Position numbers and translations under genes: made by a program
The notes under the pieces: model-generated
What the model was told of the DNA's origin: nothing
The model's input: the letters and a program-made list of their open reading frames with translations, nothing else
Database searches by the model: none
In this document: positions 1-64,000 of the stretch, in pieces
Numbering within the stretch: position 1 is the stretch's first letter
How the letters are laid out: the number at the start of each line of letters is the position of its first letter
Source: Diprion similis
Taxonomy: Eukaryota; Arthropoda; Insecta; Hymenoptera; Diprionidae
Direction: 5' to 3'
Assembly (NCBI RefSeq): GCF_021155765.1
Contig: NC_060105.1
Span: 17,641,001-17,705,000, forward strand
Length of the DNA: 64,000 nucleotides

Positions 1-1336
1 TTCATAATTTATACATATACTGTATGTTTCTAGAAGGATTTTGTATATTATAATATACTGTATAATGCGTCAACCTATGCGTTTTCGTAAATCCGATATT
101 TAACAACAAGTTCACTAAACTCATTGCCAAACATCCAAACATATTTTTTCATAATAATTTTCTTCGATTGATCAGCATGAATTGTCAGCATTTTATACCT
201 ATTTATTTACGTATTAGGTAATAAACGGGACAGACCCATACCTATATGTCATTGGTTAATACACCAAAAACGCTATTATAAAACCATCGACGGTAGCTCT
301 TAGATGCAATATAACAATCGGTATTATGCCAACAAGTTTCCTTTCTTTTTTTTTATATCTCTGAGAATTGGAATAGAGTAGAGAAAGCAAACGTATTTGC
401 AAGTATATTTTTGAACGGTGGCAAAACCCTCATACAACGATTATTCGGATTGAATTTAAATCCTTTATCTTTCATTTGAATACAATTGCAATCGTCATTT
501 GAAGCCGAAAAATTATAAGCAAATCGAATTGCCACGGAATGCCGCAACAGAAATTAATTTCAGTCAAATTAGCTATTTAGAATTTCGATGTTTTAGATAA
601 TTGCCGATTTTGGCCCGCGCGCCGAGCCGTGTCGCGTTATAATTGGACGATAATTTCGTCACATCTGTGAAAGAAAGCGAGTTCAGTTCTTTTACAACTA
701 AACTGGCGTCGCTACGTAATTTTTTTTTCCAGACACAATATACGTGAATTAAATGTGCTGTTATTCGCATCATCCCGTTTCATCTTCCCGTTATTTTTAA
801 ATATTCCACGTCGCACATACATACATACGAAATTATACATGCTACGCCGTCAGGATCGTCCATTCGGGGATCCATCAGGACGGAACCTGAGCTTAATTGA
901 TGTTTTTATTTTATAGACATGCATCTCGCTGTTATAGAATTATTAAAGACTATGATGACAATCTCTGGAGTGGTGAAGAAACGGAGATATTTCTGAAATT
1001 GAAGCATCTTTCATTTTTCACCGTTCGTAATTCAGATCGTACTGTCTTGGAAAGATCGGGATTACGGAGAGGTAGATTCTCGAATAAACGAAATCGTTGT
1101 CGTAGAATCTCACGAGAATTCAGCCGATATTTACGCTGATAATACGAATAATCAGATGTAATAGAGCCATCATCGCGATTTTATCGAAATATAAATCTGT
1201 GGCTCGATAAAATTCTCGACGAGAGGACGGTGAGATATATTTAACGCATCCATCACTGGTGGGTGTCATTCGGCCTGCGAGAGACACGTCCAATCTTGTT
1301 CGCCCCCGAAACTTCTGGAACAAGCGAGAGTCGCGA
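1..1336. other. Upstream intergenic region, no gene recognised
   Basis: The stretch is AT-rich with scattered stops. The short open frames in it (for example 897-1139) start at non-ATG codons, resemble no family I know and lack flanking splice signals. Nothing in it supports a gene. Its right edge runs into the promoter of the BiP gene. Confidence 0.6.
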
Positions 1337-1347
1337 CGTGGGCCAAT
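1337..1347 (-). promoter_or_regulatory. ERSE-II-type unfolded protein response element
   Basis: The plus strand reads CGTGG-G-CCAAT, which is the exact reverse complement of the ERSE-II consensus ATTGG-N-CCACG used by ATF6/XBP1 with NF-Y in animals. It overlaps a GACGTGG core, also the heart of the UPRE. It sits about 140 bp upstream of the likely transcription start of BiP, the classic target of this response. That it functions in this species is inference. Confidence 0.7.
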
Positions 1348-1417
1348 AAACGGAGGCCAACTGTAGTGATGCGGGCCAATCAGAGCCCGAGTTTCTTCTA
1401 TAACGTGGAGATTCGGA

Positions 1418-1436
1418 CCAATCAAAGCAAGACACG
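1418..1436 (+). promoter_or_regulatory. ERSE-like element, one mismatch
   Basis: CCAAT is followed by exactly nine bases and then ACACG. The ERSE consensus is CCAAT-N9-CCACG, so only one base differs. A weaker CCAAT-N9-CCAAC arrangement lies at 1343-1361 and a further CCAAT at 1376-1380. Clustered ERSEs are typical of GRP78 promoters. Confidence 0.5.
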
Positions 1437-1450
1437 ACGAAATTTTCCCG

Positions 1451-1487
1451 TTAATATCCCGGCGTCGAAAGCGCTCGCCAGTCAGTC
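1451..1487 (+). promoter_or_regulatory. Candidate core promoter of BiP
   Basis: A TTAATAT sequence at 1451-1457 lies about 30 bp upstream of TCAGTC at 1482, which fits the arthropod initiator TCAGT. The ERSE cluster ends just upstream. No transcript data are available, so the start site is a guess from motif spacing. The 5' leader probably contains an intron, because a pyrimidine-rich acceptor ends at 2131, 26 bp before the start codon. Confidence 0.4.
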
Positions 1488-2157
1488 ATTTAACAGACGT
1501 CCCAAGTGAAAAGAGGTGTTTCAATATAGAATTGTGTGAACTCTCGTGTGTTCTTCTCCACAAACTGGGATAAAAATATTAATTTTACTGGTAATTATTA
1601 ATCGGTTTAATTACTGCCAATCGATATACTGTGCATATACTATTTCTCACTCTTCGACTGAACTAATTTCGGAATAAAGCGCAGTCTTCTATCCGGCAAG
1701 CCACGTCTCAAAGAGAGCCATATTCGTCCACTATTCGTATAATTTCGGATTAACTATTACAATATCAGTCGTAGCAATAAAGGTCGGTCGGTCACTCGTT
1801 CAATAATCATTTTACAACCGTTACCAACAACTCTATATGTGCGGAATTTGCGGTTTACCGGCATTATTCAGAACGCTGCTTACAGCTGCTATTAGACATT
1901 TTTCAACTCATATTCTTCACGTTTTTTCATTGCATCTGTGAAAGTCAGACTTATCGTTTATTCCCGGTTATAGAACAACCATCAACGCAAAGTTCGATTT
2001 CAACAGGCACTTGAACAACGTTGGCAACTTTTTTCACACTACGATTGCAGTCTTACCCTAATTATTCGGCAGCCTCGATCAGATTTGCTCGAAACAGTGT
2101 CTAACTACAAATTTTTTCAACAATTTTTTAGGTGAATATTCATTCGGATACGTGAAA

Positions 2158-4874
<2,717 letters not shown>

Positions 4875-5467
4875 TTGCAGAGAGCCCTTTGCGTTCTATA
4901 GACTGAAAAAAAAAACCATCCTTTAAGCAAATACTTCAGATATTATTATACGACGATACCGACTTGTACACTGTACATAAAATACGCCGCTTGATTCATA
5001 ACGGCGAAGTTTTTTTTTTTTTTAACTAGCCAAGTAGAAAATAACGCGAGTTTAGAAGAGAGAGAGGAGCTAGAAGTAAATCGTCGATTCGTTGTATTAG
5101 TCTTTGAAGCGTATTTGCTGTAAGGTAATTCCACCTCCATACCCCTGAAGGAAAAAAAAAATGTGACACGAAGCAGCAATATTTCCTTTTTCGGAATATT
5201 GTCTATGAGGGAATTGAACGTCAATTCCTGTGTAAGACTCCACTGTGTTGTTAATTTATTTTGATTATTTTATATGTTCCATTAATATAGTAATCGAATA
5301 CATTTGAAAATATTTGTGAGACTCTGGGAGTCAAGAGACAAAAGTGTGTCTGATGCGTGAATGCCAGTGTAGTTTCTTATTGTTATTGTGGTATATGTGT
5401 AGCATATACAATAATATTGTATGATTGCGCGAATACAAGATGTATCCTATCAGTATCACAAAATAAA
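4875..5467 (+). other. 3' UTR of BiP with poly(A) signal
   Basis: The AT-rich sequence after the stop contains several A- and T-runs and ends at an AATAAA at 5462-5467, the best placed polyadenylation signal. The next 400 bases, up to the end of the convergent SMYD gene, hold no recognised feature. Confidence 0.5.
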
Positions 5468-5867
5468 CATTTTTTCAGCAAATTAATCACCGTTAAATTT
5501 TAAAACAACCTTATTGACACATTGGATTTCCATAATTTCTACGGAAAAAAATGTTAACTTTCACAGAATTCTAGAAACTATATCTAGAACGAAGTCAAAT
5601 AAATTTAATAATTTACATACTTATCTTTTCCATTGTCCATCTAATTTTTTTAATTGCATCGTAAAAGTGATTCTAAAACTGTCCAGAATTTCTTTTGAGC
5701 TTTGGCAACAAGAGTTGAATAATGTAATATTTGCTACAGTTTGCTCATTCATTTATTTATCATTCTCGTCGCTATTGTGGACTGCGCCAGTGTAGTACCT
5801 CGATAATTCAGTGAACAGTGTTCATACAAAATCTAAAAAAATATTTCTATAAATAATTTGTCCTTAT

Positions 5868-8800
5868 TTATTTAGAAGATTCGGAAACAGCTTGATAAGT
5901 CAATGGTCTGAGCTGCTCTCTAACAAGAGAGTGCTGATCGCCGTGTGTTACACTTATAATTGCAGCAGCCTTTTTTAATGTGTCAACTGCTCTGCTAGAT
6001 TTCCCTAAATACAATTGTATCTTTCCTAGTTTCAGATAGAGTAGTCCTGTCAGTGGGTGCATGGCGCCATAATATAATCTGAAAATGGTAAATGCAACGT
6101 ACAGTAAGTAAAACTGGAATTACTGGAAGCTGAAGTGGATAAGCGAAAAATTACTTATCATTGTCGATGTAATAACAAATTGAGCTATGAACAGGAAATC
6201 GCACCACTTACAGATATCCAGGTATAAGTTTTGTTCCATAATGTTCAGCATCTTCCCAACAAATGCCCAAATTCACTGCTGCTTCGAAAGCAGCGTCAAG
6301 CGTTCGTACATGCTGCAAGTTGAGGGAATGTAACACGCCTTCCTGCTTCTTTAGGCATGCTTTACTAACATCGAGATCTGAAGATTTGAGTTAAGTTGCT
6401 CACGGACAGATCCCCCAACGCTTGGTCAGCTTTTTAGGGAAAATTTTTAACTTTTCTGCAATTTGGATACGTTATAGAGTACACGAAGATTCTCCTATCT
6501 CAGAAATATTCACATGTCTACTTTTCTTAACAGGAAAAAAAAAATTCAGAATTAACCCTTTTGGCACAGGATCTCATACATGAAACACCTTTTTTGAACT
6601 GGTTATTTAAAATTTGTATTCAATTTTTGAGACATCGCTGGGATTTTTTTTGTATAATTAGAGTTCTAAAATGTTCAAGGTTGATGTTTGAAAAGGGATT
6701 GTGATGGTACCGTGAATATAATGAGCGCTATAAATAAACAGTGTTGAAAATACCTATTTTTACAAAACAAATGTGATTGTATATAAGGGGACCAGAAAAT
6801 ATAATCTTGGGTTTTTGTGGTCACAAAAAACTGATGGAGCTGACGTCAAAATGGAAAAATTCAAAGTTGCGGATCCAACATGAAGGACTAAAAATATAAA
6901 AATTGAGCCATTTTGCTTGAAATTTGTTACCTCAGGGTTTTCGGGGTTGCTGAAAACGAATCAGATGTTAGAATTTCAAAATTCCAGATAGCGGATCCAA
7001 TATGGCGATCTAAAAATATACAAATCGATTCTGTTCGCTGATATTAGATCCACCACTTTGTATTGTAAAAATTTTTCAGATCTGACCTCATTTTTTAAAT
7101 CATCGACCTCGGGAACCCTAATATACCCAGTTTCAAGGAATTTAACAGCAAGGAAAAATGTATGCTTCAAAGACTGAAAATATCGGAAAAACGTGTTTTT
7201 TGACAGTTCCTGAGGGTCCATCTCAATACTGATTTGATATTCGGGAAGATCGGATTTTCTTTTTATATCATACATTAGTGTGTTAAAGATTCCAAGACAA
7301 AGGTTCAATTCGTAAAAGTAAAAAGATTTAGCAACGTGTTCTTTGTGAATTGTAAGGCCTGAAGCCCCCAATATCGGAGGATTTATACATCTTCTTGTAC
7401 ACTACATTGTAGCATCGATACTGCCGCCAGATTAAAATTTTTCCCTTAAAGAGTTGGCTGAAAGTTGGTGAATCGCATCAACCGTTACAAGTCGACAATA
7501 TAAGAGATATTATATCACGTTGTATTTCATTATTCCAGTGTTTCGATAAGGATACATGCGACAGTCTTCATGCTTTGTAAATGATGTAGAGTAAATTCTG
7601 TGACTTCTTTAAATAAATCTTTTAGTGTTCCGGGTAGTTTTTCTCCGCATGCTGAACAACTTTCCTCAGACGGAGAGCATGGAGCGTCGCACGACAGGTT
7701 TGGACAAGCAATAGCCGTCACAAATGGCTCAGGTGATGTGCATCGCTCACAGTTGCAACGAAAATAATAACCAGCTTGTAATTCATTTTGTCTTTCTTCT
7801 GTTGAATTGAGCAGGTCGATGTATGATATTCTAATCTGATTTATTGTCGGTAGGAAAGACAGAAACAAAAGAAATTTAGTACTTTTCATTAATATACATG
7901 TATAAATAGATAGATATAATGTAATATTGAAACATTGCTTCGTAAAGCGAAAATTATCTACATCCCATGGTAAAATCACAATTTCGCAAAATCATGGATA
8001 AAACAAGGGTGCAATAAAGTATTATGCTTCTTATCGTGACATATGACTTTGATTGCTTTTGGAACTCACTTTAGTAATGCACGCAGAATTGAGTTAGTAT
8101 GGCTGAAAGTAAAATGTTTCGGTATTTGTACCGTTATATTGATTTGAAAATACTTGAGAATAAGTGAATTTCTATCTGTTATCCAAAAATCATGCTTTGT
8201 TGATAGCTAGTTAGATATTCATGTTGTATTTATTCACTAAAATTACAGACCTGCGCAAAGTACTATATATAATATATATATTAGGGTTGTAGTAAAGTTC
8301 TCAGCGTTGCATGTGGATTTCATACCTGCTCCAAAACTGACCATAAAATATGGAGAAAAGAGCTTATTTTTATCGTGAAAGTTTGTGTGAAAAATGGAAT
8401 GCGATAACGTGCACATTCGCCGTTGTATGTTGTTCCAATTTAATCTGGGTAAGACAACTGCGGAAGCAAAAAGACTAATCGTTATTTTTCTATTTTAAAA
8501 CCTAATAAAGATTTAGTATAAAAAAACGCTGAGAACTTATGCATACCCCTAATTTTATGAAACACAGAGACAATCGACACATGGTTAAAATAATGCAACA
8601 TAACATGGAATGCGTGTTTATGAAATGAAACATCAACAATGATGAACAAACAAACAAACGAATAAGCAACACTTTTAAGAAAACAACAAGTAGCTACTGT
8701 ATGATGTAAGAACCCATATTATATGTGATGCAACAGCAAGCTGCAATTACTAACGGCAACAAGTAACGATCAGCATTGCTTGTATGTAGTACAAGAAGTT

Positions 8801-11326
8801 GAGCGTTTTTTAACTTTTCGTTAAATTGCAGAAGCAAAATTTTTCCTGGCAATCGAGCTCAATTCCAACATTATTTAACACGATATAACGAACAGTCAAA
8901 CTATGGTGTCATAATACGAAGAAAATAAACTCTGTAATGAAATGGTACAAGTTTAGTAAAAGCGCGGAAATATGAGTTTTTCTAAATAATGTTACGAGCG
9001 AAAATTGATTAACCCTTTGAGTCATAGTGGTATGTACTCTTACCACCTATTTTATATCCGTTTTTGGTATATTTAGAGAACTTCTCAACATATTTCCTCA
9101 CCGTTTTTTACTATTTCTGATAGTATACTAATAGGTTTTTAATACTCGAGAGTAATTATTTCAATATAATGTAAATTATTGTTAGAAATGAATTGATTGA
9201 AAAGAATCGTGAAAATTGAAGGACAATTTATTTCCGAGAAAATTGTCCTCTACACATACACATGTTTTAGATAAATTCCAAGTTTTTAGGGTCGCCGGTT
9301 ACGAATCTGGAAGCGGATCTCAAAAATTTAAGGTGGTGGATCTAATATGGCGGACGAAAATTTCAAATTCGATCGAATCCGAAGAACAAACTCCGTTCAA
9401 GGATTTTTAGGGTTGCTGATTGCGAATCTGAAATCAGATTCTGAAAATTCAGTATAGCGAATCCAATCAGCGACACCAAGAACCCTCGCATAGAGCTTTT
9501 TTACCGGATTTGATAAATTTAAAATCTTTGTCCGCTACCTTGAATTTTCAAAATCTGATTTCAGATTCGTAATCAGCGACCCCACAAACCCCTGGGTCGA
9601 GTTTTTTGACCGGATTTAAATAAATTTGAAATTTTCGTGCACCATATTGGATCCACTACCTCGAATTTTTTAAATCTGATTTCAGATTCGTAATCAGTGA
9701 CCCCAAAAAGCATAGAATACTATCTTGTTATAAGAGTAGGTTCAGCACAATAATGTGTGACTCAAAGGGTTAACAGATCAGTTTAGATCTGGAACTTCAT
9801 TGGAAGCAAAACAATTGAATTATGCTGAATGATTGAGTTAATACGGTGAAATGAGTATTGTATGACACTTGTGTATCCTCATACCTCTGACCAATCTAAT
9901 CGAGGTATATCTTCCAAGGCTCTAATGGTGATTTTAGTCCCTTCAAAAACAGCAACAGCATTTGGCTTGCAACTATGATCCATTATGGACGGCCCTAGGT
10001 AAACTCCAGTTCCGATGCTGTTCATCTCTGAGTCTAATATGTTGAAAGAGTTGACGCACAGGCGACCATAGATTCCCATCAACTCTGCCGAATTCGGTAG
10101 GAGTGTCTCTCCGAGTACTTCAAATAAAACACCGCATAGAGAGGTAAAGTGTTCCATCCGTTTCACATCTTGTTTCAGATCCGAATAATCTGAAAAACAA
10201 AATGTATGAATTTGAGGATAATTTGGCAAGACTAGATCAAAAATTAAAAAATTCTCTAGCAGTAATATTTGTGAGAATAATGATGATCACAAACGAACCA
10301 ACAACCTGACTGTTCAACATTCGAAATGAATCGAGGCAAATTGAAATAACACAAGCTAAGATATCGGCAAATTAATAGAAGGTTTTATAATTGTTAACAT
10401 TGTTATAAATCACATTACTCGAGACTTTTTAGACGTATTTCCGTCTCTCTTCACAACATTTGAATCCCATTTGTCTTCAATAATCCCTACAAAGAATTTA
10501 ATTAAATGGTCGTTTTCCATAATCTAACTATGAGATTGAACCCCTCAAAATGCAAGCTTGCAAAGCAGTTTTCTGAATCCTGAAAACTTGCCGTTTGTTG
10601 TAGTTACTTACGAGACATGAGGTCCTTGAACTTCCTGAATTTTGTCTCTGTGTAAAAGCCTTGCTCATCTGCTCCGCCTTTGTTTAACTTTATTATTACT
10701 CGTGCCATTAATCTAGCTGCGTCAGGAATTATTCTCGGTGATATTCGCTTCAAATTTGCACACTCGAACTTGTGAATGCCCCATGATTCTTTTTGACAGT
10801 GGCGATCGCAGTAATATATAGATTGGCATGCTGAACATTTCAGTAGTTTACCGCTGTAAAGTAAATACCATTGAATCAATTAGCAACTGGATCATTATTA
10901 TACAGCTTCTAAATTACGCAAAACTACTCTTTTGGTCGATACATTTAATTACAAGCAATTCGATTGTATTAAAATTGTTGTGATTCAAAGTGATACAATG
11001 TAATAGTAAATTTAAACGGAAATTCATCCCGTTGTCAGGTAGTCAAAGAATCATCGATGGAGCTAATTTCAGTGAGAAATGTATCTTGTAATGTCTGCTA
11101 AACTCTGAATTAGAAGAATGATTACAGATGAAACAAACAGATGAAGTGGGGAAGAAATCGCTTCTAATTTCTACACATGTTAATCATTGGTAATTTTATT
11201 GTTATTGTACCTCTGCAAGCAGTTGTCGCATCTGTCATCCCTGTATTTGGACATCAAAACAAAGGCGAAAGGTGTCGCGGTTAAGATTACCGAGCCCTTC
11301 GAAATTTGACTATTTTTACCCTTCAT
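5868..11326 (-). CDS. Smyd3: SET and MYND domain protein, SMYD3-like
   Basis: This is a putative SET-domain lysine methyltransferase of the SMYD family. Coding exons in transcript order are 11326-11211, 10853-10612, 10189-9885, 7835-7556, 6377-6212 and 6078-5868: 1,320 nt, 439 residues (human SMYD3 is 428). All five junctions join in phase at GT-AG sites. The zinc-binding MYND ligands are C33, C36, C45, C48, C54, C58, H66 and C70. The SET core has CVNSFNI and GPSIMDHSCKPNA, and the post-SET cluster is CNCERC. The C-terminal TPR-like half includes KLGKIQLYLG and ISVTHGDQHSLV. The family's usual GEEL before the ICY strand is replaced by LDWSE. The N-terminal GxG of the SAM pocket is not visible, so a further 5' exon is possible. 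A second first exon lies at 14,313-14,446. An AATAAA directly follows the stop. The SMYD subfamily could be argued; SET/MYND identity is firm. Confidence 0.9.
6552..7175. repeat. Interspersed repeat in SMYD intron
   Basis: The region begins TTAACCCTT and contains phrases such as GCGGATCCAATATGGCG and GGAAAAATGTATGCTTCAAAG. These recur, diverged, at about 9290-9715, 22150-22426 and 26140-26395. It has no coding capacity and no obvious terminal inverted repeat here. It is probably a copy of the same element family as 9009-9773. Confidence 0.5.
8281..8552 (+). mobile_element. Deletion derivative of a mariner element
   Basis: The ends form imperfect terminal inverted repeats that share AAGTTCTCAGCGTT behind an outer TTAGGG-like end, and the element is set in TA-rich sequence. 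Inside, an ATG at 8394 opens 34 codons including RRCMLFQFNLGKTTAEAKRL. This resembles the start of the helix-turn-helix of mariner transposases. The frame stops at 8496-8498 and runs straight to the right end, so the catalytic domain has been deleted. It lies in a SMYD intron. Confidence 0.75.
9009..9773. mobile_element. Non-autonomous element with 16-bp terminal inverted repeats
   Basis: TTAACCCTTTGAGTCA at 9009-9024 is matched exactly by its reverse complement at 9758-9773. The interior (about 9290-9715) is built of inverted and direct copies of a phrase around AATCTGAAATCAGATT, so it could fold into a long hairpin. It has no transposase frame. It lies in a SMYD intron. Confidence 0.65.
10330..10540. 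repeat. Fragment of dispersed repeat family
   Basis: The phrase AACACAAGCTAAGATATCG followed by GAAGGTTTTATAATT matches copies at about 31030, 32255, 45205 and 47095 in this window. It lies in a SMYD intron and carries no coding signal. Confidence 0.5.
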
Positions 11327-11470
11327 ATTGATGATCAGCAATTAATGTCATTTTATTTATCGCCCCTAAATTCTGAAATCTGAATCGCTTTCCTTCAATC
11401 CGGCGGCATTCATAATTCTAGTCGGATTTCATTCAGTGGATGCAACTGGCTGGCTTGGCTGCCTGTCGTG

Positions 11471-11904
11471 TTGTAAGCACGGCCTTACATACAAATTACA
11501 AGTCTGGGGACTCGTCGAAATTTGCGTGGTGGGGGAAGTACGCTTACGCTGCAGTTTTTGTTTTTCAGCGCTACCGCTAGTTGGCACTAATGGTAAAGTA
11601 ATGTTCGCAGACATAACCTCAAACTTCTCAAACAATAAGTGGTGTGCGATGACAAAGTGATGATGGCACACGTTATTCTTAAAAATACATAACCGTGTAC
11701 GATTTATGTGATTTTCACTATTTTTACGTACATACATTTGGACCACGTCATTTGCAAAGTTTGAGAAATTTGAGGTTATGTTTGCGAACATTACTTTACC
11801 ATTAGTGCCAACTAACGGTAGCGCTGAAAAACAAAAACTGCAGCGTAAGCGTACTTCCCCCGCCTCTAGAGTCCCCAAACCTGTATGTAAGACCGTGGTT
11901 GTGA
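11471..11904. mobile_element. Foldback element with roughly 150-165 bp arms
   Basis: The left arm (about 11471-11634) and the right arm (about 11759-11904) are near-perfect reverse complements around a spacer of about 124 bp. Both contain GAAGTACGCTTACGCTGCAG and CAGCGCTACCG. The same pseudo-peptide is therefore readable on both strands, which should not be taken as a gene. It looks like a foldback or MITE-type insertion. It lies between the two alternative first exons of SMYD. Confidence 0.8.
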
Positions 11905-14312
11905 GTATACGTTTTTCCTCCTACGACACGCCTCTATCTTTGAGGTTCAGGCTCTTAAGTGAGACGTGTACCAACTGTCTAAAGAATTCCCTATATTGTT
12001 GGGGAATCATTTCTCTGGCGAACGCTACCCTGCTCAGGTAATGCCATCTGTATAGTTGTGATGTGAGTTATTCAAAGTTCCACTCATTTTTTCCCCACAC
12101 AAATGTAACGTCACAACAATTAATCACCACCGATCTAGGGGATTTTGGCGCCATTGGTACAATACATACACATCTTTAATCAAGTCTATCCCAGCGCGAG
12201 AGAGAGAAACATTTTTGGAAAAAGCTGCTCTCGTAGGAACACCATCTATACTCAGGTCCATGATACTCACACCGCATTTTTGACTTCTAGAACTTAAGTG
12301 TGGCTTTGGAAACAGGACGTACTTTGGGTACGGAAAACGTGCATGGAAAAACCCACAAAACATACTGGCGTTCTACAAAATCAATTTCTGCACATACAAC
12401 GAACGAGAAAAACGAATTTTTCTAATTCGAACCGGGTCGACAGTGGCAGGAAATTCTTGTACCGATGATCCCGGAAGCGACCCTCATTTAGCTTCAAGGC
12501 TAGCTGTCTTTAGCAATGTTTATAGCTAATGGTTGTTATAATCAACCAACTGCGCAGTGACTATTTTAAATACTTCTGCGACTAACTACATAACAAATTA
12601 TTTCATTCACTTTAACGCTGAAAACAGACTTGCTTTACGAGAATATCGGATTTTTAGGGGATAGTGCATTTTTCTATGATCTTACTGGATTGTAAATCAA
12701 AGAATCTTTTAGAAGAAATTAGAAATATGAAAGTTATGAAGATTGGCAGCCAAGCGAGTGCAGGTTGAAAATTGACCTCACCTCGCAGCTGCTGTTCTTG
12801 AAACCCTTATCCCCAGAAAAACTTTAAAGCAATTGATACAAGTTTAAACATCCAAAGCTCATTTGAATCGTATATAAATTTTCTGTGGTCTGAATCATGA
12901 TTAGAACAATTCATGCCAAATATTCTCTATAAGAAACGAAAGTTGAAATATCTGTGCAAATCAAACATGTTATTGTTTCAAGTAGTCATTTCTTTTCGTG
13001 CGGTTTTATTTAATTGATTCTAATTCTAGCTTTAAAACGACTTTCCGAAATAATGAAGAACTTTCTTTTTTTTTCAGAACAACGTCAGAGATGTAAACCT
13101 CTGAACAATCGTCGGACTACCATTATTCAATCAGATTTGATTCGGGCTGCTGCAACTTTAGGAATTTTTTCATCAATCCAAATTTCAGAAAACACTTTGT
13201 TAAAAATTTGATAAGTACATTGAAAAAAAAATTCGAGTCGTATTTTTTTCAAATAAATAAAAAGTTTCATGTATACCATCTACTTTTTGGCCTTTTATTA
13301 GCGAGTACCTCTTTAAATCTCACAGGACCTTGAAATTTTATTTTAACTTTTCCGTTTGAAGCCCTAGAACTCTGTTGTCAATCTCATCGGGTTGAAAGAC
13401 GAAAAATGTTACACTACATTCGAGCCTACATATCAACTATAAATTCTGTTATAGAGGTTAAGGGGTTATCTCCACTGTAACGAACATCGAAACAAAATTA
13501 ATTTCGGATATACTACTGATGCAATCTTCGTGATTTTTTTATACTAATTCATGCACACGTCAAGAAGTGTGTTCAAAAAGTTTTCACTCAAGAAATTAGT
13601 GCTCTAAGCTTAGAAGCGTTTTTCTCGAAACTCGAATGTAATTAATTTATTCGAATTCGAATAAATGTGAACTAGCGAATTGTCTTGTGCCCTATTCCGA
13701 ATAATACACCAAAACGAATAGTCACAATCGTTGGAGTAATAAATATTCGATATGAATGATGTTCCAAATTGTCGTTCCGGCAGATTGGAATATGAATATT
13801 CGTTTCCAATTCGAACGCAATTTGTTTTGATTTACTGGGAAGATCAATGTTTTCAATTTGATGCCCCGAATATTTTACAATTGCTCTCAGCATTGTCATT
13901 TTAACAAATAGTTCAATAGAGCTCAAATGCTCTGCAAACTATTCAGAATCCTTGTTATAATCTGGAACATGATCAGTTTGTTTTCTATAAAGACACAAAT
14001 GTTCCTGTATGGATCGCTTCAAAAGTGGATCGTCTGCGGCGGTAGGTGTTGGAAATTTGAATTTCCAAGTCAAATTCGTTGTTCTGATTGCTTTTTGAGG
14101 TTGATAACTGGTATGATTTCTTTATTAAATAACAGGCGCACTTCAATATATCCCAGTGCAAGTTAATTATTACACTACTTAACTGTAACTGATAAATTAA
14201 GTTGGCGCTGCAGTTTTACCGGTTAGGAACTGCTGGGACGCCATGCTTCTGTAAGCCATTTATCTGATAGTTAGGTACACTTGAGGTCAGAATGAGTTTA
14301 ATGTGGTCTCAC
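11905..14312. other. Spacer between the two SMYD first exons, no gene recognised
   Basis: No family resemblance or convincing splice-flanked frame was found. Open frames at 12124-12363, 13672-13926 and 13927-14166 are short and unlike known proteins. The segment is probably intron of the longer SMYD transcript. Confidence 0.5.
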
Positions 14313-14446
14313 CTCGCGAAACAGTTGTCACATCGGTCCCATCGAAAAAGTGACTTGAGCACATACACAAACGGTTCAGCCGTAAGAAGAGTTGTTCCTT
14401 TACTGATATTGACTCTATTTTTGTACCCATTATTCGTAAACCTCAT
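14313..14446 (-). CDS. Smyd3: Alternative first coding exon of the SMYD gene
   Basis: On the minus strand an ATG at 14446-14444 opens 44 codons plus two bases, ending at a GT donor (AG|GTGAGA) at 14313. The frame contains NISKGTTLLTAEPFVYVL and, at its end, RCDNCFA. It parallels the proximal first exon, which has ISKGSVILTATPFAFVL and RCDNCLQ. Both end in phase 2 with AG, so either can splice to the exon at 10853 and complete the MYND finger. The resulting protein would be 445 residues. It may be an alternative promoter product or a duplicated exon left by a partial gene duplication. Confidence 0.7.
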
Positions 14447-16026
14447 TCTCACATATAACTAATATACTTTGTCAGATGAACTTCAATGATTCAGCATCCA
14501 GCTGTTGCAGAGGTAATAAAACAAACTGAAACTATGAATTGCGTGCGTTACTCGCGACGGTAGGCCAATCTTTAAATTGAGTCCCATGTTACACATATAG
14601 ATCTCTAGATCCAACGAGCTTATGTGTATCAGCATTCTATACTGCAACCCTAAAATTAACCACAAGGTATTTTCAGATGACACTAGTTTAACACAGTATT
14701 ATAAATAGATCGACTTATCACGGTTCTCAACCTGTAGTAAAATATGCTGCATATATTTCCAGGCATACAACGTCTCTGTAGCAGTTGCATTGCGGATAAT
14801 CAAGCCGCCCAACATTCCACACAGTAGTTTATTCCCCTGGGAACGACATGAAATGAATCTAATGGAAAATTTCATTCTCGCCTGATTTTCTTTCAGCGGA
14901 AATCTTTAAGCGCATGACCGTTGAGCACGGACGTATAATTTCTTATATAATGATCCGCCTGATCATTGATGTATAACTTCACGTATGTAGTATGTTCCAA
15001 TTTAACACGTGATATTCCGTGAGTTTTATAATAATATACAGCATTTGATACCTGCATATGTATTGACCTGGCAATATATTATGCGGCGTAGAAGAATTTC
15101 ATGAAATTTTTGAACGACCTAGCTTTTATACTTTACATCTTTGCCACGAGTATTCATTTATTCGAATGCAGATTAATAGAATTAATACATCCAAATTTGA
15201 TACATTTCAATACTGTAATGACAAGATAATATATTAACGACTGATATACTTTTACACCTAATTGTAAGATATACTTTTAGATGGTAATTCATTACACTGA
15301 TATCATATTATGATTGTTAGTTGCATTTACATAGTCAAATACTGATGGATTCTAAATTCACTGCAATAAGTAATTCTGAAGTTGAGTGGAATTTATACGT
15401 CTAAGCATATAAATGGCCACGATTCTTCTTCTTGAAAAGAAAATCAATCGCCATCGGCAATTACCGCCATTTTTGCTGTTATGTAAAACTGCGGTTACGC
15501 AACTACAACATTTTTTAATTCCTACTCGTGCCGTTCCATAGAATTAGCTCATATAGTTATTTGAGTTACGAATTTGAAATGCAGTTGCGCACTGATTGTG
15601 AGAGGGCATATTTTCTCACTTTCCCACCTTTCCGTCAGTTAAAAACTAGGAAATCTGCACAAACAGTCCTCAATTTTTATTTTATCAAGCCGAATCACCA
15701 TAATAAGGTGAAAAAATGAAAATCTGTGATTTCTTTCAGTTGCAGCATAAAGTGTAATCAGATTTTGATATGTCAGAAATTGTGATAGTTGATCGTCCTG
15801 ATGACCTCACGACTAAACTCAAACGCCTGTAATTTCATTCAACATCAACACAGATTTTGTTGGAAAGGTTAAAATATTTTTATTAAGTTGTCGTACTACA
15901 ATATCTGTCAACCCCGCGGACGATATACTCGGAATTCCGGAGCCACGTGCGCAGCGGTTGCATTCAGATTGCTTATTCATAATATATCTTTTCGTACATT
16001 ATACGTTCTTCATATATCATATCATA
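14447..16026. other. Intergenic region, nothing recognised
   Basis: The sequence is AT-rich without a supported gene. The distal SMYD promoter should lie just above 14446, but no clear TATA box or initiator was identified. Confidence 0.5.
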
Positions 16027-17512
16027 TCCTAACTAACATTATTAGTCCAGCAGTTAATTTCAATTGAAAATTTGTTTCCTCATTGCGGTTTTTGCATCCG
16101 TTATTCATCAACATAGGTCATTTATCAACATATATCTTATCAAAACTCATACATCATGTAGAGGCAACTTCCTTTATCACAATAACTTTATTATATCCTT
16201 AAACCAACGAAAACTTCCGGCTAACAATCACTTTTGTTGAATTATTTTTTTTCTGCGAAAGTTGCTGAAAATAATAAGTCATTTTGTTCCGAAAATAATA
16301 AACAATTTCATTTCTTCGTACTTTCAAAGTGGGGTTCCCTAAAAAAATTCGTAGAAACCGTCTGCAAATGTTGTCGAACGTGACATAATTTTAAATGACG
16401 ATGATATGGTCAAGGATTTTTTTTAATCCAGAAGCAGTCGATAATCAAACTGACATGACCTTTCTGATAACTGGAGGCTCAAGTAGCTTTACTGTTAATA
16501 GCGATAGCGAGTATGAGCCTGACGAAAAAAAATTTGAAAAAAGTAATCATTATTCGGAATTGTTTGTCGCTTTAAGAATATAATAAAGTGATTGTGATGA
16601 AGGAAACTCTGTAAAAAATATAATTACATTATTATACCCTTCCGCATTTATAGAAAAATTATTTATATAGACATGGCCGTATTCAAATCGACGAAACACA
16701 ATAATTATTGGCGGAAGTATTGGAAAAAATTGATTTTCAAAGATATCATTGCGTTCATAAGAAAAAAATCAGTAGAATTGAAAAAAACAACTCCCTAGGA
16801 CCAATTTTAAGGAAGTTTAAGTAGCCCGGCCGAGCGACCGACGCTGCTCGCTGATCCGCACGCGGGCTGTCGGAATTAATTATTAACCGCAATGAGAAGA
16901 ACGCTCTTAAGGGTTGGTATTTATTGAATCTCATGCCTGAAAGTGTAGAGAAACCTCACATATTTGAATTTTGCAAAAATCATGATTACGACAATAGTGA
17001 ATTGCAAAAACGTTTAAGCATCGACATCTCTGGATGTGATGAAGATTTTCCAAGTTTTTTTTTTTCAAACTACTCGCCTTAAAAAATGTATCGGAAACTT
17101 GCTGAATATTTCTAATATCTATATATTTTGAGTAATTATTCCTATTTGTTTACAAGGAAAAATTTTAAATCTTCGAAAAACGGTGTTTGTTTTAACGGAA
17201 ATGGACATTTTTTTACCGGGAATGTATATACATGACGAAACGAGGTTCCTCGGGTTTTTTAAATCTGTGAGCCTTCCTTGGAGATGGGAATTTGAAAACT
17301 CCGAATTTTCGTATATCGCAGATTGTTGCTTAACTATACATATATAACGTAGATAAATAAAACTTGCACGTATCTTTTAGGGAAAGTTTCCTCTACATGA
17401 TGGATGAGTTTTGATACGGTATGTTGATAAATGACCGATAACGAAAGCAAAAACCAAAATAAGAAAAAAAATTTTTAATTGAAATTAACTGCTTAACTAA
17501 CAATGTTAGGTT
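16027..17512. mobile_element. DNA transposon with long terminal inverted repeats, unclassified
   Basis: About 160 bp at the left end (16027-16185) is the diverged reverse complement of the right end (about 17375-17512). Shared blocks include AGCAGTTAATTTCAATT, GGTCATTTATCAACATA and ATCATGTAGAGG. The left end carries a small extra duplication of the TCATCAACATA phrase. Two open stretches inside may be transposase remnants: 16395-16583, with an acidic DSEYEPDEKK, and about 16880-17085, with KGWYLLNLMPESVEKPHIF. I recognise neither. The element sits between the SMYD and sws genes. Confidence 0.7.
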
Positions 17513-18397
17513 ATTTTTGCATAGGACCTATTTTATTGAAGACATTACAAAGCACGACGCTGTGGAAAAAATTGTTCGATAAAACGCATTTTAACAAAGA
17601 TAACTAAAAAAAATCCAATTTCAACTTTTGAATGATGTGTCACTGCTAAAATGCAATTAGTACGTTGTGGAAAACTTGAGGGCATATTCCTGTCGGTCCG
17701 AAGAACCTATGTAAATAATTGGCTGAGTGATGGTAGCTTTGAATAGGTCTCGTATCTATTCCGACTGGACTACAATTATCGGTATATGCTCTAGGAATTA
17801 TCGATATCAGCATATCTATTTGTATAACAACTCTGATAGTCATAGAGGTATAAGCATATAGATAAGTGGGACGGCGGCACTAAAGATGTCCCTCAAAGAG
17901 AATGGTGTCCCCGAACTAGAGAGAGAGAGAGGGAATAAAAGACTGGCGTATGTAACATACAATTAGGCGCTCTACATTAGTTAAACCTTTCATTTTCTTC
18001 CTTGTCTAACAGAGACAGTAATACATTCATACAACTAGACAACAAAGGCTTCAACGCGCATGTTCAAACTTCGGATAGCTGAATACAGATCGTATCATGG
18101 TCCATGGATCAGTATGGCTCTGGATGACTCGTGCGATGGACGTCGTTAGTTTATGCTTTAGCTGACAGCAGTATAAATATTATCATTTGCTGTGATTTGA
18201 ATGGGCGAAAATTCGAATCATACCAAACAGTTCTCCTCCGCGATTGTGTCACGAGTTTTTTCCATTCGCGTTCCATTCATGCGGTAAAATATAGTTAATT
18301 AATATCGTTAGTTGAACAAACGACGACGACGACAGTCCACTGCGCAACGTAAATAACACATATACGTCATAAGACTGAAACGAGATGTTCACCCACC
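17513..18397. other. Probable 5' flank of sws
   Basis: The region holds a short GA run near 17917-17933 and no recognised gene. It lies upstream of the best candidate first coding exon of sws at 18398. Confidence 0.35.
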
Positions 18398-18406
18398 ATG
18401 GAGGTT
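18398..18406 (+). CDS. sws: Candidate first coding exon of sws
   Basis: An ATG in an excellent context (CCACCATGGAG) at 18398 encodes Met-Glu-Val and is followed by GTAACT, a possible donor. The next sws exon starts in phase 0 at 19927, so the join keeps frame and gives [11 protein letters not shown]. The tiny size and mediocre donor make this a proposal only. An in-frame internal ATG in the next exon, just before the membrane segment, is the alternative. Confidence 0.3.
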
Positions 18407-19926
18407 GTAACTATATCAGATATACTATTTTTCATCACTACCGCAAATCGCAGCAATTCGCGAATTCGAGGCTATAATCAGGCATAGATTATATTTCATG
18501 TAGATAATTAAATGCATGATAAAACAACTGTCCAATTACACAACCGATAAAGGAATAACGCGAAAATCGTCATTTCTTTTACGTGGTTAAGATACTGTTA
18601 ACCAAACTTACGCATCTAAATTATTTATAACATGAATGATGTGTAAACATTCGGTATTGACGAGGCATAGTTTTCGTGTCATGCTATGCATTGTCGATAA
18701 AGATGCTCCGTGAATTACATGTAAACAAAATATTTCACATTACGGTTTCGGTTATGACGACGACAACACGATCAGCCAGCAGCTGCGTGTTCCGTCATTT
18801 TTATGCGTCATAAATATCTCGATTTCGCAAACAACAACAATAATTTTGCAATCCTGATTGAGTTTTATAGAAAGGTATATAATAAAAACGACGCGATCCT
18901 TCAGAAGGAATTATAAACTCACAATAATTGCTGCTGCTGCGTCAGGCAATTGCTCCACACACACTCAAGAGTGACTCAGCATTTCCAATTACAGCGCTCT
19001 GCTATGCAGCTGTACTTATACTATAACTTATGGAACTAAATTATCAGTAATCTAAGAGTCTAGGAATTTACCTTCATTCGGTATTGCAATTGGAGAAAAA
19101 TGCACTATTCGTCCAATCGCATAGCATAACCTTGGCTGAATTGCCAGTAAAGAATGATTTGCTTAATCTTTGGGGTTGTACAGTCGTATGAGAATTCAAA
19201 AAACTGTTCAAAAAAAAACATGATTAAGCGCAGGTGAAAAAAAATAACTGAAACCGATCAAGTACATCGATCTGATGTACAAGAAATTTTCTGCAACACT
19301 GGAAAAGGTTCTAGAACATTGAATTTTAATTATAAGCACCTCATTATACGAAACAAAATCAGAAAAATCACGTTACTCTATTATCTTTTCACCAAACTAA
19401 TTAATATCGCTTGTCTAATTTGAACAAACAATGGTTTAATGTCGTTGATATTTGTAAATGAAGTTTTCTCAAATCGTTCCAGTTAATTTTGGTCGATGAT
19501 AACTTATTGGTTGGTCAATTCCAAATTAGAAATCTGTAACTTACAACGCTCTTACACGTCAAATTTTTTTGGCAACAGATCAGCTGAAGGAAGAATCTCT
19601 CAGACAATTTTTAGGGATTCTATTTACAAAGAAAACGTATTGTTTCGCATTGTAATTGGATAAACTGCACAAATCTCACGTTGAATACGAAAGAAAAGCG
19701 AAACATTTTCGTATCTAGCATATTCAAGCTCTTCAAAGTCATTAGAAAATTTCAGAACAGTGATTCTTGTTACCGTGTTTAATAGAGTTGATATTACCAG
19801 CTTCAACTTTGTTTTTACACTTAAGTAAGAAACATTGTCTAGTTTTGTACAACGAGAAATTTCTGACAGAGTATTATTCACCTGTTACGAATAGTCGAAG
19901 GAAATAATCTTGTGTTTTCTGTTCAG

Positions 19927-22900
19927 ATTGTCGACTTGTTTAATAAATTCAACGAGGATCTGGGGTCGTATGCATTTTCAAGATGGATTGGCCAGTTCAT
20001 GGAAGAGTACCAAGCGTCAAAAGCTCTATTCCTGGGTGCAATCGTTCTTTTACTAATCCTGATTACCGTGTCTGTAGTAGTATTGCGCAAATGGAAAAAC
20101 AAAGAGTTTTTGCCAGAGGTAAAAGAATTCGTTGGCGTTGGAAGCGGCAGGCCGAGATTCAGAAAACGAGACAAAGTATTATTCTATGGTAGAAAAATGC
20201 TTCGGAAAGTGAAATCTATTAGTGGCCAAGTACATCCTACTGGACAAGGGAAAAAGAGACGAGCCGTTATGCGATTTGCCAGAAGACTGCTTCAGCTCAA
20301 GAAAGAGAGCGCCCCTCAACAGTTGAAAGCAAGTTACCACTTTACATTGGTTCTTTGTATGGAAACAAATATTTTCAGTCTACTATTGAGCATAGTTAAA
20401 AAATTTCTATTCCGATAATTCTTACTATTATTCTCAGATTTTTTTAAATAAAACGTTCAAAATGACGAGGAAGTTTAGTCGGCCAAATGTAACCGTTGAC
20501 GCACATCTGTTTTACTTACGAAAATTCGTTTTTATCCACTCTGGAGATGATAAAATTTATCAGACGATCTCTGGAAATTCTTGTAGTAAATAAAATAAAC
20601 CAAAAAACAGAAGAATATGTTTGAAAATACGAGATTTGCATTATTTGTAACATTCTAATTACCAAGCTTGTTCTCAAATTATTGAAATCTTGGCTTGTGT
20701 TATTCAAATTCGTTTAAATTCTATTCTTCTAAACTTTTTTTTTCTTATTCGCTAATTTCCGACTAACATTGACCCTTAAAATATTTTGCATCCTTTTTCC
20801 AGGTACTAGAACCTCCAGCCGAATATTTGGAGGAAGATCTCGGCCCAGGAGACAGAGTGCCTCCAGACGCGTTATACATGCTTCAAAGCATAAGAGTGTT
20901 CGGTCACTTTGAAAAGCCGGTTTTCCTCAAGCTCTGCAAGCATACAGAAATCATGAATTTACCCGCTGGCAGTTATCTATTCAAAATTGGAGATCCGGAC
21001 GTGAATGTATTCATCGTCCAGCAAGGGCTGGTCAACGTATTTATCGTAGGAACCGACGGTGCTCAAATTTCTTTGAAACTAGTGAAAACTGGAGAATCCG
21101 TGACTAGCTTGCTCAGCTTTACAGACGTGCTTACCGGTCACACTAGCTCTTACAAGACCGTGTCCGCCAGAGCTGTCGAGGACTCTGTGGTTGTCAAACT
21201 GCCAATGAGTTCTTTTCAGGAAGTAAGTATAACGCTTGACGAAAAATACATTCAGCTCAGATAAAACAACAATGTTTCTATATCTGACTGTATCGATTGT
21301 CCCTAGACTAGAAAATAATCTATGCATCGATTAATCGTGTCCAAAAAAGAAAAAAAACTAACAGGACTCGATTGAATCGGTAAAAATTATCGATTAATCG
21401 ATTATTTCCTATTTTTTTTTCTTCTTAAAACGGTGCACAGCTCATTTGTGCGTTTGTAATGAGAATTTGCGTTAATGTTTAACAGGTATTTCAAGACTAT
21501 CCAGACGCATTCATTCGAGTCATCCAAGTCATAATGGTTCGTTTACAACGCGTCACGTTTACCGCGTTGCATCAATACCTGGGCCTGTCGGCGGAGCTGG
21601 TGAATCCAGGAATGCAGAAAAAGAAGCAGAGTCCATTTTCTGGTTCTCCAGTTCGTTCTAGAACTAGAGAAAATTTTACTGGACAGGGTTGGGATGCTAA
21701 TCCCACCACCGCTTCGGGACATATGGAGCAATCTGCAGCAGGATCTAATATTTTTCATCGAGATTGCTCAGGATTGATATCCCAGCCAATTCCTATTGCT
21801 TCTAGTCGTCGGTAAGAAAGTTTCACCTTTTTCCCATTTCAAAGATGTTTATGACGTACGATTAAGTTAAAACTGTACCAAAACATCACAAAACAAAGCT
21901 TTGAAAAGTATATCTGAAGCTAGTTACGTTGAATACGGTAAAAAAAACGCATCTCTCTGAGAAGCAGAAAAAGCTTTTTAACACTAAATTTTAACTGTAA
22001 ACACTGCGTTGTTAACAACGAAATCTAATTACTTTACTACTTCCTCTCCGAAAAATTTATATAGTACGTACGATTGTAATAAAAAATTACTTATTGCGCA
22101 CAGAAATGAATCGTCTCTTTGTGAGTATGTCAATTGTTAGAAAGAAAAAAAAAATCGTCAGAATACCGGAACACGGTAATCCAAGGTTTTGGGGTAGCTG
22201 AAAACGAATCCGACGTCAAAATTCCAAAATTCACAACAACCGATCCGATATGGCGGGTTGAAAATATTAAAACTGACCCGATTTACTCATGTTATATCAT
22301 ATTGTATATATAATTTCTCAGAACTGACCCCACTTTTAAAATTAGTGACTTCTAGAACCCTCATATATCCAGTTTTGAGGAATTTGACTTCAAGGAAAAA
22401 TGTATGCTTCAAAGGGTTGAAGACTTGAATTATTTAATGACAAACGTAAATTGTGAAGCTTTTGAAATGGATGCAATTGAAAAAACAAGCCGTTTGTTAT
22501 GATAAGTAAATAAAGTATGCACGAACAGGTCGAAGAATACTTCAGACTGGAAGTACCAAAGTTCTAGTCCTCTTCTGAGTCAAAATACGCCGGATATGGT
22601 ACCAGAGTGTGATCCGCATTCGCCAACTCTGCCGATGACAAATCTGCAAAATTCGCAAGGTGCTACACCGGATCTCATGCATTCCGGTAGCGGCAGCACA
22701 AACAGAAAGCGTTCAACCTACGACGCGTCGCACCAACAACCGATGGATGAACAGCACTTGATTCAGTTGGCGACGGATGCGTTTGTGCGAGAACTGGGAC
22801 TAGAAGACGACACCATTCTTAAAGACGGAAAAGTTCAAATTCGGGAGATTCCAGGAGGCACTTACGTCATGAAAGAAGAATCGCACAAGGCAGGTTTTGG

Positions 22901-25900
22901 GTTCTGCTGATTCATTCCAAAAATTCAATCCTACACTCTCTGTTTCTATGATTCCTAATAACAAACTGCGATCTGATACAGGATGTCGCATTGGTTTACG
23001 TCATCTCAGGATCTCTGATCGTCAGTCAACGTGTCGCGGAAGGTAGAGACGTTGGCCAAGAAGTTCACATGTTCAGTACTCACCCTGGGGAAATAGTTGG
23101 CGGCCTGGCCGTGTTGACGGGCGAGCCGTCGTTTTACACAATCAGGGCAAAAAATCTGAGCCGCATTGCCTTGCTTTCTAAAAGCACATTCTTTGCGATC
23201 ATGCGAGAGAAACCTACGGTGGTTCTTCACGTTGCCAACACTGTCGTCAGACGACTCAGCCCGTTCGTTAGGCAGGTAAGTTCAAGCTGAATGACAAGTA
23301 GACAGCTGAAAAAGGCGGTGAATTTTCCGAATTTATATCTCGACAACCAATTATTCAATTCGTTCGGAGTTTGTTTTGTTCAAATGTACGTGAGTTGTGC
23401 TTCAGCTACATATTTCTTTAATTAGAGTCAGTAGTAAACACTGTTATTGACAATAATGTCTACCATTTCTTTCAAAAACTGCTTAATCGATTTACTTAAA
23501 ATTTGTAACAGTATTTTTGGATAGCTTATCCTTGTTACTTGTATAAAAAAAGGTCGTAAATTGTCTCCAAATAATATAATTTCAACTTTAAACGATTGCT
23601 ATTTTGTTTAAAAAAAATATTTCGAATCGTGGCAAAGAGAATAAACTATCCAAGAATTCTGTTTCGAAATTTGAAGTAAATCGGTGGAGCCGTTTCTGAG
23701 GTATTGTGTGTACGTATATTGTGTATATATCGTATTGGCGCCAATATAAATCGACTTCTGATTCAGGCCTTTTTTTTTCCGATCCGAATATAAGTCAAAT
23801 TTCAGAAGCAAATTACTTATTATCACAGGTGGATATTTATTTATAATATTGCAGTTTTTTAAAATACACTAAATAAATTGAACTCCAGTCAAACATAATT
23901 GGACATTGTTTCAGGTATATTTCAATCGGCAGAGGCTTTGTCGGTGCCGTCCCAAGCTGTCGAGTCTTCGACAGAGTTCTCCTCAGTCGTTGACCCTTTG
24001 TTTTCTGTGATGCGATCATCTTTATTTTTCCAGAGCACGTCCCCTTCAGTTCCATTTATTTCGTTGCTTATGCAGCATTTTTTTAAGCTTACGACGATCG
24101 TTTCACTATTAATAGATTGCCAGGCAGTTTTGATCCATTGCACGAATAGAGGAACAAATGGTTTCCTATTTTTCACAGTTGGTTTAAGAGCATGATTTAT
24201 TTCTAGCTTCCACTTGGTATAACAAATCCTTAGCTTTTTTTTTGAAGGGCTTGTTCGCCACTACGTTGAGGACTTGTAACTGAGACTTCATGCCTCCTGG
24301 GATGACGACTAAATCTGTTTTCAGATTTTGAATTTGACATTTCATGGTGACAGTCGTGTGCCCAGCGCAAGCATCCAGAACAAGCATTGCTCTTCGCCGC
24401 AGTAGAGCGCCAGGTCGCTAATTCCATACCACTCCCAGCCAGTCTTGCAATAGATCTTTAGACATCCAGCCATTGTCTTGGCAGCGAACATGTTTCCAGG
24501 TGGAAGCGTTTCTTTCGGTAGGCGTCTGCGTTTTAGTATAACGTATGTGAACCGCCAACATGACAGTTATCCTTGAATTCTCATTTCCAAAGCCTCTGAT
24601 GAGTACGCTCTTTGCACCTTTGCACTTTTGCACCCGCTCTTTTTCCTCAAAATCATTGGGTAAATGCTAGGCAAGAGCTTTTCTTTGCTGTAGAGTTAAT
24701 CCGTGTCATACATTTGCACTGTCCCATATTAGCTTTCAATTGCATTCGTTAAATGTTCATGGATCTTGCTATTTCCAGTCCCTTCGGTTATATAACTTTG
24801 CGCGGAATTGCGAAACCTTGAGTCCTTTTTTCGAGTACAAAACCTGCGACTTGATTATCCAATTCTGCATTTCTATTGGAACTAGGTCGCCTAAAACTAC
24901 AACGCGTTGATCAGGCACGCTTTACCTATTGTTTCATTTCATGTCAGTCGCGTACATTTTTCTCTGATGTACAGTATTCTAACGCAGCTTGGCAATTGTT
25001 GATGTTTTCGGTTTCTCGCACTACCATTCGTTCAAATTCGCATCGTAACTATAAAGAATTTTTTTCTTTACCTGATTTGTTTGACAATCCCTAGACTCTA
25101 CTCTATCTGCACTCGAAACATCCATTTCAAGAACAATTCTCAATTATTGCACGTCTAATTAACAATTTGTTTATCCCAACTTCAGACCGAGGCTGGAATT
25201 TCATGAGCAAGCAAAAAGTAGCAGCAGCAGTAAGTGGCAGCATTTCCCATCATCCGAACATTCTGATTGGTTGACTAACCTAACCTAACCTTAGTCAACC
25301 AATCAGAATGCTTGGATGGTGGGAAATGCTGCTACCGCTGCTACGTGTTGCTGCGCATGAAATTCCAGCCTGATGCTGTGAAAAGATTGAACAATTTTCA
25401 TTGCATTGCATTGCATTGCATCGCATTGCTAAAATATTACAATCATCGGTCGATAACAAATTTTCCAGTTAATACTGAAAAACCTCTAAAAAGCTCCAAA
25501 TATAATTGAGTATAGTTTTTGAGGGTAAAGACGTTTACCAAAAAGCTCGACTTATGTTCGAGCCGATACGAGACAATACCAATGCTTCTTATTAATTTAT
25601 TTATTGCTAAATGCACCTTTCTCTTACCTGGGTCTCCTGTTCAACAACGAATAAAAGGTCCTATACGTATTTTTCAAGAAAAAAAATTTCTGTCAAAATA
25701 AGCAACTGATTGTCGAGATATGAAATATCAAAATTCACTCCCCTTTTCAGCCGTCTACTCATATATACCTCTTTAAGGATGAACGCTTCATACTGTCTGA
25801 ATCGAAAATCAGAAAAAGAAAAATAGAAACGTTCTAACACTCTGCATCAGTTCCAACTGTGGGAATTGCGGTAAAGACGAATAAACCAAAATCCCTACTG

Positions 25901-28900
25901 TGTAGGTAATACTAGACATGAATCGTTGTAATTATCCATTGGATATATTTATGTATTTATTTATTTATTAAATACATGCTACGTAGACCAATCGGTGGAT
26001 GCCAAAATCAATATTAGACGGGCTAACTTGGTGCAATTAACATTCCTTTGCCATAAATTTTAATTCTGATGATGCGACACATTCATCCTTAAACCTTTCA
26101 TGCATACATTTTGCCTTCCATGTGATTCACTTGAAATTTTGCATACATGGGCTTCTGGGGTTGATGATTACTAATCTCAACTCGAAATTAGAAAACTCAA
26201 AACGGCGGACGTAAATTCAAGAAGCCATTTAACTTGGATAAAACTTCATGTTACATGGTTTTTGGTGTCAATGATTACGAGTCTAAACTATCGGACCATT
26301 GCGCAATTCTATTAAAGAATGTGGCCAACTACGATTAATAAATAAAAAGCTGCAAAAAACTGGTGGGATGCCGAGCGGTGTAAATTAAAGGGTTATAGAT
26401 TGTAAAATAAGCATCCAGGGATTAAATTGCATTATTTATATAAAGCTAACGTGAAAATGATTACACAGGTAGACTTTGCCCTGGATTGGCTGTTCCTGGA
26501 AAGTGGCAGGGCTTTGTATCGGCAAGGCGCCGAATCTGACTCAACATTTATTGTATTGAGCGGACGTCTGAGATCAGTGATTACTTACGCCGACGGGAAA
26601 AAAGAGCTGGTCGCAGAGTATGGAAAGGGGGATTTGGTTGGGATCGTCGAAATGGTTACTCAGACCGCAAGATCCACGACTGTAATGGCTGTCCGAGATT
26701 CGGAACTTGCCAAACTCCCCGAAGGTCTCTTCAATGCCATCAAGCTCAGATTTCCCATCGTTGTAACACGGTTGATCAACTTACTTGGCCATCGCATACT
26801 CGGCTCTTGGCAACGTTCCCAATCCAATGCAGTGTCAAACGGAGTGACGTTAGTTTTTTCAATATAAATGTAATAGCTACTGTATTTGGCTTTCTGGAAC
26901 GAATCGTACGCTCGATTTCCCAGAATACTTTCCGTTCTCTTGCTCTTTACCTTCCAATTTAATCAAGCATGTATTAAAAAGATCAGCCACGAATTATCTT
27001 CAGTCTTCCTAAATTGACAATTTTATTGTTACACCGTTTGGAAAAATTGTGATTCAATGATTTTCCGAATATTATTATAATCTATATATTATATTAATAT
27101 ATGATCGTAGAATTTGTAATCTGGGTAGACAAAATCTGTGGAAGAAGTTCTTGCGTCAAAACTTTGCAGCTTTGCATGGAGTTTCAATGTCTATTTAGAA
27201 AAAAAAAATGTTTTTTATCTAAAATCGATTTGGCTGTCATCCCAGTGAAATGTTACCCAGAAATTGAGTCATAATGTATTATACGTTAAGGTAATATCAT
27301 TTAATTGATGATTGAACTTTATTCTAAAAATCTCAACGAATTTCTAGCTGATCCTTTTAATACTTACTAGAATTGTATAAAAATGCTGAGATGTAAAATG
27401 TAGTTTGGTACAAGATGCCCCTCGTAATTTTCAATTACACGCAAGTTTTTCACACTTTTAGGAGGCGGACAGCTGCGACGGTGGATGCAAGACCGTCTCA
27501 AGTGAACTTTTCAACAGTAGCGATAGTTCCAATCTCAGAAGACGTTCCGCTCACTGCTTTCACTTTTGAATTATATCACTCGCTGTGTTCGATTGGTCCA
27601 TGCGTACGCCTGACGTCTGATGTCGTTCGAAAGGTGATTTCACAGCTCTGATTCAACTCTCGCCACTTTACTTCCGTTCTTTACTCATTTATCACTGCTT
27701 ACAGACATTGGGTGCTTCGATAATGGAGTCGGCTAACGAGTATCGGTTAACATCGTGGCTGGCGCAGCAGGAGGACCAGCATCGCATTTCGTTGTATCAA
27801 TGTGATTCGAGCTACACGCTTTGGACTCAACGTTGCGTACGACAAGCCGATTGCATACTCATAGTTGGCTTGGGTGAGAAGGCGCCCAGCTTAGGTCGGA
27901 TTGAACGTGAGGTTGAGAGACTCGCTATGCGTACTCAGAAAGAATTAGTGCTACTCCACAGAGAACAGAGCGGCCAACGACCCAGTAACACTGTTCAATG
28001 GCTCAACATGCGATCCTGGGTCTCAAGTCATCACCACATCCAATGTCCGAAGAGGATGTTCACCAGAAAATCCCAATATCGCATTGTAAGTTGATTTTCA
28101 AGAAAATTGTAGTACCCGCGAATCGAAGTAACCATCAGCCGTTTTTATTAGTCTCAGATACTCAACTTCATCTACGTTACGAAAAGCGAATGGCTCTTAT
28201 ATTTTGCTGCATCACTGAACTAGAAGTCGATGATTTCTCTTATGGTTACTAGCCATCCGAGCAGAAAGTGCGTCGACTAGCTGATCGAGCTCAACCGGAT
28301 TAACCACTTATTCTTTTAGTGTCAGATGCTTGATTTTTTCAACCTCGCAAATAGCAGATAATTTTCATGGTTAGCTGTATCGAATATACCGTGATTGATC
28401 AACTTTTTTTTTTTCTACTCGCAGAATGAACTCTACTCAAAAGTGCTTACGTCAGAACCAAACGTGCACAGTGATTTTAGCAGACTTGCACGATGGCTCA
28501 CTGGAACTTCTGTAGGCTTGGTTCTGGGTGGCGGAGGAGCTCGAGGCGCAGCTCATATAGGAATGCTGAAGGCCATTTTGGAAGCAGGCATCCCCATCGA
28601 CATGGTCGGCGGCGTCAGCATAGGAGCTTTCATGGGCGCCTTGTGGTGTATGGAGAAAAACATTACCACGACAACGCAAAAAGCCAGAGAATGGTCCAAG
28701 GTAATGTAAAATTGATCGCACACCCCCTTCTTACGGTTGCTGGAATGTTGGATTGAATATTGCGACGAATGGTGAAATCTTTGTCTTCTCGATGTAGAAA
28801 ATGACCCAATGGTGGAGGCAAATATTGGATCTAACATATCCGATGACATCAATGTTTTCCGGAAGAGATTTTAATGCAACTATTCAAGGGACTTTTGGAG

Positions 28901-31900
28901 ATGTGTATATCGAGGATTTATGGCTTCCGTATTTCACCATCACGACTGACATCACTGCATCTTCTATGCGCACGCACACACACGGTCGGTAAACTGGCTT
29001 TGATCACTCTTTATTTACTTGTTTTCTTTGTTTGTTTCTCTTGTCCTTACAATCCTTCGCTACAATTCTTACATGCGCGCTAAGTGCATATTTTTTTTCC
29101 ATCGTTTGTCAAATCATCTTGACGTCACCTAACAATGAGTTAAAATTTGAACGAGTGGTTTTACGCTGTTTAGAAAAACTTAAAGAAAAAATCATTTTTA
29201 AATTTTCTCGAATTCTGAGAAATCATCTTTTTTTTTTTTTGCCATAACTGCGAAAATGCTGTGTGATATTTGCGATATTCGACTGTTATTTGAATTCTGA
29301 ACTTTACGTCGTTTAAAGTTTGACATAGTTTAGACGATCATATATTTTATCTTCAAACGAGGAAACGCATCTGACACAATTTTATATTTGTTAAACGATT
29401 GAAAAAAAGAGGAAAAAGAAGCTTCTCAACTTAAAAACTTGTTCCTCAAGACTTGTTACAGGTAGTAGAGGTAAATAACTTCTCTTTCCTAAACATTCTC
29501 ATGTATTCTTTAGATATTATTTCAATTTCTTTTCATATTCAAATTGGGTATCTGCAGTCGAAGGGAAGAACGCACAAATTTCACGAATTCATATTTTACA
29601 GTAACTTGGTGAAAAGTCTCAACCACTTGCAATATCAAAAAATTCTATTCTAATATAATAATTACAAAAGTTCAATCGATAGAAATTTGCTTGATTATTC
29701 GACTGCATGTAGTCACTTAGCTAATCGCACTTTAGAGAATTGACTGAAACATTTGTACAAATGTCCTGGATTTTCTTATATCACACGTACAAAGAATCTA
29801 CGTGCGAATGTTAGATTTTGACGCAAGTCGTTAGTTCATCATTTATCACAAATCTAACTCTACCTTCTAGGCACATTCATTGTCAAAACAGGGCAAGACG
29901 GTAATAAAATTGAACTTTGGATTAATCTAGCACCGAATGTAATAAATATATATCAATGTATTCTATTTCTCAATTTCACAAAATCCAAATTCCCTAACAT
30001 TTGAAATCACGCATCTGGGACATTTGTCAATCGATTTGTTTTTTCACACAATATATTTAAGTTGTACATTTCTGACTGGCTTGCCACAATTTTAAAACGC
30101 AGGAGCGAGCTCTATGGATAACTGTTGTTGACGTACTCTCCAATTTCTGTTACCCATCCATCAAGTTAATCTGAGAAGAAAAAAACAAAAAAAATATGCA
30201 TAATGTTTTCAAGTACAAAATTCGTTTTCTGACAATCGATAAGCAGAATTTCACGTCACAACCTACTCGATATTCTGCCATGAAATTTTCATCACGTATC
30301 CAATAATTGCCTGTATTTCACTGTATTTCATTTTCATATGTAAACCATAAAAACTTTAAGCATATTTGGATGCAAAAGTTTATATTATCGAATGAAAATG
30401 AAATACAATGCTTCCAAATTACAAGACAGAGAATCGAGGCGATTGGTTGCTTGATATTGAATTTTGTTTGTCACGAGACAATCCCAGCCCCGAATGTTAC
30501 CAAAATTCACAAAGCTATTAAAGAAAGTCGCAAAGAGAATAGTCAAATAACATGACTGGTTTGTCGTATTCAGGATCGCTGTGGCGTTATATTCGGGCTT
30601 CAATGTCATTGTCGGGTTATATGCCGCCGATGTGCGACCCTGTCGATGGCCACCTCCTCCTTGATGGCGGGTACGTCAACAACTTACCAGGTAACACGAC
30701 GCAAAATAAAACTTCTTTTCTATTTCAATGAAAATAATGTTTAAAATAGACAAGCATGAATGGGTCTCACATTTTCATAAATTTACTGTGACACTTTCAA
30801 AAGAGTAACAAGCGTTCGGTAAAGTGCTTCGAACATTAGTCACCTGCTTTCGAGAACGATGTTACTTAAAGCCATTGTTATTCTGAGATATTATTCAAGG
30901 ATGAATCAGCCCGATCGTCTGAATGGAAAAAGATGGGAAAAAAATCATTAAAAAAAGAGACCGTTTCGAAAAATCTCCAGTAGTATTATTTTAGCCAAGA
31001 GCGGTGAAATAATTTTTACCAATTCGAATAACAGAAGCTAAGGTATCGACAATTTGAGGAAAGGTTTTATAATGAAACCTTTCGAAATCATTAAAATTTG
31101 CTCTTTTTGATCCGATTCTAACATTATTGATCTTGTTGTTTCACCATCTGATCTTTATTCACTATCATTGGGGCAAATAACATTGCCGAAGATTTTTAAT
31201 ATGAATTTTCCTCATTTTCTAACTTTCGATTCAGCGGTCATTCATTGAGATGCAAATTACACTCACTTGAACAATATCTAAAACAAAGTTCTCCTCATTT
31301 ACATGTAATCCTCCAACGAAACCTTAAATAATATTCATTTAAATATATCAAAAGCAAGCAACTTTTGTCTGAAACATTTTTCTGCGTTCCTGTTATCGCT
31401 GTCGAATATAAACACTTGTTTGATTTAAATGGGACACAAGGTGTTCGAGCTTCTGTAAGACTGTCAAACTGTCTTTATTTGAAAAATCTAACACGCTAAG
31501 ATTTGTGTGAAACCTCTGTACTGCCTCATACAGCCATTTCATCTATGCTATGCGATATCGAATACGACCAGACTATTTAGCTGTTGATTATATTAATAAT
31601 CAACCTTTTACAGGTAGACTCACAAATTTTTAAAGAGAAATTCCCACCTTGCTTGAATATGAAGTCGAACCAAAATGTATAGTTAGTCGTTATCGCCAAA
31701 CCCCAGCGTACATTCGTATACATTGATTTTAGAGCTCGCTCCCGTAGCCAAAAGATGTATATATATCTAAAAAAAAAGATCCTAAAAAGATTAGTTTCCT
31801 TGAGACAGGCTTGTTATGGAGGTACTGCCGGGCGAGCATGTCCATAGCTGGTATTTTTCCACCTATTTGCGATCCAGCTGACGGACATCTTTTGGTTGAC

Positions 31901-34900
31901 GGGTGCTACGTTAACAATGTACCAGGTATCATATATTTCGTGATAGTTAATTACTTTTAAATTACGTTTGCAAATTAGCTAGTTCATGTTCTTTTCATAT
32001 TTTTCAAGTTTCTTTTTTCACCTATTTTACACTTTACGTTTGATCGCATTTTTTCCATGGTATTATGTAAATATCGCCTTCTGAACTACCGCCGAATGAG
32101 AATCTGTGGGCATATCGTCTTTATTTAAAGTTGGGAAAAGAGAAAAACCGTTTGAAAAACTCCAGCAGTTGTTTATTCTTGTTAATGACGACAAACACGA
32201 ATGCATCAATATCTCTACTATGCAGTACAGATGAATCTGTGCGAATTCGAATAATACAAGCTGAGATATCGACTGTTTGAGAAAAGCTTTTGTAATTAGA
32301 ACAAGGAAAACGAATACCTCTGTTTTTATTCCATCAGATTCTTATTCCTCAGCTTTCGTTAGTCAAATTTGCTCAAAATCATTTCTGTTATACGGTATGA
32401 ATGTTATTTCATTGGTGTTCGCCGTAATTGGCAGAATGAACATTGCTAGACATTTTTTTTCTTTCCCTACTTTCGATTCAGACCCTGCAGCCCGTACGTG
32501 TATAACTTCAATAAAAAGCAATCATTTGGGTCCATTAAGTGAAGAAACAATCGTTCCAATCGCATACACCGATTAATTGAGTTGCAAATGATACTTATCA
32601 ATTTTCTTCATACTTTAGAAATGGTAACTTATAATCGTGAGTCTTAGCCATTTCAGTTCCTCTCTTTTCCCAAGTTACGACTACATTTTCTCATTCGCAT
32701 TGGCACTCGTATGCAAGTATCACTTAGTTTGAAATTCTGGTCATTCTAGTTTATCTTTCCTCCGCCCTGAATATATTTTCATTTAATCTTTCGACAGCCT
32801 GAATCGTCAAGCTCTAGGCTGACAAATGCTGAGAAAAGCATGGCTGCTAATACTAACGATACCGTAATCTCAAAAGTACATATGCCAGGTCTTCACTTCA
32901 GAAACTGGAGAATTTTTCATCTCAGAGATGTTTTAAATTAATTGCACTTAGTCAGGGAATGAAAGGCGAGGTCCCTTTAATGCCGCATAATTAATTAGAA
33001 TAAAAGTTTTTACTGTATCGACAGACAATCGTAACACGTGTATCTGAAAAAATCTACAAACGTACACATTGCATAGCACGCGCGTCGTAATTCATGAGCA
33101 TATCAAGCATGTCTTGTTGATTGAGAATGTGGCAAATGTATACGTATGTATTTCCTTCTATGATACACACACCCTTCTTATTTTCTCTCAAAGCCGATGA
33201 AATGCTTCGACAAGGAGCTCATCACATACTAGCAATAGATGTCGGTTCCCAAGATGACACCGACTTGACAAACTATGGCGATTCTTTATCTGGCTGGTGG
33301 TTGTTGTGGAAACGCTGGAACCCATTTGCCACAACTGTTAAAGTTCCAAATCTTCCTGACATCCAGTCTCGATTGGCATACGTCAGCTGCGTTCGCCAAT
33401 TGGAAGAAGTCAAGTCGTCCGACTACTGCGAGTACATTAGACCTCCGATCGACAAGTACAAGACTTTGCAATTTGCAAACTTTGACGAAATCAAAGATGT
33501 AGGCTATCGTCACGGTAAGCTTCAATTATTACTTACCGTCATCCTTTAAAAAATTGAAGTGTTTACTAACTCTCCATGTTTTGCGGTCCGATGATTAAAT
33601 TCACGAGTTTTTATGATATCGGTCTCATTTAAAGCGGCTCTTGGTAATGTAAAATCAACTAAACTTTGGATTCGATTATCAACGTTTTTCTAGCTCGAAA
33701 TGCATTGAGACGAAAATATGTAGGCTCAGCCATCAAGGTCGGCCAGATTAATCATCTGTTTGAGCTCGTTATATCGAAGCTATTGTTCAGTAGTTGTGAA
33801 ACAGTCGAACAACTTGCGACATCTGGTTACAGGGAAAACATACTTCGACGGTCAACTGAAGGCAGGAGTATTACCAAGATTCAACGCCGACCGAGAACAT
33901 GCAAAAGCAATGCAAGCGAAACACCAAGCAGCTAATCAGCAGCAATACCAGTCGTCTGTGTCGGCTTATACGTTCACCGATTTGGCACAAATGGTTTGTA
34001 AGGTATCTCGAGGCAATCGTTACGTCGATTTAGATCTCGACTCTGATTCGGAAGAACTAGAAGAATATGAAGCTGATTTGGAAGAGGATGCGCACGAAGT
34101 TGGTTACGCCTCCGAACCTACCGTTGGGATTCTAGACCAGGCAAGTACATTCTTTGAATGCACGATTCTTCACTATATTACAATTCCATTTTGGCCTGAT
34201 TTAACCAGACTGTAATCCTCAGGGCTTTCGATTTAGTTCTGACGAATTTTGTTCGTTTCGTAGCAACTTGTTTTCCCTTGAATAACTTCGAAGTAATTGC
34301 TTTAGAACTCAGAATTTTATAAGTACTGAAGAACTTTTGGGAAAATGGTGAGGTTTTTCATTTAAAATTATATGTGGGGATGATTGTTGCGAAGCTTATG
34401 TAGAGGTAAGGATACTTTATTGTTAGTAACGACACAGTGTTAATTAAAGAACGCATGTTTTTCGTACGTCAAAATTCATCTTAAGAATGCATCCTGGTGC
34501 TCCTGTACACATAGAATACTTAAAAAAAATTTATCACTTCCAACATCGTTTTGCAGGATACAATGAAATATTGTGTGTAAAGTGAGCTTAGCTTTGATTA
34601 TATAATTCCTAGCGCGTTTTATCACATGTGACAAAATTAATACTTTATCATAGTTATTTTGAAAACCAATGTTCTTCCATGTATATCATCAGTCGATCGT
34701 TGTGTACGCTTTTAAAAAAAAGAAATGCTACATTTTTCAGCTAGAACCATCGCTAGGACGTTACGGACATTCTCCATTTTCTCTGTAGCTGTGCATGGTA
34801 ATTAATATTGTATCAACGAAACTAATTATCCCCTTAACAGCTATAAATTTGTGCTTCATGAATTTGGGTTGGAATTAGCTTTGGCAATTTTCAATTTTGC

Positions 34901-35133
34901 ATCTTTCCGACATCATTCTGCCATATCATTAAAACGGAAACGGAAGACGCTAACTACTTGCATAATTTCATCAATGCCTCTAGAAGAAACTTTCTTAATT
35001 GATTATTAAAGGCATTGTTTTTATTTTTCAGAGTCCGGAAGATAATCGTCTGAGACGAAGAGCCGGAGGTTCCCTTAGTTTGTCGGAAAATGAGGCAGAG
35101 TGCGAAATCGACTATCGTTCGAAGATGTTTTGA
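19927..35133 (+). CDS. sws: Neuropathy target esterase/Swiss cheese phospholipase
   Basis: This is an ER-membrane lysophospholipase/phospholipase B of the PNPLA6/7 family, needed for neuronal and glial integrity. Exons: 19927-20328, 20803-21222, 21486-21811, 22529-22889, 22982-23275, 26469-26848, 27462-27633, 27705-28085, 28425-28700, 28798-28984, then 30574-30690 or 31809-31925, then 33194-33514, 33833-34140 and 35032-35133. With one of the pair this gives 1,348 residues plus the N-terminal start, the family size. In order it has a transmembrane helix ([20 protein letters not shown]), the conserved [17 protein letters not shown], three cyclic-nucleotide-binding-like domains (exons 3-4, 5-6, 7) and the patatin domain. 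That domain has GGGGARG and nucleophile Ser codon 28617-28619 in GVSIG; the catalytic Asp is in the alternative exon. Three introns use GC donors. All junctions keep phase. Only the first exon is uncertain. Confidence 0.95.
20329..20802 (+). other. GC-AG intron of sws (first)
   Basis: The exon ends CAG TTG AAA and the intron begins GCAAGT, a perfect match to the GC-donor consensus. It ends TTTTTCCAG. Joining here gives phase 0 and the family sequence continues as [12 protein letters not shown]. The nearby GT (four bases downstream) would break the frame. Confidence 0.8.
20516..20770 (-). repeat. Fragment of dispersed repeat family
   Basis: Phrases such as ATTGAAATCTTGGCTTGTGTT resemble, in reverse orientation, the copies around 43560-43640. 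It lies within an sws intron. Confidence 0.4.
22150..22426. repeat. Interspersed repeat, same family as 6552-7175
   Basis: GTAGCTGAAAACGAATCCGA, CCGATATGGCG and AAAATGTATGCTTCAAAGGG all recur in the SMYD intron copies. It lies in the sws intron between 21811 and 22529. Confidence 0.5.
22890..22981 (+). other. GC-AG intron of sws (second), 92 bp
   Basis: The upstream exon ends TCG CAC AAG and the intron begins GCAGGT. The next exon starts GAT GTC GCA TTG (DVAL) in phase 0. The alternative GT donor four bases later would put the downstream exon out of frame and into a stop. Confidence 0.7.
23885..25130 (-). mobile_element. Degenerate Tigger/jerky-like (pogo superfamily) transposase
   Basis: Read on the minus strand, broken frames line up in order with a pogo/Tigger DDE transposase. 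A helix-turn-helix region near 24,800 includes [10 protein letters not shown]. Then come [20 protein letters not shown] with VRCQDNGWM (24633-24418), LDACAGHTT with [18 protein letters not shown] (24427-24184), and a tail with WIKTAWQSI and [15 protein letters not shown] (24176-23922). Frameshifts separate the pieces, so it is dead. It occupies the 3.2-kb sws intron between 23275 and 26469, opposite to the host gene. Confidence 0.8.
25190..25371. mobile_element. Foldback MITE with telomere-like loop
   Basis: The two arms are close reverse complements. Left has AGGCTGGAATTTCATG, then GGCAGCATTTCCCATCATCC and ATTCTGATTGGTTGACT. Right has the mirror order and ends CATGAAATTCCAGCCT. The centre is a short run of CCTAA units, the insect telomeric repeat. 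It has no coding capacity. It lies in an sws intron. Confidence 0.75.
25399..25429. repeat. Short GCATT tandem repeat
   Basis: About six copies of a five-base unit (GCATT, one GCATC) run from 25399 to 25429 next to the foldback element. Confidence 0.8.
26080..26395. repeat. Interspersed repeat fragment
   Basis: The edges read CTTAAACCTTT and AAAGGGTTATA, roughly inverted. The interior has GGGGTTGATGATTACTAATC and AACGGCGGACG, like the 9009-9773 element. It lies just before sws exon 26469. Confidence 0.4.
28985..30573 (+). other. sws intron, nothing recognised
   Basis: The intron is AT-rich and holds no further recognisable copy of the alternative patatin exon and no repeat that I could place. 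Confidence 0.5.
30574..30690 (+). CDS. sws: sws alternative exon A (catalytic Asp)
   Basis: The exon is 117 nt, phase 1 at both ends, with acceptor TTCAG and donor GTAACA. It encodes [19 protein letters not shown], then CDPVDGHLL and [10 protein letters not shown]. The Asp of the patatin Ser-Asp dyad is codon 30663-30665 in the standard DGG context. Splicing to 33194 gives NNLPADEML, as in the family. This is the canonical version. Confidence 0.9.
30895..31330 (+). repeat. Copy of dispersed repeat family
   Basis: Shared phrases with other copies include CGAATAACAGAAGCTAAGG, GAGGAAAGGTTTTATAAT and TTTTTGATCCGATTCTAAC. It lies between the two alternative sws exons. Confidence 0.55.
31809..31925 (+). 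CDS. sws: sws alternative exon B (DGC variant)
   Basis: This exon has exactly the same length, 117 nt, and the same phases as exon A. It encodes [19 protein letters not shown], then CDPADGHLL and [10 protein letters not shown]. It is clearly a diverged duplicate. The Asp is kept (31898-31900) but the following DGG becomes DGC. It can replace exon A or follow it without a frameshift. I recall the Drosophila protein carrying both units, but could not check this. Confidence 0.85.
32080..32580 (+). repeat. Copy of dispersed repeat family
   Basis: ATTCGAATAATACAAGCTGA with AGATATCGACTGTTTGAG matches the 30895 and 45155 copies. It lies in the sws intron after exon B. Confidence 0.55.
34141..35031 (+). 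other. GC-AG intron of sws (third)
   Basis: CTA GAC CAG is followed by GCAAGTAC, and the last exon begins AGT CCG GAA after TTTTTCAG. Phase-0 joining gives the conserved C-terminal [14 protein letters not shown]. The internal GT four bases on would end the protein within five codons. Confidence 0.7.
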
Positions 35134-36206
35134 TCCTGTCAACGGCGTAGACGGAAATCTTGAAGCCTTTGTTGATTGCTTGTAAATATTTAATTATATT
35201 AGAAATTTTAGTTCTTCTTTCAAAAGTACAAACGTAATCCACGAAATCCATTTGCAAGCAGCCGAAAGCCTGCTTGCATCGCGGTACACCAATCAATGTA
35301 ATGTACCACTATAGTGCATATTAATACGATAATTAATATTGTCATTATTAGTGTTAAGTATAAATAAAAACTCTATTGTTTGTATTGATGATCTTTCATT
35401 TCTTATTTTCATCTGATACAACTTTGCGCGGTGTATCGATTACTGAATAAGTATTAGAATACGAAGAGTGCGATTGGCTTGAAAACCTCAGCAGTATCTA
35501 ACTACAAAGTGAATAAGTACAATTATTTTTCGACCAGATCTTATAAAATGGTAATAATAAAACTTTATTCTAAGTTATGTAAAGATGTTACAGAATGTTT
35601 ATGATTATTTATTATTACCTGTTTTTATGTACATCTTATAATTCATATAGTTGGGGATGAATATGATTACATCTACACAGAAAAATACTTTGTTTCCTCC
35701 TTTTTCTAGCAAAAGAAATTTTCGTAGCAAAAATACGTAAAATTTTTCACAAAGATGTTACAATGATCTTATGTAGAAAAGCATTCAATCGCGAGACGAG
35801 ATAAACTGAATGCAAAGTGTATAACATAAATATTTATCCTCGCATGGTAAGATCCCTTGATCAATAAATCGGGAAAGTCCTTATTCAGAGTATATATGAC
35901 TATCCATATGTTGTACAAAAGTAGGTTTCCACTTCCTGGAAATATCTAGAACTCTTAGGAAATTTTACATTCACATTTCAGCCAACACCCTGTTGTTCAG
36001 CATATCATAGCTAAACAGAATTTTGTATTAAAATAAAATCAATCAATGATATTTTCAGACACGAATTTCAACCCCTAGTTTTGATTTTAATTTTAACCAG
36101 AACAATGAATCATCACAGCTTTGTTTATTCCGTATTATATATAGAATTTTGCCCGACTCATCACTGATTAATATTAATAGATGTCTTTAAATTTTTTTAT
36201 CTCGTA
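35134..36206. other. Convergent 3' ends of sws and FPGS
   Basis: After the sws stop an AATAAA occurs near 35363. On the minus strand an AATAAA near 36130 follows the FPGS stop. Nothing else is recognised. Confidence 0.5.
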
Positions 36207-39200
36207 TCAGTAATTCGTTTTCATAGTTAAATTTGGATCTAGAACTAATAACGCGGCACCTACCAAGTGCAGAGACCCGGTGATAAGTATCTGCGGTTTA
36301 CCTTCATCTTTGATGGTATTTCTGTTCGAATAACACGTGCTAGTGATGTGCGATAATGCTTCGGACACGTTTTGTAATACCATTGAATTTCCTTCACCCC
36401 ATATCTCATGATTTCTTATACATCTTTCATGTTGTAAACTACTTGTGGTTTGCAATTCTAATTGATCTAACTTAACTGTTTTGCCTGATATATTTGGTAC
36501 GAAGTAAACTTTTTCAAAGTTCAAACTTTTCATTGGCTTTAATAGTTTTGACACGTCTCGATCGCCCGTTACGTTGAATATCAGAAAACGTTTCCCAATC
36601 TTATTTTCTATTTCATTTAGATACCAGGCGGCGCAATGTTCAACACTTTCGGACGTGTGAGCACCGTCCAAGTAAAAATTCATAGTTCTACCGCACAATA
36701 CTTGCGTGCGACCTGGCCACACGCAGCAAGACAAAGCGAGGGCAGTTTTCTTCGGCGAAATTATAGAGAAATCATTATTTTCATCGAGAGTGGCAAAAAC
36801 GGAAGAAATTTGAGACTCTGAATGAAGGAAGCTAACATTATGTGCATTCTCGTTACCATTAAGAGATGAATTGAACTGTGACCTAGAGAGAGTTTTTGCA
36901 ACACAAGCATAACTGTTTTTGCTCGTATCGATTCGACGATTATCAGCTTCATTACCGTTTGAAACTCGTGACTTTCTTTTTGCCATTTCTAGCATCCAAG
37001 TGTGCGCCAATTGTACAGCTAAAGATGCATTAATCTCTTGAACAGAACCGGCTATCCCTAGATTCGGTGGATCTCCGCCCCAATCGTAAGATTTGAAATC
37101 TGGTACCATTCGCAGTTCGCAGTTTCTCTCGATAGCCCTTTGCTTGATAATGTTCACAGCGTTGTCCGGCTGTGGAACTGTGAATGCAATTGAATTTTCT
37201 TTCAATATTCCTGATTTCTGATGCGCAATTTCCTCCAGAGTGTTTCCTAACAACGCAGTATGCTCCAATCCCAGACTGGAAATACCAACGCACACAGGAT
37301 TTCTGACAATGTTCGTGCAGTCGTATTCACCGCCAACACCAACTTCAAGAATCACAACATCGATGTCAGCATTTAGAAATATGTGAAACATTAAAACAGT
37401 GATGAATTTGAAGTATGCAGGCATATCGGTTTCGCTTTCCTTCTGGTTACTCAATTTGTTGAAAACATGCCAAAAATATTTTGCAAAATGATCCTCCTTT
37501 ATCGGCTGCCCGTTGATTCTTATCCTTTCCGTGGCGTGGATTAAATGCGGCGAACTATAAAACCCTGTGCGAAATCCATATTGGCGCAGTATAGCCTCTG
37601 TGAATGCACAAGTCGATCCTTTCCCCTTGGTTCCTGTGACATGAATTATTGACAGTTTGTCGACATCTTCGAGGGTCAATCCGGACCTGTAGAATGGATA
37701 ATAATTGAGAGATTAGGAGCTAGAAGAACAGAAGCGAAATGGAAACGTGTGAGAATAGAAAATTTTTAAATCGAAGAGAGAATCAAGCATTACGATTCAA
37801 TAAAAAATTGCAGGAAAATCCTGTAACTTGTACGGAGTCAAATTATTATTCTAGTTTTACCCAGCCATTATTGAATACCCAAAGAACGAGAAGCAGAAAT
37901 AAATTTGATGCAAATATGATACAAAAAATACCCATATTAAAAATTTAAATTATGTACCGCAAAAGATATTTTTTCATTTCCTGAATGGATTCGCTCCCCG
38001 AAGAATGATTCGTTTTGGCTGCTCTCAAGTACTGTGCATTTGTTTGTAAAGTGTTCAGAGCACATATCACATCCTAGAAGTAAGTGAAATTGAAAGAGTA
38101 GTGTATAGAGAGCGGCCGTACATTAACAAAAATAAACACATCTCAATTCTTCCAACCATGATTATGAGTAAGTGATATCTTAGTAAGATATTACGTTACA
38201 TTTTAAAAGCCTTCGATGGCCATTATCTAATATTTTATTGTTGGCTAATTATCGTTAATCAAAAGACTAATCAGAGAATCGACATTCAGTAATAATAGCG
38301 ATAGTGAATAGTTAATATACGTCTGAGAATGATCCAGCATTCAGTGAAATTTGAGAAATAAAGGTTTTATCGCGACAACGATGAATGGGCTGTATTGTCC
38401 GAGTCGAAGAATAGAAAGAGAGAAACAACTATTTAAAAGTCTCTAACAGTATTATTTGTTCCAATAATAGTAAATTCAAATGAAACAACATCCCTACTGC
38501 ACAAGAAAACAATTTTTGAGCAAATTTGAACAACACAAGAATTAAAACGTTCGAAATAAAATGCATTTGAGCTTATTCTGTTTATCACGGAAATTCCCAA
38601 AACTCGTTTGAAAAAAATTTTACGGACAAGTATCTCCAGGACTGATAAAAATAGATTTTTACAAGTTTTGCACAAGACATGCTTGTCAACAATGACATTT
38701 GAACATTATAATTGTACTATAATGCAATATTTTCTGAATGTTTTTACACAATTTGTGGGGATCTCGGCAGCGAACAAAATGAGCCCAAAAACATTAGAAT
38801 CGGATAAAAAACACCCAAGTTCAAAAGTTTTGTAGGTTCAAATATTTATTCGCTTTATTCAAATTTTTCATAACTGATTAACTCGTGCTATTCGAATTTG
38901 CTCAAAATTATTTCTGATGCATAGGGTCGGACGAGGTCAAAGTTATTAACGTTATCTTAACGAAACATTGGAAAAAATCGCTATTTCATATTTTTACAAT
39001 GATTTTGGAAAAACTAAGATTGCAGAATATGAGTGTTTTTTATTTTATTATGGTTTATTGAATTTCAAACAGTTCCAAAATCGCGATATAACGGTTTTTC
39101 CTCAGCATAAATCGTTACGTTTACGTTAATAACTTCAAAATGATGGGGGGGGGGGAGGATTTTTATATTTTTGTTCATCGTCATTTACACAAATACCACT

Positions 39201-39659
39201 GTTGGAGATTTTTCAAAGGATCTTATTTTCAATTTCCTAACTTTCGATTCATAAGATACAGCCGTCTCATCCTCGAGTTTAATTCTGCGACAAAAGAGAG
39301 TTAGGCGGGCAGATTTTCATAGTGTTTTTGTTGTCGGCTAGTCGTACAAAAAAAATCATTATAAAGAATATAAGAATACTCGAATATGCGTTGATATAAT
39401 TATTGTAGTACGTCTTTTCCTTTCAATTTCCATGGTGAATTATTAATTGTGCGTAGGTGCAAATAACAGTGTTTGTGAATGTATATGAATTGGTGATAAA
39501 TTAAAATTCTGATCGAAAAGCGTTTCAATAATAATACCATTGTTGGCAAGTGTGTTTAAAACGGCGACCCGGAATGCGACGTACCTCGTAGCTCGTGCCG
39601 GTGGAGACAAACCGTCCGCGGGTAATAAGTTGTGTCATAATCTTAGAAAAAAATTGCAT
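36207..39659 (-). CDS. Fpgs: Folylpolyglutamate synthase
   Basis: This enzyme adds glutamates to folates (ATP-dependent) so that they are retained in cytosol and mitochondria. Three coding exons are read: 39659-39585, 38073-37958 and 37686-36207, totalling 1,671 nt and 556 residues (human 587). The first exon gives MQFFSKIMTQLITRGRFVST, basic and hydroxylated like a mitochondrial leader. Exon 2 has DVICALNTLQTNAQYL, the FPGS N-terminal signature. Exon 3 holds the P-loop GTKGKGST (residues 82-89), SSPHLIHATERIRINGQPI, EVGVGGEYDCTNIV and DGAHTSESVEHCAAWY. A low-complexity insertion of about 80 residues (rich in Asn and Ser) lies between the two domains. Junctions are in phase. The gene is convergent with sws and divergent from UCK. 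Confidence 0.95.
38385..38930. repeat. Dispersed repeat copies, head and reversed tail
   Basis: ATGAATGGGCTG and CAGTATTATTTGTTCCAATA at 38385-38545 match the 46955 copy. AAAATGAGCCCAAAAACATT near 38780 matches the reversed copy at 47530. A MITE interrupts the latter at 38933. It lies in FPGS intron 1. Confidence 0.5.
38933..39138. mobile_element. MITE, TAGTAACGTTATCGTAACG family
   Basis: The left end reads GAGGTCAAAGTTATTAACGT and the right end ATCGTTACGTTTACGTTAAT followed by AACTTC, an imperfect inverted pair. The interior matches the copies at 41712 and 47293. It lies inside FPGS intron 1. Confidence 0.65.
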
Positions 39660-41334
39660 ATCTCCTCGGTTTGATACAGCGATAAGGCTTGACGGCGTAG
39701 TACGTGCCCTGGCAATAAAAATTCTAAGGTCAGAATGGTTCACGGACTGCCGATAACGACTTAATTCATATAACACGGATGTACGTCACGAAGTGGTTCG
39801 AACACATTTCAAAAACTTAACGCGAGCCGAAGCTGCGCTGATGCGAGATTGTTATTGTGCCGCCAACCAGCGTCAACAATACCCTCGGAAAAATACATCG
39901 ACGGTGCATCTCTCTCTTAATCACTTAACTGCCAAGATGTCATGAAGTAATTCAATGTTTTTGGGTGTCTCAAGTGAATATTTACTTTTGAAAGCATGTG
40001 TTTTACGTATTGTTTAGGTCAAGGAATCCGATTATGATCATAAAAAGTTATTTCTTCCTCGCATTCATAAAGTTTCGAGCCCTCGAAGTTGACGTATTTC
40101 TGATCATTTTCTCAAATGGGGTCATAGAACAAACTATCATTATCTTTCTTCGGGATGAATTTTTATTTTGATAAATATTGAATAAACATATTTTTAAGTT
40201 CAAATACGCAATTTCAAGAATTACCGAGTCAACGTTATAGTAAAACTAATTTATAGTAAAACTAAATAGTCTATATTAGAAAAATTATTCGGTGATTCTC
40301 GAAATTGTGTATTTGGACTAAAAAATGTTATTATTGATTTTCATTGTTTCAACAATTCTCATATTGTCGTCGGTGATTCTAAAAACGTGTCAACTAACGT
40401 CGTTTATTTTCTAATAAACCGGTAATAATCACAGCGTCTGTTGATGATTTATCATTAGAGTTTTTATGTCATGATTTTAAAAAAAGATGATTGTGAAATT
40501 CAGATTCGTTTAATGATAAGTAGAGACCAACTGGTGACGCGTCTTGTTGTCAAAGAACGTAACGTCGTATCACGATTTTTAGCGGCTCTCCGGTTGTTCG
40601 TATCTCCCGCGGTTTGCCAAAGTGCGACAAGTGTTATTTCGACCAATAAGGAACTCGGATTTAAACGGAAAGACGTTCGCATGATCTAGCTAACTTCAAC
40701 CTCAAGTTCCCCGAGCAGTCATGACAAGTCAAGATTACGTTTTTCGCCTATGAATATCATAGACTTATAAAATCAATATACACACAGTGCATTTGTTTAT
40801 AACGCGTGGAAATCGAAGCAATGGGTCGAAACACCTACGAGCGATTTGAGAAAGCTCTAGCACAGTTCTCGACCAACCACAGTCGTCGTATGACTAGAAA
40901 ATGCCGAAAAGCTGTAATTGAGCAAGCCTTGCAACGTGACTGATAAATTAGTAACCCCTACAGATTATTTGCTCTACAAGGTTAAAATTGTTCAACAAAG
41001 TTACGAAAAAGCTTGTTTTTCAGCAGTTTGTAGTCAGCGCCTAATCAGCAACCGATATTCTCCGCTTTTCGTCTGTTTCGAACCGATCGATACTCGACAG
41101 AAGCAGCACGTAACACGTAGATCCGCAAATATACACGTGTTTTATGATGTTCATCCTTATGCAGGCGAAGGCAGGCACGGCGCAGTCGCAACTCGATGAC
41201 GGGTTCCGCATTGGTGTCATCGACTGCCTGAAGCAACTGCTTCTGAGTTCTGGTTCTGATGACCACATCGCGTGAATTGTTAGCACACATGTTTTTCGCA
41301 CATGAATAGGCACGTTGTACAGAGTGTTAGAAAA
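39660..41334. promoter_or_regulatory. Divergent promoter region of FPGS and UCK
   Basis: The two start codons face away from each other across 1.7 kb. TATAAAA at 40766 and a 40-codon ATG frame at 40821-40943 are the only notable items. No core promoter can be assigned with confidence to either gene. Confidence 0.4.
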
Positions 41335-44300
41335 ATGGCAGACGGTACGATAAACCTCTGTGCGTCGCGAAAGATGTCGTTCGGCATAAATGGCAAGTTG
41401 AACGGCGTGGAGGGCAAAACTCCGTTCCTAATCGGCGTCTCCGGCGGAACTGCCAGCGGCAAGGTAAAAGTCGACTCGAAAATATTGACGGTTATAACGT
41501 TCCTAGTCTTTGGAACTCCAATTTGCTGAGCACGAGGCGCGGGTTCCCCACGCCTGTCGCATCGAATACCGTGTTATTCGCATACGGAATCCAATGTGCG
41601 TTGCATTGGTCGATCATCGTCTTGATCGTTTTTCAGGCTAATGATCAATACGATTCTCATATTCATGAATGGAATGTCCAAACGCCAAATGATATAACCA
41701 AGAATACTAACGAGGTTGAAGTTAGTAACGTTATCGTAACGAAACGTTGAGGAAATATCACTATTTTCTTAATTTTACAATGATTTTTTAGGAGCTATGA
41801 TTTCAAAATATGAGTGTGTTTTGTTTTTATTAGTAACGGTTTTTCCTCAGCATGAATCGTTACGATAACGGTACTAAACTTCAATATGATTAATACTACT
41901 AATAATAACAATACTGAATTGCGTTGATGAAGCTTGTGTTCAACCGGCGGAATATCGCGATGTAAATTTTACGAATTACTCTGGAATGGAGCAATAAACT
42001 AGTTTTTCCTTCTCGCAAGAGACAATTTACAATTAATGAATCTGTGCTTGGTACAGAAATCGATTACAGTTTGAAAAAAAAACGCGCTTCCTCTGTCGGT
42101 AAGATAAGGACAAAGACAAGCAGTAAAAGGAGTTTATATTTTATTGAATTATTCTGGAGTGATTCCAAAACCTTGAGAGCAATAGTCATTGATTGACGAT
42201 TGTTGAATTCAGATAGTATTATCATGATGAAAATTTGTAAGAAAAGTAAAGCAAAGCAGAAATGTTATAACAATAAATATATATTTATAAATAATACATA
42301 CCATAAGAGCAATACATACATAAACCAGCGATGCCTGTTACGCTAAAAATAATTGATTCATCGATTAATTGAGTCCAAAACAAATCTCAAAAAAGTTTTT
42401 CGATGATTTATAGTGTCGTTCAAAATATTTTTCAATTTCAGGTAAAAATATTCGTTTATTTTTCACATAGCATACGCAATACGTACTTAGTATGTAAGAC
42501 ATTGATAATAATTGATACTTTAATCTTATAAATTTATATTGTATTGCGCTGTTCGTAGGAGTAAAAAACAGAAACCGATTGTGAGGAAAAATGATCGAAT
42601 CGGTCGATTAATCGATTTTTAAAAATAATCTATTATACTTGATTAATCGGGAAAAAATAATGGAGTATTTATGGTCATTTTTAAAATAAAATGAAATGTA
42701 ATATCGATGATATTCGGAAAACCATTTTATTCACTATATCGTACATCTTATAGCATTGACACGAACGTTTAGTCCACAGTTTGTAAGCGGATAATGGAAA
42801 AATTGGGACAGGTGGACATGGATCACACGGAGCGCCAAGTTGTCTGCATATCGCAGGACAGTTTTTATCGGGAATTGACCACCAGCGAGAAGCTGAAAGC
42901 TGAAAAAGGACAGTTCAACTTTGACCACCCTGACGCGTTCGACAATGATAGAATCTTACGGACCTTGAGGGATATTTTGGCTGGCGTTAAATGCGAGATA
43001 CCAGCCTACGATTACCGCTCTAACAGTATGTATGTATCTCTTTCGTTCGTACTTTGAACTCTTTTTCTGAGTCTGCAAACTTGTTGCATAAATTAAAAAT
43101 CGATGGGTTTCATTATCTGGATCAAGAGTTCAGCAGAGAAAAAAAAAACCTTTAATAAATATCGAGCAATGTTACTTGCGCCTATGAGTGTGAACTTAAA
43201 CGAAGCCACGTTCCTACTATGCCACGGAAATGATGCCGAGGAAATTTTACCAGCACAACAATTTTAGAAAGAGTTCTATAATTAGAACGATCAAAATGAT
43301 CGTATTTGATTCAATTATTTTTGGGTCCATTTTACTTACGTATGGAAGCCTTAAAAATTTTGTGAAAACCATACATGAAATTTTATATTACACTTAACAA
43401 AATTCTATTGTACCATACTTACAAAAATCTATTTATATTGTTACACTCTGAAGATAATGATCTATCAATCTTTTTTCAGGCGATTGCTAGAGGTCTTTAT
43501 GATGAACGAAATAACCCCAACAGTCTTAGAATTGGATCAAAAACATCAATACTTAATCATTTTGAACATTTTAATGACAAAATCATTTCCCGAATTGTCG
43601 ATACATTGGCTTGTGTTATTTAAATTTGCTCAGCATAATTTTCGTCACATAGCCATGCTAACCCGGTTCAATCGGTTAAATTTTACAGCTTCGGTATCTA
43701 CCATCGTTGGTTTGAATAATACTGCAAGAGAATTTTTGAAAAGTTTTTTCCTGTTTTCCTAATTTCCAATTGAAACAGCGAGGCCCATTAATTCTTAACA
43801 GACAATAAATTCAAGGGGTAGCGCATCGAAATTGACTGGTTTGTTGACGCTTACTTGCCTTCTTATTTTCTTTAACCTCTTTATTTTCCACAAATTTTCA
43901 GATTTGCAAAAAAAAAAATGTGTTTTTTATAAACAAAGTATCATCCAAAGACGATTGGTGTTCAATTTGAGAATGATTGAACGAACGGTTCAGATTTTAT
44001 GAATCATTGAATTTTTTTAACGATCGTCAACTCGCTCTAACTTGCAAGTATCAAGATGTACTGATTTTTTAAAATAATATTATAAAAGTGAAGTTGGTAC
44101 AAAATTTGAATGAATTCGGTTAAATGGTTCGGATATTGCAAAATTATTTTTTTACTCAAAATTATCATAAAATTTTGTATTTGGAATTATTGAAGTTCGT
44201 ATTTGGATTGTATTTGTCTCACAACAAATTATTGAAACACTGCAAAAACCATACAATTTTCTGATGATTTTCGGGACACGAGTAACGCTCCTGAATTCCC

Positions 44301-47300
44301 CTACAGAAGAGTGACGCAACGTCGAAATTTGGACAATTATTTTTAAAAACGAAAAATCAAATCTTTGAAAGTTGAATAGCTGAAATAATATTAGTTTGTG
44401 CCGAAGTTATATCGCTATGAAATACACACGCCTAATTTCCAAAGTTCAGATGAACGAACAATGTTTTTGAGATCTAAGAAACTAAGTTAGGGCAAAATTA
44501 AACTTTTAGCGATGTTTTACTTTGAAACTTGTAAAAACAATGTCTTTATTTTTATATAAACTGTTTTTCTACATTATGCATTGTGTATTGCTCAGTCATA
44601 CCAATAAATTTAACAAGGATTTTCCAAACTCTAACAGTCACAGTAATTGTTGCGACTGACACTCTAAACTAAAAAGTAAAAACAATATTTTTATTTTTGT
44701 ATAAACTTTCGTTCTACATGATACGTTGCTTATTACTATATCATACTAATAAATTAACCATTGATTTTTCAAATGTTTGAGTTAGCATCCACAGTTGTAA
44801 CAGCCACAGTTATTGTTGAGACGCAAAGTCTTGCGCTTCAAACAGCCTCCGCAATATGGTTTTGGGTACCAGGTAGGAGCATCCTGTACCAAAAATTAAT
44901 TGAAATCAGTATTTTGCAAAGTATATTCTTGAAACAAGAACAAATACAAAAACTTAGGATGTTTAAAATAATTTCTTTCACCAGTTCGAATTCGACAACA
45001 TAGAAACGTGCATGAAGTTCCGTATCAAACATCAGATTGAAACTTACACTAAAGTGAAATTTTCAAGTGGATTATGGATTTGAATGTGAAATTTTGAAAA
45101 GAAAAAATTTCGTTTCAAATATTTTCAGCAATATTAATTGCATCAATGACGCTGAACACAAATGAAATAACGTCTTTACTATATCATGGAAATGAGTCTG
45201 AGTGAATTCGAGTAACACAAGCTAAGACATGACTGATTTGAGCGAAGGTTTTATATTTATAACGTTCGTTACGATAAAACTCTGGGATTTTTGATCTGAA
45301 TTCAAAGTTTTTGGGCTCATCTTTTTACTCTAGAGATTTCCAGAAATCACTTAAGAAATTTAATAAACTTTGAGTACAAAAATTTTTTCAAACGGTACTC
45401 CGCAAGCTCTCGCAAAATATTCCAAACTTACGCAAGGGTTGTTGCAACTGCTGCACAGCGAGTATGTTGGCGGAGGTGGAGCTGGGGCTGGGGCTGTACA
45501 TAGAGAACAGCCGCCGGAACACATGTTACAGCCGCAGAGTTTACATGCGTCTGCGGTACTGATTGCGATGGCAAGAACAATGGCAAAAACGGCCAAGGCG
45601 TAGACAAGTTTGCCCTGCATTCTATTTATTGTCCGTTTCAAAATAACTTCACCAAAAAACTTTGAGTAACTGACGAATCTTGGGTAAATTATAATTATAA
45701 AACTTTATTAAAGAAAAGACGGAGGTTTGTCTGTTGCACTTACTGTTGGTCTGATGCCAGGTTGAACTCTGCAATCATTTTTATATTCGACACCTTATAC
45801 TGCGTAAAGTGAAACTCAGCAGATTTTCAACGTGTTTACAAACAGTTCGGGGTTTCACGCTGAGCCGGAACGCACGCTTGATAATACTTTGCGTATACCG
45901 ATTGTCATGGTCATTTTTTGTATTGAGTTTTATGGAAAATAACAAACAGTTTGGTGGAAAATTTTTTTTTCAACCTTCTCACTCGGTTTGCATCGACAAT
46001 CTTACAAATCGTACGATTGGTTCAATTTTTATTGACTCAAAAGCATAACAAACAACAAATCAAGCCAGTTATTGCACCAAGTCTTTGCGGAAATATAACA
46101 ATCGGTATTTATGTACTCGTTATATTTCGATTTGTCATTTGTGTAATTACAAGCCCGTTATGTAAATATAAATTATAGTTCTCATGATTCCTGCAGCTCG
46201 CTTGTTCCGAATATCAATAAAGTTTTCAAAGTCAATGTAAAACCGCTTTGAAACTGAACAATTTATTCAAACAACCAGTCATTTACCTGATTTTTTTTTT
46301 TTATAGATTAAAGAATCAAATCACGACGATATATCCAGCAGATGTTGTTCTTTTCGAAGGGATTTTGGTATTCTATTTTCCGGAAATTCGAGAACTTTTT
46401 CATATGAAACTGTTCGTCGACACAGACTCTGACACTCGGTTGGCCAGGAGAGGTGAGTAAATATGTGCGATTGCTTCTATCCCAGTTTCCACACGATCTA
46501 AAATACAATTCGTTTTTCTGGAAGATTATTTACGTAGCCCTGATAAAACGAACTTGTTATCGACGAATTATTATTGAACAACTCAATCCTCTAATTGAAT
46601 ATTACATTTAGTGCCAAGGGACATCAAAGAAAGAGGAAGAGACTTGGACTATGTGCTGAATCAATACATGAACTTTGTGAAACCAGCTTTCGAGGAATTC
46701 TGTTTACCAACAAAAAAATTCGCCGATGTCATTATACCAAGAGGAGCCGATAACACAGGTAATTCTAATTTGATTTAAACCACGTGGAAATTGAAACCTT
46801 CCAACCAGTGTTGGCTTTCGCCGATGTTGTTGCTTGAAGATCTAGCAATCGTTCGGAAACCAATACTAATCACGACAAAGGCTGAAAATTTTTCAACTAT
46901 GTGACTCAATTTATGTGCATTTGCTTCTTTCATGTAGGAGGTGGTGGTAGCAGTTACCGATGAACGGGCTGTCTTGTCTGAATAAAAAATTAGCAATGAC
47001 TAAAAAACCGGCTTTCAAATTCTTAGCAGTATTATTTGTGCCAGTAATGGTGACTCTGGTACGTAATAGAAATGATTTCAATCAAAACCAGATGACACAA
47101 ACTATGATATCAAGAATTTATGAAAGGTTTTCTAATTGGAACGTTCACGTAATGATTAAACTGGTGATTTTTACTCGATTCCGATAATCTTGGATTTATT
47201 TTGTTCACTTTATAGATTAACAGATTAAAATAGATTTTTGTAATACACTTCACCAGACGTGATGTAAGACATCCTGAATATTTTATCATATGGAAGATAG

Positions 47301-50040
47301 TAACGTTATCGTAATGATTCATGCTGAGGAAAAAGCTTTATTTCGCCATTTTGAAGTCCAGTAAACCGTAATAAAACAAAACATACTCATATTTCGAAAT
47401 CTTAGTTACTTCAAAATCATTCTGAAATTAAGAAAATACTGCTTTTTTCCTCAATTTTTCGTTACGATAAGGTTACTAACTTTAACCTCGTGATATTTTT
47501 CTGATAAATCGCGAAAATCTGGTCAGTGAGCAAAATAAGTCCAAAAACATTAGAATTGACGCCCAACTCCCAGGGCTTAAGCCTTTCTAACGTTTTAATT
47601 ACAAAACTTCTTCTCAAATTGTTGACGTCTTACTCTAATTGTCTTACTCAAATTTACTCAGATTCAATTCTATCACTTAGTAGGGACGTTGTTTTATTGG
47701 TGTTCATTATTATTGGCGCAAATAACGTTGCTGCAGATTTTCCAAACGGATTTTTTCTCGTTTCTGAATTTTCCTTTCAGACGGTCAAGTCCATCTATCC
47801 TCAATTCATATTTCATTTACGTTTACAATACATCCATGCAACTTTACTAACACGCGAGCACCGCTTCACTTGAATTCGAAGTTTGCCTATTTTCACAATT
47901 TGATTTCGACTCTCGTATCAACCTATGAAGGGGTGGGGATTTGAAAAGTTCCGGAAGCGCCTAATTCCAAATCATTAAGTGGTAAAACTTGAAGTAAAGA
48001 AATACAACTTTTACGAAACAACAAAGTTTCGAATCATCGGAAACCCAACGACTGAAAGTCCACGATGCAAGATTCCGAAAATTCAAGTTCCGATGGAACA
48101 TAAGTTCTGAAAACAAAGTTTCGATACATTAAATTTTCGAAAACCAAAATGACCAGGATTCCCAATAAAAAAATATCGGAAATCGAAAACAAAGAAAAAT
48201 GAAAGCGGTGAAATCTCACCAAGCCTGAAATTCATGGAACTGAAAATCTTCAATCATTCGCAATTTCGATGTTTCAGATATTTGAATTTCCACTTTCGGA
48301 ACTTTGAGCGTCGAGTTCTGAACCATTCGAAACTTTGATGTTTCGTCACACTTTGATTACTTTCTTTTAAATTTCGCTACCAAAAGATTCAGAACTTTGC
48401 TCTTCTGGAACTTATCAAGTTTGGAATTTCAACCCCGCTCCCCTGTGAAGATTCAGAAATTTCAAGAATTACAATTACGTTTTGGAACTTCTGCACTAAT
48501 TATTTGAGTCTTGGTATTATAGCTGTTCACGGAAACAGTCTTCCAGCATTAACCAAGTCTTGTTGACCGTTAAAAAGTATCCGAGTTTTCAACTTTGGTT
48601 GGTCCTCTCTCTACGCCGAACAAAAAGCACAATCGATGAACTCATGTATGAAGGTTGAAATAGTTCATCGCATTGCTCTCGGCTAACTTCATCTCTATCA
48701 AGCTATGAGTTTATGTTTTATGGGTGCTGCCCGGTGGTTGAGGGTACGATTAGTGTGGTGGGAATGAGTGTTTTTGCGTTTGAAAGAGAAAAGCAGATCA
48801 AATGTACAGCGATTTACAACGACAAATGGTTTGTTTGTGGTATGTTCGCAGTGGCGATAGACCTAATAGTGCACCACATCTGGGACATTTTACGTTCGAA
48901 AAAGGCTGAATCGTCATCCGGGCAGCATCCATACCTCCATCAACCTAGGCGAACATCAGCATCATCCGACACACTCAGCAGATGACTGATCTATAATCAA
49001 CCGATCAGCACAGTTTATATACTATCATAAAATATTTCTAACCATTTACAATTCCCGGTGAACAGCTATTCCCTCGAACCATGTGTTACCCGTACGTTCT
49101 TTTTTTCACTACACACACGTGGAATGATTTCAGTCATGTGAAATATTTTTCTGCACAAATGCTTTATACCAGCTGGTCAATTGAGGATCACTTTTTTCTT
49201 TTATAACCATCTCTAAAAGGATGATAATCTTTTATCGCTTGTATTCAAGCAATTAGAGTGATTATTGAGTCAAGACATATGACGATAACAGAAGCTATCG
49301 TTGTAGCTCAGGAAGAAATGCCGTGCATTTCGAAATACATCGTTCAATTATTGATTTTATATGACCCGTGCGTATTTGCATTATGAATTTTTTCTCACGT
49401 AAAAAATTGTTTCAACTTTTTTTCATCCCAACCGAGTGAATAGATAGAATATTCGAATGTTTATAATTTTGAATCGACGTTAAGTGATAATGTATTGTTT
49501 CATAATTTCGTGTGAAATGATATGACCTTTATATGCATAATAGATACAACGGAAAAATATAATAAATATTATGATATAAATTTAGATATGACGCTGAACC
49601 GACGATTTTACAACTAAACGTCAGAGAATGATGCGAGATAAATCATCTTTCTCTCCGTGTATCTTAAAATATATCCAATATATTCCATATATTTAATATG
49701 AGAATAATAATACTGTGATGGAATAAATGTGAAAAAAAAACGCAAAAAATAAAAATAAATGTGAAAAAAATTAGTTGTCATGTTTATTTGAGAGTCATGT
49801 AACTACGATACGTTACACCGTGTTCTTGTACATCGATATCTCATTGAATTTACATCGAAAATCTGATTCGAAGGCTTAACAAAAAAAAAAAAAAGTAATA
49901 ATAAATTGGGGTATGTTACAGTGGCTATAGATTTGATCGTGCAGCACATAAGGGATTTCCTAAGTAACCGAGGTAGAGTTACAATCGAAGCCGAGAGTCC
50001 GACTAGCCGTGCGGAAGGCGGATTCAAGAGACCTCATTAA
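41335..50040 (+). CDS. Uck: Uridine-cytidine kinase
   Basis: This pyrimidine-salvage enzyme phosphorylates uridine and cytidine to UMP and CMP with ATP. Exons are 41335-41463, 42773-43029 (donor choice uncertain), 46307-46452, 46612-46758, and then either 48852-48985 or 49922-50040. The protein is 270 or 265 residues. The P-loop is [12 protein letters not shown], split by intron 1. Other family signatures are [98 protein letters not shown] and [10 protein letters not shown]. Joins at exons 3, 4 and 5 are GT-AG and in phase. The 3.3-kb intron 2 houses a nested gene on the other strand. Confidence 0.94.
41712..41886. mobile_element. MITE, TAGTAACGTTATCGTAACG family
   Basis: AGTTAGTAACGTTATCGTAA at the left is mirrored by CGTTACGATAACGGTACTAA at the right. 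It is the cleanest copy of the family, in UCK intron 1. Confidence 0.8.
42335..42655. repeat. Element with TCGATTAATCGA palindromes
   Basis: CATCGATTAATTGAGTCCAA near the left and GGTCGATTAATCGATTTTT near the right suggest inverted ends. A shorter relative lies at 21318-21410. It is non-coding and lies in UCK intron 1. Confidence 0.45.
43200..43790 (-). repeat. Copy of dispersed repeat family, reversed
   Basis: TTGTCGATACATTGGCTTGT and TCGTTGGTTTGAATAATACT are the reverse complement of phrases in the 30895 and 46955 copies. It lies in UCK intron 2. Confidence 0.5.
44782..45620 (-). CDS. Secreted cysteine-rich peptide, nested in UCK intron
   Basis: I do not recognise the family. Two exons, 45620-45432 (63 codons) and 44883-44782 (33 codons plus TAA), join in phase 0 at a strong GTAAGT donor and a TTTTTGGTACAG acceptor, giving 96 residues. 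Residues 1 to about 25 form a typical signal peptide ([17 protein letters not shown], then STADA). The mature part has 15 cysteines: [16 protein letters not shown], a hinge APAPAPPPP at 43-51, [12 protein letters not shown] and a terminal CGCYNCGC. CxC and CxxC pairs suggest disulfide-linked or metal-binding folding; the odd count suggests a dimer or a free thiol. The gene lies antisense inside UCK intron 2. A TATAAAA at 45785-45779 on the minus strand stands 33 bp from a TCAGA initiator, suggesting its own strong promoter. Defence, structural or metal-binding roles are all possible and unproven. Confidence 0.75.
45155..45355 (+). repeat. Fragment of dispersed repeat family
   Basis: GAGTAACACAAGCTAAGACA and GAGCGAAGGTTTTATATTT match the other copies. 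It lies between the two exons of the nested gene, inside its intron. Confidence 0.5.
45779..45785 (-). promoter_or_regulatory. TATA box of the nested cysteine-rich gene
   Basis: The minus strand reads TATAAAA here, with TCAGA (arthropod initiator) at 45754-45750, about 33 bp downstream. The coding start is another 130 bp on. Spacing fits a core promoter; no transcript evidence is available. Confidence 0.5.
46955..47245 (+). repeat. Dispersed repeat copy
   Basis: The copy starts GATGAACGGGCTGTCTTGTC and contains GCAGTATTATTTGTGCCAGT and GAAAGGTTTTCTAATTGGAA. It lies in the UCK intron after exon 4 and pairs with a reversed copy at 47525-47810. Confidence 0.55.
47293..47489. mobile_element. MITE, TAGTAACGTTATCGTAACG family
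   Basis: GATAGTAACGTTATCGTAAT at the left pairs with TTACGATAAGGTTACTAACT at the right. It lies between two oppositely oriented copies of the dispersed repeat. Confidence 0.75.
47525..47810 (-). repeat. Dispersed repeat copy, reversed
   Basis: AAGTCCAAAAACATTAGAAT and TTATTATTGGCGCAAATAAC are the reverse complement of the family. It lacks the MITE that interrupts the relative at 38900. Confidence 0.5.
47945..48450. repeat. TTCGAAAC-rich, roughly palindromic block
   Basis: The left half is rich in ACAAAGTTTCGA-type words. The right half is rich in the reverse, TTCGAAACTTTG. The block has no coding frame. It may be a decayed foldback element in the UCK intron before the terminal exons. Confidence 0.4.
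48852..48985 (+). CDS. Uck: UCK alternative terminal exon a
   Basis: After a TTCGCAG acceptor the exon completes the split Val codon and reads [18 protein letters not shown], then a Ser/His-rich tail ending SSDTLSR. Same entry phase as exon b. The sequence is a little more diverged from the family than exon b. Confidence 0.75.
48986..49921 (+). other. Between UCK terminal exons: 3' UTR of isoform a, otherwise nothing recognised
   Basis: Very AT-rich sequence with several potential AATAAA signals (for example near 49560 and 49755). No gene or repeat was placed. Confidence 0.45.
49922..50040 (+). CDS. Uck: UCK alternative terminal exon b
   Basis: After a TATGTTACAG acceptor the exon reads [18 protein letters not shown] and ends FKRPH, close to the vertebrate C-terminus that also ends RPH. 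It has the same entry phase as exon a, so transcripts choose one or the other. An AATAAA near 50640 may serve it. Confidence 0.8.
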
Positions 50041-50854
50041 AGACTATTAACGTTAAATCATTGTTTAGTATTATATACTGTTATCCTAAAACTTAGAATA
50101 CAATGAAAACTGTTTTGAGGGAAATTAGGTAAATTTAGACAGCGTAGATTTGCACAACAACATCGTCGATTCTTCGATGTTTTACATTATGCAGTTTAGA
50201 TTTTGTCATCATCGCGAAGGATGATCTTCTCTGCCCTCCACATTTATATTTTGTTCTCCGTGAAGCTCAAAATCTAAAGAATCACACTGACAATTAGTGA
50301 ACATAGGTATATTGAGCATTTTCTGTCGATTTATACATCGCTTAATGCCGCCTCTATTAATAAAAATCTTCAAACAAGGTTTAATCGAAACCTTCAAAGA
50401 TGCTACAATTTATACAAAATATTAAACTTAAGCAGCAAGTCCACGTCAAATTCTTAATAATCATTGTTCGTTTAGTTGTTAGATTGGAATAATATTTAGA
50501 TTGAATTTTATAATAGTTTGAGGCTTGGTTTCTAGTTAACTGAAATCGTGACTAAATATATATTTACTTATAGTTGTGTATATAGATGCGTGTGTGTGCG
50601 AGAGTGTAAATTTTAGAGAGGAATTGTATAATATATTTAAATAAAAAGCTTATCATTAGTAGTAGAAAATTATTTCATATATATTGGAGTATCAATATAA
50701 ACAAAGCAAAATATTCTATCATGTGTGATTAATATTATAGCTACATAGTTAAATGCTGAATTTATTTATTTGTTAAATATAAAGTATAATTGCTATACAC
50801 ATTAAAAATAGTACCTAATCCTGTTGCTGTTTATAGATAAATTTATTATCATTA

Positions 50855-50889
<35 letters not shown>

Positions 50890-50929
50890 GTACAATCTCG
50901 TTATATCTTAATATCAGATGTGCATATCT
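50041..50929. other. Convergent 3' UTRs of UCK and UBL5, with ATT microsatellite
   Basis: An AATAAA near 50640 fits the UCK transcript. A run of ATT triplets fills about 50850-50889, immediately past the UBL5 stop on the minus strand. No further gene is seen. Confidence 0.6.
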
Positions 50930-51406
50930 TCACTGGTAATACAACTCCAAATTCATACCATCGTGTATTTCATCTGTAGATATAAATATGTTTGTAAAAA
51001 TTGAGGAATTTATCTGGCAAATTGTTGGAATATAAAACTAATTACTCTAAATATCGCTCGGTAAAATTAAGAGTTATTTATTTTTAATACAGTTATTTGT
51101 TTGATTTGATCATCAAATTTGTTTAGTCGGCATACTAAGAATAAAAATTGAAAAATGAAATAAAAAAATTAAGTCAAATGCAAAATTCCTAATATTTTTA
51201 ACAACTATATCGAAACATAAAAGGATACAGTCTTGCAACTTGATGTGGTCTTTGAATATGGTGTACCATTTTTTTAAGACTATTTTCTCCCAATGGGTTC
51301 CCGTTTGCGCAGCTATAAGCTTTTTCAGATCTCCTATCGTGTCATCGGGATTACATTTCACTCTGACTTTTTTTCCAAGACGATCGTTGCACGTGATTTC
51401 AAGCAT
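50930..51406 (-). CDS. Ubl5: Ubiquitin-like protein 5 (Hub1)
   Basis: This small ubiquitin fold acts non-covalently in pre-mRNA splicing and mitochondrial stress signalling. Exon 1 is 51406-51229 and starts [19 protein letters not shown]. It continues [14 protein letters not shown] and [14 protein letters not shown], then stops at a GTATCC donor. The last exon is only 44 nt, 50973-50930, and supplies [14 protein letters not shown]. The split Tyr codon T|AT joins in phase. The total is 73 residues, exactly the family length, ending in the Tyr-Tyr-X end typical of UBL5 rather than Gly-Gly. A TTTTACAG acceptor at 51433 suggests a 5' leader intron. The gene is divergent from SURF4. Confidence 0.96.
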
Positions 51407-51432
51407 TTTCTTGCCTCACTGGGTGCTTAGAT

Positions 51433-53120
51433 CTGTAAAACAACGTATCTGGTTAAACCTAGCAAGAAAAATTTATCGTATTTCACAGCTGTGAATCTAA
51501 ATACAATTTTCTGGTAGCATATTTGTAATTGGTAACGAATGATCAAGTGTAGAAAAGTGTGTACGAATATTTTTTTCAATGCTGATTATTTGTCCATACG
51601 TTCGGATTACTTTCATCGTCAAATTTCAACACTTTTCAGGTTTCGATGGAGATTCAACAGGAAGAAAAAAATCTCTTACCAAGTCTGTAAAAATATTAGA
51701 ATTACGTGAGAGTAATAAGAACAAGATCCGTGAAAATTGGAGCTTACAATAGAATTTTTCAAAATTGTTGAAATATTTCCTACAAGATTTGCATTAATAT
51801 TTTTATACCGGGCTATTGGTTAGGTTATAGGTTAGGTTAGGTTACAATTAAGAATCTAGTCATTCATACGCCGCATGCATATTCCTGTATATCGCGAAAT
51901 GAACGTGAAGATGCATTAGTGACATAGCAAAAGAAACCCTACGAGCCGTATAAATCATCAACAATATCGGAAATTGTTTATGTACGTAACTATACAGTAA
52001 AATTGTACGCAAACGTAAATAACAAACTTGCGCATAGGGTTATCTCTTTTATTTTATTTTATTTTTTCTCGTAAATCGATATCTGCCGGCAGCCTTCTAA
52101 TAAAATCACGCAAGGTTCCTAGTTTGCAATATCTTACCAATGTTTTATCACGATATTTCTTTCCGAGCTCAATAACCGAATTCTTCTTACAATTGAACAC
52201 GCGTTAACCGCAAGCAGGACTTTCAATCATCACCCTCATTTCCCCATAGACAACTTATTTCTCTACTGCACCTGGCTTTCCCGGCGGGCTACAACGAAAA
52301 TCAAATCACTTTTGAAAACAACACGTATGACAAGTGACGATAGCGATCCGGTAATTTTTTGTATAAAAATATATAGAATCGGTGTTATTAATTATAGGTG
52401 ATAGGTAATATAAAACTGTACAAATCCGCAACGATCTACGATCAATTCGTTGTCAATTACGCAGTTACAGCAAATCGTGCAATGCAATGATATAATAATT
52501 TTGAACTATTTGTGTTATTACAGAACTATCCGTCATCGTGACGGGACGTTTTTTATTCAACCGTTTTTTATTCTTTTCGTGTTATTATCGTGTCTATGAA
52601 ATGGGATAACGGCTGAATGGAGTCGGTACGAGATTATCGACAAGTTAACCGGCTAAATTGCATGATGCAAGTTTCGTGATTACGCCTAAACAAACTCATG
52701 AAGTAAACCTTCCTTCTGGCATTCAATAATTAACAACTACCGTGACATGGTGTTTACTCAGAAACGGATGAAAATTCGAAAAAACTTATTCGCTCTATCG
52801 GTAAAATAGTGAAAGACAAACAAAATTAGCAGATTATCTTAAATGTACGTAGCAGGTGCCATTCTTCGCATCCAAATCGTTGAACGGTGAAAGGAAATAT
52901 TGCCAAAAGTAATTCGAAAACTCAAAACTCCGCAAAACGATGACGAGGTGAAACTCTCGTTCAAATACCGACGCCGTTACCGACGTAGCTTTCAGAAAGG
53001 CGGGCGGTGCGTGTGGTTTTAACCGGAAGTCAGTAAGTCGTCGGTTGATACGTTTCTCCACATCATTCGCGAGTCGCGAGTCGTGCTGTGTGTGTGTGGT
53101 TTTATGAAATATACAACACG
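51433..53120. promoter_or_regulatory. Divergent region between UBL5 and SURF4
   Basis: It contains a short interstitial TTAGG-type array (51818-51845). Near SURF4 a CCGGAAG (ETS-type) lies close to 53025, and the last 150 bases before its start are GC-richer than their surroundings. No separate gene is supported; the minus-strand frame at 52834-53061 overlaps the SURF4 promoter. Confidence 0.45.
51818..51845. repeat. Interstitial telomere-like TTAGG repeats
   Basis: Five GGTTA units, mostly in TTAGG register and interrupted by one ATA, occur in tandem. TTAGG is the common insect telomeric unit. Confidence 0.7.
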
Positions 53121-56310
<3,190 letters not shown>

Positions 56311-57309
56311 ATGACCTACTAATTATCATCATTTGGATCATCAAATCATCTCAAGAATTAAGAAAAAAAATTAAAAAATTCCATTCCCGCAAGTTGCCCT
56401 CGGCTAGAGTTATTTTATCTATGCAAGTGGGGGTTTGGATTATTTATAGCACAGTGTTGTGTGCAAGTAAATGAATTCCAAGCCAAATAAGACAATGTTT
56501 AAATAACACGAAATACTTCTGATGTACATCAAAATAGCGTCAAGACAATTTGGAGTGACCGAAATGCCTTGAAAATAGCATTTTTACTATTGGCAGATAC
56601 ATGAAAGTATAATAGAATTACCTAATTTATACTATTGCTATGGTATTGTATATACGGCAGTACATTTATTATGAAGCAAAGAAAAATATATATATTTTTT
56701 TGGTGTTTTTAATTTCTAGAATTTTAGTTTAATACGTTAATTGATTACATGACAAATTATAGGTATATAATAGATCGAAGACTATTAAATATTTTTCAGT
56801 TGAAGCATCAGAAAATATTGACCGAAATAACAATTTGAAACCTTGTAAAAACGAATCCCCCTAGAAATAAACATCATAGGTGACTGTAGATTTCTTTATA
56901 TATGTATATATATTTTTTTCTCGTTTCTTTTTCTTTCGACTCATCATTTCCGATAAGGAACAACGGAATAACCGTTTTAAATTGGCGAAACTGATACTAG
57001 CTTTATGAGTTTGAGTTGTTAGAATCAGATTAAAGTTTGAAGCATAAGAATTCCAAGCCAAATGATCTGCATTTCGTAATCGTTTAAGAATCGTGTTGTT
57101 AGAGTCGTCGGAAACCTAAATTATCGAGGTCATTAGTTTAGATTTCCATAATTTACAAGGATACTATATTCGAAAACTAGTTTCTGTATGACACGAATTT
57201 AAAAAAAAAATTCTATTATGACTTAGTAAGTCAAGATTTACTTCTGTGACTTAATTGAGACTTTGTCTCACATTTTTTCACACGTCTTACAACAGTGTTT
57301 GAATGTCAC
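56311..57309. other. SURF4 3' UTR and spacer
   Basis: Very AT-rich sequence with no recognised gene. AATAAA near 56868 could end the SURF4 transcript. Confidence 0.45.
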
Positions 57310-57785
57310 TATTTGAAGAGCAACAGAAACCATTGTTGTTGTCCCATTGTCGGTTAGGAATTATTCAACACGGATTCATTGTGCACAGATATTATTCGAC
57401 ACAGATTTATTTTACATGGTTGTTATTTGAAGCGGTGTTTTATTAGGGTGTCCTAATATATTTATATCCAATGTTCCGCACAGCATATATTTCGGTTTTT
57501 GCGATGAGTATTATTGAATCGCCCATATACTACAGTAATGTTAGGCAAAAACTGAACCAAATGACTTGCGGAAGATTGGAAATCAAAATATTTAGGTGCA
57601 ATCTCGTCTACTAGGACGTCCTAGTAGAAGAACACTGTGTCAAATAACACTCATGTAGAATAAGTCTGTGTCTAATAAAATCCCTGTTGAATAAATTTGT
57701 GTCGAGTAATACCTGAGGCAAGTGACGTTGTATCGAACGAGGTTGTGTGTAATATGTTTGTGTTTCATCATGGATTGTGAGTCGA
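57310..57785. mobile_element. Foldback element with a perfect 22-bp palindrome
   Basis: The left arm (about 57350-57465) and the right arm (about 57600-57735) are diverged reverse complements built around GACACAGATTTATT and TGTTATTTGA phrases. At 57607-57628 there is a perfect 22-bp palindrome centred on GGACGTCC. It has no coding frame. Confidence 0.6.
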
Positions 57786-58962
57786 ATTGAAACGAAGTAA
57801 ACCGAACCTCTCCCCCTTCTTAGTTCTTTGCCATTTTTCTCGTATTGAATTTATTCTCTCTAAGATGAGAATGAAAATAGACCGCAACTCAAGAGTTACA
57901 AGTTTTAATTTATATAGTGAACTTGTTTATAATCGCGTTTCTGATAAAAGATGATGTGATTCGAAAATTGATAATCAACGACAATTTTCATGACAAGGTA
58001 ATCAAAAAAATCATTGTCGAGACAAGATATTGGTATCTCGAAAAGATAATCTTCGTTGCGATACTTAATATTATTAGTTAAAATAAAATGAAAATGTTTC
58101 ACTGTCTCTCGCAAGTACGGGCATACGGGGACAATTTCAGTATACATGCACTTTATTATCAATTTGCAGCATTGACAGTAGTGTTGCGTCTCATCTTTTA
58201 TGCGTCTCCAACACCCAGGGTCCAGACCCAGGGGAGCTTTGAGCTGCTTTCAGGACTGCAGATAACGTTTTCACCTGATGTAAGTTCGAAAGAATTGGAA
58301 TTCTTTCTCATGGATCGTTCCGTTGTAGCGCAGTTGTCGTTGGTTAACGTGGCCCAGACGAGTCGAACGAGTGGAAAGTAGCCAACGAAAGAGCTGAAAG
58401 ACCCACATGATTCGTCAATATTCAAAAATCAGCCAATCCGCAGCTTCTTTCAAAGCTTTCGCTTCGAAAAGGTGGATAAAATAAAAAAATTAAAATGCAC
58501 TTCTGGACCCTGATTCTGACTTATATTCGTGAAAGCGGTGATAAGCGTCATCTGACTAATCCGAAGGTAGCTTTAAACGCAAAAATCTTCTTTTCTCGAG
58601 TGAAAATTAAGGCAGAATCAGGCCCCTGGCTTTGCGGTGTGTAACTAGACTAGGAGGAATTCGGTGTGGAGGGGGATTCGAACGGCCGTTTGGCCGTCGA
58701 ATGGTTTCAAATCTGAAAGTGGAGTGCGTCGGGTGAGGCCTAGATGGCGCGGTCGTGGAATTCCGGGCGGTTTTGGAGACAGACGGTGAGTCGAGCCAGT
58801 GGTTACAGGCGGACATGTTGAAGGTGTTTCCGTAAATGTGGGTGAATAATCAGTGAATTTTATGCCTCTCGACGGAGTCTCGTAGCGGGCTCGAGCGAAA
58901 TCCCAGTGTCTCTCTATGTGAAGTGTCGTGACAATAGACCTCCAGGCTTTTAAGCCGCAAAG
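57786..58962 (+). promoter_or_regulatory. Promoter and 5' UTR of the Cip4-like gene
   Basis: From about 58600 the sequence becomes richer in C and G than its surroundings and leads to the Cip4 start codon. It probably contains the 5' leader. No TATA box was seen. Confidence 0.4.
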
Positions 58963-58986
58963 ATGAGCTGGGGCACCGAGTTATGG
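58963..58986 (+). CDS. Cip4: First coding exon of Cip4/FBP17/TOCA F-BAR protein (partial)
   Basis: The 24-nt exon encodes MSWGTELW and is followed directly by a consensus GTGAGT donor. MSWGTELW is the invariant start of the Cip4/FNBP1/TOCA-1 F-BAR family, which bends membrane and couples Cdc42 to WASP-driven actin. Phase 0 at this point fits the family, where the next residues are DQ. The rest of the gene must lie downstream of the window, across an intron of at least 5 kb. Only eight codons support the call, but they are diagnostic. Confidence 0.8.
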
Positions 58987-60675
58987 GTGAGTTTTTATCG
59001 GGACCCCGTATAAGAGAGCCCGATTCTACAATTCTGTGTCGCGATTTTGCTATATTGCAGTCTTCAAAACCAGTTCGTGTGCCTCGCTGGCCGGCCCCTA
59101 CCTTTTCAGCCAACTAGCCCCGGGCGGTATTCTTTATTTCCCCGATGCTTGTTCGACGAATTCTCACTCTCTTCATTCTTCTCGTTTCCTTCATTTTATC
59201 TCAAGAAATTTGAACGACACACCGAACGTCAATTATTCCCTCCGAGCAGCTGCAGCTGACGCCTCGCGTTGTTCGTCTCTGTTCGTGCCGCTGTCATTGA
59301 ATGACAATCTCACCCGTTAATTCGCTCATTCCAGGGAACTTGCGTCAATCCCCACCACGTCATTCGACTCTGCATTTCCACATTTACCTACGCCTACTAC
59401 ACTTCGGTGATGCACGTTTTCCGAACTTATTCACACACTCACCGCGGAATTATTTCCTTGCGCATCTTACTAGATAAAAGAATAAGTACACAGCGTTGAA
59501 ACGGGACGCTAAAATTCTTCCGTATCGTATGCAGCTATCGTTTATGTCTTCGGAGAGAGGCTGTTGGCGATCTCAATATTTCCATTCATGCTCACCAGTG
59601 AGTCATCACACCTAGTTTATACCGAAGAAGATTGCGGTCGCAATTGCTCGATGTTCTGAAATTGATTGCGATTTCACGGTTTCATTCTCTTCTTGTCGTT
59701 ATTACTTTTTCCCTTATACTCACTATTGTACACACATACATGCGTTATCTTGCAGTATTTGAAACTCTTCGAATTGGATCATCGCTGTTATAATATCACG
59801 GGGGAATGTCGCGATTTTATTGATAATTAACTTTCGTCCATGTGTGTGTCTTCAGTCGTTCAATTGACACAACGACTCTTTAGGTCTTTACTCACAAACC
59901 TTCCTTTCATATTTTCTAAAGACACGACACACGCAAGTCTACAGCACGTCCTTGCAGTTGCATTATCACGCCTGTGAATCTATGTAGGTTTCGCGAGTGT
60001 GTATATGTATATGTATATACAATTCTTGACCTTATCGACCGATGATACGGTATATGTGTATGTACATACATACATATATATTTATGCATGTAAAACTTTC
60101 TTCCTTCGACTCTTCTCTGCTCTTCCTTTCGGAACGTGACATCCTTTTCGGGTTACGTTACATATCATTGAAGCACCTTGATTATCCCCCCCCTCTCTTC
60201 CTTTTTCTCTCTCAATTTCGCTCATTTTGTCGGAAACTTTCTCCACGTGCGCCCGCCGCGCCGCCACTTGACAATAAATTCCTTGCCCGCGACATGAATG
60301 CAGCAGCGAATATTCAATCACCATTTACGGCATTTCTGCGTGCGACTGACATCGCTTAAGATTTCTCGTCTATTTAAATCGTCGAATATACAACCGTCTT
60401 TCTGCCATTCCTACGAGCAGTCGCCATACCACGTCACCTCCTTAATCCTTGGAACTCGTGAGAACAGAGGCCGGAAACTCCTTACCGGGCATGTATTTCT
60501 CTCATTTCAACTATACGTACGAACCCGAGTTCCGAGAAGCTCGTAAACCGTTTTATCAATACCTCAGTTGTCCTGTGGTTATCTTCTGCTGTTGTAAAAC
60601 GATTGTCGTTGGTCGAAATTGTGGCTGTCTCTGAAGCACAATGCGCTTTGAAGTTGCTTGGAGCAGTTTTAAAAC

Positions 60676-60889
60676 GAGGCTGAAGTTAGTAACGTTACCG
60701 CGATGATTAACGTGTCGGAAAAATCGTTATTTCAGAATTGCAGGAATTTCTGGAATTCAGTAAATCATACTAGGCCAAAAGTTATTCATACTTTGAAAAA
60801 CTTAGCTAGTTCAAAGTCACTATAAACTTGCAAAATAGTGATTTCTCCCCTCAATGTTTCGTTCCGTTAACATTACTAATTTCAGCCTT
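60676..60889. mobile_element. MITE, TAGTAACGTTATCGTAACG family
   Basis: GAGGCTGAAGTTAGTAACGT at the left is mirrored by CATTACTAATTTCAGCCTTC at the right. It lies in the Cip4-like intron. Confidence 0.75.
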
Positions 60890-61357
60890 CTAAAAGTATA
60901 ATGCCTTGGGTCAGACTTACAATTAGAATTGATATAGCTGCCTCGCGATTAGGTTACATTTTGTCAAATTTATCTCGAGACATTTGTCAGAGTCCATAAC
61001 GATTCGACCCAACTTATTTTATTTGTTGTGGAATTTCTGGGCTGCTTTCATTTTTTCCACATCCATGTACCTGTGCGTACGTATACGTATATAATCCGAC
61101 ACAAGGCGACCGATGAGCGCAGCGTTGTTATTATTTCTGTACTTCCTTCTTTCTCTTCCTTTTATCATTCTTGGCTGCAGGCCGTCTCACAAACGAACGA
61201 TACGGCAATTTTACGCTCGGTCAATATTATCTACGTTTAAGATTTACACGCCGCACAATTATCTTATCAGTTTAAGCCTGCTTATCAAAACTAACCTATA
61301 CGACCGTTTGGTCGTTATTCATGCGTCTTCCTTTTCTTCTTTTTCGATTTATGTATC

Positions 61358-61565
61358 TGGCTGAAGTTAGTAACGCTATCGTAACGATTCATGCCGAGGA
61401 AAAACTGTTATTTCACAATTTCGAAATTGTATGAAATTCGGTAAACCATAATAAAACAAAACACACTCATATTTCAATCTTAGGTCTTTGAAAATCATTG
61501 TAAAATTAGGAAAATAGTTATTTTTCCCCAATGTTTCCTTACGATAACGTTACTATTTTGAGCTC
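61358..61565. mobile_element. MITE, TAGTAACGTTATCGTAACG family
   Basis: GGCTGAAGTTAGTAACGCTA at the left pairs with CCTTACGATAACGTTACTAT at the right. The interior ACCATAATAAAACAAAACAC matches the 47293 copy. Confidence 0.75.
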
Positions 61566-64000
61566 ATATATATTTATGTTTGTTGTTATGTTTTCTAATT
61601 CGTCTATCAACCGCCGACCGATGGACAAATGAACAATGAAACAATATTCAAAGAATTCCTCCGTGATTATCTTTTTGTTATCACCGTTTTTCTTTGTTTT
61701 CTTCGCTTGGTCTTTATTTCCTTCTTTGATTCCTTATCAATGCTCCGCCGCATCTCGTCTCGCCGAAGTTAGCCTCGGATCATCTACAATGGTGTAAATA
61801 TTTATCTGCCAACAATTGACTTAAATTTTTTTTTTTTCAAACAATACTGTACTGAGTAGAAGACTACAGGTGCAAAACTTTATTAAATCAGTCCAGTCTT
61901 TCACATAAAAAATTATAACTTTTTAACCAATCTAATAGAATTTTAAGAATGTTTTTCGGTTTACTTGCTGGAATGATTGATCTAGCTCGGAAAAAATGTA
62001 TTGAATATTACATTTCCACCGGGTACTTGGTATGTGGAAAATGCAAACTGCAAACGTGACGACGACGACTTGAAAGTGACTCGGGTCGCTCTCATTTAAA
62101 CAACCTCTTCAAAGTGAAAGAATAATAGAAGAAAAAAACTCACGCAACCTCCTCTCACGTCTGCCAAGTGGCGAGTAGAAAAAAAAGGGCGGAGAGAGGA
62201 CGGAGGATATATTTAACAATCTATGTTATGCACACACCTTTCCGCTCCATACGTGTGTGTTTGTGTGTATACATGGTATAAGGCTGATTACTAACGCAAC
62301 GCAATTAGCGTCGAATTTAGTTCCTCGTGATGTAATTTACCACGCCGTTGTTATGTAATAACGAACATCTGTCCGATGAATTCATAATTTGCAAAATATT
62401 TACATATATGTATTAGGGTGGTCCTTAAATAGTTGTTGTTGTTGTTGTTGTTCTGTAATGAAAACTGAAATGATCTATTATAATTCGAGGAAATTTTTGG
62501 TATCAAATTGAAGAAAAAAAATTTCTCATAAAAGTTGGTCGAAAAAAAGCTTATTTTCGGAATTACAAAATGATGAATTTCATATTTTGACGCCAAATAT
62601 TTATCATTTGAGAAAATTTATACTTAGCATTTAAAATAATGTACAGATCTTTTGCTGCAATGAAAACTTCATTTTCGCCGAGAGCTCAAATATCTTTTCA
62701 TATTTTAGTAGATTGTTCTGAATTTTTTCTTTGTTTTGTCAGATTTTATGGAATTGGTGCTACGGTAATAACAAATTAAATCTTATCTCAGTAAGGAGTG
62801 GTTGGAAAAATTGAAAAATCAAAACTAAGCTTTTGCTTGGACCAGAACTTTCCTGTAGAAATTTCTCGATCAAATATGAACTTTCAACTTTTAACTATGG
62901 TGTCGAAATTATCGTTTATTATCTATCCCAGACATGTCGTAGGGACTTTATTTGTACAATATCTCTAACAACAAAAACTCTGTATAGACGGAAAATAGTG
63001 CAAGACGAAACAAATTTACTCGTCAAACAACATGTATTATTTAATTTCATACTCATCTTCCAACATCTTTTGTGGTTTCGCTATCTTTAATATATCGTGT
63101 GGGAAAGTCTGAAATTCTAAAATTTATTATCATATCTGAGTTTAAAAATCTTAGTTTTTTCTTTTTCACTGCAAAAAAGAAAAATCAAAAGAAACGGAAT
63201 CAACGCAATAATGGATGCACAGTAAAATGCATAAATGCTTTAAACCTTTCCTTTTAAAATAGGATCAGCTGATTATCTTTGCACTACAATTCGATGCAAT
63301 ATTGTTTAGCCTTGCCCAAAAATTTTGGATGCTCGAGAACAAAATATTTTTTTCACATCAAGGTTCGAACCATTGCGTACAACGAATATATACCTACTTA
63401 CTAAATGTATTCTAATCGAGGAAGGGAACGCGATTCGAAATTTAAGCGGCCCTACCTCGGCGACGACCACACCTTACGCTTATCGTTCCGATACTTCGTC
63501 GTAGGACTTCAAAAACGCGCACGATGCGGCTTGAAGTTTGTCTATATACTCGCTTTCGCCGTTACAGAGTACGTGATGCCATGTCAGAAATAAATATTAT
63601 ACCCTTTTGAAAACATTCGGTTCGCTTGCTGTTTCAAGTGTTCGATGTCTCCAGTTTGAACCTGCGAATGTCAAAACCAGAGACTTATTAATCATGTCAC
63701 CGAAACGAAGAAATGGACTTACAGCTGTCTCGTTTGATGGGAAATTCTGAGTAGCTAAAATTTTTTAAACCCCCTTTGTCCGATTGCACAGACGCCGAGG
63801 TACGCGTATGCGAGTTAGACTCTTTAATATGCTTCGTCGAAACTCGTTCATCCTCGTTTTAAAGCTAGCCTGAACAGCTGACACCGATGATTACGGCGCG
63901 GGTAAAACGCGTGTAAATAAATTCCTCCGTCTGGTTGTCGAGCGTTGGCCCAGGTCGTGATCGGCATCAGAGTCATTGTCTCGCACGGTGTGTGTACCGT

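Follow-up and report, generated by a model that had tools for sequence, protein, structure and literature searches.

The locus and its host gene

The minus strand of the analysed window, i.e. the whole 64-kb stretch of Diprion similis DNA, carries what looks from its sequence like a real peptide gene with two coding exons. Exon 1 (45432–45620, minus strand; 63 codons, ATG at 45620) encodes a signal-like N terminus, nine cysteines and a Pro-Ala hinge. The coding part of exon 2 (44782–44883, minus strand) comprises 33 codons (44883–44785) with six cysteines and a C-terminal CGCYNCGC, followed by the stop codon TAA (44784–44782). Both are separated by a phase-0 intron of 548 nt (44884–45431, minus strand, GTAAGT...TACAG), whose donor GTAAGT starts at 45431 and whose acceptor, TTTTTGGTACAG, ends at 44884. 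Read from the sequence, the phase-0 join results in a product of 96 amino acids containing 15 cysteines. An initial annotation of this DNA had already proposed two exons joined in phase via a GTAAGT donor into 96 residues, and its coordinates and description were confirmed by reconstructing the join. When nine junction combinations were tried, two yielded the 96-aa, 15-cysteine product, namely the GT-AG join 45432/44883 and a junction shifted by one base that encodes the identical protein; a third gave 96 amino acids with 14 cysteines. GTAAGT occurs only 20 times on the minus strand of the 64-kb window, and position −1 of the donor is C, not G.

The surrounding gene encodes a uridine-cytidine kinase, and the claimed position of the peptide gene, nested antisense in one of its introns, was borne out by the flanking plus-strand exons. 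The upstream exon (42794–43029, plus strand, 5′ end not fixed) matches UCK2 chains (E = 1.1e-25), UCK1 chains (E = 4.3e-23) and the Pfam family PRK, which is also matched by the downstream exon (46307–46452, plus strand). The boundaries of the host intron between them (43030–46306, plus strand, GTATGT...ATAG) were set by hand from the sequence and the reading frames. All elements from the candidate promoters through the poly(A) signal (44690–45785) are located inside this intron, and with the entire gene within one intron it represents an opposite-strand nested intronic gene. Such a location is ordinary for insects. According to one study, about 6% of all genes in Drosophila are intronic, and 2mit is likewise a protein-coding gene in the intron of an opposite-strand gene, tim2 (PMC3786989); the genes themselves differ, the host being a uridine-cytidine kinase in our case.

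Promoter elements and 3′ end

The gene had been credited with a TATA box and an initiator of its own, and both elements were found upstream. The nearer candidate promoter consists of the TATA-box-like motif TATAATTA (45692–45699, minus strand) and an initiator-like TCAGTT (45668–45673, minus strand), with 28 nt between position 45699 and the initiator A (+1) at 45671, which would give a 5′ UTR of 51 nt. Because six TATAWW/TCAGTY pairs occur over both strands of the window, this pair constitutes mild evidence. A second, distal candidate pair is formed by TATAAAAA (45785) and ATCAGACC (A at 45752). The candidate TATA/initiator pairs are thus arranged in tandem (45671–45785), and a GTAAGT directly follows the distal pair. 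Scanning the 629 bp upstream of the gene for nine motifs revealed one FoxA-like site, compared to 0.17 expected, and nothing interpretable among the nine; neither a kappaB-like site (only 0.25 expected by chance) nor an MRE (only 0.19 expected) was found in these 629 bp. At the 3′ end, an AATAAA poly(A) signal (44690–44695, minus strand) is located approximately 90 nt past the stop codon. In the proposed model, transcription would start from the gene's own TATA/initiator promoter, and the transcript would undergo a single phase-0 splice, with polyadenylation at the gene's own AATAAA.

Repeats in and beside the gene

A genome search with a 1-kb query located a dispersed repeat within the intron of the peptide gene (45068–45372). 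The query gave at least 42 non-self matches in the genome, a lower bound obtained with 40 of 56 candidates scored, and among the matches listed all fall within 45068–45372.

The end of exon 2 and the 3′ UTR (44676–44831) were found to be duplicated in tandem; the diverged copy (44531–44665, minus strand) has its own AATAAA at 44545 and is preceded by a pyrimidine-rich AG. The local alignment of the two copies scored 125, whereas none of 293 random pieces scored above 43. Across a 99-nt block of the UTR, they are 22.2% different (JC distance 0.264). Six of the ten aligned codons differ, all of them nonsynonymously, and the extra copy contains an early stop; the true exon 2, unlike its duplicate, keeps an open frame with the four terminal cysteines. 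The four codons that are unchanged include two for cysteine, and since both aligned cysteine codons are preserved, the decay of the duplicate is not complete. The element at 44531–44665 therefore looks like a decaying copy beside a coding exon, a reading for which we infer the direction of the duplication. An open exon 2 beside a diverged and decaying copy suggests that the exon is old and was retained for its protein, rather than being recent noise.

Comparison with chance expectation

As a null model, we used 150 simulated 64-kb windows based on a third-order Markov model trained on this window. An ORF combining a crude signal with nine cysteines in 38 residues appeared in none of the 150 simulated windows; a signal with six cysteines was found in one of them, and nine cysteines without a signal in one. 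The real window contains one ORF start with both a signal and nine cysteines. For the second exon, AG dinucleotides opening a phase-0 frame of less than 50 amino acids with at least six cysteines are equally rare on both strands (1/3263 on the minus strand, 1/3137 on the plus strand), and the sole minus-strand case is the exon-2 acceptor. With 45 AGs located 40–1000 nt downstream of the donor, the chance of an equally cysteine-rich second exon amounts, by our arithmetic, to about 1–2%.

Base composition separates the exons (GC of 55% in exon 1 and 48% in exon 2) from the intron (30%). The GC content of exon 1 is matched by 3/1277 tiles of the window and by none of the 203 tiles from other parts of the host intron, and that of exon 2 is less unusual, being attained by 121/1279 tiles. 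In bins of 30 nt, GC rises sharply at the acceptor; past the donor, it remains at 0.47 over the first ~40 intron bases and falls only afterwards. Because of this persistence of high GC into the intron, the composition marks the acceptor, not the donor. Codon usage was not diagnostic, as the gene is equalled or outscored by 145 of 440 open stretches, a set that takes in the reference frames, and by 48 of the 440 in the synonymous codon score.

Predicted peptide and search for relatives

Along the 96-aa product, the cysteines are spaced 2-1-2-3-2-14-2-3-10-2-11-1-2-1, with nine of these spacings being of the CxC (three) or CxxC (six) type. The 15-cysteine architecture, the Pro-Ala hinge and the terminal CGCYNCGC described in the initial annotation are all present in the sequence. 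Its signal peptide stands as far as the hydrophobic start is concerned, which looks signal-like on inspection and satisfies a crude test of hydrophobicity; secretion itself is what we infer from this start. The product further contains Tyr, Trp and a basic KRK stretch, and the candidate mature peptide has a charge of about +4.6 at pH 7, assuming a cut after residue 25. A short ORF, a signal-like start and a high cysteine content place it among the small secreted cysteine-rich peptides, which are a kind and not a family. Lineage-specific secreted peptides rich in cysteine are common in insects, and the predicted gene is of an ordinary kind for an insect genome.

It had been noted at the outset that no family with this cysteine pattern was known, and our searches of Pfam, NCBIfam and PDB agree with this. 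Pfam, searched up to E = 10, returned no family for the spliced protein or for exon 1, the only matches being DUF5529 for the former (E = 0.028; 14.7 bits, under the cut-off of 25) and CR_prot_dom_plant for the latter (E = 8.3), with HMMER filters that discard most weak matches. There was no family match in NCBIfam, which is built for prokaryotes, and no relative among PDB sequences, where only a nuclear receptor appeared at E = 0.89. Defensins and other named disulfide-rich families were likewise without a profile or solved-relative match in these three databases. A viral scan (IMG/VR) with exon 1 gave 127 pattern-matching stretches, none of which was confirmed by tblastn.

In its own genome, searches with the spliced protein and exon-wise searches with protein and DNA retrieved only the gene itself as a credible match; the exon-wise searches are limited in sensitivity because one of them missed the adjoining, 22%-diverged tandem copy, and relative searches are generally weak for short diverged peptides. 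Apart from both own exons, the spliced protein matched three weak places, none of them a credible paralog. The match on contig C7 (E = 0.0037) falls in a stretch of C that reads as poly-Pro and contains two stops, and that on C4 (E = 0.106) sits on a G/C run. The third (C1:2960120, E = 0.065), a frame of 57 aa, lacks a signal-like start; it shares five cysteines in the spacing 2-1-2-3, which by a back-of-envelope estimate is expected about ten times by chance in a genome of this size. The pattern CGCxxCGC was matched seven times across the genome, with an overlap between two of the matches, compared to 21 for the reversed control pattern. Other contexts of this pattern were cysteine or Cys/Gly runs (loci L036, L038/L039 and L042) or a stop-broken frame (L040), and it also occurs within a 29-aa frame as GCGCWRCGC (L041). 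Three exact peptide strings were absent from the 5.39 million PMC papers searched, and the literature search was otherwise silent on the gene. Taken from these searches, the gene is apparently single-copy in the genome and, so far as searched, an orphan of a familiar kind.

Possible function and alternative readings

Following removal of a signal peptide of ~22–25 residues, the 96-aa product would be secreted as a basic mature peptide of ~71 amino acids with cysteine-dense ends, the Pro-Ala hinge and a middle module. Its cysteines would be oxidised in the secretory pathway and, with 15 being an odd number, at least one thiol would be spare for an intermolecular bond. Since the odd count leaves this thiol, the likeliest job would be that of a cross-linker in a gland or epithelial secretion, such as a glue, a cocoon, an egg cover or a gut or cuticle matrix. 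Together with the hinge and the separated cysteine clusters, the odd count makes a cross-linking secretion component our best guess, whereas the CxC/CxxC motifs would be just as suited to metal binding or internal bridging. Comparable features are found in insect salivary-glue proteins (Drosophila Sgs7/Sgs8), which are short, have a signal peptide and contain several CxC/CxxC motifs; we know of no Pro-Ala hinge with a terminal CGCYNCGC in secretion proteins of the Sgs7/Sgs8 type. The model as a whole, i.e. a protein-coding gene with its own promoter, spliced once, whose product is secreted and cross-links, is the best explanation, and we give all its parts together a tentative standing that falls somewhat short of an even chance.

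The main rival, which we consider unlikely but deserving attention, is a secreted host-defence or otherwise bioactive peptide (antimicrobial, seminal, salivary or venom-type) with intramolecular disulfide bridges, possibly cut at KRK. The signal-like start, the basic mature peptide of ~71 amino acids and the 15 cysteines are what such a peptide would show, but their odd number and the lack of a match to any Pfam peptide family argue against it. Moreover, the antimicrobial peptides of Neodiprion lecontei named in the available part of PMC10542623 (Hymenoptaecin, Abaecin, Tachystatin and Hisnavicins) include none described there as being of such a kind. Next comes a metallothionein-like protein equipped with a signal peptide, which would bind metal extracellularly or within the secretory pathway. 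Its nine CxC or CxxC spacings and its high and odd cysteine count are shared with metallothioneins, whose metal thiolate clusters tolerate odd counts. Metallothioneins are, however, cytosolic, without a secretion signal and poor in aromatic residues, while the product studied here has a signal-like N terminus, Tyr and Trp as well as a Pro-Ala hinge, and the secretory pathway oxidises thiols. Even at a threshold of E = 10, the Pfam search returned no metallothionein profile; we rate this reading as quite improbable and a cross-linker of a secretion as more likely.

An idea that we regard as highly improbable is a diprionid-specific secreted thiol-cluster protein of a new family, acting in extracellular metal binding or redox cross-linking and having two tandem terminal exons. 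The first of these ends in CGCYNCGC, and an in-phase join would also be possible for the second, which is shorter, diverged and located behind TTTTTACTTTTTAGTTTAG; if this were true, the choice of the last exon would set the cysteine count at 15 or 11. That exon 1 remains unspliced and encodes an 86-aa protein with 10 cysteines (45620–45360), alone or beside the spliced product, appears hardly probable at all. The frame is open beyond the donor and the elevated GC extends ~40 bases past it, but GTAAGT, so rare on that strand of the window (20 occurrences), stands exactly where a phase-0 join to a six-cysteine exon is possible, and the tail after the donor is poor in cysteine. It is also very unlikely that the locus is a decayed or non-coding relic, or a product of chance, from which no protein is made. 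The missing homologs and the undistinguished codon usage would fit such a case, but the signal-like start, 15 cysteines, in-phase splice, GC contrast, promoter and poly(A) signal co-occur, and the frame is open next to a diverged duplicate.

If expressed, the cross-linker gene favoured here would be another example, in a conifer-feeding sawfly, of a secreted peptide that may be restricted to its lineage. Peptides of this class bear on defence and plant interaction as well as on glues, cocoons and egg covers. The locus further illustrates that an intron-nested gene can have a second exon below the usual ORF cut-offs, and taken alone it opens no long-standing question.

Other features of the window and the genome

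Elsewhere in the window, frames at 2352–4871 resemble by eye an ER Hsp70 (BiP) and end in DDDLKDEL. A frame with a Mur ligase domain (36213–37712, minus strand; Pfam Mur_ligase_M) resembles folylpolyglutamate synthase, and a SURF4 frame is located at 55416–56132 (plus strand). In the genome, the chromosome-sized contig C7 contains a partial COX1-like stretch (C7:8182164–8182700, L035), which is probably mitochondrial DNA copied into the nucleus, with a full-length COX1 on contig C45. TTAGG-type telomere repeats were observed at the starts of 4 out of 20 contigs examined (of 60 contigs).
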